DNA of 64,000 nt, from NCBI RefSeq assembly GCF_000964225.1, contig NZ_BAMZ01000005.1, positions 124,001 through 188,000 of the forward strand, read 5' to 3'. Shown here one piece after another: positions 1 to 64,000 of this stretch. Both the position numbers and the translations under genes were made by a program. The stretch's first letter is position 1, and each line of letters opens with the position of its first letter. The stretch is from Acetobacter syzygii (GTDB taxonomy: Bacteria; Pseudomonadota; Alphaproteobacteria; Acetobacterales; Acetobacteraceae). The notes beneath the pieces were generated by a model. The model ran no database searches. It saw nothing but the letters and a program-made list of their open reading frames with translations, and was not told the origin of the DNA.

Positions 1-263
1 TGCGCGCAACAACCCTGCTGGCACAACACCCGGACGAGGCCGTACCATTCGTGCAAAAAGCACTGGGGGGTGGTATGCTCAATGACGATGTCATGAAAAA
101 AGCGCTGGAGCAGTCAGCTTCCCGTTTTGTAAGCGATCCAGCACGTATTGTGGAAAGTGTTAAACAGTTGCAGGATTTTGAAGTGTCCGAAGGTCTGCTG
201 CGTAAGGCAGAACCTGTGGGAGACCTGTTTGATACAGCTTTGTGGCAGCAGGCCAGACCGTGA
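1..263 (+). CDS. ABC transporter substrate-binding protein, C-terminal part (sulfonate/taurine/nitrate type)
   Basis: Open reading frame entering from the left edge; only about the last 86 residues are present, ending at the TGA at 261-263. The visible part is a helical C-terminal tail typical of SsuA/TauA/NrtA-like periplasmic binding proteins and carries no diagnostic motif by itself. The assignment rests mainly on context: the permease and ATPase of a sulfonate/nitrate-type importer follow at once, and the permease start overlaps this stop codon (GTGA). Its likely role is capturing the substrate in the periplasm and delivering it to the membrane complex. The substrate cannot be read from this fragment; aliphatic sulfonate, taurine, nitrate or a pyrimidine precursor are all possible. 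Confidence 0.65.
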   Translation, partial: RATTLLAQHPDEAVPFVQKALGGGMLNDDVMKKALEQSASRFVSDPARIVESVKQLQDFEVSEGLLRKAEPVGDLFDTALWQQARP

Positions 264-1024
264 TTAAAAAGCTGTCTGGTTCTGCCCGTATGGGGCTGGG
301 GCTACTAGGACTTGTTTTGTTCTTTGGCTTGTGGGAAGGCGCGGTCCGCACCGGACTGCTGCCATCCGGCATGGTGCCCGCACCCTCTTCGCTTGGTCCA
401 GCTTGGCTGGACGAGGTGCGTGGTGGTTTTTGGCAGCAGGCTATTCTGGACAGCCTTAATCATTATCTGCTGGGTTTGCTCATTGGCTCCGTTCTGGGGG
501 CTGGGTTGGGCGTGCTGTGCGGTATGCTTGGCCTGCTGGATGGCCTGCTGGAGGGGATTGTCCGCCTGTTGCGGCCAGTCCCCGGTTTGGCTTGGGTGCC
601 GTTTGCTATTTTATGGTTTGGGCTGAGCACCGCCGGGGCAACATTTGTTATTGCCATATCGGTATTCTGGATCAATTTTTACGCGGCTCATAGCGCCGTG
701 CGCGGAGTTGACCCTGAACTGTATGAACTGGCTTCAGCTTTTGGTCATGGCAGTTTTGTGGGGCGTCTGTGCAAGATTGTGCTCCCGGCATCGGCTCCCG
801 GTATTATGGCAGGGTTAAGAACGGGGCTAGGGCAGGGCTGGATGTCTGTTGTTGCGGCGGAACTGTTTGGCGTGCCGGGTATTGGTGCCCGCATGATGCA
901 GGCCTCCAGCCTGCTGGCGACAGATGTTGTGGTGGTTTACATGCTGACCATGGCCATGCTGTATGCGGTTACGGATTTTCTTTTTGGATTTGTGCGCAAA
1001 TGGGTTCTCAGATGGCAGCCATAA
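260..1024 (+). CDS. ABC transporter permease, SsuC/TauC type
   Basis: Inner-membrane permease of about 254 residues with roughly six hydrophobic segments, the first at about residues 10-28. A binding-protein-dependent transport (EAA-like) loop is visible in the second half, beginning ELYELASAFGHG and ending near LPASAPGI; in this family it docks onto the ATPase. I chose the GTG at 260 because it overlaps the TGA of the upstream gene, a common coupling arrangement. An in-frame GTG at 242 would add six residues. The ATPase gene starts inside its 3' end, so all three genes are probably translated as one operon. The family imports sulfonates, taurine, nitrate or related small molecules; the substrate is unknown here. 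Confidence 0.85.
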   Translation: MIKKLSGSARMGLGLLGLVLFFGLWEGAVRTGLLPSGMVPAPSSLGPAWLDEVRGGFWQQAILDSLNHYLLGLLIGSVLGAGLGVLCGMLGLLDGLLEGIVRLLRPVPGLAWVPFAILWFGLSTAGATFVIAISVFWINFYAAHSAVRGVDPELYELASAFGHGSFVGRLCKIVLPASAPGIMAGLRTGLGQGWMSVVAAELFGVPGIGARMMQASSLLATDVVVVYMLTMAMLYAVTDFLFGFVRKWVLRWQP

Positions 1025-1830
1025 GGCAGGCGGATGTGGTTGCCTCTTTGAATGATGTTGGCCTCTCGCACGATGGAGGCGGGCATTTTGTGCTGCGCCA
1101 CGTCAGCCTGACCCTTGAGCGCGGAGAGTTTGTGGCTCTTCTGGGACCATCGGGCGTGGGCAAGTCAACCTTACTGCGCGTGTTGATGGGGCTTATGCAA
1201 CCAACCGAAGGGCAGATTGGCGGAGCTGCCTGTATGGCTGGAGCTCATCGTGCGCAGGCTATGGAGCGTAGCCGGGCCATGGTTTTTCAAGATGCGCGTT
1301 TGCTGCCGTGGCGTTCTGTTTTGCGCAATGTCATGTTTGGGCTGGAAGGCCTCCACCTGAACAAAAGCGAAAAAAAAGCACGGGCGCAGGAGGCGCTGCG
1401 TCTAGTGGGGCTGGAAGAGGCCGCAGACCGGCTGCCCCGCCGTCTTTCTGGCGGTCAGAGGCAGCGGGTAGGGGTTGCACGTGCCCTGACCGTTAACCCT
1501 GATCTGCTGCTTATGGATGAACCCTTTGGTGCTCTGGACCCAATTACGCGGACAAGCCTGCAGGAGGAACTGCAGCGGATATGGCAGCAAACGCATAAAA
1601 CGGTTCTCTTTGTGACGCATGATATTGAAGAAGCGTTGCGTTTGGCGACCCGGATTGTGGTGCTGGCAGGCGGTCCACCCGCAGGCATTACGGGCGAGAT
1701 TGTGTTGGATATGCCTGAGCGCGACCCGGATTCATCTGCCTTCAGGACTTATGCCGCCCGCCTGCGCGCCATGATTGCGGGTGAACCCGATCCGGGTGGG
1801 GAAGCCTACTGGCGTTCGGCTGAAATCTAG
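1000..1830 (+). CDS. ABC transporter ATP-binding protein, SsuB/TauB type
   Basis: Cytoplasmic ATPase of about 276 residues that energises the importer encoded just upstream. The Walker A motif GPSGVGKST lies at about residues 49-57, the signature LSGGQ at 149-153 and the Walker B segment LLLMDEP at 169-175, followed by the D-loop and the switch histidine (VTHDIEEAL). All catalytic positions are intact. Two starts are plausible: ATG at 1000 and ATG at 1012, both overlapping the permease end; neither has a strong Shine-Dalgarno sequence, consistent with translational coupling. The MDEPFGALD sequence is typical of the nitrate/sulfonate/taurine subfamily. It is the last gene of the operon; a small hairpin follows the stop codon. 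Confidence 0.88.
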   Translation: MGSQMAAIRQADVVASLNDVGLSHDGGGHFVLRHVSLTLERGEFVALLGPSGVGKSTLLRVLMGLMQPTEGQIGGAACMAGAHRAQAMERSRAMVFQDARLLPWRSVLRNVMFGLEGLHLNKSEKKARAQEALRLVGLEEAADRLPRRLSGGQRQRVGVARALTVNPDLLLMDEPFGALDPITRTSLQEELQRIWQQTHKTVLFVTHDIEEALRLATRIVVLAGGPPAGITGEIVLDMPERDPDSSAFRTYAARLRAMIAGEPDPGGEAYWRSAEI

Positions 1831-1833
1831 TCT

Positions 1834-1852
1834 TGAACGAAAAAATCGTTCA
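1834..1852 (+). repeat. Small inverted repeat after the importer operon
   Basis: TGAACGA and TCGTTCA form a perfect 7-bp stem around a five-A loop, directly after the ATPase stop codon. There is no T-run behind it, so it is a poor intrinsic terminator. It could be a decay-blocking hairpin or an operator for the small gene that follows. The spacing does not fit the alphaproteobacterial LexA box. Confidence 0.4.
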
Positions 1853-1915
1853 CATAAGCATCTTTAGGGGTGCGGTGCGCGTTATCCCTTAATCCAGTAT
1901 GGAGGACATCCTCTT

Positions 1916-2149
1916 ATGAGTGATGAGAGCAAGGCAGATTATGGTCTTGAAGATGGCATTGGCACCCTACAGGACGGTGCTGATGGTCTGTTTGGCAAAC
2001 TGCCCAGTTATGATGCCCTGAATCCCGGGCAGCGGAGTGCTGCTGCCGAGGCATTGCGGGATGTTGTTATTGACCAGCCTTTGCTGACTGTAGCTGTGGC
2101 TGGTTTTGCTGGTCTGATTATTGGTATTTTTTTGCGTCGCAGGGCGTAA
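1916..2149 (+). CDS. Small DUF883-like (ElaB/YqjD type) membrane protein
   Basis: A 77-residue protein with an acidic, hydrophilic N-terminal half and one C-terminal hydrophobic segment (about residues 56-73, LLTVAVAGFAGLIIGIFLRR) closed by arginines. This layout, with DQPLLTVAVAGFAG before the membrane segment, resembles ElaB/YqjD/DUF883 proteins, which anchor to the inner membrane by their C-terminus and associate with ribosomes or stress responses in enterobacteria. The start is supported by GGAGG about ten bases upstream of the ATG. The gene at 13397-13702 ends in a similar segment (KPLLSLGIVSVVGILLGWLF), so the two may be functionally related. A general-stress role is inferred, not shown. 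Confidence 0.6.
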   Translation: MSDESKADYGLEDGIGTLQDGADGLFGKLPSYDALNPGQRSAAAEALRDVVIDQPLLTVAVAGFAGLIIGIFLRRRA

Positions 2150-2203
2150 GGCGGCCGGGGTGTTCTGGTCCCAGTCGGAATTAAGAATGCAAGGGAGTTC
2201 ATT

Positions 2204-2380
2204 ATGCTAAAACTGGCACTGTTTTTTCTGGTTATTTCTCTTGTTGCAGGGCTGTTTGGTTTTGGCGGAATTGCCTCTGCCTCGGCTGGAATGGCTAAAA
2301 TTCTCTTCTTTATCGCTATTGTTCTGTTTGTGGTGTTTTTGGTCGTGGCCCTTTTGGCAGGCCGGGCGGTTCTGAAGTAA
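2204..2380 (+). CDS. DUF1328 (YtjA/UPF0391-like) two-helix membrane protein
   Basis: A 58-residue, extremely hydrophobic protein starting at ATG 2204 with AAGGGAG upstream and ending in TAA 2378-2380. It has two predicted membrane helices separated by a small-residue segment [14 protein letters not shown], which is the characteristic layout of the DUF1328/UPF0391 family (E. coli YtjA). The function of the family is unknown; members are often induced in stress or stationary phase. It follows the DUF883-like gene by about 55 bp and is closed by a strong terminator, so the two probably share a transcript. Confidence 0.8.
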
Positions 2381-2405
2381 CCACCAGATTACCAAGACCG
2401 CATAT

Positions 2406-2444
2406 AAAAAAACCTCCGGTGTTTCTGCACCGGAGGTTTTTTGT
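2406..2444. terminator. Bidirectional intrinsic terminator
   Basis: ACCTCCGGTG and CACCGGAGGT pair around a TTTCTG loop, flanked by an A-run on the left and a T-run on the right. It therefore serves both the small plus-strand membrane-protein genes and the minus-strand RND efflux operon that converge here. Confidence 0.9.
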
Positions 2445-2470
2445 TGGAGGCTTTTTTTTAAGCCAAAAGA

Positions 2471-4024
2471 TTAGTTTTTGTCTTTTTGAATGAAAGAGGG
2501 CAGGAACGGGTTGTCCTGCTGCATGGAATTCTTACTGGGCAGGGAGGAGGCATCCCACCCACCACCGAGAGCTTCGACCAGACTGACAGAGTCCAGAATA
2601 CGGCTTTGCTGGATTTGCAGTGCAGTTTGCGCGTTGGACAGGGCCGTTACTTCGGCGGTAATGACAGTCGTATAAATCTGGGTGCCAGCCATATACTGGT
2701 TCATGGCAACCGTAACGGCCCTGTTGGCGGCTTCCAGTGCTACGTGCTGCTGATCGGCCTGATCTGCCAGAATACGCAGGTTGGAGAGCTGATCTTCCAC
2801 CCCTTGCAGGGCTGTGAGCACGGTTTGGCGATAGGTGGCTACGTAGGCATCATAATTGGTATCCGCTTCCCTGACTGCGGCAGTACGTGCTCCCCCTTCA
2901 AACAGGGTTTCTGTAGCTGAAGCACCAAGGGTCCAAATACGGTTTGCAACCTGCACGAGCGAGCCAACCGGATCTCCACTGTAGGAGTATGTCGCGGTTA
3001 GCTTAACATCCGGGTAGAAGGCAGCCATGGCCGCCCCAATCTGGGCATTGTATTCCTCCATCCGGCGTTCGGCGGCGGCAATGTCTGGGCGGCGCTGGAG
3101 CAGGCTGGCTGGCAGCATAACCGGAATAGCTGGAATAGCCTGTGGAAGTGCGCCATGCGGGATCGAAAGTTCGGCGGGAGCCTTACCCATAAGCACGGCA
3201 ATGGCATGTTCATATTGTGCGCGGGCAACGCCTGTTGCCGTAGCCTGCGCGCGTGTTTGTTCAAGCTGGGTCTGGGCCTGGAGCAATGTGGTCGGGTCTG
3301 TTGTACCTGCATCGTACTGGTTTTTGGTAATCTGGTAGGATCGCTCATAAAACGCGACGTTTTTGGTCAGCAGGTCATACAGGCTATCCTGATACCGCAG
3401 ATTGAAATAAGCCGTTGCCAACTGCGCCTGATAGGACAGGCGTGCATTGGCCAGATCGGCTGCCGTTGCTTGCGCTTCTGTTACCTGAGCCTGTATCTGC
3501 CGCCGGATTTTACCCCATAAATCCAGATCCCACGAGACGGTAGGCCCCATGGCATAGGTGTTTTCGGTTGTGTTGGAAGGTGTATAGCCTGTTGATGTGC
3601 TGCCATCCGATCCATAGTTGATGATGGTGCCGCTGGAACGCGACCCACGGCCTGAACTCTGGCGGTTAAAGGAGAGCGCACCACTCAGCGTTGGGTAAAG
3701 CTGGGCACGGACGGCGTTAATGGTCGCACGGGCGTTACGGTAGCGCGCCTCGTACTGAATGATATTCTGGTTGTTAATATCGACCTGCGCTTCAAGCGCG
3801 TTCAGCAATGGATCGTTGTAGATTGTCCACCAGGTTCCTTTGGGCAGGGTGGCCAGATTGGGACTTGCATAATTCCACCCCGGAGCCGGGCGCAGTTCCT
3901 TGAATGCAGGCGAAATAATGGGAGTGGGGCGTTTGTAGTCTGGCCCAACCATACAGCCGGCAAGCACCATTGGAGCCAGCAGCAGGGACAGGCGAAGGGA
4001 ACGGAAAGGACGGAAAAAAGGCAT
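2471..4024 (-). CDS. Outer-membrane efflux lipoprotein, NodT/OprM family
   Basis: A 517-residue TolC-like outer-membrane channel. The N-terminus has a lipoprotein signal with lipobox LAGC (Cys24), followed by MVGPDYKRP, a hallmark of NodT/OprM proteins. The rest shows two alpha-helical hairpin repeats rich in Ala/Gln, including DLDLWGKIRRQI and the QRRPDIAAAERRM motif, both conserved in this family. It should trimerise, cross the outer membrane and receive substrate from the adaptor/RND pump encoded upstream. The ATG directly abuts the stop of the preceding RND gene, so it is the last gene of a four-gene operon. The exported substrates cannot be deduced. Confidence 0.92.
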   Translation of the reverse strand: MPFFRPFRSLRLSLLLAPMVLAGCMVGPDYKRPTPIISPAFKELRPAPGWNYASPNLATLPKGTWWTIYNDPLLNALEAQVDINNQNIIQYEARYRNARATINAVRAQLYPTLSGALSFNRQSSGRGSRSSGTIINYGSDGSTSTGYTPSNTTENTYAMGPTVSWDLDLWGKIRRQIQAQVTEAQATAADLANARLSYQAQLATAYFNLRYQDSLYDLLTKNVAFYERSYQITKNQYDAGTTDPTTLLQAQTQLEQTRAQATATGVARAQYEHAIAVLMGKAPAELSIPHGALPQAIPAIPVMLPASLLQRRPDIAAAERRMEEYNAQIGAAMAAFYPDVKLTATYSYSGDPVGSLVQVANRIWTLGASATETLFEGGARTAAVREADTNYDAYVATYRQTVLTALQGVEDQLSNLRILADQADQQHVALEAANRAVTVAMNQYMAGTQIYTTVITAEVTALSNAQTALQIQQSRILDSVSLVEALGGGWDASSLPSKNSMQQDNPFLPSFIQKDKN

Positions 4025-7000
4025 TCAGCTATCCTGCCTGAAACTGCGGGAAAACGAAAAAGAGCGAACCAAAGAGTGCGTATGCAACCGCCATGTATCA
4101 AACATCAGATAAATGACGGGTGTTGTATAAAGTGTTAGGGCCTGACTGACGATAAGCCCGCCAACAATGGCAATCCCCAGCGGGTGCCGCAACTCTGCAC
4201 CATAACCGTTGGCGACCATAAGCGGAGCGGCCCCTAGGGCGGCTGCAACCGATGTCATCATAATCGGGCGGAAGCGGAGCAGGCAGGCGGTGCGAATGGC
4301 ATCGTAAGGGGACATGCCTTGTTCCCGTTCGGCCATAATGGCAAAATCGACCAGCATGATGGCATTTTTTTTAACAATGCCAATCAGCAGGATAACGCCG
4401 ATCATGGCGATGAGCGAAAATTCCTCCCCCGCAAGTTGCAGGGCAAGCAGCGCGCCAACACCGGCAGAAGGCAGGGTGGAGAGAATGGTCAGCGGGTGTA
4501 CGTAACTCTCGTACAGAACCCCAAGCGTAATATAGACGGCCACAAGAGCTGCAAGAATAAGCAGGGGTTCATCACTGACAGCTTTTTGGAACTGTGCGGC
4601 ATTGCCCGCAAAACTACCATGAATGGTGTTGGGCATATGCAGGGCCACCTGCGCGGTGTTGATAATCTGCGTAGCGGTACCAAGAGAGACCCCACTGGCC
4701 AGATTGAACGAGAGCGTGGCAGCAACCGCCAACCCCTGATGGTTGACCGAAAGGGGGGTACGGCTGGGCACCAGATGCGTTACCAGCGTAAGCGGCACCA
4801 TCGCTTCGGACGAGGTGCTGACCGCAGACCCGTTGGACGCCCCGGCCCCACCAGCCAGTGCATTGGCAATCTGGTTTTTAAAGGACAGGGAACTTTGGCT
4901 GGCCTGTGTGCTGGTGGTGGAAGCCGCGGAAGTATTGCGGACGCGGATGGTATTGGACTTGGTTCCGCCTCCGGCGGACCCACCGGCAACACTCACCCAC
5001 ACCTGCATCAGACTTTCTGGTCCAGACCAGTTTTTGGGGTCTGCTTCCATAATCACGCGGTACTGGTTCAGGCGGTTGTAAATAACGGACGCCGCACGCT
5101 GGCCAAATGCATCGTACAATGTGTTGGACAAAAGCTGTGGCGTAATGTTGACCCGCGCGGAAGTGTCGCGGTCGATGTTGGTGCTAATGGCCGATCCGCC
5201 CATCTGCACATCGGAAGAGAGGGAGGTCAGTTCGGGGTGGCGGCGCAGTTCCGCCAGCAGGCGGCTGGTCCATTCGTAAAGTTCGGAGGAATTCTCGCCT
5301 TCCAGCGTATATTGGTAGGCTGCGTTGCTTTGCCGCGCACCAGAGCGGACGGCACCGGGCTGCATCAGAAAAAAGCTGGCGCCGACCAGATTGCGAAGTT
5401 TGCGGTTAACGCGGGCAATCAGCTCTGTTGGCGTGTCATTGCGGAGAGTTTTGTCCTTGAGTTGCAAGAACATCCCGGCTTCGTTGGAGGAGCCGCGCCC
5501 CCCGATAAAAGACGAAACACTCTCCACATCCCGGTCATGCATAAGCACTTTTTGCACATCGGTCAGCTTTTTGGCCAAAGCTCCGAAGGATATGGACTGA
5601 TCCCCCTGCAGGTGGCCCATGAGCATTCCCGTATCTTCCACCGGAAAAAAGCCCTTGGGCATGAGCATGAACAGAGCCGCGGTCAGAACCAGTGTAAACG
5701 GCAGGCTGAGCAGTACGGTCTTGTGGTAGCGCAGGGCTACATCCAGCGAGCGGGCGTAGCCTGCCTGCATCCGGTCCAAAAAACGGGTCATGGCGGCAAT
5801 GGCATGACGCATAAGGCTGCCCGAACCCGCAGGTGCTGCGCCTGCTGTGTGCGGTACCAGCAGATAGGCCGCCATCATGGGGGTAAGCGTGAGGGAGAGC
5901 ACCATGGAAATGAGAATGGTGATCGAGACTGTCATGGCAAATTCATGGAACAGTCTGCCAGCTAGCCCCCCCATGAGCAGGATGGGCAAAAAGACCGCAA
6001 TAAGGGAAATGGAGATGGAAATAACTGTAAAGGCAACCTCGCTACTGCCTTTTATGGCCGCATCCCGCGGGTGCAGACCCTGCTCTATGTAACGGGCAAT
6101 GTTTTCCATCACCACAATGGCATCATCCACCACAAAGCCGGTGGAAACCGTAAGCGCCATAAGAGACATATTATCCAGCGAAAAGCCGAGCAGACGCATA
6201 ACGCCAAAAGTAGCCACAATGGATGTGGGCACCACCACAGCGGGAATAAGCGTCATACGGAGCGAATGCAGGAAGAGCAGCACAACCAGTACAACCAGCA
6301 CGACCGAGATCAGGAGCGTAAGCTGCGTATCCACAAGGGCTGCGCGGATGGTTAGCGAACGGTCCAGTCCAACATGCAGTTGTACACCTCCAGGGAGTGC
6401 GGATTTGAGCAAAGGCATTTCCGCGTTGATCTGGTCCACTGTGTGGATCACGTTGGCCCCGGCCTGCGGAAAAACAACGGCAATAACGGATGCCTGACCA
6501 TTGTAATAACCTGCATTCCGCAGGTCTTCCACGCTATCCTGCACATTGGCTACATCAGCCAGTCGTACGGGGCGGTTGCTGCGCCATGCAATAATCAGAT
6601 CGCGGTAATCCTGCGCCGTGCGAACCTGATCGTTTGTATCCAGCGTATAGCGGGTGCCATTCTGGTCAATAATGCCTTTGGGAGTGTGGGCATTGGCGGA
6701 GGCAAGGGCTGCTCTTACGTCTTCAAACCCAATTCCGTATTTGAACAGGGGCAGGGGGTTAATTTCTGCCCGGATAGCGGGTAGCGCGCTCCCGCTGATT
6801 TCGACCTGGCCCACTCCCTGTATAGCGGACAGATGCTGCACCAGTACGTTGGTTGCATAATCGTACAGTTGGGGGCGCGTGTGCGTGTCCGATGTTAGGG
6901 TTAGGACCAGTATTGGCGCGCCATTGGGGTTGGCTTTGCGGTAGCTCGGATTTTGCCGCAGGGAGGAGGGCATGTCCGCATGGGCCGCCTGTAACGCGGC

Positions 7001-7327
7001 TTCCACGTCGCGTGCAGCGCCGTTAATATCGCGCGAGAGGGCGAATTGCAGCGTAATGCGCGTGCTGTTTTCCGTTGATTGGGATGTCATTTCCGTAACA
7101 TCCGCAATCTGGCCCAGATGCCGCTCCAGCGGTGCAGCGACCGCACTGGCTATTTCTTCCGGGGAGCCACCCGCCTGACGGGCCTGCACCTGAATGACCG
7201 GAAAATCCACATTGGGCAGGTCTGCGACCGGCAGGCCGCGGTAGCCAAGCAGCCCTCCAAGGAACAGGGCAACGGTTAACAGAATGGTGGCAACAGGCCG
7301 GTCAATAAAAATCCGGCTGATGTTCAC
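4025..7327 (-). CDS. RND multidrug efflux permease, MdtC/MuxC-like
   Basis: A 1100-residue inner-membrane proton-driven pump with 12 expected membrane helices and two large periplasmic loops. The proton-relay motif [17 protein letters not shown] sits near residues 395-415, and [18 protein letters not shown], seen in the MdtB/MdtC branch, lies near the C-terminus. The GTG start overlaps the TGA of the previous pump gene by four bases. It is about 40 residues longer than its neighbour, largely because of a Ser/Thr/Ala/Gly-rich insertion at about residues 777-840. Pairs of unequal RND subunits of this type form MdtB2C heterotrimers in E. coli; the same is inferred here. Confidence 0.92.
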
Positions 7328-10300
7328 AGCACGGCCTGCCCATCTGGAGGGGTGGGAGTGCGGCTGTGGCGAAGTTTACTCCATTTGTGCGCCCATGTGT
7401 CCAGCGTCAGGTAGATAACGGGCGTGGTAAACAATGTAAGAAGCTGCGAAAGGGCCAGTCCGCCAATAATGGCCAGTCCCAGTGGATAGCGCAGTTCAGA
7501 CCCGGTCCCATGGGAGAGAACCATGGGAACAGCCCCCAGCATGGCTGCCAGTGTGGTCATGAGAATGGGGCGAAAACGCAGGGTGGCCGCAGCACGGATG
7601 GAGCGCAGGCTGTCCATGCCATGTTCGCGCTCTGCTTCCAGTGCGAAGTCGATCATCATGATGGCGTTTTTCTTGACAATGCCAATCAGCAGCACAATGC
7701 CAATAATCCCCATGATGTCGAGGTTCACGCCTGCCACAATAAGGGTCAGTAGCGCGCCAATGGCGGCTGATGGCAGGGTGGAGAGGATGGTAATGGGGTG
7801 AATAAAGCTTTCGTATAGAATACCCAGCACAATATAGACGGCAATAATGGCCGCTGCGACCAGAAACAGTTCGTTGCTGAGTGAGCCTTCAAACGCGGCC
7901 GCCGTGCCCTGAAAAGAGGTCTGGAAAGCAGAGGGGAGGTGAATATCCTGCTCTGCCTGCCGGATGGCGGCTGTGGCATCCCCCAGAGCATAACCGGGGG
8001 CCAGATTGAAGGAGATGGTCGTGGCCGGGAACTGCCCAAAATGGGTCAGCAGCAAAGGAGCCGTTTCCTGCGTAACCTTGGTCACCGCAGGGAGCGGGAC
8101 CAGACCGGAGGTAGGCGAACGCGTGGGGCCAGATGAACTCTCGCCCGAGCTGCCGCTAATACCGGGCAGGTAAAGTTGGTTCAGGGAGGACAGATTGGTC
8201 TGGAAACGCGGATCTGCTTCCAGAATAACGCGGTACTGGTTGGACTGGGTATAGATTGTGGAAATCTGGCGCTGTCCAAAGCTGTCATACAGCACGTTAT
8301 CGACTGTTTGCGGTGTTACCGAATAACGCGCGCCAGTGGCACGGTCGAGCGTTACGCGGGCAACCAGCCCTTCGGCCTGTAGGTCGGAGGTCACATCAGC
8401 CAGAGAGGGTTCCTGCTGCAATCGTTCGATCAGCTTGGGAACCCAGACCTTAAAGGCGTTGTAATCGGGGTTTTCCAGCAGGAATTGGTATTGGGTGGCA
8501 GATACCGTGGTATCAAGCGAGAGGTCCTGCACGGGCTGGAGGTAGAGCTTTATGCCAGCAACCTGCGCGGTTTCCTGCTCCAGCCGGGCGGCAATCTGGG
8601 TTGCGGATGAGGAGCGGCTATCATGCTCCCTGAGGTTGATCAGAAAGCGCCCCTGATTAAGTGTTGCATTCTGCCCGTCCACCCCCACAAAGGAGGACAG
8701 CGAGGCCACATCCGGGTCTTTGAGAATAACGCTGGCCAGTTCCTGCTGGTGGGCCTTCATGTTCTCGAACGAGATGGACTGCGCGGCAACTGAAATGCCC
8801 TGTATAACCCCCGTGTCCTGCACAGGGAAAAAGCCCTTGGGAATATACCAGCCCAGAACGCCAGTCAGCACCAGCGTGCCAGCAGCAACAGCCAGCGTCA
8901 GCTTACGCCATTCCAGCACGACATCCAGCATACGGTCATAGGCGGCAATCAGCCTTTCGGTCGCGGTTTCCATGCGGGCGGACCAGCGCAGGAACGGGGT
9001 TGCCGCGGTCTGGGCATCGTGCGGACGTTCGGACAGAATGCGCGCGCACATCATGGGGACAAGGGTCAGCGACACAACGGCCGAGAGAATAATGGTGGTT
9101 GCCAGCGTCAGCGCAAATTCATGGAACAGACGCCCGACCACATCGCTCATGAACAGCAGGGGAATGAGCACGGCTATGAGCGAAATGGTCAGGGAGATAA
9201 TGGTAAAGCCGATCTCCCCGGCACCTTTGAGAGCGGCCGTCATGCGGTCTTCACCCGCTTCCACATAACGGGAGATGTTTTCAATCATCACAATGGCATC
9301 ATCCACCACAAAGCCAGTGGCGATGGTCAGAGCCATGAGGGAGAGGTTGTCCAGCGAAAAGTCGAGCAGATACATGATTGCCAGCGTGCCAATAATGGAC
9401 AGTGGCACCGACAGGCTGGGAATTATGGTGGCGGGGATATTGCGGAGGAAGACAAAAATAACCGCCACAACCAGAACCAGAGCCAGAAAAAGTTCAAACT
9501 GCACATCCGCAACAGAGGAGCGGATGGTGGTGGTGCGGTCTGTAAGGGGCACAATATCAATGCCCGGTGGCAGCGTCTGGCGGAGTGTGGGCAAGGTGGC
9601 CTTAATATTGTCCACCACGGCAATCACATTGGCGCCGGGCTGCCGCTGCACATTCATGATCAGGGCAGGGGTCTGGTTAGACCATGCGGCAAGCTGGGTG
9701 TTTTCTGGCCCGATGACAACTGTAGCCACATCGCGGATACGGACCGGCCCGCTGCTCTGGTAGGCAATAATCTGGTTGAGCAGCATTTCCGGGCTGGTAA
9801 TCTGGCCATCTACGCGCAGCGTGGCCGAGCGTTGTGCGCCATCGAACGTACCCGTGGGGGAGTTAACGTTAACATTGCCAATGGTGGTACGCAGCGTATC
9901 CAGGTCAATACCGTAGGATGTCAGCTTGGGAATATTGACCCGCACCCGGTAAGCCTTGCGGTTCCCGCCCGAGAGTGTGACAAGCCCCACGCCCGAAATC
10001 TGGCTGATCTTCTGCGCCAGTCGCGTATCCACATAATCTTCCACTTCCGGCAGGGGAATGGTGGAGGATGTAATGCCCAGCGTAAGCACCGGTGTATCGG
10101 CCGGGTTGACCTTGGCGTAAACCGGCGGCGCGGGCAGATCGGTCGGCAGGAGCGAATTGGCCTGGTTAATGGCCGCCTGTACTTCCTGTTCCGCCACATC
10201 CATGGACATGGACAGGTCAAACCGCAAGGTAATGACCGACGCCCCACCCGACGAGCGGGAGGTCATCTGGTCAAGACCCGGCATCTGGCCCAGTTGGGTT

Positions 10301-10503
10301 TCCAGTGGGGCGGTGACCGAGGTCGCCATTACATCCGGCCCGGCACCGGGGTAGAAGGTTTCTACCGTAATGGTGGGGTAATCAACCTGTGGCAGCGCGG
10401 AAATAGGTAAAAAATGGTAGCCCAGCAACCCGGCCATAAAAATGGCAAGCATCAGCAGCGTGGTTGCAACAGGCCTGCGGATAAAAATGGCAGAGGGGTT
10501 CAC
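7324..10503 (-). CDS. RND multidrug efflux permease, MdtB/MuxB-like
   Basis: A 1059-residue inner-membrane RND transporter, the partner of the downstream pump. The N-terminus ([20 protein letters not shown]) is a classical first RND helix. [19 protein letters not shown] carries the paired Asp residues of the proton relay in helix 4, and [18 protein letters not shown] lies in the second half. The GTG start overlaps the adaptor stop (GTGA), and its own TGA overlaps the next GTG, so the three genes are tightly coupled. In the region where the sister pump has its long insertion, this one has only a short Ser/Gly stretch (about residues 780-805). Substrates are unknown; multidrug, bile-salt-like or metal export are family precedents. 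Confidence 0.93.
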
Positions 10504-11708
10504 GGCGTGGCATGGTCCGGTGCTGGGGTGGGTGCCGCGGCGGGAATGGTGACTTTAATGCCTGCGCGCAAATGGTCGGTACCATCGGTTACCACCCGGT
10601 CGCCATCCTTCAGGCCGGAGCTGACAACGCTGAGCGTTCCGTTGGAAATGCCGGTTGTAACAGGCTGTACACTAACCGTGTCGTCGTCCTTGACCACATA
10701 AACAAACAGCCCGGAGGGGCCGGTCTGTACCGCAGTTGTGGGGAGGAGCAGAACGTGGTCCAGCGTTTTGACCAGCAGACGCGCGTTAACAAACTGGTTG
10801 GGGAACAGGTGCTCGTCTTCATTGGTAAAAATGGCACGCAGGCGGACTGTGCCGGTTGCCGTATCAATCTGGCTGTCCAGTGCGCTTACGGTGCCATCGG
10901 CAATTTTTTGTGTGTTGGAACTGTTCCATGCGGAAACCGGCAGGGACTTATGGGCCTGCAACTGTTCAAACACTTCGGGCAACTGGTCTTGCGGTAGGGT
11001 AAAAATGACCGATATGGGCTGCATCTGGGTCAGTACCGCCAGACCGCCAGACTGGCCAGCAGCAACATAGTTGCCCTGATCCACGGCGCGAATGCCAATG
11101 CGGCCATCCACCGGGGCAATGATGTGGCAGTAGATCAATTGCAGCTTCTGGTTATCCACCAGCGCTTGATCCGCTTTGACCGTGCCTTCCAGTTGCTGGA
11201 CCGTAAACTGCTGGTCGCGGGCAGTTTTGGCATCAATACTATCCTGCTTGATCAGGCGCTGGTAGCGGGCGCTATCCACTCTGGCCTGTTCAAGCTGGGC
11301 TTTGTCCTGCGCCAGTTGACCTTCGTACTGTTCAAGCTGAACCTGATAGGGGCGGGGGTCGATCAGGGCCAGCAGGTCGCCTTTGTGCACGTGCTGGCCT
11401 TCTGTAAACAGCACCTGTGTCAGGTAGCCTTCCACACGGGTTTGCACGGTTACGTTGGTAATCGGCACAACCGTACCCAGTTCCGTCAGTTCCACAGGCA
11501 TACTGCCTGCATGGACCGTCTGTACGGCTACGGGCTGGCTCTGACTGGAGTCAAAGGTGCTGTGGCGTGTTTTGTGGCCTGTGTGCGGGCGCAAAAAAGC
11601 AAAACCCAGAATACAGGCCCCAAGCACTACGCCACCAGTCAGGAGCAGGCGTTTTTTGCGTGAACGCGGTTTGGAGGGAGCGGTGGAAGCCGTAGAATTA
11701 TCGTCCAT
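10500..11708 (-). CDS. RND periplasmic adaptor (membrane fusion protein), MdtA-like
   Basis: A 402-residue HlyD-type adaptor. A basic N-terminus (KPRSRKKR) precedes one membrane anchor at about residues 22-40 rather than a cleaved lipoprotein signal. The order is then barrel-sandwich half ([22 protein letters not shown]), a helical hairpin, the second lipoyl half ([19 protein letters not shown]) and beta-barrel/membrane-proximal domains ending in a Pro/Ala tail. It bridges the RND pumps and the outer-membrane channel encoded downstream and is the first gene of the operon. No regulator gene lies next to it. The upstream 180 bp contain no operator or promoter I can support. Confidence 0.92.
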
Positions 11709-11876
11709 GAGGTGCGCTGTTCGTTAACCTAAGTTGCGTCAGAAAATGCAGGGGAACGCTGTGCATAGGGGGGGCACCCTGTTAATGGGAGGAAGTGTGC
11801 TGAACTCTTTGCCCAAGCGCAAGGCTCGTCATTGAAACTCTGTATAAAATAACATTTCTGTATGTAAGCTGTGTGT

Positions 11877-11897
11877 TAAAAAACCGCTCTTAACGGT
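11877..11897 (-). terminator. Weak terminator-like hairpin at the end of the MFS gene
   Basis: On the minus strand ACCG and CGGT form a four-base-pair stem around TTAAGAG, followed by a run of six T. It overlaps the stop codon of the MFS gene. The stem is short, so this is only a candidate. Confidence 0.3.
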
Positions 11898-13284
11898 GGT
11901 TTCCGCTCATACTCGCCCCAGCAGAAGGCGAAAGTGTGGCACACAACGGGACTGCAAAAAGAGATATGGCCCCCGTAACCACAAACCCCAGTGCATAGTC
12001 TGTCATGTTGGCTGGCGTATTGTGGTGCAGCTTGCTCAGAATGGTCAGGGTGCCAGCAGCAATGCAAATGCCAGCCGAAAGCATGATCTGCTGCATGGTG
12101 GAATACAGGCTGGTAGCCGCACTCATGCGGTCTGCGGGAATATCCGCATAGGCAACCGTGTTATAGGCTGAAAACTGGAGCGACTGTGCGGCCCCTGCCA
12201 GCATAAGCACAACAGAGAGCAGCCATAGCGGGTAGGATGGGCGGAAAGCCGCAATCAAAGCAAATACCAGTGCTGCGGATGACCCATTAGCCATAAGAAT
12301 GGTGCGGAAGCCCCAGCGTTTGAGCAACGCAGGCACAAAGGGACGCATGGCAATGGCCCCAATGGGGGCTACAAATGTGACCAGTCCGCTCTGGGCAGCG
12401 CTCAACCCTGCTCCGATCTGCAAAAAAGAGGGAAGCAAAAAGGGCAGGGACCCGACGGCAATGCGCGAGGCAGCCCCCCCAAAAACGGAAATGCGGAATG
12501 TTTGTACACGCATGAGCCGCAGGTCGAGTAACGGGAAAGATGTCCGCCCCGCGTGGTAGGCGTAAATACCTAGCAGAACCAGCCCCACCCCCAGAAAGCA
12601 GGAAACCAGCAGAGGGGAGCCGCTGCCATGGCTGAAAAGTTCAGCAAAAACGGATAGAATGGCTAATCCCCCACCAGCCAGGAACAGGCCCTTTACATCA
12701 AAGGGTGGTGGTGTTGGCTCGCGCACTTCAGGAATATATCGGTAGGTCAGGAACAGCCCGATAACACCAACGGGGATGTTGAGGTAAAAATTCCACCGCC
12801 AGGAGAGCCACGTTGTAATATACCCCCCAACCACCGGCCCCAGGAGTGGGCCAAGGGTTGCTGGCAGCATCATCCATGTCATGGTGCGGACAAGCTGGTC
12901 GCGTGGCGTACTGCGAATGACCGCCAGACGCCCCACAGGCACCATTAAGGCTCCGCCAATGCCCTGTATTGTGCGCATGGCTGCCAAAAACAGCAGGGAA
13001 TGTGCCCGCCCGCAAAAAATTGAGCTGCCAACAAAAATGCAGATCGCCAGCATAAGGATTGTGCGGCTACCCAGCCGGTCTGCCAGTGCGCCGGAGGCGG
13101 GAATAAAAATGGCCAGCCCGATAATATAGGAGGTCAGGGCAACGGATGTGGCCACTGTGTCCACATGCAGGCTGTGGGCAATGGCGGGCAGGGCAGTTGC
13201 CAAAATGGTGCCATCAAGCTGCTCCATAAAAAACATGGAACCAACGATGAGTGCTGTCAGTTGTGTGGAGGTCGGAGAAGGCAT
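11890..13284 (-). CDS. MFS exporter, DHA2-like (HsrA/YieO type)
   Basis: A 464-residue major facilitator protein, hydrophobic throughout. The N-terminus (MFFMEQLDGTILATALPAIA) carries the D-x-T-I-x-x-x-A-L-P signature of the drug:H+ antiporter-2 family. A motif-A-like sequence ALADRLGSRTI follows helix 2, and the PVGRLAVI/LGPVVGGYI region corresponds to motif C. The closest type I recognise is E. coli HsrA/YieO, whose substrates are poorly defined. It is a single gene between the RND operon, on the same strand after a 180-bp gap, and the divergent CsbD-like gene. No regulator is adjacent. It presumably exports a small molecule using the proton gradient. Confidence 0.85.
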   Translation of the reverse strand: MPSPTSTQLTALIVGSMFFMEQLDGTILATALPAIAHSLHVDTVATSVALTSYIIGLAIFIPASGALADRLGSRTILMLAICIFVGSSIFCGRAHSLLFLAAMRTIQGIGGALMVPVGRLAVIRSTPRDQLVRTMTWMMLPATLGPLLGPVVGGYITTWLSWRWNFYLNIPVGVIGLFLTYRYIPEVREPTPPPFDVKGLFLAGGGLAILSVFAELFSHGSGSPLLVSCFLGVGLVLLGIYAYHAGRTSFPLLDLRLMRVQTFRISVFGGAASRIAVGSLPFLLPSFLQIGAGLSAAQSGLVTFVAPIGAIAMRPFVPALLKRWGFRTILMANGSSAALVFALIAAFRPSYPLWLLSVVLMLAGAAQSLQFSAYNTVAYADIPADRMSAATSLYSTMQQIMLSAGICIAAGTLTILSKLHHNTPANMTDYALGFVVTGAISLFAVPLCATLSPSAGASMSGNHR

Positions 13285-13396
13285 GCCTAGTCAGAGACGC
13301 GTTTTTGCGGTCTGATGCAACAGGCGATCGTGCAGATCTCCGGTCGCTCTCATGCGCGGGCCGTTACACAGCGGTTCAGAAAAGGAGAAAGTCGTC

Positions 13397-13702
13397 ATGG
13401 CTAAAGACAAAATCGACACTATCGAAAACAAGATCGAAGCCAAGGTCCGGGACGCCAAGGGACATGTCAAGGATGCCGCAGGTGGCCTGACGGGTGACAT
13501 CGGTCTTCAGGCCGAAGGGAAGTTCGATCAGTTTGCCGGACATGTGCAGGAAGATTTTGCAGACCTGTATGAAGAAGGCGAAAGTGCAGTAGAAAAAGCA
13601 GTGACCTTTGTGCGGGATAAACCATTGCTTTCATTGGGAATTGTGTCTGTTGTGGGCATCCTTCTCGGCTGGCTTTTCTTCCCCCGTCGTAACCGTTCCT
13701 GA
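13397..13702 (+). CDS. CsbD-like stress protein with a C-terminal membrane anchor
   Basis: A 101-residue protein in two parts. Residues about 4-60 are charged and helical, and the stretch DAAGGLTGDIGLQAEGKFDQ matches the repeat-like core of CsbD family proteins (KxxGxxTGdxxLqaEGkxdq). Residues about 70-97 form a DUF883-like tail with one membrane segment (LSLGIVSVVGILLGWLFF) and a basic end. ATG 13397 is chosen because AAGGAGA lies about nine bases upstream; an ATG at 13352 has no such site. CsbD proteins are general-stress proteins of unknown biochemical role. The anchor suggests this one sits at the inner membrane with its helical part in the cytoplasm. Confidence 0.75.
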   Translation: MAKDKIDTIENKIEAKVRDAKGHVKDAAGGLTGDIGLQAEGKFDQFAGHVQEDFADLYEEGESAVEKAVTFVRDKPLLSLGIVSVVGILLGWLFFPRRNRS

Positions 13703-13718
13703 AAAATCATTTGACCGG

Positions 13719-13802
13719 GACTCTTGCGCTCCCGGGTAAAAAAATGCTTCTCCTTCCCTACGGAGTCGCGATTGGTGCGACTCGGTAATTTTAACCGAGT
13801 CG
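13719..13802 (+). promoter_or_regulatory. Cluster of four GANTC (CcrM) sites before rnhB-ccrM
   Basis: GACTC at 13719-13723, GAGTC at 13763-13767, GACTC at 13779-13783 and GAGTC at 13797-13801, all in the 126-bp gap before rnhB. The last two lie in the arms of a perfect 9-bp inverted repeat (CGACTCGGT, 7-nt loop, ACCGAGTCG; 13778-13802). GANTC is the recognition sequence of CcrM, encoded by the second gene of the downstream operon. In Caulobacter the ccrM leader also contains GANTC sites, and their methylation lowers transcription. Feedback control here is inferred. A TTAACC half-site resembling CtrA boxes is present, but not a full TTAA-N7-TTAA site. Confidence 0.65.
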
Positions 13803-13828
13803 TTTCAAGCGGATGGGGAAGGGAAGCA

Positions 13829-14458
13829 ATGCCGGATTTCAGGCACGAACAACAGCATGGCGGTTTGGTTGCCGGAGTGGATGAGGTGGGTCGTGGCCCG
13901 CTTGCCGGTCCGGTTATTGCCGCCGCCGTGGTGTTTGCTGCCGGTGTGCCGGATGACCTTGCCGCTGTTATTGATGATTCCAAAAAATTAAAACCTGCCG
14001 TGCGTGAGGCCATTGCGGAGCGTCTGCCCCATGTGCCCGGCGTGGCTATTGGTGTGGGTGCCGCCTCCACGGCGGAGATCGACCGTATCAACATTTACCA
14101 TGCGTCCCACCTTGCCATGCAGCGTGCTGTTGCCCGTCTGCCGGTCAAACCGGACCATGTGCTGGTTGATGGGAACAAAATTCCGGATTTTGGGTGCAGT
14201 GCAGAGGCCATTGTGGGCGGGGATGGGCTTAGCCTGTCCATTGCTGCGGCTTCTATTGTCGCAAAAGTGGTGCGCGACCGCATTATGGCGCGGCTGGATG
14301 TGCGCTGGCCCGATTATGGATGGGAAAAAAACGCAGGTTATGGCACGGCGGTTCACCGTCAGGCGCTCCTGCAGGTTGGTGTGACCCCACATCACAGAAA
14401 AACATTCGGCACCGTACGTCGGCAAATGGAACATTTAAAAACGGAGACCCGGGCATGA
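13829..14458 (+). CDS. rnhB: Ribonuclease HII
   Basis: A 209-residue cytoplasmic enzyme that cleaves the RNA strand of RNA-DNA hybrids and starts removal of ribonucleotides misincorporated into DNA. The signature [14 protein letters not shown] supplies catalytic Asp18 and Glu19; further acidic residues are Asp about 113 (VLVDGNK) and Asp about 150 (VVRDRIM), completing the four-carboxylate site. The start at ATG 13829 is supported by GGAAGGGAAG directly upstream and by the family length. Its stop overlaps the ATG of ccrM (ATGA), so the two are translationally coupled, an arrangement also seen in other alphaproteobacteria. Confidence 0.95.
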
Positions 14459-15558
14459 GCGGCGCAAAAGCAGTTTCCATGGACCTCCCTCTAGATCAGA
14501 TCCTGCGGGGCGAGTGCGTGGAGACCATGCGCACCCTGCCGTCCGGGTCAGTGGACTGCATTTTTGCCGACCCACCGTACAATCTTCAGCTTCGGGGGGA
14601 ACTGCGCCGCCCGGACGACAGTGTGGTGGATGGTGTGGATGATGACTGGGATAAATTTTCCGACCTGCAGGAATATGACCGTTTTACGCGGGAATGGCTG
14701 AGCGAGGCCCGTCGCCTGCTGCATAAGGATGGCACGATCTGGGTTATTGGTTCGTACCATAACATCTTCCGCCTTGGCGCCATTTTGCAGGATCTGGGCT
14801 TCTGGATCCTGAATGATGTGGTGTGGCGCAAATCTAACCCCATGCCCAACTTCCGTGGTCGTCGTTTTACCAATGCGCACGAAACGCTTATTTGGGCGGC
14901 CCGTAGTCAGGATAGCCGCTACCGCTTTAATTATCAGGCCATGAAAGCTCTGAATGATGATGTTCAGATGCGCTCGGACTGGTATCTGCCCCTGTGCACA
15001 GGCAATGAGCGGCTGCGGAACGAGCACGGGCTAAAGCTGCACCCGACCCAAAAGCCAGAAAGCCTGCTGCATCGTGTGCTGCTGGCCTCCACTACGGTGA
15101 ATGATGTGGTGCTCGACCCGTTCTCGGGCTCCGGCACTACGGCGGCCATGGCCCGGCGTCTGCGCCGCCACTTTGTTGGTATTGAGCGGCATCCGGATTA
15201 TGTGGAAGCCGCCAAGGCCCGCGTAGCCCGTGAAGTTCCGTTGGATGATGACGCCATACAGACCACGCAGGACAAGCGCGAAGCGCCCAAGGTACCTTTT
15301 GGGAGCCTGGTAGAGCAGGGGGCGCTGGTTGCCGGTACGGTACTGAGCGATAAAAAGCAGCGTATTCAGGCCGTTGTTGCGGCGGATGGTACGCTGGTCA
15401 GCGGTGCCAAACGTGGCTCAATCCATAAAATGGGTGCCATGTTGACCAACGCACCATCCTGCAATGGCTGGACATTCTGGCACTTTGAGCGCGAGGGCGT
15501 ATGGCTGCCGCTTGATGTGCTGCGGCAGGAGCATCTGGCCGCAACGGCTGCCCATTAA
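14455..15558 (+). CDS. ccrM: Cell-cycle DNA adenine methyltransferase CcrM (GANTC-specific)
   Basis: A 367-residue beta-class N6-adenine methyltransferase. The catalytic motif DPPY (FADPPYNLQ) is at about residues 38-43 and the AdoMet motif DPFSGSGTT at about 221-229; this order defines the beta class. The insert with [14 protein letters not shown] and the C-terminal domain of about 80 residues ([13 protein letters not shown] through NGWTFWHFE), needed for DNA recognition in Caulobacter CcrM, are both present. Length matches the Caulobacter enzyme (358). The ATG overlaps the rnhB stop; an internal ATG at 14479 is a shorter alternative. It should methylate GANTC after replication and time gene expression. 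Four GANTC sites precede its operon. Confidence 0.95.
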
Positions 15559-15567
15559 CGGGCAGCC
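15546..15567 (+). repeat. Hairpin across the ccrM stop codon
   Basis: GGCTGCCC and GGGCAGCC form a perfect 8-bp stem around ATTAAC; the TAA stop of ccrM lies in the loop. It is followed by A residues rather than T, so it looks more like an mRNA 3'-end stabiliser than an intrinsic terminator. Confidence 0.45.
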
Positions 15568-15600
15568 AAAAAATGGGGCGTTTTCTTCGCCCTTTTAAAA
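15568..15600. terminator. Terminator between ccrM and the ankyrin-type gene
   Basis: GGGCG (15576-15580) and CGCCC (15588-15592) pair around TTTTCTT. An A-run lies on the left and TTTT on the right, so the element can act for both converging genes. The stem is short but well placed. Confidence 0.55.
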
Positions 15601-15615
15601 AGCAGTAAGGGCGGC

Positions 15616-16212
15616 TTAGCTGCCGCCAAAGCCCAGAAAGCCAATGGATGGCTGTGCCGCGCCGCCCGTACGGTCATATCGTGGGTCATGTGCTTTTTCT
15701 TCCACGTCCGCTCCCACATCAGCGCTCCCACCACCACCGACATGCAGGTTGGAGGTGGTGACTGTGCCTGCGCTGTCACCGCTCTGAATGCTGCTGGAAT
15801 TGCGCAGGGAGAGTAGCAGAAAGGTAATGGGGTTACGGTTCAGGTCGATGGACATATCCAGCGGGGTCTGCCCCAGAATGTTGTGTCCGTTCAGGTCTGC
15901 ACCACGGTTAATGGCTTCACGCGCGGCGGAAACACTTCCGCGGTTAATGGCTTCAAACAGCGCGACCGTAGGTTCCACGTCCTTGTTGGGGTGGCCGCCG
16001 CCTTCTCCTGCTTCATCATCCCCGCCTTCTGCACCGGGAATACTGGCAGGTGGTGCTGCCCGTTTGGCGGCCTTTGCACTTTCCGCTTTTTCGGAAGCTT
16101 CTGCCGCGGCAGCCTGATCTTCAGCATCATCAGCAAATGCCGGAACCGCCACAAACATGGCAAGGCTGCTGAAAAGCAGAGCGGATGAAGCAAGGCGTGG
16201 AAAACGGGTCAT
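15616..16212 (-). CDS. Secreted or periplasmic ankyrin-repeat-like protein
   Basis: A 198-residue protein starting at ATG 16212. Residues 1 to about 27 form a signal peptide (basic start, LASSALLFSSLAMFVAVPAFA, then ADDAED). A low-complexity Ala/Glu/Lys linker follows, then an acidic Gly-rich stretch. At about residues 75-130 there is an ankyrin-type pair (TVALFEAINRGSVSAAREAI, then NRGADLNGHNILGQTPLDMS), with the usual A-I-x-x-G and G-x-T-P-L-D features. The C-terminus is Gly-rich and ends in GFLGFGG. It is probably exported and protein-binding; no partner is evident. It converges on ccrM and precedes nothing on its own transcript. Confidence 0.65.
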   Translation of the reverse strand: MTRFPRLASSALLFSSLAMFVAVPAFADDAEDQAAAAEASEKAESAKAAKRAAPPASIPGAEGGDDEAGEGGGHPNKDVEPTVALFEAINRGSVSAAREAINRGADLNGHNILGQTPLDMSIDLNRNPITFLLLSLRNSSSIQSGDSAGTVTTSNLHVGGGGSADVGADVEEKAHDPRYDRTGGAAQPSIGFLGFGGS

Positions 16213-16281
16213 TGTCTGTCCATCAATACAGGTAACCTTTAGCGTATCACACCGCATGGGAGCGGAAAAGACGGCCCGGTA

Positions 16282-18441
16282 TTATCCGGCCCGACCCTCC
16301 CGCCACCATGCGGCAAACAGCAGGGCCAATGCGAGCAGCATGGCAAGGGGGGCAGGGAGGAGTGGTATGGGCGTTCTGCCGGTAACCACATGAGCATTCC
16401 GTTGGGCAAAAGCCAGCCAGTCAGTTCCGGATAATGCGCCAGATGTTGCCATGCGCGGCGTGGGGATGCGTGCCGTTGAAGGGGCATCGCCCAGCCAGAA
16501 AATGCCTCCACCCGTCATTTTAACCATATCGGCAACACGGGTTGCCGTAGTGCGCAGATCAGCCAGTTCGCGCGTGTTATCCTGCTCGGGGGCGGCGTAG
16601 GTTGTGTGCGTTCCGTCTGAGACGCGCCAGATGCCGGATTCCGTAACGGGAATATGGGCAACCTGCGTACCTTCCTGGTCGGTTGTATGCAGGGCAACGG
16701 TCTGCTCCTGCCCGGAGGGGGCGGTGAGCGTAATGGATGTTGCCGCCGGGGTGCCAATGCTGCGGCGGGAGACCTCAAGCGTGTTGGCAGCAATGTTGGC
16801 AGAGAGCTGCTCCTCCTCCAGTTCCGGTTCCTTCATTAACCAGTGCGAAATGCGCCTGAGCAGTTCGGCTTGCGGGCCGCCACCATCTTCCCCGCGGGAC
16901 CAGAGCCATATCTGATCGGATAGGAGCAGTGCTATGCGCCCCTGTTCCACCCGGTCCAGCACCAGCAGCGGGCTGTTCTGCGGGCCGCTCATCAGAACTT
17001 CGCCATGTGTGCTGTCTGGGCGCAGGGCGCGGTACCATGGCCCCCACATGCCGGGAATTGCGCTTGAACTGTTCAGGGCATCAGCTTCGGTGGCAGTTTT
17101 TGGCGCACCGGGGAGGGAGGCCGTAACAGGGTGCCTGCGCCCGGTATCGGTCAAGGTCGGGCGGAAACGGCTGATGAGCATGTTGCTCTGGTCAGGAGGC
17201 ACGTGCGCGGGGAGCACATCGCCCACAGGGGTATCCTGCAAGGAGCCGGGGCCAATAAATTCAGGTCCTGCGGTCAGGAGCAGCCCGCCGCCACGCCGGA
17301 CAAAACTGGCAATGTTTTCCAGATAGCTGTGGGGCAGAATATGCCTGTTTTCAAACCCATCCAGAATGATCAGGTCAAACTGGTTGATTTTTTCCTGAAA
17401 TAATTCCCGCACGGGAAAAGCGATCAAAGCCAGATCGGACAGGGGGGTGCCATCATCTTTTTCCGGCGGACGAAGAATGGTGAAGTGGATCAGGTCAACA
17501 GAGGGGTCGGCCTTGAGCAGCCGACGCCAGACCCGCTCTCCCTGATTGGGTGTGCCAGAAATCAGCAGGACCTTCAGCCGGTCCCGAATACCGGTAATAT
17601 GGGCCACGGTCTGGTTGTTGAGCTGGGATGCTTCCCCCTCCAGAGCCGAAACGGAAAGGCTGACAAGCAGTGGGCCCGGCTGGGTAACAGGGACCGTAAT
17701 GTCCTGTGGTGTGCCGCTGAGTACCTGAATTTGCCGGGGCGCTTCCCCATTGATCCGAACAGTCAGGTCTGCGGGTGTGCCGGGGTGTGTGCCCGGTCCC
17801 ATATCATCCACCTGCACACGCAGTTTGGCTGTCTGGCCTGCAATGGCATAGGGGGGCGCTTCCAGAATACTGAGTTTACGGTCCTTTTCTTCCCCGCTGG
17901 CAGTGAGCAGGACGTGCAGGGGCAGCGTAGTGTGTCTGCCATTTTCCTGTGTGGGGTGCAGGCGGTCGGGTAGGACGGATGGCACATCGGCAATCTCGCC
18001 ATCAGTTATCATCATGGTGCCAGCAAACTGTGCGGCCGGAATGTCTGCTGCGGCCTGCTCCAGTGCATCAAATAATCTGGTGCCCTCATGCCCGTTGCCG
18101 CGCACGGTTACGGTGCGAATGTTCAGCCCCGGCACTTTGGCGTGGGCCAGAGCATCTGCCGCCTGCCGTGCAATGGCAGCGCGTTGGCCAAGCGCCATGG
18201 AAGGAGACTGGTCAACCACCAGCAGGGCGGTCTGGGGGAGGGTTCGCCGCTGTTCATGGTAACGCTGTGGCCCAGCCAGCCAGAGCAGCACAACGGCCAG
18301 AGCGGCCAAACGGAAAATGGCCCCTTTACTCCGGTTGAACAGGCTCCATCCACATAGCACCAAGGCTGCCAGCCCTAGTATGGCCAGTAGCCATAGAGGC
18401 AGTAGCGGGGCAAAACCTATGGAGGCAAAAACGGCGCTCAT
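16282..18441 (-). CDS. Large membrane protein with VWA-like and glutamine-amidotransferase-like regions
   Basis: A 719-residue protein with two N-terminal membrane helices (about residues 8-60) and one at the extreme C-terminus (LAMLLALALLFAAWW). After the helices, TALLVVDQSPSMALGQR has the D-x-S-x-S start of a von Willebrand factor A (MIDAS-like) domain. The middle part includes DLIILDGFENR and FVRRGGGLLLTAGPEFIGPG, the look of a class I glutamine-amidotransferase-like fold with no visible catalytic Cys. It is the last gene of a four-gene operon with MoxR, DUF58 and DUF4159 proteins; its ATG overlaps the upstream stop. The family lacks an assigned biochemical function; a MoxR-dependent envelope complex is inferred. 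Confidence 0.7.
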   Translation of the reverse strand: MSAVFASIGFAPLLPLWLLAILGLAALVLCGWSLFNRSKGAIFRLAALAVVLLWLAGPQRYHEQRRTLPQTALLVVDQSPSMALGQRAAIARQAADALAHAKVPGLNIRTVTVRGNGHEGTRLFDALEQAAADIPAAQFAGTMMITDGEIADVPSVLPDRLHPTQENGRHTTLPLHVLLTASGEEKDRKLSILEAPPYAIAGQTAKLRVQVDDMGPGTHPGTPADLTVRINGEAPRQIQVLSGTPQDITVPVTQPGPLLVSLSVSALEGEASQLNNQTVAHITGIRDRLKVLLISGTPNQGERVWRRLLKADPSVDLIHFTILRPPEKDDGTPLSDLALIAFPVRELFQEKINQFDLIILDGFENRHILPHSYLENIASFVRRGGGLLLTAGPEFIGPGSLQDTPVGDVLPAHVPPDQSNMLISRFRPTLTDTGRRHPVTASLPGAPKTATEADALNSSSAIPGMWGPWYRALRPDSTHGEVLMSGPQNSPLLVLDRVEQGRIALLLSDQIWLWSRGEDGGGPQAELLRRISHWLMKEPELEEEQLSANIAANTLEVSRRSIGTPAATSITLTAPSGQEQTVALHTTDQEGTQVAHIPVTESGIWRVSDGTHTTYAAPEQDNTRELADLRTTATRVADMVKMTGGGIFWLGDAPSTARIPTPRMATSGALSGTDWLAFAQRNAHVVTGRTPIPLLPAPLAMLLALALLFAAWWREGRAG

Positions 18442-21206
18442 GGTTTGTCCTCCAGCCGTTTGAGCAGCATGGGAACATGGACCTGATCAGCCTTGTAACT
18501 GCCAGTCAGGGCGTAGATGACGGTGTTCAGTCCAAACCGGTACGCTTGCAAACGCTGGTCGCTCCCTCCGGGAATAACGGCAAAAGGCGTATTGCCCGCA
18601 CTATCCACGGCCCATGCGTGCGCCCAATCTGCCCCGCCAATAATAACGGGGCTTACGTCATCATTTTCTGCATCTCCTTCTTTTGCCACCCATATGGGCT
18701 GGCCCGCATACCGGCCCGGAAAGTCGTGCAGAAGGTAAAATGTGTGCGCAAGTAAGTGGTGGTCGGTCATGACCACCAGAGGGGGCACAACCAGACCCGC
18801 CGTAACCCGGCGCAGGGCGGCGCTGGTGCCCGGTGCATCAGCTGTAAATGCGGTATCCGATGGGCCGGTGCTGCCATCCTGCCCCTGAGTGTCAATCAGC
18901 AGTATTCCACCATGGGCCATAAAACTGTTCAGGGCTGCTGTCATGGCAGGGGTTGTGGTGGCGTCTGCGGTAATGGGCCAGTACAGCAAAGGGTAGTAGC
19001 TCAGGTCATCCGTAGCGGGGTGAACTGCATCCGGGTGCCCCATAACGGCAGATGTCCGGGCATTTACAAAATCGGATAGACCTTGCAGCCCCAGGCGGGA
19101 TGCCTCGTCCACATCATCATGCCCGGTAACAATATAGCCCAGCCGGGTTTCCAGTGCTGCGGCAGGGGCCGGACTATCCCCGGATGGTGCTTGTGCATGG
19201 GCTGGCAGAACTGTGGCAAACAGCGTGGCCAGCAGCACAAGCAGGGGGGCACCCTTCTGGTGCTGAATGCTACTACGGATTGGCAGTTTGCCTGTGCGCA
19301 TCAGTCCCACGGACAGCCCATCAAGCAGCAGCAGAAGTAGGGCCCCCAGCAGGCAATACCGCCCCAGAGGTACATCGGGCCGCTGCCCTGCGGCATTTGT
19401 CAGTGTACCTACGGCTGCTGCGGGTTGCAGGTTGCCCAGCCCTGTGGCGGCATTCAGGGCTTTACGCCCATCTGTGGGGCCATACAGGCCCGGTGGATGC
19501 TCGGGCGAGACGGCGGTTGTGGCAAATGCTTCTCCCTCTATGCCTCTGGCTGTGGGAGGGGGAGGCCCGGCTATGCCCTCGCCATCCAGTGTTATGGCGG
19601 GGGAGAGCAGCATGTGGCTGGCAGGAATGTTCAGTCCGTTGGCATGGTCACTCAACCGTTGCAGCATAGCGACAAACAGACCGGATAAAGGCAGATTGGA
19701 CCAGTCAGCCGTACTGCTGACATGGAATAGAATAACCTCACCTTTGCCCAGCTCGGCATGGGTTACCAGCGGTGTGCCATCGGCCAGTCGTGCCCAGACA
19801 TGCGCGCCCAGATTGGCGGATGGGCTGGCCAGTACCTGACGGGAAACCGTAACATCGGGCGGAATAGTCAAGCCACGGAACGGAGATGTCTGGTCAAATG
19901 GGGCCAGGTGCTGCGGTGTACCCCATGTCATGGACCCACCAAGCTGGCGTGCGCCATCCAGTAGCGGGACGGGCAGAAGGCTCGGGGTTGCTTCTGCCAT
20001 GCTGGCGGGGCTGTCCGCATCATGCTGGCTGCCTGCGAGTGCTGGGCCTGCAAAGCGAATGAGCGTGCCGCCATTTTTAACCCAATCCAGAACACTCTTC
20101 TGGTTTTGAGCGCTGGCAAGCGTACCATCCGGGGCGATCAGGACGGATAGCGGGTGGTTGAGCAACGCATCCAATGGTCCTTCATGCAGGTCGGAAAGAG
20201 GGGCCAGTGCACGGCGCAGGTAAAAAATGGAGCCGATCAGTGGTGTGTCCGCTCCACCATTGGAAAGTAGGCCAACAGGACGCAGGCGGGTGTTTTCATC
20301 CAGCAGCACAGTTGTGGCGGCACTCGCAACACCCTGAACACTCAGCGTATCAACCCGGTTCCGTACGGTTATGGGCAGATCAACCCGAACATCTGCCTGT
20401 GTCGCATTGACGGGTATGGTTACGGGTATTACGGCAAGTGTGCCGCCATCTGTTGCGCGTGCAGCAACATGCACAAGGCGTGGCTGCGGCATTTGCAGGG
20501 CAATCAGCCGTGCCATAACGCCATTGCCAGTCGGGGGAACGGGCACAAGTGCTATGCTGGCCTGCGGGGCAAACCGGATTTCCTGCACGGTCCCGCGTTC
20601 ATGCAGGGCTTGTGCAAATGCAGTGTCACCACTCTGGGCTATTGCATCGGCCAGATACACAATACGGGCAAAGTGTATGGCGGGTAATTGCCGCAGTTGG
20701 CTGGCAGTTTGTGCCCGGTTGGCAGGCCAGGGGGCAGGGTGGCGGCTATTCAGCATCTGCCGCACGATTGCTGCCGGTTGTAAGGTGGCCGTTGGGGGGG
20801 CATCTGCCTGAGGGGCCGTACCCAGTAACAGCAATTCCGATTTGCTGTGCTCCGCATCGTCCACAATTGTTTGTGCGGTTGCCAGACGCTCTGTCCAGTC
20901 TGCGGCGCTGAACATGCCGTCATCCATAACCAGCAGTACCGGACCAGCGGTCCGGGCCTGTTCGCGGCTACCCGGAATAAACGGGCGCGCAAATCCTACG
21001 ATCAGCAGACCCGCGGCAAGCAGGCGCAGGAGCAGCAGCCATAAGGGGGAGCGTGCGGCTTCGGTCTGTCTGGGTTTTAACCGGCGCAAAAACGCAATGG
21101 GGGGAAAGCTCTGTGTGCGTGGGCGCGGCGGCGTGGCGCGGAGGAGCCACCACACCAGAGGCAGGCAGATCAGGGCGGAGAGGAGAGCAGGGAACTGGAA
21201 GATCAT
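18438..21206 (-). CDS. BatA/DUF4159 domain membrane protein
   Basis: A 922-residue membrane protein. Residues 1-80 match the N-terminal BatA (aerotolerance) region: a first helix, the stretch AFLRRLKPRQ, then a second helix LLLLRLLAAGLLIVGFARPF. A VWA-like region follows (VLLVMDDGMFSAADW, lacking the full MIDAS sequence). A further helix pair lies near the middle to end of the protein, and the C-terminal 200 residues form a DUF4159 domain with DDLSYYPLLYWPI and MAHGGILLIDTQGQ. The start overlaps the DUF58 stop and its stop overlaps the next ATG. The cluster resembles MoxR/Bat operons, where MoxR ATPases act as chaperones for VWA proteins in envelope integrity; the precise role is unknown. Confidence 0.8.
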   Translation of the reverse strand: MIFQFPALLSALICLPLVWWLLRATPPRPRTQSFPPIAFLRRLKPRQTEAARSPLWLLLLRLLAAGLLIVGFARPFIPGSREQARTAGPVLLVMDDGMFSAADWTERLATAQTIVDDAEHSKSELLLLGTAPQADAPPTATLQPAAIVRQMLNSRHPAPWPANRAQTASQLRQLPAIHFARIVYLADAIAQSGDTAFAQALHERGTVQEIRFAPQASIALVPVPPTGNGVMARLIALQMPQPRLVHVAARATDGGTLAVIPVTIPVNATQADVRVDLPITVRNRVDTLSVQGVASAATTVLLDENTRLRPVGLLSNGGADTPLIGSIFYLRRALAPLSDLHEGPLDALLNHPLSVLIAPDGTLASAQNQKSVLDWVKNGGTLIRFAGPALAGSQHDADSPASMAEATPSLLPVPLLDGARQLGGSMTWGTPQHLAPFDQTSPFRGLTIPPDVTVSRQVLASPSANLGAHVWARLADGTPLVTHAELGKGEVILFHVSSTADWSNLPLSGLFVAMLQRLSDHANGLNIPASHMLLSPAITLDGEGIAGPPPPTARGIEGEAFATTAVSPEHPPGLYGPTDGRKALNAATGLGNLQPAAAVGTLTNAAGQRPDVPLGRYCLLGALLLLLLDGLSVGLMRTGKLPIRSSIQHQKGAPLLVLLATLFATVLPAHAQAPSGDSPAPAAALETRLGYIVTGHDDVDEASRLGLQGLSDFVNARTSAVMGHPDAVHPATDDLSYYPLLYWPITADATTTPAMTAALNSFMAHGGILLIDTQGQDGSTGPSDTAFTADAPGTSAALRRVTAGLVVPPLVVMTDHHLLAHTFYLLHDFPGRYAGQPIWVAKEGDAENDDVSPVIIGGADWAHAWAVDSAGNTPFAVIPGGSDQRLQAYRFGLNTVIYALTGSYKADQVHVPMLLKRLEDKP

Positions 21207-22237
21207 ACGCGTTGGCTCATCTGGGCATGGAGTGCCAGCAGAGTGGGGAGCGGTGCTGCATCGGTCTGATGGTGCGCAATAATGTGGCCAGAGAGGGCAG
21301 TATGCTGGTCAAGCCATTGGGTACGGGCTGCGACAAGGGTTTTATAATCGTCTTGCAGGCTTTGAACGTGCGGTAATTCCAGTGGGGCTTCCCCCTCAAG
21401 GCCACAAAATTCGGTGCGGCCGGAATAGGGTAGTGTTGCTTCTGCCGGGTCAGTCACATGGAGCACCGTGGCCCGTACGGGCTGCGCTGCCAGTTGACGC
21501 AGGCAATCGCGCAATGCCTCTTCGGGGCAGAGCAGGTCGCTGGCAAGCAGTAGCCGGGCATGGCGGGGAACTAGTGCCGGGGCAGGCAGCGCCGGGGCCA
21601 GATGACTGGCATGGGCTGCCAGGGAGCAAAGCCCCAGAGCCAGCCGTTCCAGCCCGGAAGATGCCGGAGGGAGTGGCACAACCCCGGAAGGGGAAAGAAG
21701 ATGAACCCGCTCACCATTGCGGAGCAGCAGGGCGGCCATGCTCAGCAGCAAGACTATGGCACGGTCCAGCTTGGCGGGAAGATCGCTGCTGGAGCGCCAT
21801 TGCATGGAGCCGGAAAAATCGCACCATAATAAAATGGTCTGCGCGGCCTCGGCTTCGTTTTCACGGACATGGGCGTGAGTCGTGCGGGCAGACTGGCGCC
21901 AGTCAATCCGGTTGACAGGCTCACCCGGCTGGGCCGGGCGGTATTGCCAGAATGTATCCCCCCACCCGGTGCGGCGTTGTGGGTGCAGGCCAGACGCCAG
22001 CGTTGTGGCGATCTGGCTGGCATGGAGCAGCAGGTCTGGCATACGGCTGGCCAGCGTCTGGGCCGCGCAGGCCATGTCCGCCGTGGCCGCGGGTTCTGCT
22101 GCGTGGGCTGGACCTTTGGCGGCCTTGTCCGCAGCACCATTGCGCGGGCTGGCTACAAACCAGCGCCGTAGGGGGGAGGGTAACAGTCTGCCGGGATTCA
22201 CCGGGTCAACCCAGAGTCTTGACCAGTTGGGCCACAA
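21203..22237 (-). CDS. DUF58 domain protein
   Basis: A protein of up to 344 residues with the DUF58 hallmark near its middle: PGEPVNRIDWRQSARTTHAH, then VRENEAEAAQTILLWCDFSG with a VWA-like D-x-S-G-S strand. DUF58 proteins are almost always encoded next to MoxR ATPases and are thought to be their clients or partners. The start is uncertain. The TTG at 22237 lies inside the moxR end (32-bp overlap), while GTG 22201 lies just after the moxR stop and would give a protein 12 residues shorter; neither has a clear ribosome site. The stop overlaps the next gene by four bases. Confidence 0.85.
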   Translation of the reverse strand: MWPNWSRLWVDPVNPGRLLPSPLRRWFVASPRNGAADKAAKGPAHAAEPAATADMACAAQTLASRMPDLLLHASQIATTLASGLHPQRRTGWGDTFWQYRPAQPGEPVNRIDWRQSARTTHAHVRENEAEAAQTILLWCDFSGSMQWRSSSDLPAKLDRAIVLLLSMAALLLRNGERVHLLSPSGVVPLPPASSGLERLALGLCSLAAHASHLAPALPAPALVPRHARLLLASDLLCPEEALRDCLRQLAAQPVRATVLHVTDPAEATLPYSGRTEFCGLEGEAPLELPHVQSLQDDYKTLVAARTQWLDQHTALSGHIIAHHQTDAAPLPTLLALHAQMSQRV

Positions 22238-23225
22238 GATCGTCTGTGGTTACGCCTTCCGCCCGGGCAGCAAAGGTAAGCGCCATGCGGTGGGCCAGTA
22301 CGGGGCGGGCCAGAGCCGCGACATCTTCCAGACTGGGGGATAGCCTGCCATCCAGTAGGGCGCGGGCGCGGGTTGCCAGCATAAGCGTTTGTGCCGCTCG
22401 TGGGCCGGGGCCCCATGCAATCAGGTCACGGAACGTTGGATTGGTTGTGCTTTGGGGGCGGGCCGAGCGAACAAGGTGCACAATAGCGTCCAGTATTTTT
22501 TCGCCCACTGGCATACGGCGGACAAGGTCCTGCGCCTGCATGAGTGTTGCGGCATCCATGACCTGCCGGACCTGTTTGCTCTGTGCGCCAGTTGTTGCCA
22601 GCAGCATGGCCCGTTCGGCCTCGGCATCGGGGAAGGTCAGCCCGATCTGGAGCATAAAGCGGTCCAACTGGGCTTCGGGGAGCGGGTAAGTTCCTTCCTG
22701 CTCCATGGGGTTCTGTGTGGCCAGAACGTGGAAGGGGCGGGGGAGTGGGTATTCGACCCCTGCAACTGTTACGTGGTGCTCCTGCATGGCCTGCAACAGG
22801 GCGGACTGGGTACGCGGGCTGGCGCGGTTGATTTCGTCCGCCATGAGTAACTGGCTGAACACCGGCCCCTGCACAAAGCGGAAGCTGCGGTGGCCGGCGG
22901 CATCTTCATCCAGAATTTCGCTGCCGGTAATGTCCGATGGCATAAGGTCCGGGGTAAACTGGACCCGGCGGGCATTGAGCCCAAGCACTGTGCCAAGGGT
23001 GGTAACCAGCAAGGTTTTACCCAGACCCGGCGCGCCTACCAGCAGGGCATGGCCCCCTGCCAGTACGGTGGTCAGTGTCTGGCGGATAATCTGGTCCTGG
23101 CCAAAAATGACAGTTGAAATTTCCTGCTGGACGGCGGCAAGCCGTTCACAGATACGATCTGCCTCCCGTACTTCTGGCGGGGAGGAAGGCTGTTGTGCCG
23201 GGAACGGTGCGTCTGATGTGGTCAT
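22206..23225 (-). CDS. MoxR-family AAA+ ATPase
   Basis: A 339-residue AAA+ ATPase of the MoxR branch. Walker A (GAPGLGKT) is near residues 60-67, Walker B/DEIN (LLMADEINRASPRTQSALL) near 125-145, and the sensor/arginine region HVLATQNPMEQEGTYPLPEA follows, with QLDRFML at about 180. The C-terminal lid contains LIAWGPGPRAAQTLMLA. All ATPase residues are present. MoxR proteins work as chaperone-like remodelers of VWA-containing partners, here probably the DUF58 and the two large membrane proteins encoded downstream. It is the first gene of the operon and is divergent from the DUF1285 gene across about 100 bp. Confidence 0.93.
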   Translation of the reverse strand: MTTSDAPFPAQQPSSPPEVREADRICERLAAVQQEISTVIFGQDQIIRQTLTTVLAGGHALLVGAPGLGKTLLVTTLGTVLGLNARRVQFTPDLMPSDITGSEILDEDAAGHRSFRFVQGPVFSQLLMADEINRASPRTQSALLQAMQEHHVTVAGVEYPLPRPFHVLATQNPMEQEGTYPLPEAQLDRFMLQIGLTFPDAEAERAMLLATTGAQSKQVRQVMDAATLMQAQDLVRRMPVGEKILDAIVHLVRSARPQSTTNPTFRDLIAWGPGPRAAQTLMLATRARALLDGRLSPSLEDVAALARPVLAHRMALTFAARAEGVTTDDLVAQLVKTLG

Positions 23226-23326
23226 GGATCCAGTCTGAATTACATGCAGGGCTTACATCAAGCGGGGTAAGCTCCCTATATCATTGTGCATAACACAAGG
23301 ACACGCATTAACAGGATGGTGAGTCA

Positions 23327-23914
23327 GTGAAAGGTGAACAGCCGGGCAGCGCACAGGCCCTTTCGTGCCATGAACAGCACGGAACAGAGACCCCGGATAC
23401 GGCAGAAAACAGGCGTTTGCCTTTTCTGGTCAGGCGGGATGGCGTGTGGCTTTACCGTGGCTCCGAAATCAAGCGGAAGGCCATGTCCTGCCTGTTTGGT
23501 TCCCTGCTCACGCGGGACAAGCAGGGGGCATATCTGCTGCGCACCCCGTTTGAAAGCGGCCTTATAGAGGTAGAGGATGTGCCTTTTTTGGCCGTGGAGC
23601 TGGACTGGAGCGGCATTGGCCGGATGCAGCGCCTGAGTTTTCGCACCAATATGGATGAAGTGGTGGTTGCCAATGCCGAACATCCGATTCGGACGTTATG
23701 GGATGTTCCACCAGAAGCCTGCCCGGAAGGGTGCCCCCCCTACCTGATCGTGCGGCAGGGGGAGGGAAGCTACCCGCTGGAAGCACGCCTGTCCCGCGCA
23801 GTGTGGTACGAACTGGCAGCACTGGCTGAGCCGGGGGCATGTCAGGGCGTACCTTGCATGGGGGTCTGGAGCTGTGGCTGTTTTTTCCCCATTGCACGCA
23901 CGGCGGTTGAATAA
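23327..23914 (+). CDS. DUF1285 domain protein
   Basis: A 195-residue soluble protein, GTG start at 23327 with a GGATGGTGAG ribosome-site-like stretch upstream. The core begins LPFLVRRDGVWLYRGSEIKR and continues LFGSLLTRDKQGAYLLRTP, then VEDVPFLAVELDW, the conserved features of DUF1285. The family has a known fold but no established function. In many alphaproteobacteria it sits just upstream of the CCA-adding enzyme, as here: the two genes overlap by up to 41 bp, so they are probably co-translated. A role in nucleic acid or lipid metabolism cannot be decided from the sequence. Confidence 0.88.
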   Translation: MKGEQPGSAQALSCHEQHGTETPDTAENRRLPFLVRRDGVWLYRGSEIKRKAMSCLFGSLLTRDKQGAYLLRTPFESGLIEVEDVPFLAVELDWSGIGRMQRLSFRTNMDEVVVANAEHPIRTLWDVPPEACPEGCPPYLIVRQGEGSYPLEARLSRAVWYELAALAEPGACQGVPCMGVWSCGCFFPIARTAVE

Positions 23915-25136
23915 GGTGGAACAGAACGCGCTGATAGGCAGGCTGGAGGTGCAGCAGCAGGCCGCGCTGGCACAGTTGTGGCGGATTTTGCCCGCCATGC
24001 GCCTTGTTGGCGGCGTTGTGCGTGACCTGCTGGCCGGGCGGACCATTGCGGATATTGATCTGGCGACCCCCGAACCACCCGAAGAGGTGATGGAGCGTTT
24101 ACGCACACATGGGGTTCATGTGGTGGCTACGGGGTTGCAGCATGGTACCGTAACAGCCGTGCTGGATGGTGCATCTTACGAGATCACCACACTCAGGCGT
24201 GATGTTGAAACTGATGGGCGACATGCCGTTGTGCGGTGGACGCAGGACTGGCAGCAGGATGCGCAGCGGCGTGACTTTACAATAAACGCCATGTCGGTCG
24301 ATCAGGCGGGCATTCTGTACGATTATTTTGCAGGGCAGGCCGATCTGGCCGCAGGGCATGTGCGCTTTGTGGGCCATGCAGCCCGACGCATAGAAGAGGA
24401 TGCACTGCGTATTCTGCGCTTTTTCCGTTTTTACGGGCGCTATGGGCAGGGGCAGCCGGACCAGCAGGCTATGCAGGCCATAACCAGTGGTGCCGCTTTG
24501 CTGGATGGCCTGTCGGTCGAACGGGTATGGATGGAACTGCGGCGGATTTTAACTGGCCCCAATGTGGCGGTTCTGTTGCCCTATATGGAGCAGACCGGCG
24601 TGCTGGCCCATATTCTGCCAGAAGGCACCACCTTGCCCCGCTGCGCGCGGCTGCTGGAATATGGAGCGCCCGCCTGCGCCCTGTTGCGTCTGGCCGGGCT
24701 GAGCTGCAATGCCCCCGTGGTTGTCCGCCGTCTGAAGTGTTCCCGCGCCGACGTGGGAGTGGTCGATGCACTGAGCAAACCTGCACCCATTCCAGAGGTG
24801 GGTATGACGGATGATGGGCTACGCCGCCTGCTGGCTGAAGAATCGTACGATGTGCTGGCAGGGCGCATATGGCTGCATCAGGCCGAACAGATACGCACGG
24901 ATGCTCAAAATCAGGCATTTGCACAACTCAGGCAGCGGTTGCATGGCTTGGAACGCCCGGTTTTTCCCATTGCAGGGCGCGATGTCGTGGCCATGGGAGT
25001 ACCCGCTGGGCCAGAAGTCGGGCGTATTATGGGGCAGGTCCGGCAATGGTGGCTGGCGGGTGGTTGCCGTGCTGGGGCAGAGGCCTGCCGTGCGCAGATA
25101 AAACAGCAGCTGGGTGTAAAAGCGGTACAAAGCTGA
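23874..25136 (+). CDS. cca: CCA tRNA nucleotidyltransferase (class II poly(A) polymerase family)
   Basis: A protein of about 406-420 residues that adds or repairs the 3' CCA end of tRNAs. The nucleotidyltransferase signature MRLVGGVVRDLLAG is followed by IADIDLAT, which holds the two catalytic Asp residues. RRDFTINAMSVD is the ribose/base-binding motif, and RIEEDALRILRFFRFYGRYG the next conserved block. The helical C-terminal half is divergent, as usual. Possible starts are GTG 23874 (overlapping DUF1285), TTG 23907 and GTG 23916 just after the upstream stop; the last is the simplest. The annotated range uses the longest frame. Since no other CCA enzyme is visible here, it probably adds all three bases. 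Confidence 0.9.
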   Translation: MAVFSPLHARRLNKVEQNALIGRLEVQQQAALAQLWRILPAMRLVGGVVRDLLAGRTIADIDLATPEPPEEVMERLRTHGVHVVATGLQHGTVTAVLDGASYEITTLRRDVETDGRHAVVRWTQDWQQDAQRRDFTINAMSVDQAGILYDYFAGQADLAAGHVRFVGHAARRIEEDALRILRFFRFYGRYGQGQPDQQAMQAITSGAALLDGLSVERVWMELRRILTGPNVAVLLPYMEQTGVLAHILPEGTTLPRCARLLEYGAPACALLRLAGLSCNAPVVVRRLKCSRADVGVVDALSKPAPIPEVGMTDDGLRRLLAEESYDVLAGRIWLHQAEQIRTDAQNQAFAQLRQRLHGLERPVFPIAGRDVVAMGVPAGPEVGRIMGQVRQWWLAGGCRAGAEACRAQIKQQLGVKAVQS

Positions 25137-25140
25137 TCCA

Positions 25141-25165
25141 TCCCCCCTTACATGGGAGGGGGGGA
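25141..25165 (+). promoter_or_regulatory. Hairpin enclosing the ribosome-binding site of the ABC exporter
   Basis: TCCCCCCT (25141-25148) can pair with the A-G7-A tract at 25157-25165, leaving a loop of about eight bases. The G-rich right arm is also the only good Shine-Dalgarno sequence for ATG 25178, about 11 bases away. The structure could lower translation unless it is opened. This is read from the sequence; regulation is inferred. Confidence 0.4.
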
Positions 25166-25177
25166 GGCTGTTAGAGA

Positions 25178-26968
25178 ATGCGTATGACGTCCGTGCCGCA
25201 TGTAGCCAAATCCCTTTCCGCCAGTAAACTCCTGCCAGACGATACCCGAGCCTTGCTGACAAGGCTGTGGCATACGCAGGTACGCCAGTACCCGGGGCGT
25301 ATTGCTGCGGTTATTGCTGTTACCGTGCTTACGGCGCTGCTTACGGCTCTTTATCCGTTGGTTATTCAGCGCGCGCTGGACATGTTTGCAACACGTGACC
25401 CCCGTATTCTGTATCAGGTTCCATTGCTGGTTGTGGTGATTACCCTTGCCAAGGCGTTGTCCCAGTATGGGCAGACCCTTGCCACTCAGGGGCTGGTGCT
25501 GCTGGTTATCCGGGGCTTGCAGGAGCAGATGTTTGACCACCTGATCGGGACCGACATTGCCTACGTGGAGCGCGAAGCCCCGGCCAAGCTTGCTGCACGT
25601 TTTACCACGGATGCGGTCTCCATCCGCGAGGCCATGATCCGTGCCGTTAATTCTCTGGGCGATGTGGTGACAGTTCTGGGGCTGATTATTTCCATGTTTT
25701 ATATGGACTGGGAACTGAGCCTGATCGCCGCTGTGTTGTACCCGGTTGCGGCTGTGCCCATTCAGCGGCTTGGCAAGCGTGTCCGCCGTGCTTCGGGTGG
25801 AATGCAGGAACGGGTGGGGGAGACGGCTGCCTTTCTGACCGAAAGTTTTGCGCAGGCCCGTACCGTCCGGGTTTACAGGCTGGAAGAGCGCGAGCGGGCA
25901 AGGGCTGCGTTATCTTTTGACCATCTTTATCAGGCCATGTTGCGTATTACCCGTGGTCGGGCGCGGGTGGACCCATTGCTGGAAGCTCTAGGGGGGGCTG
26001 CCGTTGCAGCTGTTCTGGGTTTTGCTGGTTGGCGCGCGGCCATGGGGGGCGCAACGCTGGGAGATTTTTCCGGCTTTGTGGCGGCACTGCTGCTGGCATC
26101 GCGCCCGCTGCGCGCCCTTGGGGCGCTGAACGCTGCCTTGCAGGAGGGGTTGGCAGGGCTTGTGCGCGTTTTTGCCGTGGTGGATGACCCGCCAGCCGTG
26201 ACCGACAGCCCGCAGGCCCGCCCACTGCCCCAGGGGAAAGGGCACCTTGTATTTGAAGGTGTCAGTTTTGTTTATGCCGATGGGCGTGTGGGCCTGAATG
26301 ATTTGAGCTTTGATGCGCAGCCGGGCTGTACGGTGGCGCTGGTTGGTCCATCTGGTGCAGGCAAATCTACAGCGCTTTCCCTTGTACCGCGCCTGCATGA
26401 CGTAACATCTGGCCGTATTCTGCTCGATGGCATGGACCTGCGTGACGCACAGCTTGAAAGCCTGCGCGCAAGCATGGCTTACGTTAGTCAGGACCCCTTG
26501 CTGTTCGACCTCTCGGTACGGGAAAATATTTTGATCGGCCGCCCCGATGCATCGCAGGCAGAGGTGGAGCAGGCAGCCCGTGCAGCTGCGGCCGAGCGGT
26601 TTATTCTGGCTTTACCAGATGGGTACAATACGGTTGTGGGGCCGGGGGGGCAGCGCCTGTCCGGAGGGCAGCGGCAACGTGTTGCTTTGGCCCGCGCTTT
26701 ATTGCGCAATCCCCGATTGCTGCTGCTGGATGAGGCCACAAGTGCTCTGGATAGTGAGAACGAGGCACAGGTGCAGGATGCGCTGGCAACGTTAAGGCGG
26801 GGCCGCACGACTCTTGTTGTGGCCCATCGCCTGTCCACCGTTCGCTCGGCGGATATGGTTGTGGTGATGAAGGATGGACGTGCCGTGGAATGTGGCACGC
26901 ATGATGGGTTGATGAGTCAGAACGGGTTGTATGCCCGTCTGGTAAGAACGCAGGGGCTGGAGCGCTAG
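25178..26968 (+). CDS. ABC exporter, fused permease-ATPase (MsbA-like half-transporter)
   Basis: A 596-residue half-transporter. The N-terminal ~330 residues are a type IV ABC transmembrane domain with six helices, including the coupling-region sequence TESFAQARTVRVYRLEERER. The ATPase domain has Walker A GPSGAGKST at about 390-398, the Q-loop YVSQDPLLFD, signature LSGGQRQR at about 493-500 and Walker B LLLLDEATSALD at about 514-525; the H-loop is in VAHRLSTV. It should work as a homodimer. The substrate could be a lipid, peptide or drug; the nearest named type is MsbA, but a dedicated LPS flippase role is not shown. It lies between cca and the EmrAB-like pump. Confidence 0.88.
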   Translation: MRMTSVPHVAKSLSASKLLPDDTRALLTRLWHTQVRQYPGRIAAVIAVTVLTALLTALYPLVIQRALDMFATRDPRILYQVPLLVVVITLAKALSQYGQTLATQGLVLLVIRGLQEQMFDHLIGTDIAYVEREAPAKLAARFTTDAVSIREAMIRAVNSLGDVVTVLGLIISMFYMDWELSLIAAVLYPVAAVPIQRLGKRVRRASGGMQERVGETAAFLTESFAQARTVRVYRLEERERARAALSFDHLYQAMLRITRGRARVDPLLEALGGAAVAAVLGFAGWRAAMGGATLGDFSGFVAALLLASRPLRALGALNAALQEGLAGLVRVFAVVDDPPAVTDSPQARPLPQGKGHLVFEGVSFVYADGRVGLNDLSFDAQPGCTVALVGPSGAGKSTALSLVPRLHDVTSGRILLDGMDLRDAQLESLRASMAYVSQDPLLFDLSVRENILIGRPDASQAEVEQAARAAAAERFILALPDGYNTVVGPGGQRLSGGQRQRVALARALLRNPRLLLLDEATSALDSENEAQVQDALATLRRGRTTLVVAHRLSTVRSADMVVVMKDGRAVECGTHDGLMSQNGLYARLVRTQGLER

Positions 26969-27058
26969 CCTGATAGACGCGGTTTTGTACCCCTGAAGGG
27001 AAATTATAGGCACAGGTCGCATGTGGCGCTTGATGCAGGGGTATGAACGTGCCACATA

Positions 27059-27079
27059 CTGACCGAACTGGTCGGTCAG
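27059..27079. promoter_or_regulatory. TetR-type operator upstream of the EmrAB-like genes
   Basis: CTGACCGA and TCGGTCAG form a perfect 8-bp inverted repeat separated by ACTGG, about 55 bp before the emrA-like start. The sequence has the general form of TetR/AcrR family operators that control efflux pumps. A second inverted repeat (ATGTGGC 27021-27027, GCCACAT 27051-27057) flanks it. No TetR-family gene is adjacent, so the regulator must be encoded elsewhere. Confidence 0.6.
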
Positions 27080-27134
27080 CGGAGCTGGCCGAAAAAATGC
27101 CGCGCAGGATGAGTTTGAGAGGGCAAGGAACAGA

Positions 27135-28328
27135 ATGGCCGACGACCATAACGAGCAGTCTTTTTCATCATCCGGCACGGAGGCACAAAACACTCCCCAA
27201 AAGCCGGAACAGGCTGCGCCGCCACAGACCAAAAAAAGCGGTCGGGGCAAGGTTATTCTAACAGGTGTAATCGGCTGTCTTGTCATTGTTGGTGGCGTGT
27301 ACTGGTTTATGACCCGTAACGAGGTGGAAACGGACGATGCCTTTACTGCGGGCCGCTCCATTACCATAGCGCCGCATGTAGGGGGGTATGTGACCGAACT
27401 GCTGGTCAATGATAACCAGTTTGTTCGCAAAGGGCAGGTTCTGGCCCGCATAGACCCCCGGGACTGGGAGGCAGAAAGGGATAAGGCTGCTGCCCAGTTG
27501 GCGAATGCGCAGGCTGCCGCGCAGGCGAGCGATATGATGCACCGCGTGGCTTTGCTGGAATTCCCCGGTAAGCTGTTGCAGGCACAGGGGCAACTGGCGG
27601 ATGCCAAGGCCCAGCTGTTCAAGGCGGAAACAGATTATCGCCGCCAGCATGGTGTGGAGCGTGCAGCAACATCGCAGCAGGATATAGATTACGCCAAGGC
27701 AGCACTGGAGGCAGCCAAGGCACGGGTCATGGCATCCGAAGGGGCGGTGCAGATGGCGCAGCCCGTCCAGCCGAATATTGAAAATGCCGCCGTACAGATT
27801 TCGCAGCAGGAAGCGCAGGTCAAGGCGGCACAGGCCGGTCTGGTTTCCGCCGCACTGAATGTGGAATGGACGGTTATCCGCGCACCGCACGATGGTTGGA
27901 TTTCGCAGCGTAATATTGAGCAGGGTAACTATGTGCGCCAGGGCCAGAGCCTGTTCGCCATTGTTGAGCCAGAGGTCTGGGTTGTTGCCAACTACAAGGA
28001 AACGCAGATAACCAGAATGCGCCCCGGCCAGAAGGTGGATATCCGGGTGGATGCATACCCAAGCCTTAAACTGCACGGGCATATTGATTCGTTGCAAAAA
28101 GGCACGGGAGCAACATTCAGCGCCTTCCCGCCCGAGAATGCGACGGGCAACTACGTCAAGATCGTCCAGCGCGTTCCTGTTAAGATCCTGATTGATGAAG
28201 GGCTGAACCCCGACCAGCCACTCGCTCTTGGCCTGTCTGTTGAACCGACTGTTCATGTGGATACGCAGGGCCATTCCGATGCGCCGCCGCGTGGTGGCGT
28301 GGATAACGGCGGGCAGGCGGCTCCATGA
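27135..28328 (+). CDS. EmrA-like membrane fusion (HlyD) protein
   Basis: A 397-residue adaptor of the EmrA/VceA type. A hydrophilic N-terminal tail is followed by one membrane helix at about residues 38-57, then RNEVETDDAFTAGRSITIAP, whose TDDA sequence is characteristic of EmrA adaptors. The barrel-sandwich halves GGYVTELLVNDNQFVRKGQ and IRAPHDGWISQRNIEQGNYV flank a long Ala/Gln-rich coiled-coil hairpin. The start has AAGGAA about seven bases upstream. It overlaps the MFS partner by four bases (ATGA). Together they would export hydrophobic compounds across the inner membrane, and with a TolC-like channel across the outer membrane. Confidence 0.92.
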   Translation: MADDHNEQSFSSSGTEAQNTPQKPEQAAPPQTKKSGRGKVILTGVIGCLVIVGGVYWFMTRNEVETDDAFTAGRSITIAPHVGGYVTELLVNDNQFVRKGQVLARIDPRDWEAERDKAAAQLANAQAAAQASDMMHRVALLEFPGKLLQAQGQLADAKAQLFKAETDYRRQHGVERAATSQQDIDYAKAALEAAKARVMASEGAVQMAQPVQPNIENAAVQISQQEAQVKAAQAGLVSAALNVEWTVIRAPHDGWISQRNIEQGNYVRQGQSLFAIVEPEVWVVANYKETQITRMRPGQKVDIRVDAYPSLKLHGHIDSLQKGTGATFSAFPPENATGNYVKIVQRVPVKILIDEGLNPDQPLALGLSVEPTVHVDTQGHSDAPPRGGVDNGGQAAP

Positions 28329-29902
28329 GCACACAGGCTGGCGCTGCGCCAGCAGGGTGGAAGCCAAAGTACAATCCATGGACCGTGGCTTTTGTGGTGA
28401 CCATGGCTGCGTTCATGGAAATTCTGGATACCACAATTGTTAACGTATCCCTGCCGCATATCGCTGGCAGTCTTTCCAGCACGTATGATGATTCGACCTG
28501 GACCCTGACAGCCTATCTGGTGGCAAACGGCATTGTGCTCACCATTTCTGGCTGGTTGGGAAAAGTCTTTGGCCGCAAACGCTATTTTCTGATCTGTATT
28601 ACCATGTTCACCGTATCGTCCTTTTTGTGCGGTATGGCGACCAGTTTGGGCGAACTGGTTGTTTTTCGGTTAATGCAGGGTTTTTTTGGTGGTGGGCTCC
28701 AGCCCAATCAGCAATCAATTATTCTGGACAGCTTTCCTCCCGCCAAACGTGCCGCCGCCTTTGGGTTGACCGCCATCGCCGCTGTGGTTGGGCCGGTTAT
28801 TGGCCCAACTTTGGGGGGGTGGATTACCGATAATTTCTCATGGCGGTGGATATTTTTCATTAACGTGCCGTTCGGGTTTTTAACCACCGTAGGTGTTATG
28901 GCTGTTGTGGAAGACCCACCGTGGGCACAAAAGCAGAAGGCCCCGGTGGATGTTATCGGCATTAGCCTGATTACCCTTGGCTTTAGCTGCCTTGAGGTCA
29001 TGGTTGATCGTGGGGAGGATGCAGACTGGTTTGGTTCCACCTTTATCCGCATTATGGGTGTGCTGGCTTTTCTGGGCCTGACAGGCGCTGTGTTCTGGCT
29101 GCTCCATACGGACAGGCCCGCAGTGGATTTGCGGGTTTTCAAGGATCGTAACTTTGCGGTTGGTACGGCCCTTATGGGGGCTATGGGGGCTTTGCTGTAT
29201 GCTTCGGCCATTGTGGTGCCGCAGTTTGCCCAGCAGGTTATGGGGTATACGGCAACGCTTTCCGGCCTGCTGCTTTCCCCCGGTGGTATAGCGGTTATTG
29301 TGCTGATCCCCGTTGTGGGTAAGCTTATGACGCTGACCAGCGTGCGCAATGTGATTGCCATAGGGTTTGCGCTTATGGGGCTGGCGCTGTTTTACTCTGC
29401 TCAGTTGCTGCCTTTGCTGGATTTCCGGCATCTTATGCTCTACCGCATGAGCCAGACCGCCTGTCTGGCCTTCCTGTTTGTGCCTCTTTCCACCATAGCC
29501 TATTCCACCATCCCCGAACGGTTGAATCCGGATGCTTCAGCCCTGTTCAGTATGGCCCGTAACGTTCTGGGGTCTTTGGCTATTTCTGGTGCAACGGCGC
29601 TGCTGACCGAGCGTAAACAGGCCCACCAAGCCTATATGGTGCACTGGATGACACCATTCCATCAGCCTTTTAACGCCTATCAGGATCAGGTAAGGCAGGT
29701 TGCAACAGCACGCGGCGCACCCGAGGCACTGGCAGATTCCGTGGCGCAGCATACCCTGTTCAAGGAATTTTCCCGTCAGGTGGCCATGTTGTCTTACAAT
29801 GAGGTTTTTATGATTTTGGGTATTGGTGCATTTTTGTGCGTGCCCTTGTGTTTCCTGCTTTCGCCCATTCGTGGGGACGGCAAGTCCAAAGGTGCTCATT
29901 AA
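28325..29902 (+). CDS. DHA2-family MFS drug exporter, EmrB-like
   Basis: A 525-residue, 14-helix drug:H+ antiporter. The N-terminus includes FMEILDTTIVNVSLPHIAGS (motif D1 with the DTT-I-V-N core), then GWLGKVFGRKRYFL (motif A) and AVVGPVIGPTLGGWITDNF (motif C, which marks exporters). The start codon overlaps the adaptor stop. Its length and helix number match EmrB. With the upstream adaptor it forms an EmrAB-type pump for hydrophobic toxicants; in acetic acid bacteria such pumps are linked to solvent, phenolic or acid tolerance, but the substrate is not readable. The gene ends just before a strong hairpin that separates it from rppH. Confidence 0.93.
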   Translation: MSTQAGAAPAGWKPKYNPWTVAFVVTMAAFMEILDTTIVNVSLPHIAGSLSSTYDDSTWTLTAYLVANGIVLTISGWLGKVFGRKRYFLICITMFTVSSFLCGMATSLGELVVFRLMQGFFGGGLQPNQQSIILDSFPPAKRAAAFGLTAIAAVVGPVIGPTLGGWITDNFSWRWIFFINVPFGFLTTVGVMAVVEDPPWAQKQKAPVDVIGISLITLGFSCLEVMVDRGEDADWFGSTFIRIMGVLAFLGLTGAVFWLLHTDRPAVDLRVFKDRNFAVGTALMGAMGALLYASAIVVPQFAQQVMGYTATLSGLLLSPGGIAVIVLIPVVGKLMTLTSVRNVIAIGFALMGLALFYSAQLLPLLDFRHLMLYRMSQTACLAFLFVPLSTIAYSTIPERLNPDASALFSMARNVLGSLAISGATALLTERKQAHQAYMVHWMTPFHQPFNAYQDQVRQVATARGAPEALADSVAQHTLFKEFSRQVAMLSYNEVFMILGIGAFLCVPLCFLLSPIRGDGKSKGAH

Positions 29903-29927
29903 ATAAAGAGCGTATGGATTATGGTCA

Positions 29928-29967
29928 AAAAAAACGGCGGTGGGATGTGCTCCCCACCGCCGTTCTG
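29928..29967 (-). terminator. Intrinsic terminator between emrB-like and rppH
   Basis: AACGGCGGTGGG (29933-29944) and CCCACCGCCGTT (29953-29964) form a 12-bp stem around ATGTGCTC. On the minus strand it is followed by a long T-run (the AAAAAAAA on the plus strand), so it ends the minus-strand rppH operon efficiently; on the plus strand the T-run is weak. Confidence 0.85.
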
Positions 29968-30012
29968 TTGTGTAGTTCAGCAGTTTTACATGATCGGTAC
30001 TGATTTTGCAGT

Positions 30013-30519
30013 TCAGATCGGTATGGCAAATCGGGTGAATTCCTTGACCAGCTGTTCATAGATTGGTTTTTTAAAACCAACAGAACAATGCGGCAAAGAT
30101 GCAAGATCAACCCACATCCACGCATCAAATTCGGCAGGTAAATGCCGGTCAAGCCGTATGTCTGTGTCTGCGCCGGTAAAGCGCAGGGCAAACCATTTTT
30201 GCGTTTGGCCACGGTAACGCCCGCCAAGGGCATGGCCAATGAGCGCACTGGGCAGGTCGTATTGAATCCACTGAGGGTATTCTGCCAGAATGGCAACGTG
30301 GTCCGTGCCAATTTCTTCCCCCACCTCACGGAGTACGGCTGTATGGGGGTCTTCTCCCTCATCAATGCCGCCCTGTGGGCATTGCCATGTCCCTTCCGTT
30401 AAGGGGCCACCGGCTCCTGGCATGTCCGTGCGACGGGCAATGAGAACCTGCCCGTGAGTATTAAAAATCAGGGCACCCACATTAGGGCGGTAAGGCAGGG
30501 TGGAAAGGTCAACTGGCAT
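30013..30519 (-). CDS. rppH: RNA pyrophosphohydrolase (Nudix)
   Basis: A 168-residue Nudix hydrolase. The Nudix box G-x5-E-x7-REVGEEIG is complete at about residues 50-71 (starts GGIDEGEDP), and the N-terminal YRPNVGALIFNTHGQVL and WQCPQGGID are typical of RppH/Ap4A hydrolases. The enzyme removes pyrophosphate from the 5' end of mRNA, which starts decay, and can also hydrolyse dinucleoside polyphosphates. Its start shares one base with the upstream stop (TAATG). It is the last gene of the gpmI-envC-ctpA-yibQ-like run on the minus strand. Confidence 0.92.
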   Translation of the reverse strand: MPVDLSTLPYRPNVGALIFNTHGQVLIARRTDMPGAGGPLTEGTWQCPQGGIDEGEDPHTAVLREVGEEIGTDHVAILAEYPQWIQYDLPSALIGHALGGRYRGQTQKWFALRFTGADTDIRLDRHLPAEFDAWMWVDLASLPHCSVGFKKPIYEQLVKEFTRFAIPI

Positions 30520-31616
30520 TAGTGGCGAGCCCCCATGTTCAACATGGAGTTGGAAACATTAACGTGCATCTGACCGTTGCTGGCTGGTGCAGGCAGGGTG
30601 GATGGATCGGGTGGCAGAATAATCTGGCTAACTGGCACCAGTGTTATGCCCACGTCTTTAAGGTGGGGGAGCCATGCACGCAGGCAGGCCAACGCAACCG
30701 GACGGAGTGGACCCAGCACCCCAATGGCACGGCCATTCTGGCGCGCAAGCTGCTGGAGCTTGAGAAGCTGGATATCGATATTAACGATGTCTTCATCTGT
30801 GTTGATTGCAACATCAGCCGAACCAACGGCAGCGCTGTTTGCAATCTGTGCACCAGGTGTTGCATTCAGGTACAGCAGACCGCGTTGGTCCAGAGCGCTC
30901 AGAATGGGTTTGAAGCCTGCTGCGGAGGAAAAATCTCCTCCATTCTGCCCATCAAAAGCATTGGTAACCCCAACATACCCAGCGAGATGGGAGAGAGACC
31001 AGTTCAGATTATCCATATTCTGCTGGGCGGAAAGCTGCGCTCCCAAGGCTTTTGGGCCTTCGCTATCGGTTGATGCCGCTTTGTCTCCCCCACCTTGCAT
31101 AGGCAGGGACAGGAGCAGTTCATGCTGGTGCTGGCGCGCGGCTTCCATCAGTGCATCGGGGTTGGTCACATACGGAGACACAGCAAGGGAGATCTGCCCG
31201 GGCAGGGAAGATATGGCCTCTTTGGTCAGGTCTTCGGATTGACCAAGCCCGTCTATGAGCAGTGCCACCATGGGGGAACCGGGCGGCACGTCTACCGCTG
31301 GCGCTGCATAGACCTGCCGGGCAAGCGCACCATGCTGGCCGCGAATGGGAAGCGGGAAACCACCCGGTCCGTTGCTTTTTTCCAAAAGGCTGGCTTGGGG
31401 TGGGGGAATGTTGACCAGATGCCCCGCAGCAGCAACGGATTTGTTGCCGTTTGTCGCTACGGCATCAATATCATCCCCCCCGGCAATCAGGTGGGGTGGC
31501 CCCATAACCTGCAAGGTCAGAGCGATTGCCGCGGTTACCGTAAGGCAGCCCCCCCAGAAGCGGATGAACAACCGGCCATTGGCCGGAAGCTGCTGCCAAA
31601 GGGAGGGAGTATGCAT
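30519..31616 (-). CDS. Divergent polysaccharide deacetylase family protein (YibQ-like)
   Basis: A 365-residue protein. ATG 31616 is preceded by AAAGGC at a suitable distance; a GTG at 31622 would add two residues. A membrane segment near the N-terminus (FWGGCLTVTAAIALTLQVMG) acts as an anchor or signal. The domain proper starts with VALLIDGLGQSEDLTKEAI and continues LSLAVSPYVTNPDALMEAAR, LLSLPMQGG and YVGVTNAFDGQNGGDFSS, the conserved parts of the divergent polysaccharide deacetylase family (DUF610). E. coli YibQ lies next to envC and gpmI in the same order. The role is periplasmic, probably in peptidoglycan or envelope metabolism; the catalytic activity of the family is unproven. Confidence 0.88.
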   Translation of the reverse strand: MHTPSLWQQLPANGRLFIRFWGGCLTVTAAIALTLQVMGPPHLIAGGDDIDAVATNGNKSVAAAGHLVNIPPPQASLLEKSNGPGGFPLPIRGQHGALARQVYAAPAVDVPPGSPMVALLIDGLGQSEDLTKEAISSLPGQISLAVSPYVTNPDALMEAARQHQHELLLSLPMQGGGDKAASTDSEGPKALGAQLSAQQNMDNLNWSLSHLAGYVGVTNAFDGQNGGDFSSAAGFKPILSALDQRGLLYLNATPGAQIANSAAVGSADVAINTDEDIVNIDIQLLKLQQLARQNGRAIGVLGPLRPVALACLRAWLPHLKDVGITLVPVSQIILPPDPSTLPAPASNGQMHVNVSNSMLNMGARH

Positions 31617-31642
31617 GACCACTGCCTTTTACCTGCTATGCG

Positions 31643-33091
31643 TTAGTTATGCGCCGGACAATCTGTTTTGGCGGCGGGTTTGACCGGCGGCAGCGTAGCC
31701 GTGGGGTCAGGCGCAGGCAGGCCCGCCATGGAGCGGACAACCCGCAACCCTTCCTGGAGCTGGAAGTCGGTATTGGGCTTGTTATATTCAAACTCCGGCC
31801 AGTTGGCGGGAGGCTGATCAGGAATAATTTTGGCAATGGCAGGCAGGTCCGTGCGCGGCTGCGCCTTGGTCTGGTTCCCACCCTGATTTTTAAGAATATG
31901 CTCCAGATCAGCTTCGCGCAGGCTGAAGGCAGGATCTTCCCGCGTTTCCTTGACTACAATATCGGGCGTAATCCCAAGGGCCTGAATGGAACGGCCCGAT
32001 GGTGTGTAGTAGCGTGCGGTGGTCAGGCGGACTGCACCATTGCCCGGAATGGGAATAATGGACTGCACGGACCCTTTGCCAAACGTGCGTGTGCCAATCA
32101 GCACCGCACGGTGGTGGTCTTGCAATGCGCCAGACACGATTTCCGATGCGGAGGCGGAGCCACCATTGATCAGCACCACCATTGGCAGGCCATCTGTAAT
32201 ATCTGTCCCGTGGGCATCCCAGCGCTGGCTGTCCTTGGGGTGGCGCGCACGGGTGGAAACAATCTCGCCCGTGCGGATAAAGCTGGAGGAAACCTCCACA
32301 GCCTGATCAAGTAGCCCACCGGGGTCGTTGCGCAGGTCAAGCACCAGCCCCCCCAGTTTGCCACCGGCCTGCTGCTTAAGGCTGTTGTAGCCTTTAAGCA
32401 GTTCTTTTTCCGTGGTTTCGTTAAACTGCGCAATCCGCAGATAGCCAATCCGGTCGTACAGGGCGGATTTGACGACATCGATATGGATGATCTCCCGCGT
32501 GAGGGTGACCGTAATGGGCTTGGGTGTTTTTTCGCGCACAAGGGTGAGGGTAATTTTGGTATTGGCCTTGCCACGCATTTTTTTGACCGCTTCATCAAGC
32601 GGGGTGCCATCTATTGTATGGCCATCCACGGCAATAATGTAATCGCCCGGCTTGATCCCGGCGCGAAAACCCGGCGTGCCATCAATGGGGGAGACAACGC
32701 GGATGTGTCCATCCTGCTGTTGCAACTCCAGTCCAAGGCCGCCAAATTCGCCTTTCATCTGGACCATCATGTCATCATACTGCTTTTGGGTCATGTATGA
32801 GCTATGGGGGTCCAGACCGCTGAGCATTCCGTTCAGGGCGTTGGTAATCAGATCCCGGTCGGAAACAGGCTCAACATAGTCTGCCCGAACCAGATCCAGT
32901 ACCGTGCCAAACAGGGTTAGCAGGCGGTAGGTTTCGGCATGGTTGCTCGTGGGGGAGGCATCCGGGGCAGCATTTTCCGCCAGAGCTGGAGTGGCCACAA
33001 ACCCCACACCATTATTGTGTCCGGGATGAAAAGTCAGGGCAAGGCCGGTCATGGCTGCGGCGCCGAGCATCAGACCTGTGCGGAACTTCAT
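31643..33091 (-). CDS. ctpA: C-terminal processing peptidase, S41 family (CtpA-like)
   Basis: A 483-residue secreted serine protease. ATG 33091 is chosen because AGGAGA sits about nine bases before it and a signal peptide follows (LMLGAAAMTGLALTF). Domains are an N-terminal helical cap, a PDZ domain (GLGLELQQQDGHIRVVSPID, GIKPGDYIIAVDG) and the S41 catalytic core. The nucleophile Ser lies in INGGSASASEIVSG (about residue 313) and the general-base Lys in RTFGKGSVQSI (about 338), both intact. It cuts periplasmic proteins near their C-termini; in other bacteria such enzymes trim murein hydrolases. It follows envC-like closely, consistent with control of cell-wall hydrolases. Confidence 0.93.
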   Translation of the reverse strand: MKFRTGLMLGAAAMTGLALTFHPGHNNGVGFVATPALAENAAPDASPTSNHAETYRLLTLFGTVLDLVRADYVEPVSDRDLITNALNGMLSGLDPHSSYMTQKQYDDMMVQMKGEFGGLGLELQQQDGHIRVVSPIDGTPGFRAGIKPGDYIIAVDGHTIDGTPLDEAVKKMRGKANTKITLTLVREKTPKPITVTLTREIIHIDVVKSALYDRIGYLRIAQFNETTEKELLKGYNSLKQQAGGKLGGLVLDLRNDPGGLLDQAVEVSSSFIRTGEIVSTRARHPKDSQRWDAHGTDITDGLPMVVLINGGSASASEIVSGALQDHHRAVLIGTRTFGKGSVQSIIPIPGNGAVRLTTARYYTPSGRSIQALGITPDIVVKETREDPAFSLREADLEHILKNQGGNQTKAQPRTDLPAIAKIIPDQPPANWPEFEYNKPNTDFQLQEGLRVVRSMAGLPAPDPTATLPPVKPAAKTDCPAHN

Positions 33092-33272
33092 GCGATCTTG
33101 TCTCCTGTCGCAGGGCTTGGGGCCGTGCGCTTGTTCTTCCTGTCTTTTCACATGCACGTACCAGCGTGTGCCGGAACGCGCAAAGCCGTGCTGGCGCATA
33201 CGGCATATTGCGCAAGACTAGCGTGTTCCGCAACGGAGGGAAACAGCCAGAGCGTGCAACCCGCCTCACTCA

Positions 33273-34712
33273 TTACAGGAATGGTGCGGGGTTTATGGTT
33301 TGTTGCCCATTGCGTAACTGAATGAAAAGTGTGGCGGAACCACCTGTTGAACTCATGTGTCCCAGTGGAGCGCCTTTTGTCAAACTCTGTGCGGTATCCA
33401 CACTGAGTTCCGAAAGTCCAGCAAGAACAAAACGATAGTGCCGCCCGCAGTTTACAATCACCATCTGTCCATAACTGCGGAAAGCACCGGCAAAATCCAC
33501 ACTGCCAGAGCAGGGTGCCCGCACGCTGGCCCCGGGTGGGGTCCGGTAGGTCATACCTGTGGTGGGGCCGGAATCGCTGGCAACACCCCATCCACTAATC
33601 AGCTTGCCCGCAACAGGTTGCGTACCGCTGGAGGTACTGTGCTCGGCCAGTCCGGGGCCTTCGCTTTTGTTCAGGCTGGCTTCCTGCTGGCGGGCGGCAC
33701 GTATGCGTTCTGCCTGATGAGCGCGTTCGGCGGCGGCAATTTCCTGCTGGAGGGCATTCCGCGCCTTGTCTTCCAGCGCGTCCAACCGGGCAATGGCATC
33801 TTGCAGGCTGGATGCGCGCTGTGTGGCGGCCTGTAGTTGCTGGGCCGTGCCCAGCGCAGCCCGGTTGGCCTGCTGTTGGGCAAGGCGCGCCTGCGCGGCC
33901 TGCTGGCGCACGGTATCGCGCTGCTGGCTCTGGTTCTGTTTGAGCCTGGCCAATGCCGCATATTGTGCGGAAAGGTCTGCATCCACCGCGCTCAGCCGGG
34001 TCTGCTGGGCCCGCATGGCCTGTGCCTGCACTTCCATCTGCCGTGATAACCCCCGCAGGACCAAAAAGCCTGTTACGGCATCTCCTTGTGGCACGGGAGC
34101 CGCCAGAAGTGTGTCCGATGGGTAAAGGGAGAGACGTTCTGCGAGTGGAAGAATGGGGGTAAGCGCACGGGCATTGTCACGCAGCGTGGCCTGAAGCGTT
34201 GTTTGTTCCTGCCTGATTGTACCAATACGCTCGCTCAGGTCAGATATCTGCTGCTCTGTATCATGCAGCTGACTGGTTGCGGCGACTGTGGCTGCGGAGA
34301 GGGCTAACGCCTGATTTTTGGCCTGTATGGCAGCAGCCTGAGCCGCCTCGTTTTTAACGCGGGATGCCTCAATGGTTGCGGCCTGCTGGGCTTTTTCCTT
34401 TTCCATGGCCATGTGCTGGGCGCGTGCGGCTTCCACCGCGGCCTGCGCCTGCTGCACGGCACTCCCTGTTCCCCGGCTCTGGCTGGGGGAGAGGGGCTGG
34501 GTTTGAGCACCTGACGTTTTGGCATGGCGCCGCTTGTGGGGAGATGTCCCTGCCGTGTGGTTTTTGCTGTGTAAGGAGGTGGTTTTGTGTTCGGCCCCCC
34601 ATGCAGCAGAATGGGGCGGCAGGGCAGATGCCAGTAACAGCATAGCCCCGACCAGCGTTGTACCAGCAGCGGTTTGGCTTGTGGTGTAACGGGGTGGCCG
34701 GGGGAAGGTCAT
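33273..34712 (-). CDS. EnvC-like murein hydrolase activator with a degenerate LytM domain
   Basis: A 479-residue exported protein. A signal peptide covers about residues 1-39. Residues about 80-345 are a long Ala/Gln/Glu-rich coiled coil, then a linker and a LytM/M23 domain (about 365-479). The domain keeps the fold markers RAPCSGSVDFAGAFRSYGQM and TLFIQLRNGQQTINPAPFL, but the zinc ligands of active peptidases (H-x3-D and H-x-H) are absent: the usual H-D site reads MTYRTPPG and the H-x-H site reads VLAGL. This matches EnvC, which activates amidases without cutting peptidoglycan itself. It is adjacent to gpmI with no gap. Confidence 0.88.
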   Translation of the reverse strand: MTFPRPPRYTTSQTAAGTTLVGAMLLLASALPPHSAAWGAEHKTTSLHSKNHTAGTSPHKRRHAKTSGAQTQPLSPSQSRGTGSAVQQAQAAVEAARAQHMAMEKEKAQQAATIEASRVKNEAAQAAAIQAKNQALALSAATVAATSQLHDTEQQISDLSERIGTIRQEQTTLQATLRDNARALTPILPLAERLSLYPSDTLLAAPVPQGDAVTGFLVLRGLSRQMEVQAQAMRAQQTRLSAVDADLSAQYAALARLKQNQSQQRDTVRQQAAQARLAQQQANRAALGTAQQLQAATQRASSLQDAIARLDALEDKARNALQQEIAAAERAHQAERIRAARQQEASLNKSEGPGLAEHSTSSGTQPVAGKLISGWGVASDSGPTTGMTYRTPPGASVRAPCSGSVDFAGAFRSYGQMVIVNCGRHYRFVLAGLSELSVDTAQSLTKGAPLGHMSSTGGSATLFIQLRNGQQTINPAPFL

Positions 34713-36251
34713 TTAGTGCGCAAGCAGGGAAGAGCCTGTCATTTCGGCTGGTTTGGGCAGGTTCAAAACATCAAGCAGGGTTGGAGCAAGATCAGCCAGC
34801 TTACCCCCATCATGCAGCTTGTCTGTAGTGGCACCGGCGACAATAAAAGGGACCAGATTAAGCGTATGGGCGGTGTGTGGGCCGCCAGTCTGTGGGTCTT
34901 TCATGGTTTCGCAGTTGCCATGGTCTGCTGTTACAAGCAGCACGCCATGCTGCTCTTCCAGCGCCTGAGCAATGCGGCCCAGACCGGTATCTACCGTTTC
35001 TACGGCCTTAATGGCGGCTGCCAGCACGCCGGTATGGCCGACCATGTCCGGGTTGGCAAAATTCAGAACAATCAGGTCGTATTCCCCGCTTTTAATAGCG
35101 GCAACGGCCTTGTCGGTCAGTTCCGGTGCGGACATTTCGGGCTGGAGGTCATAGGTCGCTACTTTGGGGGAGGGCACCAGAATACGGTCTTCCCCTTCAA
35201 ACAGTTTTTCCCGCCCACCATTCATGAAGTAGGTGACGTGTGGGTATTTTTCGGTTTCCGCCATACGGAGCTGGCGCAGGCCAGCTTGCGCAATAACCTC
35301 GCCCAGCAGATTGGTCAGTTCTTCGGGCGGGAACAGGACGGTCGTATAGTCTGCCAGCGCGTCGCTATAATGGGTCATGGCAAGAGCGGCGGAAAACTGC
35401 ACAACCTTGCTACGGGCAAACCCGTCAAAGCCGGGTACCAGCAGCGCATCCATAAGCTGGCGAATACGGTCCGCACGGAAGTTAAAGGACAGAATGCCAT
35501 CTCCATCCTTCATGCCCGTGTAGCCGGGGAGCACGGTGGGAAGAATGAATTCGTCCGAGATATCCTGCGCGTAGGCGTGGCTTACAACCTCTTCAGGCGT
35601 TTGGGCCTGGGGGCCAATAGCACTGACCATGGCGTTATAGGCTTTTTCCATCCGGTCCCAGCGTTTGTCGCGGTCCATGGCGTAATAACGGCCAGAGATG
35701 GTGGCAAGCTGTACCGTGGAGGGCAGGGTGGCACGGAGCTGTTGCAGGTAGGTTTGCGCAGACCGGGGAGCGGTATCTCGTCCATCGGTAAAAAGATGGA
35801 GTGAAACAGGAACACCAGCATCGCTAACAATCCGGGCAAGTGCTGCTGCGTGGTCCTGATGGGAATGTACACCCCCGGTCGAGATCAGCCCCATAAGGTG
35901 GCACGTTCCGCCGTTTTTTTTGAGCGTTGCAATAAAATCGGTCAGGGCCGTGTTGCGGGCCAAGCTGCCATCCGCAATGGCGGTAAAAATGCGGGGCAGC
36001 TCCTGCATGACCACGCGCCCGGCACCAATGTTCAGATGCCCAACTTCCGAATTGCCCATCTGCCCTTCCGGCAGGCCCACATCTTCCCCGCTGGTGCGGA
36101 GGAAACTGTGGGGGTTGTTCTGCCAGAGTCGGTCAAAGTTGGGTGTTCTTGCCAGATGCACCGCATTGTCCGACGAGTCTTCGCGCCAGCCAAACCCGTC
36201 CAGAATGACAAGCATGGCAGTGCGCTTTTGTGGGGGGCGGGTGGATGTCAT
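34713..36251 (-). CDS. gpmI: 2,3-bisphosphoglycerate-independent phosphoglycerate mutase
   Basis: A 512-residue glycolytic enzyme that interconverts 3- and 2-phosphoglycerate. Asp18 in LVILDGFGW is a metal ligand and Ser68 in GNSEVGHLNIGAGR is the phosphoserine nucleophile; further metal ligands lie in LVTADHGNCETM and in NFANPDMVGHTG. The length matches other GpmI proteins. ATG 36251 is supported by AGAAGAGG upstream and by alignment of the N-terminus; an in-frame ATG at 36401 adds a 50-residue unrelated leader that overlaps a terminator. Its stop abuts the envC-like ATG, and the gpmI-envC-yibQ order is also found in E. coli. Confidence 0.95.
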   Translation of the reverse strand: MTSTRPPQKRTAMLVILDGFGWREDSSDNAVHLARTPNFDRLWQNNPHSFLRTSGEDVGLPEGQMGNSEVGHLNIGAGRVVMQELPRIFTAIADGSLARNTALTDFIATLKKNGGTCHLMGLISTGGVHSHQDHAAALARIVSDAGVPVSLHLFTDGRDTAPRSAQTYLQQLRATLPSTVQLATISGRYYAMDRDKRWDRMEKAYNAMVSAIGPQAQTPEEVVSHAYAQDISDEFILPTVLPGYTGMKDGDGILSFNFRADRIRQLMDALLVPGFDGFARSKVVQFSAALAMTHYSDALADYTTVLFPPEELTNLLGEVIAQAGLRQLRMAETEKYPHVTYFMNGGREKLFEGEDRILVPSPKVATYDLQPEMSAPELTDKAVAAIKSGEYDLIVLNFANPDMVGHTGVLAAAIKAVETVDTGLGRIAQALEEQHGVLLVTADHGNCETMKDPQTGGPHTAHTLNLVPFIVAGATTDKLHDGGKLADLAPTLLDVLNLPKPAEMTGSSLLAH

Positions 36252-36350
36252 GGAGTTGGGCCTCTTCTTATGTTTTTTGGTTATGGCCGAATAATGCCAC
36301 CAAAATGCAGGGAAGATAAAGAGGCCACAGAACAGCCGTGTGGTCGATAC

Positions 36351-36385
36351 AAAACCGGGGTGGTGGAACAGTTCCACCACCCCGG
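36351..36385 (-). terminator. Intrinsic terminator of ilvA
   Basis: CCGGGGTGGTGGAA (36355-36368) and TTCCACCACCCCGG (36372-36385) form a perfect 14-bp stem with a three-base loop. Read on the minus strand it is followed by TTTTG, and it lies between the ilvA stop and the gpmI start. Confidence 0.88.
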
Positions 36386-36418
36386 CTGACATAGTGGGCA
36401 CAGAGCGTAAAAAGCCGC

Positions 36419-37615
36419 TCAGGCCCTGCGTACAATGTAGGATAACCCCAGCGCTTTGGTAATCAGTGCGGCATGTTCAGGGTCACGCGCCTCAATCATT
36501 ACTTCAAGCTGGGCGGCCTGTACGGAGGGGGCCGCAAACAGCCGCTGGTGCGAAACTTCTATAATATTGCCGCCTGCTTCCCCAATGGTTTTGGAAATAT
36601 CGGCCAGAACACCCGGCCGATCAGGAATTTCCATGACCAGCCGCAGAATGCGTCCGTCCCGCAGCATGGCCCGCAAAAGGGTATTGGCCAGAATGCGGCT
36701 GTCGATATTGCCACCGGAAATGGGTAATGCCACCTTTTTACCACGGAACAGATCCGGGTAGGTCAGCACGGCAGCAAGCGCTGTGGCACCAGCCCCTTCA
36801 CTAACCTGCTTGGCCCCCTCGGCCAGCAGGGTAATGGCATTTTCAATCGCACATTCGGAGACAACCAGAACCTTGTCCACCAGTTTGCGAATGACCTCGT
36901 CCGTCTGCTTGCCAATCTGGAGTACGGCAATGCCTTCGGCAATGGTGGAGCCGCCATTGGGGTGCGTTGCAGGGCCGGGAAAAGCCGCAAGAGAATCGTA
37001 GGATTCGACCTGTACGCCAATCAGCTCCATGTTCGGGCGCATGGCCCGGGCCGCCACGGAGCAGCCAGCCAGCAGGCCACCACCACCAATGGGGGCGACC
37101 AGCATGTTCAGGTCCCCTGCATCTTCGAGCAGTTCCAGTGCGCAGGTTCCCTGACCGGCCATAACCGCCGCATCATCATACGGGTGCACAAAGGTCCGTC
37201 CCTCACGCGCCTGCAGGTCTTGGGCGAACATCAGGGCTTCTGCAAAGCTCTCGCCTTCCAGCACCACGCGCGCACCCCAGTTGCGGGTCCGTACCACTTT
37301 GCCAGCAGGCGTGAACTTGGGCATGACAATAACGGCATCAATACCCAGCAGGCTGGCATGGCGGGCAACACCCTGTGCATGGTTGCCAGCAGAGACGGCA
37401 ATCACACCGCGTGCGCGTTCCTCCGGGGTCAGCAGGGCCAGCTTGTTGGCCGCCCCGCGTTCCTTGAAGGAGCCGACAGCCTGCAGATTTTCCAGCTTGA
37501 GCGTAATTTCTGCCCCCGTTGCGCGGGAGAGAGCGTGGGAGGGCAGTGTGGGTGTGCGGATTACCTTGCCACGAATACGCTCGGCTGCGGCGGTCACATC
37601 TTCGAACGAGATCAT
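36419..37615 (-). CDS. ilvA: Threonine ammonia-lyase with C-terminal ACT domain
   Basis: A 398-residue PLP enzyme that deaminates threonine to 2-oxobutanoate, the first step toward isoleucine. Lys51 in GSFKERGAANKL binds PLP, and GGGGLLAGC (about residues 173-181) binds its phosphate. Residues about 320-398 form one ACT domain (LVMEIPDRPGVLADISK, EAGGNIIEVSHQRL). The size and single ACT domain match the shorter catabolic-type/TIGR01127 form rather than the 500-residue biosynthetic enzyme with two regulatory domains. Still, no other threonine deaminase is in view, so it could serve biosynthesis. ATG 37615 lies one base after the greA stop. Confidence 0.92.
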   Translation of the reverse strand: MISFEDVTAAAERIRGKVIRTPTLPSHALSRATGAEITLKLENLQAVGSFKERGAANKLALLTPEERARGVIAVSAGNHAQGVARHASLLGIDAVIVMPKFTPAGKVVRTRNWGARVVLEGESFAEALMFAQDLQAREGRTFVHPYDDAAVMAGQGTCALELLEDAGDLNMLVAPIGGGGLLAGCSVAARAMRPNMELIGVQVESYDSLAAFPGPATHPNGGSTIAEGIAVLQIGKQTDEVIRKLVDKVLVVSECAIENAITLLAEGAKQVSEGAGATALAAVLTYPDLFRGKKVALPISGGNIDSRILANTLLRAMLRDGRILRLVMEIPDRPGVLADISKTIGEAGGNIIEVSHQRLFAAPSVQAAQLEVMIEARDPEHAALITKALGLSYIVRRA

Positions 37616-37616
37616 G

Positions 37617-38090
37617 TCAGATGAATTTGACGGACAGGATTTCGTAAGTTCTGTCTCCACCTGGGGCGGGAACAGACACGGTGTCACCTTCCTGCTTGCC
37701 AATAAGGGCTTTGGCGAGCGGGGAGGAAATGGAAATTTTGCTCTGTTTGATGTCTGCTTCGTGCAGGCCAACAATCTGGTAGGTAATTTCCTTGTCCGTA
37801 TCCTCGTCCACAAGGCATACGGTTGCGCCAAATTTGACATGGCTGCCAGACAGGGAGGAAGGCTCGATGACTTCCGCTGTGGAGATCAGCTCTTCCAGTT
37901 CCTGAATGCGCCCTTCAATAAAGGACTGACGTTCACGCGCTGCATGGTATTCAGCATTTTCCGAAAGGTCGCCGTGGCTGCGGGCTTCCGCAATGGCGCG
38001 GATAACAGCCGGACGTTCTTCAGACCTGAGCTTGCGCAGTTCATCTTCAAGCTGCTGTAGGCCCTTGCCCGTCATTGGAGTTTTCTGCAA
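37617..38090 (-). CDS. greA: Transcription elongation factor GreA
   Basis: A 157-residue factor that rescues backtracked RNA polymerase by stimulating transcript cleavage. The N-terminal coiled coil contains [20 protein letters not shown] and then [15 protein letters not shown], where the acidic tip residues (D, E) reach the active site; the C-terminal FKBP-like domain ends [11 protein letters not shown] 38090 is selected because GGGGA is eight bases upstream and it gives [20 protein letters not shown], the canonical GreA N-terminus and length. An ATG at 38171 would add 27 residues with no family similarity. It is immediately upstream of ilvA and probably co-transcribed. Confidence 0.94.
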
Positions 38091-38103
38091 GACGTGTCCC
38101 CAG

Positions 38104-38133
38104 AATAAAAGCTGCCGGACCTGTAGGCCCGGC
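38104..38133 (-). terminator. Possible terminator after carB
   Basis: On the minus strand GCCGG and CCGGC pair, with an inner CCT/AGG pairing across one mismatch, followed by AGCTTTTATT. It lies between carB and the TTG of greA, so it may end the carAB transcript, or act as an attenuator if greA is read through. Confidence 0.4.
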
Positions 38134-38236
38134 GCAGTAGTTACATCAAAAGTCGCGTCGGGTGACGCCACACATATGTGGGGTTTGGCCCGGCATGGAA
38201 CGCATGGGGGCAGCCGGTCAGGCTCCCCCCGTACGC

Positions 38237-41200
38237 TTAGAACGAACCACTAAAGTATGACTGAAGTGGCGCAACATCAAGCGGTCCTTCACGCATTGCC
38301 GCAATAGCGTGGATTGCAGCGCGCGCACCCGCCATTGTGGTGTAGTGGGGAACACCCAGCACAAGGGCGGAACGGCGGATGTCAAAACTGTCCGCCACGG
38401 ACTGTGCACCCTGTGCCGTGTTAATGACCATCTGCACCTCGCCGGAGCGAATGGCATCCACACAGTGCGGGCGACCTTCGAGCACCTTGTTGACTACGCT
38501 GACCTCAATCCCGGAGTCACGCAGCTTGCGGGCCGTGCCGCGGGTTGCCACAATTTTAAAGCCCATGGATGCCAGCAGGCGACCCAGAGGGGGCAGTTGC
38601 GGCTTGTCGCTCTCACGCACGGACAGGAACACGGTCCCTCTCATGGGTAGGCGTACACCAGCCCCAAGCTGGGATTTGGCAAAAGCCCGCTCAAAGGATG
38701 TATCCAGCCCCATGACCTCACCCGTGGAGCGCATTTCCGGCCCCAGAATGGTATCGACTTCCGCAAAGCGGTTGAAGGGGAACACGGCTTCCTTAACCGC
38801 AACGTGCGGTACTACGGCCCGGTCGTCCAGATTAAAGCCGCTCAGCTTGCTGCCCGCCATAACCCGCGCACCAATTTTGGCTACCGGCACGCCTGTGGCC
38901 TTGGCCACAAACGGCACGGTGCGCGAGGCGCGAGGATTAACTTCCAGCACAAAGATCTCCTGATCCTTAATGGCGTACTGGACGTTCATCAGCCCCACAA
39001 TGCCCAACTCGCGCGCCATGGCTTCGGTCTGGGCCTTGAGTTCGGTCACAATGGCGGGGGACAGGGTATAGGGCGGCAGGGCGCAGGCGCTATCGCCCGA
39101 GTGAATACCCGCTTCTTCAATGTGCTCCATGACGCCAGCCACATAGACGTCCGTGCCGTCAGCAATGCAGTCCACGTCTGCTTCAATCGCTTCGTTCAGG
39201 TAGCGGTCAAGCAGAATTGGACCGGAGGAAATTTCATGCCCGGCTACCCGCAGCACGTCACGCATGTAACGCTGGAGGGAGGCGCGGTCGTACACGATTT
39301 CCATTGCCCGGCCACCCAACACGTAGGACGGGCGCACAACCACAGGATAGCCGACACGTTCGGCCACGGCTTCGGCCTCTTCCGGGCTGCGGGCAATGCC
39401 ATTTTCAGGCTGGCGGAGGCCCAGCTTGTGCAGCATAGCCTGGAAGCGCTCACGGTCTTCCGCCCGGTCAATGGCATCTGCCGGAGTGCCCAGCAGGGGA
39501 ATGCCCGCTGCCTCAAGCGCGCGGGAGAGCTTGAGAGGTGTTTGCCCACCATACTGCACAATGCAGCCCTTGACCGTGCCTTTGCGCTGCTCGCAACGGA
39601 TGAGGGCAATAACATCCTCTGCCGTTAGCGGCTCAAAGTACAGACGGTCGGATGTGTCGTAGTCGGTCGAAACGGTCTCGGGGTTGCAGTTGACCATAAT
39701 GGTCTCATAGCCAGCCTCACGCAGGGCGTAGGCAGCATGGACGCAGCAATAGTCAAATTCAATGCCCTGACCAATACGGTTGGGGCCACCCCCGAGGATA
39801 ACAATTTTTTCGCGGTCGGTTGGGTCGGATTCACACTGCGGTGGGGCAAAATGCCCTTCGTAGCTGGAATACATATAGGGGGTGGCGGACGCAAATTCGC
39901 CAGCGCATGTGTCAATCCGGCGGTAAACCGGGGTCACGCCTGCTTCTGCACGGAGCAGGGCTACTTCTTCCGGCTGTGTGCCGGAAAGGCGAGAGAGCTG
40001 CACATCCGAAAAACCAAGGGCTTTAAGGCGGCGCAGGCTCTGCGCATCTTTGGGCAGGCCGTTGTGTTCCACGTCCCGTTCGGCACGGATGATTTTTTCC
40101 ATCTCGCGCAGGAACCACGGTTCAAACTTGCAGGCTTCGTGAATATCCTCGACCGACAGGCCGCAGCGCAGAGCCTGAGCCGCCATGAGAATACGCTCTG
40201 GCCGGGGCTGGGAGAGTGCCGCGCGGAACGCATCTTCTCCCCCATCTCCGGGCACTTCCACCGGGTCCAGCCCGTGCAGGCCCGTTTCCATCGAGCGCAG
40301 CCCCTTCTGGAGCGCCTCAGGGAAGGAGCGGCCAATAGCCATGGCTTCGCCAACCGACTTCATGGAGGTGGAAAGCAGAGCAGGCGCGCCGGGGAATTTT
40401 TCAAACGTAAAGCGTGGAATTTTGACCACAACGTAGTCAATGGTCGGCTCAAAGGAGGCAGGCGTTGTACGCGTAATATCGTTTTTCAGCTCATCAAGCG
40501 TGTAACCGACAGCCAGCTTGGCTGCGACCTTGGCAATGGGGAAGCCCGTAGCCTTGGATGCCAGCGCGGAAGAGCGGGAAACGCGGGGGTTCATCTCAAT
40601 GACCACCATGCGTCCATCAACCGGGTTGATGCCGAACTGCACGTTGGAGCCACCGGTTTCCACCCCAATGGCCCGCAGGCAGGCCAAAGAGGCATCGCGC
40701 ATACGCTGGTATTCCTTGTCGGTCAGCGTAAGGGCGGGGGCCACGGTAATGGAGTCACCCGTGTGGATGCCCATAGGGTCGATGTTTTCGATCGAGCAGA
40801 TGATAATGCAGTTGTCCGCCGTGTCGCGCACAACTTCCATTTCATATTCTTTCCAGCCCAGCACCGATTCCTCAACCAGCACTTCCGTGGTGGGGGAGGC
40901 ATCCAGACCAGAGAGTACGATCCGTTCGAACTCTTCACGGTTGTAAGCAATACCACCGCCAGAACCACCCATGGTAAAGGAGGGGCGGATAATGGTGGGG
41001 AAGCCAATCTGTTTGAGCGCTTCGTGGGCTTCGGCCAGTGTGTGGGCAATAAAGCTGCGCGGGCTTTCAATGCCAATGGCGTCCATGGCTTCGCGGAATT
41101 TCTGGCGGTCTTCCGCGCGGTCGATCACGTCGGCCTTGGCGCCGATCAGCTCAACATTATGCTTTTCCAAAAAGCCGGAGGCATGGAGCGCCATGGCCGT

Positions 41201-41491
41201 GTTGAGGGCCGTCTGCCCCCCCATGGTTGGCAGAACCGCGTCGGGCTTTTCCTTGAGGATAATGCGTTCCACGACTTCTGGCGTAATGGGTTCCACATAG
41301 GTGGCGTCCGCAAGGCCGGGGTCGGTCATGATTGTTGCCGGGTTGGAGTTGACCAGAATGACCCGGTAGCCTTCCTCGCGCAGCGCCTTACAGGCCTGTG
41401 CGCCGGAATAGTCGAACTCACACGCCTGACCGATAACAATAGGACCGGCGCCGATGATGAGGATGGAGCGGATGTCTGTCCGTTTGGGCAT
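38237..41491 (-). CDS. carB: Carbamoyl-phosphate synthase large subunit
   Basis: A 1084-residue enzyme making carbamoyl phosphate from bicarbonate, ammonia and two ATP, for arginine and pyrimidine synthesis. It has the standard order: carboxyphosphate ATP-grasp half (about 1-400, starting [20 protein letters not shown]), oligomerisation region, carbamoyl-phosphate ATP-grasp half (from about 556, [20 protein letters not shown]) and a C-terminal MGS-like allosteric domain from about 936 ([13 protein letters not shown]). Both ATP-grasp halves carry the NPR metal-binding sequences ([14 protein letters not shown] and [14 protein letters not shown]). The length is the family norm. It follows carA by 16 bp on the same strand, so the two form one operon. 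Confidence 0.97.
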
Positions 41492-41507
41492 GGTACGTTC
41501 GGTCCTG

Positions 41508-42920
41508 TTAGTGCTTGACGCCGTTGGTGTCGATCAGGGTGACAAACCGTTCAAACAGATAAAAGCTGTCAGACGGGCCGGGGCTTGCCTCGGGGTGGTA
41601 CTGTACGGAAAAGGCCGCGTATTTGTCGGATGCCAGCCCTTCGTTCGAGCCGTCAAACAGGCTTACGTGGGTTACGTGGGCATCGTCAGGCAGGGTTTTT
41701 GCATCTACGGCAAAGCCGTGGTTCTGGCTGGTAATTTCCACTTTGCCGGTTGCAAGGTCCTGCACGGGCTGGTTGGCACCCCGGTGGCCGCGCTCCATTT
41801 TGTAGGTTTTTGCACCAAGGGCCTGTGCCAGCAACTGGTGCCCAAGGCAGATGCCAAACAGGGGAATGCCAGCTTCTAGCACAGTGCGGATGGCGGGTAC
41901 GGCGTAGGTCGCGGTCGCGGCCGGGTCACCCGGCCCGTTGGAGAGAAAAACGCCTTCGGGCTTAAGGGCCAGAATTTGCTCGCCCGTGGTTGTGGCGGGC
42001 ACAACGGTCACATCACACCCAGCACTGACAAGGCAGCGCAGAATGTTGCGTTTTGCACCGTAATCGACGGCAACAACCTTGCGGCGTCTGCCCGTTGGGG
42101 CTGCATTTCTGTCGGGCCACGACCAGACCCCTTCCGACCAGTCATACGGGGCTGCACAGGTGACTTCTTTTGCCAGATCCATGCCTTCCAGTCCCGGCCA
42201 TGCGGTTACCTCTGCGGCAATGGCGTCCAGATCGAACCTGCCATCGGCGGGGAACACAAGGGCTGCGGTCTGTGCACCACCATCGCGGATTTTCAGGGTC
42301 AGGCTGCGGGTGTCCACACCGGCAATGCCGGGCATGTTGTGCTGTTTAAGCCATGCGTCCAGGCTGCTGGTTGCGCGCCAGTTGGCCTGCTCTGTGGGGT
42401 CTTCCTTGACGACCAGACCAAGAGCTGCAGGGCGTGCGGCTTCATCATCCGCGGCATTGGTGCCAACATTACCAACATGCGGGAAGGTAAAGGTAATGAT
42501 CTGCCCGGCAAAGGATGGGTCGGTCAGGGTTTCCTGATACCCGGTCATGCCGGTGGAAAAGCAGATTTCCCCAATGGCAGGTTTGGGTGTGAAGGCGCCA
42601 AAGCCTTTCCCCCACAAAACGCTGCCATCTGCGAGAACAAGAGCGGCGGTCGCGCCATCCGGGCGGGCTTGAGGCATGGATGATCCTGTCTGGCTGCCTC
42701 CCGCTGTGGGGGAGGGTCTGTCTGTAACTGCGGGTGTGGGCTGAAGGTCCTGAAGGGAAAGCCCCGTGGCCTGAGCAATGGCAGGCCAGTGGCGGGAGGG
42801 AATGGCCTGAGCCTGCCGCCATTTGCGAATGGCCTCGGTGCCAACGCCGGTCAGTTGCGCTGTGGCATCCGGCCCGCCAATGCGGGCTATAATGGAGTCG
42901 ATTGACATGGGCATGTGCAA
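41508..42920 (-). CDS. carA: Carbamoyl-phosphate synthase small subunit with an N-terminal HTH-like extension
   Basis: A 470-residue glutamine amidotransferase subunit that supplies ammonia to CarB. The CarA part starts at about residue 90 ([17 protein letters not shown]). The triad Cys lies in [15 protein letters not shown] (about 357) and His/Glu in [10 protein letters not shown] (about 441-443). Residues about 6-58 ([36 protein letters not shown]) have the look of a small Cro/YdaS-type helix-turn-helix domain, joined by a Pro/Ser/Gly linker; typical CarA proteins are about 380-400 residues and lack this. The TTG at 42920 is preceded by GGAGG at seven bases. Two inverted repeats lie upstream. 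DNA binding by the extension is inferred. Confidence 0.93.
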
Positions 42921-42964
42921 AATGGTTCCTCCCCACGTATTCTTTTAGCAGCATGTTGCAGGGG

Positions 42965-42981
42965 TGGGAAGAAATTTCCCA
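42965..42981. promoter_or_regulatory. Operator-like inverted repeat, carA-proximal copy
   Basis: TGGGAA-GAAAT-TTCCCA, a perfect 6-bp inverted repeat with a 5-bp spacer, ending about 45 bp upstream of the carA start. It sits in the shared control region between carAB and yqeY-dnaG-rpoD and has a near-identical partner 44 bp away. Confidence 0.6.
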
Positions 42982-43008
42982 TCACGCGATGGGGCGATGC
43001 GTGCGGGG

Positions 43009-43025
43009 TGGGAAGTTTTTTCCCA
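43009..43025. promoter_or_regulatory. Operator-like inverted repeat, distal copy
   Basis: TGGGAA-GTTTT-TTCCCA. Left flank and arm (GGGGTGGGAAG) and the right arm with its neighbours (TTTCCCAT) are the same as in the copy at 42965-42981. Centre-to-centre distance is 44 bp, close to four helical turns, as expected for two dimers binding cooperatively. Confidence 0.6.
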
Positions 43026-43140
43026 TAGTGGGGATTTATCACCACACAGGCAGCTCCTGTTTTTGCCGTGGCGCTTTTTGCCTTGGTGGATGATATGATG
43101 CTGACCGACAAAAATAGCAGATGTGGAGCATAGGATAATT

Positions 43141-43596
43141 ATGACCCTTCGTGAAAGCCTGATGGCAGACCTGAAAACCGCAATGAAGGCAGGCGAGAGC
43201 GCGCGCGTTGCCACCATTCGCATGGTCACGGCCAAGCTCAAGGACGTGGAAATTGCCGGTCGTGCGAAGGGGAATGAAGGGTTGAGCGAGGAGGAAGGTA
43301 TTTCCGCTCTGCGTGGGATGATCAAATCCCGCACGGAATCCGCGACCTTGTACCGCGATGCCGGACGCCCGGAACTGGCAGACAAGGAAGAGGCTGAAAT
43401 TGCTGTTATCCGTGGCTACCTGCCACCGGAACTGGATGAGGCAACCCTGAAGGGGGCAGTGGAAGAAGCCATTGCATCCACTGGCGCTGCCTCCATGAAG
43501 GATATGGGCAAGGTCATGGGTGTGCTCAAAGCCAGGTTTGGTGCGGCGCTGGATATGGGGCGCGCCAGTGCCGCCGTAAAGGCGCTGCTGGGTTAA
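43141..43596 (+). CDS. yqeY: GatB/YqeY domain protein
   Basis: A 151-residue protein that consists of a YqeY domain, the helical tRNA-binding tail domain also found in GatB. Conserved parts are LRESLMADLKTAMKAGE, TIRMVTAKLKDVEIA and the C-terminal GKVMGVLKARFGAALDMGRA. It starts at ATG 43141, with AGGA six bases upstream; an in-frame GTG at 43123 lacks a site. YqeY proteins probably bind tRNA, but their cellular role is unproven. The gene precedes dnaG by 24 bp and so is probably the first gene of the dnaG-rpoD operon, where E. coli has rpsU. Confidence 0.93.
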   Translation: MTLRESLMADLKTAMKAGESARVATIRMVTAKLKDVEIAGRAKGNEGLSEEEGISALRGMIKSRTESATLYRDAGRPELADKEEAEIAVIRGYLPPELDEATLKGAVEEAIASTGAASMKDMGKVMGVLKARFGAALDMGRASAAVKALLG

Positions 43597-43620
43597 GGTT
43601 CAGGGCGGTATTGGCGCTAC

Positions 43621-45447
43621 ATGGCCATTGATTCCAATTTTCTGGATGAGCTGAGGGCGCGTACGCCCATAACGTCTGTGATCGGGCGGAGGGTCAAGCT
43701 CGCCCGATCTGGCCGGAACTGGAAGGGGTGCTGCCCCTTCCACGGCGAAAAAACCCCTTCGTTCTATGTGTACGACGACCACTTTCATTGTTTTGGCTGC
43801 GGTGTGCATGGGGATGTTATTTCCTTTGTCATGCAGATGGAGGGCAAGAACTTCCCCGAGGCGGTAGAGGAACTCTCGTCCGCGGCAGGTATGGAGGTGC
43901 CCCGAGATACCCGCGTAACGCAGGAGGAGGTGGCGCATGTCCGCTCGTTGGGGGATGTGCTGGAGGCCGCTCAGGCCGTATGGTCCGCCGCGCTTTACAG
44001 GCCGGAAGGGCGTGCAGGGCTGGAGTATCTGCTCGGCCGGGGTTTAAGCCGGGAGACTATTGCAGCGTTCGGGTTGGGTTGGGCCAGTGCCGGACGCGGT
44101 CATCTGGTGGAAGCACTGGCACCACTTGGTATTACCCCTGAGCAGATGGCACAGGCAGGTCTGATGCGGGTGGACGAGGACGGTCGGCCCAAAGGTGAGT
44201 TGTTCTGGGGTCGTGTGACTTTTCCAATCCGTGACCGCAAGGGGCGGCTTGTTTCATTCGGTGGGCGTATTCTGGGGGATGGTCAGCCCAAATACCTCAA
44301 TGGCCCGGAGACAGCTCTTTTTTCCAAGCGCAGGCTGCTGTTTGGTCTGGACCGCGCCCGTGCTGCCGTGCGGGCGCCAAGGCCAAAGGGAGTGGCAGCC
44401 CCGGATTTGGTTGTGGTTGAAGGGTATATGGATGTCATAGCTCTGCATCAGGCGGGATTTACCGGGGCTGTAGCCCCTTTGGGTACGGCGTTGACCCCGG
44501 AGCAGCTGGATGTGCTCTGGCAGGTCGATCGGGCTCCTATTCTGTGTTTCGATGGTGATGGTGCGGGCAGGCGTGCCGCAGTCAAGGCGGCGGAGACCGG
44601 TCTGCCCCTGCTGGCGCCCGATCACACATTGCGCATATGCCTCCTGCCTGATGGTGAGGACCCGGACAGTCTGGTGCGCCAGCGTGGTGCGCAGTTTGTT
44701 GCGGAGTTTTTTGCTGCGGCTTCTCCGCTGTCCAGCGTTCTGTTCGACCTGCTGGTGGGTGGGGTTGCAAATCCGGGGCCGGAGGAACGGGCTGCTCTGC
44801 GGCGCCGGTTGACCGAGGTTGCAGCCCTTATTCCGGACAAGACCCTTGCCTCGGAATACCGTGCGACACTGCTGGATCGTTTTTTTGCAACATTTCGTCC
44901 ACAGGGGCGGGGGCGTGCCAAGGGAAGCCCCGCCGGTTTTGCCGCAGGTGCCGTGCGGGACACGCATACCGTAGAGCTGGATAACGCGCGTGAATTGCAG
45001 CGGCTTATGCTGCTGCTGCTCATAGATCACCCAAAACTGGTTGCGGAGATGGAAGAAGCCCTGTGCCGCCTTGACTTGCCAGTGGATTTTGCGCCATTGC
45101 GGGGTGTGCTGCTGGATTTGTCGGCCGAGGGTCGGTTGCCCCAGACGGGGGATGACCTGCGTGCATGGCTGAGTGAGCACGGGCAGGAAGCAACTCTGGC
45201 GCCGCTCATGCGTGTTGAAGGTACGGGCCTGAGCCACGGAGACGTGGAAACTGTTGCCGCCAGAACACGATGGTGGCATTTTTATGGCTTATTGTACCGT
45301 GACCAGTTTGTGCGTGAGGTTACGGATGATGTGGCCCGTTTTTTTTCGGAAAAAACGGGAGATATCGGCCAGTGGCAGAGATTACAGGCGCGGCTGGAGG
45401 CCATGGAGCGCCTGCGCCGTGGCGGTCTGGATGATGCGGATATCTGA
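43621..45447 (+). CDS. dnaG: DNA primase
   Basis: A 608-residue enzyme that makes RNA primers for replication. The N-terminal zinc-binding domain is at about residues 37-65 (CCPFHGEKTPSFYVYDD, then HCFGCGVHGD; Cys, His, Cys, Cys ligands). The RNA polymerase core is followed by the TOPRIM domain with VVVEGYMDVIALHQAGF (about residues 262-278) and LCFDGDGAGRRAA, which carries the metal-binding acidic residues. The C-terminal ~140 residues are a DnaB helicase-binding domain, low in conservation. Start ATG 43621 matches the family N-terminus. It is followed by rpoD after 150 bp, the classical macromolecular synthesis arrangement. Confidence 0.96.
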   Translation: MAIDSNFLDELRARTPITSVIGRRVKLARSGRNWKGCCPFHGEKTPSFYVYDDHFHCFGCGVHGDVISFVMQMEGKNFPEAVEELSSAAGMEVPRDTRVTQEEVAHVRSLGDVLEAAQAVWSAALYRPEGRAGLEYLLGRGLSRETIAAFGLGWASAGRGHLVEALAPLGITPEQMAQAGLMRVDEDGRPKGELFWGRVTFPIRDRKGRLVSFGGRILGDGQPKYLNGPETALFSKRRLLFGLDRARAAVRAPRPKGVAAPDLVVVEGYMDVIALHQAGFTGAVAPLGTALTPEQLDVLWQVDRAPILCFDGDGAGRRAAVKAAETGLPLLAPDHTLRICLLPDGEDPDSLVRQRGAQFVAEFFAAASPLSSVLFDLLVGGVANPGPEERAALRRRLTEVAALIPDKTLASEYRATLLDRFFATFRPQGRGRAKGSPAGFAAGAVRDTHTVELDNARELQRLMLLLLIDHPKLVAEMEEALCRLDLPVDFAPLRGVLLDLSAEGRLPQTGDDLRAWLSEHGQEATLAPLMRVEGTGLSHGDVETVAARTRWWHFYGLLYRDQFVREVTDDVARFFSEKTGDIGQWQRLQARLEAMERLRRGGLDDADI

Positions 45448-45600
45448 GTGGTGGCTGAATGTTCCTGAGGGTGTTCCTCTTGACTTCCGGCTCAGTATAT
45501 CCCACGTCCTGCCCGCCCCGAATAACGTGAACAGTGTAGTGTGGTAACTGGTCGTTCTGTATCCCGTCAGGATACAGATGGGGGGAGGAGCAGGTCTGGC

Positions 45601-47580
45601 ATGGCGACAAAAACGGCATCAACGAACGCAGCGCAGGAACAGGATGGTGATGCCAACCTGTTGGATACTCAGTCATCCGCGGTCAAAAAGCTGATCGCAA
45701 AAGGGCGCGAGCGGGGATGCATCACGTTTGATGAGCTGAATGCCGTTCTGCCGCAGGATAAAATGTCCTCCGAACAGATCGAGGACATTATGGCCGTCCT
45801 GTCCGAAATGGGCATTCAGGTGGTCGAAAGCGAAGAGAGCGAAGAAGGCGAAGCGCAGAAACCCGCCGAGGATGATGAAGACTCGGATGAGGAAGAAGCA
45901 GAAGCCGAGGCCGATGCAGACGGCCCCGTTGCAGGCAATGTAAACGAGAGTGCCGGTCGTACCGATGACCCCGTGCGCATGTACCTGCGCGAGATGGGGA
46001 CAGTCGAGCTGCTTTCCCGCGAGGGCGAAATCGCCATTGCAAAGCGGATTGAGGCTGGCCGGGATGAAATGATCGGCGGCCTGTGCGAAAGCCCGCTGAC
46101 CTTCCGCGCCATTATCTCCTGGCACGAAAAAATCCGTAACAATGAAATGCTGCTGCGTGACATTGTGGATCTGGAAGCCATGCAGAGCGGCGGCCCCATG
46201 GAAGAAGGGGCTGAAGGCAGCGAAGGCGAAGGCTTTGCCGAATCCGAGACGGAAGAAACGGAAGAGCCCGATTCCGAATCCGAAGGTGATATGGAAGGAG
46301 AAGGCAGTGGCCTGTCCCTTTCTGCGCTGGAAGAAAAGCTGAAGCCAGAAATCCTTGCCCATTTTGCTGAGATTGAACCGCTGTACGAAGCCCTGCGCAA
46401 ATTGCAGGTCCAGCGGATTGAAGCCCTGACCTCTGGCGAGGATGTGGATGGCGCGTTTGAGGACGCCTACATCTCGCTCCGTGACCAGTTGGTCAGCAAG
46501 GTTGAGCAGGTGCACCTGCACAACAACCGGATTGAAGATCTGGTTGCCCAGCTCAAGCAGATGTTCCAGCGGCTGAACGTGCTGGAAGGCCGGATGCTGC
46601 GTCTGGCGGAAAGCTGCCGCGTCTCTCGTGATGACTTTTTGCTCAAATACCGTGGTCGAGAGCTGGATCCGGGCTGGATGGATATGGCCTCTGCCCTGCC
46701 AGGCCGGTCGTGGAAGAATTTTGTGGCCAAGCACGCCACGACCGTTGTGGACCTGCGTAATAACGTAGCAGCTCTGGCGCAGGAAACGGGTTTGCCTATT
46801 GGGGAATTCCGGCGCGTGTATGCAACCGTTGCCCGCGGCGAGCGTGATTCCGCCCGTGCCAAAAAGGAAATGATCGAAGCCAATCTGCGGCTGGTTATTT
46901 CCATTGCCAAAAAATATACCAACCGCGGTCTTCAGTTCCTCGACCTTATTCAGGAAGGCAATATTGGCCTGATGAAGGCCGTGGATAAGTTTGAATACCG
47001 TCGTGGCTACAAGTTCTCCACTTATGCCACATGGTGGATCCGGCAGGCTATTACCCGCTCTATTGCGGATCAGGCGCGCACCATTCGTATTCCTGTGCAT
47101 ATGATCGAGACCATCAACAAACTGGTGCGCACGTCCCGCCAGATGTTGCATGAGATCGGGCGGGAACCGGCACCGGAAGAACTGGCCGAAAAACTGGGTA
47201 TGCCGCTTGAAAAAGTGCGCAAAGTACTCAAAATCGCCAAAGAGCCGATTTCTCTTGAAACCCCCATCGGGGATGAGGAAGACAGCCATCTTGGTGACTT
47301 TATTGAAGACAAGTCGGCTGTTATTCCGCTGGATGCCGCAATCCAGACCAATCTGCGCGAGGCCACAACACGGGTTCTGGCATCCCTGACCCCGCGTGAG
47401 GAGCGTGTGCTGCGTATGCGGTTTGGTATTGGTATGAATACCGACCATACGCTGGAAGAAGTGGGGCAGCAGTTTAATGTGACCCGCGAGCGTATTCGTC
47501 AGATCGAAGCCAAGGCGCTGCGTAAGCTCAAGCACCCAAGCCGGAGCCGCAAGCTGCGTTCCTTCCTGGATGATAACTGA
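45601..47580 (+). CDS. rpoD: RNA polymerase primary sigma factor (sigma-70)
   Basis: A 659-residue housekeeping sigma factor. Region 1.1 is in the first 80 residues ([20 protein letters not shown]). Two acidic Glu/Asp/Ser stretches follow, at about 80-115 and within the non-conserved region at about 205-240. Region 2 has [20 protein letters not shown] and [20 protein letters not shown] for -10 recognition; region 3 has [13 protein letters not shown]; region 4 has the -35-binding [26 protein letters not shown] 45601 is supported by GGGGGGAGGAG upstream; an earlier GTG at 45541 lacks this support. It follows yqeY-dnaG and is followed by a perfect 29-bp palindrome. Confidence 0.96.
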
Positions 47581-47605
47581 TCTGAATTTTCTTCAGCCAG
47601 TAACG

Positions 47606-47634
47606 CGCATGAAGGTGACTGTCACCTTCATGCG
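47606..47634 (+). repeat. Perfect 29-bp palindrome just after rpoD
   Basis: CGCATGAAGGTGAC (47606-47619), a single T, then the exact reverse complement (47621-47634). It starts 26 bp after the rpoD stop and overlaps the potential start codons of the next gene. There is no T-run after it, so it is not a classical terminator. In RNA it would be a very stable hairpin with the GNAT gene's AAGGTGA ribosome-site candidate in the stem. Confidence 0.75.
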
Positions 47635-48148
47635 TATGGACCATCCTCCCGTAAACGCACCGCTGGCCTTGCCACCCGGATGGGTGCTTGAGGATGATGT
47701 TCAGCTTTCTGTTGCCCAGTACCGCACCCTGCATTTTGGTGTTGGGCGCTCGTGTTGCTGGTGGATGCGGCAGGTTCTGCCCGACAAGGCATTGGAGCGC
47801 CTGCTGGCAACGGCTCCCATAAAAGTTGGCCTTTTACGCGAGCAGGGGCAGGTCCGCGGATTTTACGAACTGAATCTGACTGATCCGCAGAGTATCAATA
47901 TCGCATATTTTGGTCTTTTGCCTGAGGCAATAGGGCAGGGGGTTGGCCGGTCTTTTCTGGACGGCGTAGTGCGCCGGGCATGGTCTTACGGACCGCAGAC
48001 TGTTCGGGTCAACACCTGTACGGCTGACCATCCGCGTGCGTTACCTCTTTATAAGCAGATGGGGTTTACCGTTGTTCGGCGCGTGGAGGAGGAATGGGAT
48101 GTGCCAGACCGCCTTGGCCTGACTATTCCCGAACATTTGCGCTGCTAA
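47630..48148 (+). CDS. GNAT-family N-acetyltransferase
   Basis: A protein of about 172 residues with the GNAT fold. The N-terminal part includes LHFGVGRSCCWWMRQ; strand beta4 with the acetyl-CoA-binding loop is INIAYFGLLPEAIGQGVGRS (a Q/R-x-x-G-x-G/A motif), and the end has PRALPLYKQMGFTVVRR, the usual alpha4-beta6 signature. The substrate is unknown. The start is uncertain: ATG 47630 has AAGGTGA eleven bases upstream, but both lie in the palindrome; ATG 47609 and 47636 are alternatives. It lies between rpoD and the rpsF operon, and might acetylate a ribosomal or other protein, but nothing proves this. Confidence 0.82.
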   Translation: MRMDHPPVNAPLALPPGWVLEDDVQLSVAQYRTLHFGVGRSCCWWMRQVLPDKALERLLATAPIKVGLLREQGQVRGFYELNLTDPQSINIAYFGLLPEAIGQGVGRSFLDGVVRRAWSYGPQTVRVNTCTADHPRALPLYKQMGFTVVRRVEEEWDVPDRLGLTIPEHLRC

Positions 48149-48228
48149 TTTTCTTGCAATTCTGGGTGGGGTGTGGTTGACACTCCCTTTCCCTGCCGGG
48201 CTCAGGCATTGGTCCGGCTATACCCTTG

Positions 48229-48275
48229 GCTTCTGGCCTGTTCAGAAGCACCGCTGCCGGAAGGGTTCGGCACGG
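48229..48275 (+). promoter_or_regulatory. Structured leader of the rpsF-rpsR-rplI operon (candidate S6:S18 site)
   Basis: GCTTCTG (48229-48235) pairs with CAGAAGC (48243-48249), followed directly by a second stem: CCG-GCCG (48251-48259) with CGGC-CGG (48268-48275), with a small internal loop. The S6-S18 protein complex is known to bind a structured leader with an exposed CCG before rpsF in many bacteria. A perfect TTGACA lies upstream at 48177-48182 but without a convincing -10. Fit to the consensus is not established. Confidence 0.35.
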
Positions 48276-48305
48276 CTGGGTTGATTGTATCCGAAGGGAG
48301 CAAAC

Positions 48306-48761
48306 ATGCCACTTTATGAAAGCGTGCTGATCGCACGTAATGATATTTCTCAGCAGCAGGTGGACGCCATTCTGGACGGCATTGCCGCTCAGGTTGAAGC
48401 AGACGGCGGTGCCGTTCGCAAGCGTGAATATTGGGGTCTGCGCAGCCTTGCTTACCGCATTAAAAAGAACCGTAAGGGCCATTACGCTCTTCTGGGTCTG
48501 GAAGTGCGTTCCGAGCTGCTCAAGGAAATTGAACGTCAGCTGTCCCTCAATGAAGACATCCTGCGTCTGTTGACGCTGCGGGTGGATGAAATTGACGAAG
48601 CGCCTTCTCCCGTTCTGTCCCGCAAGGGTGATGACCGTGGCGAACGCGGCAGCTTCCGTGGTGGCGCCAAGCCAGCCGGTGGTCGTTTTGAAAGCGGTCG
48701 CGGTGGCCGTCGCGGTGGCGACGACCGTGGTGTTGACCAGTCCGAAAACGCAGCGGAGTAA
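48306..48761 (+). CDS. rpsF: 30S ribosomal protein S6
   Basis: A 151-residue small-subunit protein that pairs with S18. The core opens [20 protein letters not shown] and includes [20 protein letters not shown], both conserved. After about residue 100 there is a Gly/Arg/Asp-rich extension of about 45 residues ([20 protein letters not shown]) that is longer than the E. coli tail and probably disordered. ATG 48306 has AAGGGAG upstream. It begins the rpsF-rpsR-rplI operon; the rpsR start follows after five bases. Confidence 0.96.
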
Positions 48762-48766
48762 TCCAG

Positions 48767-49042
48767 ATGTCTGAAACAACAGAAATCAATCCCGCCGCCC
48801 GTCGTCCGGCTGTTGGCGCTCGCCGTCCGTTCTACCGCCGTCGCAAGTCCTGCCCGTTCTCCGGCCCCAATGCGCCGAAGATCGACTACAAGGACGTCCG
48901 TCTGCTCAGCCGCTTCCTTTCCGAACGTGGAAAGATCGTACCGAGCCGCATTACGGCGGTTTCCGCAAAAAAGCAGCGTGAGCTGGCGCAGGCTATCAAG
49001 CGTGCTCGCTTCCTGGCTCTGCTTCCTTACGTTGTGAGCTGA
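48767..49042 (+). CDS. rpsR: 30S ribosomal protein S18
   Basis: A 91-residue ribosomal protein. [19 protein letters not shown] near the N-terminus and [20 protein letters not shown], then [20 protein letters not shown], are the S18 signatures. Only one of the zinc-ribbon-type Cys residues is present, as in most alphaproteobacteria, so it probably does not bind zinc. It binds S6 in the platform of the 30S subunit. The gene sits between rpsF and rplI with very short gaps. Confidence 0.96.
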
Positions 49043-49053
49043 GGGGAACAACC

Positions 49054-49644
49054 ATGGCTGCTACAGAAGTAATCCTGCTCCAGCGCGTTGCGCATCTGGG
49101 TCAGATGGGTGATGCAGTTAAGGTACGTCCGGGTTATGCCCGTAACTACCTGCTGCCACAGGGCATGGCTATTCGTGCGAACGAAGCCAACCGCGCCCGT
49201 TTTGACCGTGAACGTGCACAGCTTGAAGCACAGAACATCAAAAACCGCGAAGAAGCAGAACGTCTGTCCGAACGGATGGAAGGTCTGGCTGTTGTCCTGA
49301 TCCGTCAGGCTGGTGATAGCGGCAGTCTGTATGGCTCCGTAAGCACCCGCGATGTTGCTCAGTCCGTAACGGAAGCTGGCTTTACCATTACCCGTCAGCA
49401 GGTCTCCCTTGCACACCCCATCAAGTCTTTGGGGCTGTATGAAGTCAAGGTTGCTCTGCACCCGGAAGTGGTTGTGTCTGTTATCGTTAACGTTGCCCGT
49501 TCGCAGGAAGAAGCAGAACGTCAGGCACGTGGCGAAGCAACCTCCGTGGAAGAAGAAGCCACTCTGGCCGGTGACGAAGCCTTTGTTGAAGGTGAAATCG
49601 TTGCTGACGCAGAAGACGCTGAAACTCAGGAAGCATCTGCCTGA
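49054..49644 (+). CDS. rplI: 50S ribosomal protein L9
   Basis: A 196-residue protein of the large subunit. The N-terminal domain has [20 protein letters not shown] and [18 protein letters not shown], the conserved rRNA-binding face; a long helix connects to the C-terminal domain with [20 protein letters not shown]. The last ~45 residues are a Glu/Ala-rich acidic tail beyond the usual ~150-residue L9, common in alphaproteobacteria. ATG 49054 has GAGGGGAA upstream. It ends the operon, which closes with a strong terminator. Confidence 0.96.
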
Positions 49645-49666
49645 TTTTTCGCTTTTGCGAGAGTGT

Positions 49667-49706
49667 AAAAAGGGGGACTGGCAGTTTGCCGGTCCCCCTT
49701 TTTTTT
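49667..49706 (+). terminator. Intrinsic terminator of the rpsF-rpsR-rplI operon
   Basis: GGGGGACTGGCA and TGCCGGTCCCCC form a 12-bp stem with one G-T pair and a GTT loop, followed by eight T residues; the A-run on the left lengthens the stem. This is among the best terminators in the window. Confidence 0.95.
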
Positions 49707-49776
49707 GTCCGTTTGTCCCTTTGTCTGTTTCGTTCTATGTAGTCACAGGATGTTTTGAATATAGGGAAACTTTGAC

Positions 49777-51000
49777 ATGAAGCGCCTTCTAGACCCGATC
49801 TTGCGGCATTTTGTGGAAACAGGGACCCTGCGTGTTATGTGGCCAGATGGGACATGCACAACGTACACCGGCACCAAAGCAGGGCCACAGGCCGGTGTGC
49901 ATTTAAAAAACACTGCGGCAGTGCGCTCTTTGGTATTTAATCCCGGGCTGGCATTTGGCGAAGCCTATATGGATGGCCTGCTGGCACCGCAGGATTGCAC
50001 TCTTTACGATCTGCTGCATTTGCTGATGCAGAATGCCATGAACCCATCCGGGCACGTAAGCGAACAGCTGTCGGCGGCCTTGCGCTACGTAAGGCGTGGG
50101 TGGATACAGTTTAACTCCACCTCGCGTTCCAAACAGAATGTGGCGCATCATTACGACTTGGGGAACAGCCTGTACGCATTGTTCCTTGATAAGGACTGGC
50201 AGTATTCCTGCGCTTATTTCCGCACCGGGCAGGAAACGCTGGATGAGGCTCAGGAGGCCAAAAAGCACCATATTGCCGCCAAGCTCAAGCTTGATCGGCC
50301 CGGTCTGGAGGTGCTGGATATAGGGTGTGGCTGGGGTGGTATGGCATTAACCCTTGCCAAGGATTATGGCGCGCGGGTTACAGGTATTACCCTTTCGGAA
50401 GAGCAGCTGGCTTTTGCGCGCCAGCGGGCGCAGGATGCCGGGCTGGCAGAGCAGGTGCGCTTTGAATTGCAGGATTACCGGCATTTACAGCGCAAGTTTG
50501 ACCGCATTGTTTCGGTCGGTATGTTCGAGCATGTTGGCGTAGGCCATTACAAAACTTTTTTTGAAAAAATTCGGAGCTGCCTGCAGCCCGATGGTGTTGC
50601 TCTACTCCATTCCATTGGGCGGAGTGATGAGCCGGGGACAACCAACCCGTGGATGAACAAATATATCTTCCCCGGTGGATATTCCCCCGCATTGAGCGAG
50701 GTTTTTGCTGCTGTGCAGCAGACCGGACTATGGGTTACAGACTGCGAGATCCTGCGTCTGCATTACGCCCAGACCATTGCCATCTGGCGTGAACGTTTTG
50801 CTGCCCGCCGTGCGGAAGCTGTGGCAATGTATGACGAGCGTTTTGCCAGAATGTTTGAATTTTATCTGATCGCGGCAGAACTGGCTTTTCGTGTGCAAGG
50901 GCACATGAACTTCCAGTTGCAGCTTTCTCCTTCCATCAGCGCGGTGCCATATACCCGTGATTATATGGTGGATGTGGAGCGCAGCAAAACTGGCAGCTAG
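49777..51000 (+). CDS. cfa: Cyclopropane-fatty-acyl-phospholipid synthase
   Basis: A 407-residue SAM-dependent enzyme that adds a methylene bridge to unsaturated acyl chains of membrane phospholipids, often at entry to stationary phase or in acid. The AdoMet motif VLDIGCGWGGMALTLAK lies at about residues 178-194, followed by VTGITLSEEQLAFAR. Upstream, QNVAHHYDLGNSLYALFLD and the sequence SCAYFRTGQETLDEAQ are conserved in Cfa. The carbonate/active-site region VGMFEHVGVGHYKTFF is intact. It is a single gene after the ribosomal operon and ends with no gap against the convergent rsmA stop. A role in acid tolerance is plausible in this group but inferred. Confidence 0.94.
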   Translation: MKRLLDPILRHFVETGTLRVMWPDGTCTTYTGTKAGPQAGVHLKNTAAVRSLVFNPGLAFGEAYMDGLLAPQDCTLYDLLHLLMQNAMNPSGHVSEQLSAALRYVRRGWIQFNSTSRSKQNVAHHYDLGNSLYALFLDKDWQYSCAYFRTGQETLDEAQEAKKHHIAAKLKLDRPGLEVLDIGCGWGGMALTLAKDYGARVTGITLSEEQLAFARQRAQDAGLAEQVRFELQDYRHLQRKFDRIVSVGMFEHVGVGHYKTFFEKIRSCLQPDGVALLHSIGRSDEPGTTNPWMNKYIFPGGYSPALSEVFAAVQQTGLWVTDCEILRLHYAQTIAIWRERFAARRAEAVAMYDERFARMFEFYLIAAELAFRVQGHMNFQLQLSPSISAVPYTRDYMVDVERSKTGS

Positions 51001-51825
51001 TTAGCCAAGAGCAAGGTGGGCGTGCGCCAGCCGGTCAAACTCTGCAATGCTCAGGGTTTCGGCGCGGCGCGTGCCATCAATTTCTGCTGCGCTAAGGAGC
51101 TTTTCTCCGTTCAGCCCCTTCAGCGATCCACGTAGCATTTTGCGGCGTTGGCCAAAGGCTGCGGCCGTTACCCGTTCCATGGCTTTGAACAGGGTAGGAG
51201 AGGGCTGGTTACGGTGGGGTCTAATGCTCGCTACAGCAGACCACACAGCTGGCGGCGGCGTAAAGGCACCCGGCGGTAACTTCATAACAATAGCGCAATC
51301 AGCACACCACTGGCTGAGCACGGCAAGGCGACCATAATGGGCGCTATCTGGCGCTGCGCAAATTCGTTCCGCCACTTCAAGCTGGAACATCAACGTCAGC
51401 CGTTCCCACGCATGGCCTTGGCGGAGCCAGCCGATGAGCAGAGGGGTCGCAACATTGTAGGGAAGATTGGCCACAATCTGCCTTGGTGATGGGCAGAGAG
51501 TGGTCAGGTCCTGTTTAAGGGCATCCGCTTCGACCACACGCAAACGATCCGGGTAGAACTCTGCCAGTTCCTGAATAACTGCTACGGCCCGCGTATCCAC
51601 CTCCACGGCCGTAACCGTGCTGGCCCCTGCGGCAAGCAGGGAGCGCGTAAGGCCACCGGGGCCGGGGCCAACTTCCACAACATGCCGCTCTGCCAGTGTG
51701 CCTGCAAGGGCAGCAATATGGTCGGTAATACCGGGGTCGAGCAAAAAGTGCTGGCCGAGTGCCTTGCGGGCATCCAGCTCATGCCGGCGAATAACGTCGC
51801 GCAGGCTTTCCAGTTCGGGAGGCAG
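51001..51825 (-). CDS. rsmA: 16S rRNA dimethyladenosine transferase (non-canonical start)
   Basis: RsmA/KsgA dimethylates two adjacent adenines near the 3' end of 16S rRNA. The AdoMet motif VVEVGPGPGGLTRSLL and the catalytic IVANLPYNVATP (NLPY) are intact. The conserved N-terminal sequence ARKALGQHFLLDPG is encoded upstream of the first usual start (TTG 51744), so translation must begin earlier. Between that sequence and the in-frame stop there is no ATG, GTG or TTG. Candidates are CTG 51825, seven bases after AAAGGGG and giving 274 residues (E. coli has 273), or ATA 51831, which overlaps the surA stop. It is the last gene of the lpt-surA operon and converges with cfa. Confidence 0.88.
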   Translation of the reverse strand: MPPELESLRDVIRRHELDARKALGQHFLLDPGITDHIAALAGTLAERHVVEVGPGPGGLTRSLLAAGASTVTAVEVDTRAVAVIQELAEFYPDRLRVVEADALKQDLTTLCPSPRQIVANLPYNVATPLLIGWLRQGHAWERLTLMFQLEVAERICAAPDSAHYGRLAVLSQWCADCAIVMKLPPGAFTPPPAVWSAVASIRPHRNQPSPTLFKAMERVTAAAFGQRRKMLRGSLKGLNGEKLLSAAEIDGTRRAETLSIAEFDRLAHAHLALG

Positions 51826-51827
51826 GG

Positions 51828-53195
51828 TTATGCCCCTTTCAGTTTAACGTGCAGGTCAATCATGGCGCGGCGGTGCAGGTCGCTATCCAACTGGCGGGCA
51901 GCCTGTTCCACGCGTTCGTTCATAAGCTGATCCGCAATTTCGCTCGGAGAACGGTTTGAAAAATTCTTTTCCGTTTTGGAGCAGACCATCAACAGATCAA
52001 TTCCTTCGCGCGAGACCATGGGGCGCGAGACCTGACCAACAGGCAGTTCCGCCAGAACCGACTGCATTTGCGGGTTCAAGCGTTCAAGCGGTAGTTCGCC
52101 CGGATCGGAGGGGCGTTTTTCCCCCGCGGCCTTGTTAACGGCTTCCATGGCTTCGCAGTTATGGGTTGTCTGGATAATCTGCATGGCTTTTTGCAGGGCG
52201 GCTTCCTGCTGTGGGGTCACATGCTGGGGGTCCAATGGCGCATCAAACGCGATGAACGCCTGACGGATATTGACCATATGGCCCATTTCTTTCCCAACAA
52301 TGCGTTTGCCGTTCAGTGTGACAATCAGGAAGCCACCGGGCACTGTAATAGGGTTGGAAACAGCCCCTACACCCACGGGCATCCGCCGCACAATATCGAC
52401 CACGCTGGGGTCCAGCTCATCCTCCTGCACCCAGCCCATGGAACCGCCATCCAGTGCTGTCTGACTTTGGGAAAACTGGGCTGCAACAATGGGGAATGGC
52501 GCTCCTTTGTGCAGTTCGTCAATAATGGTGTTGGTAAAGGCGAGTTCTTCTTCCGCGTGGCGGGGGTCATCCACTTTGACAAAGATTTCGCTGATTTCGT
52601 ATTCCGTGCGCCCTTCTTCACGCTTGAGGGCAGCCTGACGCTGGGCAATATCCCCGGCGGATACGCGGGAGCGTGGCCCCAGTTCCTGCCTTAGAACCTG
52701 AATCCAGCCGATTTGCACACGCAACTGGTCAATCAGTGTGGTGAGGGAAACACCATCCTGCGCCAGATGGTTGCGCAGGGTGCCTGCGGTCATACCATTG
52801 CGTTTTTCAATATTCTCAATCGCTGCGGCAATCTGTTCAGGTGCAATGTTGATATGGCGGCTCAGAATTTCCTGCGTGCGCAGTTTTTCATCGATCATCT
52901 GGCGAATAATCTGCGGGCGCAGGCGGGCCATGAGATCGTCAGAGACAGGCAACCCGGTTGAGAGGGCAAACAGCTTGCCGCGATTATCCACGTCTCTTTT
53001 GGTCAGGGGGATGCTGTTCACAACCGCAATGATCATATCATCCGGTTCTGGCTGCGCGGGGGAAGCCTGTGTGGCTTTTGCTGCAGGGGCATGGTGGTGA
53101 GATACCGCCAGTGCCGCATGGGGCGCCATGCCACAGACCGGCAGCGCCAGCGCAGTAAGGGAACAACAAGCCAGAGTTAAGGAGCGCAGACGCAT
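51828..53195 (-). CDS. surA: SurA-like periplasmic chaperone/peptidyl-prolyl isomerase
   Basis: A 455-residue exported protein with a signal peptide (LTLACCSLTALALPVCGMA, about residues 6-24), a His/Ala/Pro linker and an N-terminal SurA domain (VVNSIPLTKRDVDNRGKLFA, then QMIDEKLRTQEI). A parvulin-like domain follows at about residues 190-295 (EISEIFVKVDDPRHAEEE, QSQTALDGGSMGWVQEDEL). A second, more diverged one runs to the C-terminus. It would escort outer-membrane barrels such as LptD, encoded just upstream, through the periplasm. SurA and LptD genes are neighbours in many proteobacteria. Its TAA stop overlaps the likely rsmA start region. Confidence 0.9.
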   Translation of the reverse strand: MRLRSLTLACCSLTALALPVCGMAPHAALAVSHHHAPAAKATQASPAQPEPDDMIIAVVNSIPLTKRDVDNRGKLFALSTGLPVSDDLMARLRPQIIRQMIDEKLRTQEILSRHINIAPEQIAAAIENIEKRNGMTAGTLRNHLAQDGVSLTTLIDQLRVQIGWIQVLRQELGPRSRVSAGDIAQRQAALKREEGRTEYEISEIFVKVDDPRHAEEELAFTNTIIDELHKGAPFPIVAAQFSQSQTALDGGSMGWVQEDELDPSVVDIVRRMPVGVGAVSNPITVPGGFLIVTLNGKRIVGKEMGHMVNIRQAFIAFDAPLDPQHVTPQQEAALQKAMQIIQTTHNCEAMEAVNKAAGEKRPSDPGELPLERLNPQMQSVLAELPVGQVSRPMVSREGIDLLMVCSKTEKNFSNRSPSEIADQLMNERVEQAARQLDSDLHRRAMIDLHVKLKGA

Positions 53196-53276
53196 ACGGA
53201 ACGGTCTTTCAGCTTTCTGCCATATCAGAACAATCTGTTTCTGATACCGGAGATGACACTATTTTTGAAGCAGTTC

Positions 53277-55610
53277 TTATTTGAGGCCAAAAGCCCCCAG
53301 GGTTTTTAGGCTGATCGTGACCAGATAGGTCGAGTTACGCTGCTGCCCACCGATCGTGGTGTATTGTTTGAGATACATGAAGTCGATCCCGAAGCAGTCG
53401 TTATTATACCCCAGATCCCCACCCAAAGAGACGAACTCCTTGCGCGAAAGGCTGCGCCGCGCAAAGCCGGATGCGTGCCAGTTCCGCCAGTCTGTTGAGA
53501 CCCCTCCGCTCAGTTCGCTCACCCGTTCCGTGTAGAGCTGGTTGGGGGAGTACGCGCGGTAGTTGGTTGCAAAGTAATAGTAGGGCGTAACGGGTTCATA
53601 CACATAACCACCACGGATACGGAAGTGAGGTACGCCAGCACTAAAAAGCGCATCCGCAAAGTTGAATTTGGTTGTGTGCGGGTCCAGACGCATCCGTGCC
53701 GTAAAGTCAAAAAACTGGCTGGGCATGACTTGTGCGCGGGCAACAACGTCGGAAGCATGGTGGTCCAGACCGGAGTAGGGGAGCATGTCATGCGTGATGT
53801 GCTCCTGAAAACTCTCCCCGGCCAGCAGGTCTACAATGTGCCCGTCCCACGTCCAGTTGGCATGGACGCCCACGTTACCGCGCAATCCGCCATCTAGACG
53901 GTCCGTGCCCTGATAGCGGTTGAGCGAGAACAGGGTGCTATCGGTAAATTCGTAGCTCATGCTGTCTTCATTGGGGATCAGGTCATTAAGCCCGCCACCG
54001 GTATTGGGGGCGTAAATGCCCTGAACAATAGGTTCAATAAGCTGGCTACCGCGACCATGCTCAAACGTCCGCACAAAAGGCCAGTTGGTTTTAAGGGCAA
54101 TGGTGGGCAGTACCTGCCCGCTTACAATGGTGTGGGAGGTGTTGTAATAGGTTGGCTGCTGGTACAGCTTGCGGGCACGGTAAACCATTGAGTCCAGCCG
54201 CAGGGTCAGCAGGAACTGCTGGCCCATTTTGGTATGGAATGGCCGGTTCCAGTTAAGCTGCAATTCTCCGCGCTGGTCAGAGACGCCATTACTACGTTTG
54301 AGGTTGAAGTCTGTTGTGTTGAGGTTGAAGCGCCCCCCCAGAATATCGGGCTGGCCGGTAAAGCTGTAGGTATAGCGTGGCAGAACAAATGGCAGGTCCG
54401 AGTTGTGAATGACCCCCTGGTTCAGCCCCTGATAATACTGCCCGTCCAGCCGGCTGTAAGACCCCGTGCCAAACCCTTCCAGATAGGCGTTGGAGTTAAG
54501 GGTATCCGACCCATAACCCTGCACACGGTAGTCACGCATATAGTTGGCGGAACTGGCGATGTTGATGTTTGCGCCCGCCCGCCAGTACCTGTTGATCGCG
54601 AAGTCCCCGTTCGCAAATACATGCCCCTGAATACCGTGGTTGCCACCACTGCGCACATTGCTCCCAAACCCGTTGGTGTAGCTCTCGGGCCTGTGGGTAT
54701 CATAAGCGATGGCGCCACGGATATTCAGTTGCCCGAAGTTGAGCATATTGCGGTAAATACCGCTGAGCTGCGGCCCCGTATGGGTGGCGAATAGTCCCTG
54801 AACAGTCAGGTCGGACTGCTGGTTGATAACCCAGTAGTAGGGGATGGTAATATAAGTGCCCAGATAACGGTCATGCGGGGTTATGCCGGGCATAAGAAAA
54901 CCGCTGCGCCGTTTGCTGGAAGGGTCGGTCATTGAAAAATAGGGCAGGTAAATGACCGGAATGCCGAGAATATCCAGATAGGCATCGCGGAAGTCGATCT
55001 TCTGGTGTTCCAGATCCTGCGTGGCATTGAAGGCGCGGAACTGCCAGAAGGGCGGGTGGGTTTTATCTTTTTCGCAAATTTCGCAAGCCGTATAAACCGC
55101 ACGGCTCATGTCGTTCACCTTGCCACCAGTTCTGCGCATACCGTTGGCGGCCAGCTTGGCATTGTCGGGCATGGTCGCGTTGACGTGCAGCATGATACCG
55201 TCCTTCATGCCGCCGGTCAGTTCCGCGTAGTGCGCGTACATGACTGAACCATCTGGCTGAACGGTTGCCACGTTCCCACGGGCCGCAATAACACCCGTGT
55301 CCCTGTCATAGACAATCTTGTCCGCGCGCAGGACGTGGTCGCCCTGCCAGACCTGTACGTTGCCAGTCCACGTTACTGTGTGTTCAACGTCGTTGTAATC
55401 AACCTTGTCAGCCTGAAAAGTAGCAGGTTCATCGGACGAGGTGGTGCGTCCGGTATTAATGTGCATGGCTTGGGGTCTGAACTGGGCATGGGCCGTATGC
55501 GGCAGGCTGGCCACCAGACACGTGGCAACACTCCCCAGTGCTGTGGCAGCGCTAAGGGCAGAGCGACGGCGCAGCACACCGCTGCAGAAAGGCCGGAGCG
55601 CCACGATCAA
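53277..55610 (-). CDS. lptD: LPS assembly outer-membrane protein LptD
   Basis: A 777-residue outer-membrane barrel that inserts lipopolysaccharide into the outer leaflet. A signal peptide comes first. The N-terminal beta-jellyroll contains FQADKVDYNDVEHTVTWTG and LRADKIVYDRDTGVIAARG, the OstA repeat. The barrel includes GIPVIYLPYFSMTDPSSKRR, SGFLMPGITPHDRYLG and DLTVQGLFATHTGPQLSGIY, all LptD features. TTG 55610 is used because GGAGGA lies eight bases before it; GTG 55604 is an alternative. It directly follows lptG. It is slightly shorter than E. coli LptD (784). Confidence 0.94.
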   Translation of the reverse strand: MIVALRPFCSGVLRRRSALSAATALGSVATCLVASLPHTAHAQFRPQAMHINTGRTTSSDEPATFQADKVDYNDVEHTVTWTGNVQVWQGDHVLRADKIVYDRDTGVIAARGNVATVQPDGSVMYAHYAELTGGMKDGIMLHVNATMPDNAKLAANGMRRTGGKVNDMSRAVYTACEICEKDKTHPPFWQFRAFNATQDLEHQKIDFRDAYLDILGIPVIYLPYFSMTDPSSKRRSGFLMPGITPHDRYLGTYITIPYYWVINQQSDLTVQGLFATHTGPQLSGIYRNMLNFGQLNIRGAIAYDTHRPESYTNGFGSNVRSGGNHGIQGHVFANGDFAINRYWRAGANINIASSANYMRDYRVQGYGSDTLNSNAYLEGFGTGSYSRLDGQYYQGLNQGVIHNSDLPFVLPRYTYSFTGQPDILGGRFNLNTTDFNLKRSNGVSDQRGELQLNWNRPFHTKMGQQFLLTLRLDSMVYRARKLYQQPTYYNTSHTIVSGQVLPTIALKTNWPFVRTFEHGRGSQLIEPIVQGIYAPNTGGGLNDLIPNEDSMSYEFTDSTLFSLNRYQGTDRLDGGLRGNVGVHANWTWDGHIVDLLAGESFQEHITHDMLPYSGLDHHASDVVARAQVMPSQFFDFTARMRLDPHTTKFNFADALFSAGVPHFRIRGGYVYEPVTPYYYFATNYRAYSPNQLYTERVSELSGGVSTDWRNWHASGFARRSLSRKEFVSLGGDLGYNNDCFGIDFMYLKQYTTIGGQQRNSTYLVTISLKTLGAFGLK

Positions 55611-56726
55611 TCAGCCATCCTCCAGATGAAGAAGTAATGCAACAGCAAGGCAAAGCCCGGCAAGTGTTGGTGCCCATGCCGCCAGTACGGGCGGGAGTGC
55701 ACCAGACTTGCCAAACTGTTCAGCAACCTTGGATACGGTGAAAAGCAGAAAACCCGCTGCAACACCAGACCCAACCATTTTTGCAACCCCACCCCGGCGT
55801 GAGGGACGCATGGAAAAACCGGCGGAAACCAGCGCCATGGTGCCTGCCAGCATAGGCAATGCCAAGAGGGACTGAAAATGAATACGGTGCCGTATGGAAG
55901 AAAAACCTGAATGTTCCAGCAAGGTTATAAAGCTGGGTAACGCCCAGACGGAAAGCGTGTCCGGTGAGGCAAAGCTCTCCTGCACCCTATCAAGGGTCAG
56001 GCTTGTCGGGAGTGTCATTGTGCCAACAGGATGAAGAATGTCGTTCGGTTTTACAACGGAAGCGTTTTCAAACACCCACTCCAGATTTTTCAGATACCCG
56101 TTGGGAGATTCGATTCGCATCATCAGCTTGTCATCATGATCCAGACGAAAAACGCTGATGTCGCGAATATGTAGCATACCCTCTTCCACCTGTACGCCGC
56201 CGGCATGAAGCATAACAACACCATGCGCGTTAGAAGGGGCTGTATCGGCCTGTCGGAGCCACAGGGAGCCGCTGCTCAGACTGAGCGGCCCACCGCCGGT
56301 GCGCAGGTACTGCTGATCCAGCTCTTCCGCCCGCCGGTACATGGACGAGGAGAGGGGGGAAACTATGGTTGTCGCAACTGCGCCAATAAGAATGGCACAG
56401 ACCAGTGGAGCGGCCAGAAACTGCCACGCAGAGATCCCGGCCGCACGGGCCACAATCAGTTCGGATGAGCGGGTCAAACGCCAGAAGCACACAATCCCAC
56501 CAAGCAAAATACCAAATGGCAGGATTTCGACCATAAAGTAAGGAATATGCAGCCCGGCAATTTCCGTTACGATATTGGTGGAAACATCAGGTTTGGTCGC
56601 AACGCGGCGCAGGAGGTCAATAAAGTCAAACAGGCAGACAATACCAGTGAGCGAGCCGATCATGGCCAGAACAGACAGCACAAACTGCCGCGCAATATAG
56701 CGCGAGAGGGTGACGGCAACCATCAT
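55611..56726 (-). CDS. lptG: LPS export permease LptG
   Basis: A 371-residue inner-membrane subunit of the LptB2FG transporter that extracts LPS from the inner membrane. Three N-terminal and three C-terminal helices flank a periplasmic beta-jellyroll. LSRYIARQFVLSVLAM at the start, GIVCFWRLTRSSELIVARAA and AGISAWQFLAAPLV are family features (YjgQ). The start at ATG 56726 has GAGGACG upstream; a second ATG at 56723 is equally possible. It is preceded by lptF with a 16-bp gap and followed directly by lptD. The ATPase subunit LptB is not in this window. Confidence 0.93.
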   Translation of the reverse strand: MMVAVTLSRYIARQFVLSVLAMIGSLTGIVCLFDFIDLLRRVATKPDVSTNIVTEIAGLHIPYFMVEILPFGILLGGIVCFWRLTRSSELIVARAAGISAWQFLAAPLVCAILIGAVATTIVSPLSSSMYRRAEELDQQYLRTGGGPLSLSSGSLWLRQADTAPSNAHGVVMLHAGGVQVEEGMLHIRDISVFRLDHDDKLMMRIESPNGYLKNLEWVFENASVVKPNDILHPVGTMTLPTSLTLDRVQESFASPDTLSVWALPSFITLLEHSGFSSIRHRIHFQSLLALPMLAGTMALVSAGFSMRPSRRGGVAKMVGSGVAAGFLLFTVSKVAEQFGKSGALPPVLAAWAPTLAGLCLAVALLLHLEDG

Positions 56727-56742
56727 ACGTGTGGACGTCCTC

Positions 56743-57891
56743 TCATGCCTGACGGCGCAAGCGCAGATAAGTTTTTACTTCTGGGGCAAACAGCATGTAG
56801 GAGCAGACCAGTCCAGGCAGAATGGCAACAAGGGGGATAAGAGGAATAAGCCCCATATTCCGCCCGGCCAGATTTTGCAAAAGCAGGGTAATGGCCAATA
56901 GGCCAACAACGCTCAGAACGGCCACCAATGGGCGGGTGATGTTACCATGGCGGGAAAAAGCACCGCTCAGCACGGTAAACAGGCCGACCATGGCAAAGGA
57001 AAAGCACGTCAGGGGGGACGTCATGCGCCGCCAGCCTTCGACCTTGAACTTGCCCGTATCCCGCGCGGAAACTTCCTTGGGATTGGGGGACAGCAGTTCC
57101 GCCAAGGACATTTCGGCAGAATCCCTCAGTCTTGGATCTTCCTGGCGAGCGGTCGAGAGGTCCATGGAATCCTGTTTGAAAACCAGCATGTTCAACCGTC
57201 CCGTCTTGCGGTCAATGACCTGTCGGGAGCCGTCATAAAGCACAACGCGTGGCACGTCATTGACGATAACCATATTGCCATGATTGGCCAGAATTGTGGC
57301 ATGGCTGTCTGGTTGCCGGTCATCCTCCACCAGAACACCGCGGAGGACTCCATTCTGGTCGCGGGAGCGGATATAAACAGTCATGGTATCCGACACTTTT
57401 GTAAAAACGCCTTCTTGCAGCATAAAGGCGGCCATCTTGTTCCGGATCTGGAACTCGTACTGGCGGAACGCATGGTAAGAGGTCGGGACAATCCACAGGT
57501 TCAGCACAAATACGATTAATGTTGAGATGAGCGCACAGGCCAGTCCGGGGCGTGCCAGCGCAAAGGGGGAAAGCCCCGATGCCTGCATGACCGTGAGCTC
57601 ACGGTCGCCTGCCAGGCGCTGGTACACAAAAAGGCTGACCACAAAAGTTGTAATGGGCATGACCACCGCCACAAAGGACGGGACCAGCAGGCTGGTCAGA
57701 CCAATAAAAACACGCAGGGAAAGGCCGCGGTCCACAACCAGCGAGACAAAATGCAAGGACTGCATCAGCCAGATCAACGCGGCCAGCCCTCCCGTTGTGG
57801 CCGCAAGCGCAACCAGCAACTGGTGGAACACATAACGATCCAGCGTTGGAAAAAGGCGCCTGAGCCTTAAAAGGAGGGAGCTAGGGGTCAT
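56743..57891 (-). CDS. lptF: LPS export permease LptF
   Basis: A 382-residue partner of LptG with the same architecture. LDRYVFHQLLVALAATTGGL begins helix 1; VFVYQRLAGDRELTVMQASG (read as SLFVYQRLAGDRELTVMQAS in the protein) is the typical cytoplasmic loop that contacts LptB, and KMAAFMLQEGVFTKVSDTMT belongs to the jellyroll. It is the first gene of the operon lptF-lptG-lptD-surA-rsmA. The 37-bp inverted repeat at 57928-57964 lies 37 bp before the ATG and could be an operator of the operon. Confidence 0.93.
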   Translation of the reverse strand: MTPSSLLLRLRRLFPTLDRYVFHQLLVALAATTGGLAALIWLMQSLHFVSLVVDRGLSLRVFIGLTSLLVPSFVAVVMPITTFVVSLFVYQRLAGDRELTVMQASGLSPFALARPGLACALISTLIVFVLNLWIVPTSYHAFRQYEFQIRNKMAAFMLQEGVFTKVSDTMTVYIRSRDQNGVLRGVLVEDDRQPDSHATILANHGNMVIVNDVPRVVLYDGSRQVIDRKTGRLNMLVFKQDSMDLSTARQEDPRLRDSAEMSLAELLSPNPKEVSARDTGKFKVEGWRRMTSPLTCFSFAMVGLFTVLSGAFSRHGNITRPLVAVLSVVGLLAITLLLQNLAGRNMGLIPLIPLVAILPGLVCSYMLFAPEVKTYLRLRRQA

Positions 57892-57927
57892 AGTGTCGGT
57901 TATCTACCTCCACGTTGTTAGAGGCAA

Positions 57928-57964
57928 TAGTTCCGAAATATAATCTGCTTATAATTCGGAACTA
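57928..57964. repeat. 37-bp interrupted palindrome upstream of lptF
   Basis: TAGTTCCGAA (57928-57937) and TTCGGAACTA (57955-57964) are exact reverse complements. Inside them TATAA and TTATA (57939-57943, 57949-57953) also pair, leaving a TCTGC loop and one A-A mismatch. It is AT-rich at its heart and lies between the porin stop and the lptF start. There is no T-run, so it is more likely an operator, or a 3' stabiliser of the porin mRNA, than a terminator. Confidence 0.65.
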
Positions 57965-57983
57965 TAAAACACTTTGACCAGCA

Positions 57984-59663
57984 CTAGAACATAAGCATAA
58001 CACCGCCGGACGCGGTATTGTCGCTTTCCTTGTTTCCGCCATGTGCTGCGGACGAGGTGTGGGCATATTCCCCAATAACGGTCAGCCAGTCGGTCATCTG
58101 GTAATAAGCTGCCCCGACTTCGGACTGGTTACGCCGGACCAGACCAACATCAGACCCCTGTTCCGCCAGCATGTTCTCACCAGATGCCAGATACAGGTTG
58201 CTTACCCCGTAGCTGCCCACAATCTTAAGCTTTTTAGTGGCATGGTAGGCTGCCTGCACATAGTACCCTTCGGATGTGCGCTTGCGACCGTTATCGGCCA
58301 CCCCATCAAAGAACAGGCCGGTCGTACCCAGCCCGCTGCCACGATAGTAATAGGCAACGCCTTCAAATGGACCATACGTCAGTTTGGTGCCAATATCCCC
58401 CGCTTCCACCATGGTTGAGACATGCTGGTTGGCGCTGATCGTCTGGCTGGTGAGTGCCTGCATATGCTGGATCAGGAAGCTGGCCCAGATGTGGACTTTA
58501 AGGTCGGAAAGGGAGAAGTCATACACCGCACGCCCCTGCACCATGGGGGAGGAATGCTGGCTGGACCCGGCAGAAAAATGGCTGGCAGTTGAATCGGGGT
58601 TGGTTGCATCGGCATAACCGAACTCATCCAGCGGCTGGAAAATACCAACCGACCCCTGAAAACCCCCAACTTTGGGCGAGGTGTAGGAAATTTGCGGAAT
58701 CCAGTCCGCGTAAACGTAACCCACACCAATGCGACCCAACGAGGTGTTGCCGGGAGCGGAATTGCTGCCTGTGGAACCAACGCTGAGCAAGGTTGCATCG
58801 TTCATAATGGCATCGCTGGCAAACAGGGCCAGATCACGCCCGATCTTGAAGGTCCCGATGTCCTTGTTGCCAAAGGTCATGTACACTTGACGTAGATCGA
58901 TGCCAGCCGTGCCAAGCCCCACGGGGCTACCACCCGAGTTGGCGTTAAAAGCACTTGGTTTTGCGTTATCCAGCCCCGGATACATGCCCAGAACGGCAGA
59001 AATATCCATCCCCTGCTGCACAGTATCCATTTTAAGAATGAACCCTGCGGGGAGTAGGCCGTTACGTACAGCAGAAGAGTCAAAGCCGCTGGAACCCGAG
59101 GAGACGCCACCGGCAACAGGGCGCCCGCCAGCCGGGCTGTTGTAGGAGTAAAAGCCGTTTACAAAGCCAGACAGGTTAATGTTGATCGGACCAGCCTTGA
59201 AGGTCAGCCCCTTGCCGGGCACGTATTTGGCGACCCGCACAAATTCCCCACTGTTCAGGGCTGCTGCGGCTGCCTGTGCCGAACGGGCGCTGGCCTCTGC
59301 CCTTGTGGCGGCATCTTCTGCTCGCATGGAGGCATCGCCCTCGCTCGCACCGGCATCAAAACGGATGCCCGGTTCGTAACCGGATTCGGCTCCATGAGCT
59401 ATGTGCGCCGAGCCAGAACGGGCACCGCTGGAGGCAACGTGGGTTGGGCGACCGGCACGGGGTTCCGCCACCTGCGCGGCATGGTGCACATGCTTGGCCA
59501 GCAGGGTGTCATACTCATGCCGGGTAAGGCTGCCTTTTGCGCGTAGCACGTCCAGCAGGTCGGCATAATCATCCGCATAGGCGGGTGCTGGGAGCATATG
59601 GGGCATCCCGGCAACTGATGCAGCCATAACAGTAGCAAACAGTGCCTTTTTTCCCGATGCCAT
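57984..59663 (-). CDS. Outer-membrane porin with N-terminal coiled-coil segment
   Basis: A 559-residue exported porin. A signal peptide (residues 1 to about 30: LFATVMAASVAGMPHMLPAPAYA) is followed by a short motif YADLLDVLRAKGSLTRHEYD that is common in porins of acetic acid bacteria. Residues about 100-150 form a charged Ala/Glu/Arg coiled coil (MRAEDAATRAEASARSAQAA), and the rest is a beta-barrel with alternating aromatic strands ending in Phe (GGVMLMF), the usual outer-membrane insertion signal. ATG 59663 has AAGGGAG upstream; an ATG at 59708 has none. It should form a trimeric diffusion channel. Its pore selectivity cannot be deduced. Confidence 0.82.
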   Translation of the reverse strand: MASGKKALFATVMAASVAGMPHMLPAPAYADDYADLLDVLRAKGSLTRHEYDTLLAKHVHHAAQVAEPRAGRPTHVASSGARSGSAHIAHGAESGYEPGIRFDAGASEGDASMRAEDAATRAEASARSAQAAAAALNSGEFVRVAKYVPGKGLTFKAGPININLSGFVNGFYSYNSPAGGRPVAGGVSSGSSGFDSSAVRNGLLPAGFILKMDTVQQGMDISAVLGMYPGLDNAKPSAFNANSGGSPVGLGTAGIDLRQVYMTFGNKDIGTFKIGRDLALFASDAIMNDATLLSVGSTGSNSAPGNTSLGRIGVGYVYADWIPQISYTSPKVGGFQGSVGIFQPLDEFGYADATNPDSTASHFSAGSSQHSSPMVQGRAVYDFSLSDLKVHIWASFLIQHMQALTSQTISANQHVSTMVEAGDIGTKLTYGPFEGVAYYYRGSGLGTTGLFFDGVADNGRKRTSEGYYVQAAYHATKKLKIVGSYGVSNLYLASGENMLAEQGSDVGLVRRNQSEVGAAYYQMTDWLTVIGEYAHTSSAAHGGNKESDNTASGGVMLMF

Positions 59664-60246
59664 GAAATGTGTACTCCCTTGAATTCTCTTGTTCTCTCTG
59701 TGAGCCAAGGGTTGCTGCCGTCAATATGTGGATAATGGGCCGCAAAGGTACGTTGGAGCGTATTAGCTATCTGCTTTTCCGTGGTCTGGTTTGCAAAATC
59801 CTGAAAGAAATGCGCTCACCAAAATCGCGCATCAGGGAAGGCTGTTCACGATTATATTAAAATAAATCAATTCTTTCAGGCGGTTATAAGGTTTCTGCGG
59901 TCTGTCGCGGAAGAAAAATCCTCTTTTGAGAATCAATTCCGGCATCGCGGATCTGAACGTAAAAATACGCGCAGGTCATGAAAAACGAGTGAGGTCCGGA
60001 TTGTTGATAAGGGTGCAGATCACGCAATCTTTATCGTTATAACAAGGAGTTCTGCCGGTTTAAGGGGCGTGAATCACGCAATGGTCATGGTGTTGCCTGC
60101 GGGTGGCTATGCGCAAAAACCCATTTTGGGGGAGCCGTAAGCCACGTATTGTCGCGCATAGACCCACCCTATACAGGGGCGTGGGGTGCTTGCCGGTTGC
60201 AGGGGCAGTACGGCCAAAATCAGTTTTGCCGGAGAAGATAAAAAGC
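59664..60246. other. Gene-free region before the second ABC exporter
   Basis: About 580 bp without a convincing gene. It holds the ribosome site of the porin (minus strand), an AT-rich stretch at about 59850-59870 with a possible -10 for that gene (TATAAT on the minus strand, no matching -35), two GANTC sites (59930-59934 and 60071-60075) and a direct repeat ATCACGCAAT at 60019-60028 and 60073-60082. No stable tRNA-like fold or hairpin terminator was found. An upstream extension of the ABC gene (GTG 60103 or ATG 60109) would lie here. Confidence 0.5.
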
Positions 60247-62097
60247 GTGTTGGTGGAGAATAATAAAAACGGTGCCCCCATGCCCTCCGGCATGGAAAGC
60301 GGACCGACCCATGTTACGGTACCCGATGAGATGCTGCCAGCCTATGCAGGCAAGCCGGTAAGTTTTCTGCTGCGCTACATGCGCGCCCGTCCGCTTGGTC
60401 ATGCGCTGGTGTTTGGAGCCGTAGGAGGGGCAATAAGCTGCATTGTCCTCTCTTCCTACGGTATTCGCCATCTGGTGGACCTGATGACCAGCGATACAAC
60501 GGCTTCTGCCGTGTCCAGCGTATGGGCCGCAGTGGGGGTGCTGGTCGGTCTGATTGTGGCAGACAATATCTGCTGGCGTATTGCTGGCTGGTTTGCGGCC
60601 CGCACCTTTGTGGCCGTTACGGGGGATATCCGGCAGGATCTGTTCCGGTTTTTAACCGGGCATTCGCCAGCCTATTTTGCAGATCGTATGCCTGCATCCC
60701 TTGCTGCCCGGATTGCCACAGCGGGGAACGTCAGCTTTACGATCGAGAACATGCTGGCATGGAATGTGCTGCCTCCCAGCCTGAATGTTCTGCTCTCCGT
60801 GGTGCTTATGCTTTCCGTAAGCTGGACCATGGGGGGAGCGACCGTACTTCTGGCTGGTGGATTGTGCCTGATCATGTTCCGTCTGGCCCTTAAAGGGCGG
60901 CGCCTGCACGGCCATTATGCGGTTGCCGCAGCCGGGCTGGAGGGCGAGACACTGGATGTTATGGGGAACATTGCACTGGTGCGGGCCTTTGGAATGCGCA
61001 ACCGTGAGCGGCAGCGTTTTAACGCCCTGACCGAGCGGGAAATGGAAGAGCGGCTTAAATCGCTGCGCTACATGGAACGGCTTCGTATGATCCATGCGGG
61101 CATGACCGCAGTGCTTACAACCGGCCTGCTGGTTTGGGCTGTGCTGCTCTGGCAGTGGCATCAGGCCAGTGTGGGGCAGGTGGTTATGGTGATCACGCTG
61201 GGTTTTGCCATTTTGCATGGTACGCGTGATCTGGCGCTGGCATTGGTGGAAACCATTCAGCACAATGCCCGTCTGTCAGAGGTGTTGTCCTCCCTGCTTG
61301 TCCCGCATGATATGCCAGACCCGCAGGAGGCGGCCGCCCTGCCAACACCCGTGCGTGGGGATGTGCGTTTTGGCGATGTAACATTTGCCTACCCCGGAGG
61401 GGAGCCGGTTCTGACCCATTTTAATCTGCACATTGCCGCAGGGAGTCGTGTGGGGCTGGTTGGTCGCTCCGGCTCGGGCAAAAGTACGGTGCTGGCCCTG
61501 TTGCAGCGGATGCGCTTTGTGCAGTCTGGTTCCATACTGATTGATGGTCAGGATATTCGGGACTTAACGGACGATGCTCTGCGGATGTGCCTGTCCGTTG
61601 TACCGCAGGATGTCTCGTTGCTGCACCGTAGTGTGATGGAGAATATCCGTTACGGTCGGCCCGATGCGCGTGATGATGAGGTGCTGGCCGCCGCCGCAGC
61701 AGCAGGGTGCGCCACATTTATTGAGGCTCTGTCTGAAGGGTTCGAGACCATTGTGGGGGACCGTGGGGTCAAGCTCTCCGGTGGGCAGCGCCAGCGCATT
61801 GCCATTGCACGGGCCTTTTTGCGGAATGCTCCGATTCTTGTGCTGGATGAAGCAACGAGTGCGCTGGACACGGAAAGCGAGGAGCATGTGCAGCAGGCAC
61901 TTGACCGGCTTATGGTTGGGCGGACAGTTATTGCTGTTGCACACCGCCTGTCCACATTACGAAATTTTGACAGAATCGTTGTTATGCAGGATGGCAGAAT
62001 TGCTGAGGATGGCTCTCCTGCGCAACTTGAGCAGCAGAATGGTCTCTACAGCCAGTTTCTGAACAGGCAAATGGTGCATATGCGCAATGACATTTAA
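60247..62097 (+). CDS. ABC exporter, fused permease-ATPase
   Basis: A half-transporter of about 616 residues. Six membrane helices occupy the N-terminal half, with a coupling region including GNIALVRAFGMRNRERQRF. The ATPase domain carries Walker A GRSGSGKST at about 406-414, the Q-loop VVPQDVSLLHRS, signature LSGGQRQR at about 509-516 and Walker B ILVLDEATSALD. The start is uncertain: GTG 60247 (GGAGA upstream) and ATG 60280 fit the family, while GTG 60103 or ATG 60109 add an Arg/Pro-rich leader that looks non-coding. The substrate is unknown. It overlaps the start of the GntR regulator by 11 bp. Confidence 0.85.
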   Translation: MLVENNKNGAPMPSGMESGPTHVTVPDEMLPAYAGKPVSFLLRYMRARPLGHALVFGAVGGAISCIVLSSYGIRHLVDLMTSDTTASAVSSVWAAVGVLVGLIVADNICWRIAGWFAARTFVAVTGDIRQDLFRFLTGHSPAYFADRMPASLAARIATAGNVSFTIENMLAWNVLPPSLNVLLSVVLMLSVSWTMGGATVLLAGGLCLIMFRLALKGRRLHGHYAVAAAGLEGETLDVMGNIALVRAFGMRNRERQRFNALTEREMEERLKSLRYMERLRMIHAGMTAVLTTGLLVWAVLLWQWHQASVGQVVMVITLGFAILHGTRDLALALVETIQHNARLSEVLSSLLVPHDMPDPQEAAALPTPVRGDVRFGDVTFAYPGGEPVLTHFNLHIAAGSRVGLVGRSGSGKSTVLALLQRMRFVQSGSILIDGQDIRDLTDDALRMCLSVVPQDVSLLHRSVMENIRYGRPDARDDEVLAAAAAAGCATFIEALSEGFETIVGDRGVKLSGGQRQRIAIARAFLRNAPILVLDEATSALDTESEEHVQQALDRLMVGRTVIAVAHRLSTLRNFDRIVVMQDGRIAEDGSPAQLEQQNGLYSQFLNRQMVHMRNDI

Positions 62098-62779
62098 TAC
62101 CACCACACTACCCGCGCAGAGTGAGAGCCGGCCCGAAGGGCGGGGCGCTCTGGCAGCGTATGCCTACCAGCAGATCCGTGATCAGCTTATCTATTGCCGT
62201 TATCAGGGCGGGGAGCGGTTGGTGCTGCGTCCTCTGGCGGTATCGCTCGGGTTAAGCCCCACCCCTGTGCGCGAGGCATTGTTGCGCCTTGTATCCGAGC
62301 AGGCACTGGTACTGGATGAGCGGAATACGGCCTGTGTCCCCCTCACATCACGTTCCGTGTTTTTGGATATTCATGGCGTGCGCGAAGTGCTGGAAGAGCG
62401 GGTAACCCGCGACCTGGCTGCGCACATTACGCCTGAACAGATTGCCATTCTGGAAGACAAGCATAAAGCGTTCATTGCCGCGTACGAGGCAGGGGAGCCA
62501 CATGCAACGGCAATTACCAATGTGTATTTTCATAGCACGGGTGCGGGTTTTTCCAGATTGTCGGTCACTGTTGGCCTGATCCGTGGGTTGTGGACCCGTA
62601 TGGGGCCCATTTACGCTGCGGCTAATGGGTTGCCCACAATCAGCCCTGCCAATCCGGACCATCCTCACCTGCAACTGCTGGAGGCGTTCAGGGCAGGGGA
62701 TGCGGAGGCCGCCGTCAGGGCTTTGAAAAGAGATTTTATGCAGGCCAAGGAATGGCTGGAGCCTTTGCTGCCCGATTAA
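62087..62779 (+). CDS. GntR/FadR-family transcriptional regulator
   Basis: A 230-residue DNA-binding regulator. Residues about 20-85 form a winged helix with AYQQIRDQLIYCRYQGGERL and the recognition helix region LGLSPTPVREALLRLVSEQA, a perfect GntR signature. The C-terminal helical FCD domain (about 95-215) contains VREVLEERVTRDLAAHI, and probably binds a small organic acid with a metal. The metal-binding Asp/His pattern is only partly visible. The start overlaps the ABC exporter end, so the two genes are coupled, and the regulator may control the exporter in response to its substrate. A bidirectional terminator follows. Confidence 0.88.
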   Translation: MTFNTTTLPAQSESRPEGRGALAAYAYQQIRDQLIYCRYQGGERLVLRPLAVSLGLSPTPVREALLRLVSEQALVLDERNTACVPLTSRSVFLDIHGVREVLEERVTRDLAAHITPEQIAILEDKHKAFIAAYEAGEPHATAITNVYFHSTGAGFSRLSVTVGLIRGLWTRMGPIYAAANGLPTISPANPDHPHLQLLEAFRAGDAEAAVRALKRDFMQAKEWLEPLLPD

Positions 62780-62801
62780 GTGGAGCGTGTGGTGTTGCTA
62801 T

Positions 62802-62853
62802 AAAAAAACGCCTCGCCCGTGCCAGCAAACTGGATCGGGCGAGGCGTTTTTAT
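62802..62853. terminator. Bidirectional intrinsic terminator
   Basis: AAAACGCCTCGCCCG (62805-62819) and CGGGCGAGGCGTTTT pair over 15 bp, with a 16-base loop, an A-run on the left and a T-run on the right. It ends both the ABC-GntR transcript and the convergent minD-minE transcript. Confidence 0.92.
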
Positions 62854-62891
62854 TGTCGGCCAGACCTGCTTTTTATGCAGGCTGGTGCCAC

Positions 62892-63176
62892 TCAGGCTTT
62901 TTTGGCGTTTGCAGGCTTGTCGGTCAGACCGGGCACTTCAACGTCAATTTCCAGTACGGAACATTGGGCACCACGGTCCATTTTGATCTGAACCTTGTCC
63001 TGATCAACCGCAACATGCCGTTTGATCACTTCCATGATCTCCCGGTGCAGTTTTGCCAGCAGATCGTCCTTGCCATCACCAACGGCAATACGTTCGTGCG
63101 CCAGCAGTATCTGTAACCGGTCGCGGGCAACGGGTGCCGATGAGCGGCGCTTGAAGATGCTGGAGAGGAATGTCAT
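62892..63176 (-). CDS. minE: Cell division topological specificity factor MinE
   Basis: A 94-residue protein that pairs with MinD to sweep the division inhibitor toward the poles. The short N-terminal segment FLSSIFKRR is the membrane-targeting sequence, [12 protein letters not shown] the MinD-contact helix, and the C-terminal topological domain contains [20 protein letters not shown]. Length and motifs fit MinE. The start overlaps the minD stop by four bases (ATGA), so translation is coupled. Confidence 0.95.
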
Positions 63177-63988
63177 GCGACTCTCCGTTTAAACAGCCAG
63201 TCAAACAGGCCTTTGCGTTCTGCGGGGACGGTGACTGCCACCTTTTCCCCCATCAGGCGGCGTGCGGCTTCGGTATAAGCGCGGGCTGGCGCGCTTTCCG
63301 GTTCTGCAATGGTTACTGGAGCCCCCACGTTGGAGGCTTTGAGCACGTCCGGGCTTTCGGGAATGATGCCGAGCAGCGGGATGGACAGAATTTCCAGCAC
63401 GTCATCCGTCCCCAGCATGTCGCCTCTGGCGGCACGCTGCGGGTCGTAGCGGGTGATCAGGAGGAACTTCTCAATTTTTTCACCAGCTTTGGCTTTTTCC
63501 GTTGTGCTGTCCAGCATACCAATAATGCGGTCGCTGTCGCGGACGGAGGAAACTTCGGGGTTGGTTACGATCACGGCCATATCGGCATGGTGCATGGCCA
63601 TTTGTGCGCCACGTTCAATGCCAGCAGGGCTGTCGCAGATCACCCAGTCAAATTTTTTGCTCAGATCGGCAATGACCTTGGCAACGCCTTCGGGGGTCAG
63701 GGCGTCCTTGTCACGTGTCTGGGAAGCGGGGAGGAGGGAGAGCGTGTCCACCCGTTTGTCCTTGATCAGCGCCTGAGCAAGGTTGGCATCGCCCTGAATA
63801 ACGTTAATCAGGTCAAACACAACGCGGCGCTCGGCCCCCATGACCAGATCAAGGTTACGAAGACCAACGTCAAAATCAACCAGAACCACATTCTGGCCCG
63901 CCTTGGCCAGTGCTGCCCCAAGAGCTGCGGTGGTGGTGGTCTTGCCGACACCCCCCTTACCTGACGTGACGACCAGAACCTTTGCCAT
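63173..63988 (-). CDS. minD: Septum site-determining ATPase MinD
   Basis: A 271-residue deviant Walker A ATPase. [16 protein letters not shown] (about residues 9-24) has the signature Lys at the start of the P-loop; [18 protein letters not shown]-type sequence follows ([18 protein letters not shown]), and [11 protein letters not shown] holds the switch II Asp. The last 13 residues ([13 protein letters not shown]) form the amphipathic membrane-targeting helix needed for oscillation. AGGAAGA lies just before the ATG at the window edge. minC would be expected upstream, outside the window, on the same strand. The minE ATG overlaps its stop. Confidence 0.96.
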
Positions 63989-64000
63989 CAGTCTTCCTCT

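Follow-up and report, generated by a model that had tools for sequence, protein, structure and literature searches.

The window, by which we mean the whole 64,000-nucleotide stretch of Acetobacter syzygii DNA analysed here, carries rnhB and ccrM in close succession, and the 126-bp gap that separates rnhB from a CsbD-like gene upstream holds four GANTC sites. Among 80 named loci that encode relatives of rnhB, the 26 best matches are from Acetobacter. The ccrM start and the rnhB stop share 4 bp, which makes it plausible that a single promoter ahead of rnhB serves both genes, as the initial annotation of this DNA had assumed. The same annotation took the downstream gene for that of a CcrM-type methyltransferase. 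This identification is upheld by a domain profile search, in which the product passes the cut-offs for the N6/N4 methylase domain (PF01555) and the RAMA domain (PF18755), and by its best NCBIfam model, which is that of CcrM (NF050803), at 630 bits and thus below the cut-off of 830. The CsbD-like protein ends in a weak DUF883-like glycine-zipper tail that scores below the cut-off. The features of the locus are, in order:

13397-13702: CsbD-like gene, the upstream neighbour of rnhB, kept across the genus Acetobacter
13719-13723: GANTC site 1 (GACTC), immediately before TTGCGC
13724-13729, + strand: TTGCGC, probable -35 element; its TTGC (13724-13727) is without change in 44 leaders
13745-13753, + strand: TGCTTCTCC, probable weak extended -10 element
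13763-13767: GANTC site 2 (GAGTC; GAATC in 6 of 44 leaders)
13763-13783, + strand: alternative hairpin GAGTCGC/GCGACTC, a 7-bp repeat holding sites 2 and 3
13774-13806, + strand: hairpin H2, with a 9-bp core that is extended in relatives; likely part of the 5' leader RNA
13779-13783: GANTC site 3, in CGACTCG context
13797-13801: GANTC site 4, in CGAGTCG context
13829-14458, + strand: rnhB, ribonuclease HII
14455-15558, + strand: ccrM, GANTC adenine methyltransferase

The cluster spans 83 bp (13719-13801) in a window that as a whole avoids GANTC (58 sites, where shuffles average 159.8). When the 58 sites were placed at random, four came this close in 61 of 20,000 trials. Both the positions first given for the sites and the claim that they are denser than chance are thereby confirmed, and the last two sites do lie, as described, in the arms of a perfect 9-bp inverted repeat (CGACTCGGT at 13778-13786 and ACCGAGTCG at 13794-13802, with a 7-nt loop). 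A sample of 314 kb from the same genome (11.7% of it, taking in most of the window's contig and hence the window) holds 359 GANTC sites and only two spots with four GANTC starts within 78 bases, namely the rnhB-ccrM leader and one other. By eye, the second spot reads as recombinase coding sequence. We rejected the leader as a repeated element, since its sole other match in the genome is 14 bases long at an E value of 3.76.

Site 1 adjoins the invariant TTGC, and in all 44 Acetobacter leaders that carry the array this GANTC+TTGC is followed 16-17 bases on by TGNTY. A scan with the sigma-70 consensus finds no match in the leader. Mapped promoters of Gluconobacter are described (PMC5756330) as combining a 'ttGnnn' -35 with a weak -10, and this pattern, together with the fixed spacing of TTGC and TGNTY, places the probable -35 and -10 of the Acetobacter leader at TTGCGC and TGCTTCTCC. 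We infer that transcription starts from this element near 13760. Site 1 would then abut the -35, and sites 2-4 would fall in the first ~45 transcribed bases. The spacer between the putative -35 and -10 is without GANTC in most of the 44 leaders (L065, L066 and L072 have an extra site there), and a further GANTC lies over the putative -10 in 13 of 31 leaders of the group called group 1 below.

Conservation of the four sites in Acetobacter

The genus sample consists of 49 Acetobacter genomes, 48 of which have rnhB. All four GANTC sites are present in 44 of these 48, at nearly constant distances from the start of rnhB and in some genomes accompanied by extra sites. Leaders were aligned in two groups (A1 for the 31 of group 1 and A2 for the 13 of group 2), the starts of L070 and L153 being moved by 1 and 2 nt to reach an ATG. 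On a tree of the rnhB-ccrM coding DNA of the 44 genomes, each of the 16 fixed GANTC bases shows zero changes, a count that is conditional on the array having been kept, as the four array-less genomes of the genus are left out of the alignments. The other 105 leader columns changed 4.05 times on average, and ten of them are without change. Conservation in close relatives, on which the initial annotation had staked its proposal, is thus borne out.

We further observe that the N base varies at sites 1 and 2 while GANTC survives (GAGTC in 3 of 44 leaders at site 1 and GAATC in 6 of 44 at site 2), as predicted for a methylation target. At sites 3 and 4 the N base is unchanged as well in the 44 leaders. 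Four genomes of the genus have ccrM but not the array: the 220 bp ahead of rnhB are free of GANTC in L161, L166 and L169, and L170 has only two sites. L161 (G284) and L166 (G210) come from the two smallest genomes, of 1.5 and 1.7 Mb, and L169 comes from G283. In L153 (G268:C116) a leader with all four sites precedes an rnhB that is read in two frames (residues 1-69 and 69-209), which reflects either a frameshift or a sequencing error.

Hairpins in the leader

A repeat of at least 8 bp with GANTC in both arms is found in 31 of 31 group-1 and 12 of 13 group-2 leaders, reaching up to 16 bp (43 of 44), but inside Acetobacter the null for repeat length is itself high (0.51 and 0.36), the leaders sharing sequence, and the comparison is informative only for other sets. 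In those sets a repeat of this kind is found in 5 of 13 loci from the nearest other genera (null 0.05), in 1 of 14 other loci of the family (null 0.07), and in 2 of 51 loci of the class that have two or more GANTC (null 0.059). H2 is thus rare outside Acetobacter and its nearest genera, which argues against a general methylation sensor; it looks like an Acetobacter elaboration, added late, rather than a general reader of methylation state.

Covariation analysis supports H2 as a hairpin, probably one of the leader RNA. Its covariation score is 0.196 against 0.131 in shuffled alignments, with none of 500 shuffles as high and slid registers at no more than 0.061, and 18 cells have changed on both sides against 6.0 in shuffles (0 of 500). 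Three of five covariation measures lie beyond all 500 shuffles, and two are weak, pairs changed on both sides being matched in 21 of 500 shuffles and pair types in 260 of 500. The covariation is confined to the flanks of the stem (122 Watson-Crick, 36 G-U and 21 other cells), and the GANTC core never varies. Varying and tolerant of G-U as they are, these flanks look like RNA rather than a DNA operator. The initial suggestion that the hairpin lets a regulator tell hemimethylated from fully methylated DNA fares poorly on this account and on that of its confinement to Acetobacter and some of the nearest genera.

The leader as a whole folds at -58 kcal/mol (z -6.1), and z for a 72-nt leader fold runs from -2.7 to -8.0 in 14 group-1 leaders and from -1.1 to -4.1 in 8 group-2 leaders. 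The 7-bp inverted repeat that holds the sites at 13763 and 13779 is mutually exclusive with the 9-bp repeat. Its stem columns pair in 27-31 of the 31 group-1 leaders; in group 2 the change of site 2 to GAATC makes it non-complementary in 6 leaders. A terminator-like call at 13763-13783 was dismissed, one such call being found against 1.0 expected in shuffles.

Two further candidate structures were considered, the first of which was not adopted. A long stem, 13745-13758/13816-13828, would cover the ribosome-binding site; in group 1 its covariation score exceeds all 500 shuffles and it pairs 83.6% of cells, but slid registers also pair 49-70%, and its 5' half overlaps the putative -10. A hairpin around the conserved TTGCGC (13712-13738), with arms that change in group 1 and a weak fold in the majority of the 8 leaders of group 2 that were folded, reaches a covariation of 0.246, above all 500 shuffles, but a register slid by one base scores almost equally (0.238), and the hairpin overlaps the putative promoter. 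It is not called as a terminator by a terminator scan. Extra GANTC sites lie within its arms in L065, L066 and L072. By eye, a small reading frame begins at a conserved ATG near 13744.

These structures allow a rival explanation of the array, in which translation is under the control of an RNA leader, made up of H2, the alternative hairpin and perhaps the long stem over the ribosome-binding site, and GANTC is a by-product of the stem sequence. The stable leader fold and the covariation of H2 fit such a leader, as does the excess of G-U over other non-canonical cells in its flanks, and even the long stem and the TTGCGC hairpin beat all 500 shuffles; the TTGCGC hairpin, however, is nearly matched by a slid register, slid registers of the long stem still pair 49-70% of cells, both structures overlap the putative promoter, and two of the five measures for H2 are weak. 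A by-product of the stem would moreover be expected neither at sites 1 and 2, which lie outside the H2 arms and are equally invariant, nor in a core that never covaries while its flanks do, and the GANTC clusters of the class are almost without such a hairpin. We therefore consider it unlikely that translational control by the leader RNA accounts for the sites.

GANTC clusters before ccrM in the class and the family

We found ccrM in 83 of 114 genomes of Alphaproteobacteria, that of the window included. The class set analysed comprises 69 of the 82 matches outside the window's own genome (29 that arrived as loci and 40 mainly next in the list); the 13 matches omitted include the weakest, and one locus comes from Acetobacteraceae, the rest being one per family. 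In 60 of the 69 loci rnhB lies directly upstream of ccrM, an order that we take to hold in Caulobacter too. The 150 bp before ccrM hold 200 GANTC sites, where the remainder of the loci would predict 18.5, and three or more are present in 39 of 69 loci, against 26 of 12,551 random windows; 18 of the 69 have none or one. Most of the sites (133 of 200) lie inside the rnhB-ccrM gap, and the remainder fall within the terminal part of rnhB or belong to loci where rnhB does not precede ccrM. In control stretches of 150 bp, which may be partly coding, there are 20 GANTC before rnhB in 55 loci and 12 after ccrM in 68 loci, with no locus reaching three in either place. The parallel that the initial annotation drew with Caulobacter, where GANTC sites occur at ccrM, therefore extends well into the class. 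Individual arrays among the class loci (L250-L318) have up to eight GANTC before ccrM.

The sites could in principle reflect ordinary intergenic enrichment of GANTC combined with common ancestry, with no special control of ccrM. GANTC is reported to be over-represented in the intergenic DNA of the class, by more than 1.5-fold on average (PMC3973325), close species share sequence, and the controls may be coding. The excess before ccrM is about eleven-fold, however, and is absent before rnhB and after ccrM, and the lack of any change in 16 fixed bases contrasts with about four changes per column elsewhere in the Acetobacter leader. We hold general enrichment to be a very improbable explanation.

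Of 140 pairs of adjacent sites in the class, 38 are spaced by 9-11 bp, where a rough random model gives 19.1 (sd 4.0). Some restriction-modification methyltransferases repress their own operon directly, and spacing of this kind fits proteins sitting side by side on one face of the DNA. The cluster might accordingly be occupied by CcrM, or by another GANTC binder indifferent to methylation, that represses the operon by its presence, methylation being secondary; the description of CcrM as a dimer (PMC6787082) counts in the same direction. The spacings between sites 2, 3 and 4 in Acetobacter group 1 are instead 16 and 18 bp, and the class has a known methylation-sensitive reader in GcrA, whose gene nearly all the Acetobacter genomes carry, so that direct repression seems to us a rather improbable account.

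Outside the genus, 70 loci of Acetobacteraceae could be scored (14 of 85 were skipped, one of the two genes being absent from the stretch; L200, with a called gap of -576, falls outside the bins, and a few other negative gaps are probably artefacts of start calling). Where the rnhB-ccrM gap is shorter than 20 bp, three or more GANTC precede rnhB in 21 of 28 loci, against 3 of 42 where it is 20 bp or longer. The latter loci have three or more inside the gap in only 4 of 42 cases, and two or more in either place in 13 of 42. By this measure much of the family is without an array, and the contrast between short and wide gaps is confounded by kinship among the loci. Most simply read, the array accompanies the ccrM promoter and came to lie ahead of rnhB in lineages whose two genes became one packed unit; the family data do not by themselves prove such a move.

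Other arrangements in the family are also worth recording. Nine of 60 loci (L026, L030, L190, L205, L211, L212, L219, L233 and L248) have a single GANTC located 28-31 bases ahead of the rnhB start as called, instead of or besides an array, and several of the nine have a TGCTAT-like -10 near the start codon, an arrangement resembling a leaderless promoter whose spacer contains GANTC. In six loci of other genera (L201, L206, L223, L231, L235 and L241) a core resembling GATTC-AAAAGC-GATTCG precedes rnhB-ccrM.

A probable methylation-responsive leader and its relation to known systems

We identified gcrA in 48 of the 49 Acetobacter genomes, including that of the window. An extended motif, YGAKTCG, has been proposed for activation by GcrA (Haakonsen 2015, cited in PMC7987155), and GcrA of Brevundimonas is described in the same source as lacking such an extended motif. 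This context is present at site 3 in 44 of 44 leaders, at site 4 in 37, at site 2 in 13 and at site 1 in none, compared with 31 of 359 GANTC sites in the sample of the window's own genome and 40 of 200 in the class arrays. GcrA itself is reported to cover a larger region on fully methylated than on hemimethylated ctrAP1 DNA (PMC3667746).

The Acetobacter leaders also differ in what they lack. We searched them for a strict CtrA-type box, that is TTAA-N6/7-TTAA or TTAACCAT, and found it within 300 bp in none of 44. We consequently discarded control of the Acetobacter rnhB-ccrM operon by CtrA, which is reported to activate ccrM in Caulobacter (PMC3667746), and the Acetobacter circuit in this respect departs from the Caulobacter one. 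Across the class the strict box occurs in 8 of 69 loci (200 bp). Given its absence from the Acetobacter leaders, methylation may be the main input at rnhB-ccrM.

On balance, we favour a reading in which the promoter and leader that drive rnhB and ccrM respond to methylation through the four sites, as an autoregulatory element probably read by GcrA; the sequence comparisons make this somewhat more probable than its negation. The conserved clusters at ccrM, in Acetobacter and in over half of the class sample, point to a CcrM output that is set by the enzyme's own marks. Passage of the replication fork would leave the cluster hemimethylated and the promoter active, read by GcrA together with the housekeeping sigma factor. 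Newly made CcrM would then remethylate the sites and lower its own transcription, a negative feedback whose shut-off could be steep because several sites all have to be remethylated. In Acetobacter, sites 3 and 4 appear to be built into the leader RNA hairpin as well, for which stability or translation of rnhB are candidate separate roles.

The timing of such a pulse would depend on where the operon lies on the chromosome. In five group-1 genomes the distance of rnhB-ccrM to dnaA is about 0.28-0.30 Mb, and that to the best parB match 0.88-1.1 Mb. In three group-2 genomes it is 0.18, 0.65 and 0.71 Mb from dnaA, with parB about 1.5 Mb away in two and on another contig in the third. These distances come from eight Acetobacter genomes of few contigs (G259, G169, G272, G273, G291, G250, G285 and G249), the chromosomes being taken as circular. 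Early or late replication of the operon is decided by the position of the origin, and the distances given are to dnaA and parB only.

A broader and more doubtful extension, which we offer tentatively from the distribution of sites, is that the class arrays, whose sites are often spaced by about one helical turn, act as a gauge of the cell's CcrM activity, in which ccrM would be shut off only after remethylation of every site and a graded amount of enzyme would yield a steep, self-limiting pulse, that they were kept with the ccrM promoter through rearrangement, and that the Acetobacter hairpin forms a second layer of control. How CcrM comes to be limited to a brief phase of the cell cycle has been examined chiefly in Caulobacter, in which CtrA and Lon are the dominant factors. 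That GANTC arrays (39 of 69 loci, 150 bp) are more widespread than the strict CtrA box (8 of 69, 200 bp) suggests that feedback by methylation could be the more general control, and the role of the array is directly testable in acetic acid bacteria, which are easily grown.

In the open-access literature searched, we found no report of a class-wide array, of its spacing or of its place before rnhB. A comparison of 37 genomes from 2010 gives averages of 0.4-1.5 GANTC per 500-bp promoter of cell-cycle genes and draws no conclusion on control (PMC2877005). For Caulobacter, methylation is stated 'most probably' to act on ccrM (PMC3973325). Methylation control of ccrM has already been considered there, and the Acetobacter leader would be a variant of it.

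The leader shares with structured 5' leader RNAs, such as riboswitches and attenuators, a covarying hairpin and a mutually exclusive alternative. It differs from them in having no Rfam match at E values up to 1 (13280-16300) and in that its invariant letters are those of GANTC, also outside the stem. The resemblance to the GcrA/CcrM promoters ctrAP1, mipZ and ftsZ lies in GANTC near a putative weak promoter, in the presence of gcrA and in the YGAKTCG context of sites 3 and 4; unlike these promoters, the Acetobacter array has four or more sites and reaches into the leader, and site 1 is upstream of the putative -35 rather than in the spacer. The ccrM promoter of Caulobacter crescentus likewise serves a GANTC methyltransferase gene and has GANTC sites of its own, but is activated by CtrA, for which the 44 Acetobacter leaders have no strict box. 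In Acetobacter, by contrast, the sites precede rnhB, with ccrM overlapping its end, and two of them are placed in a hairpin that looks like RNA.
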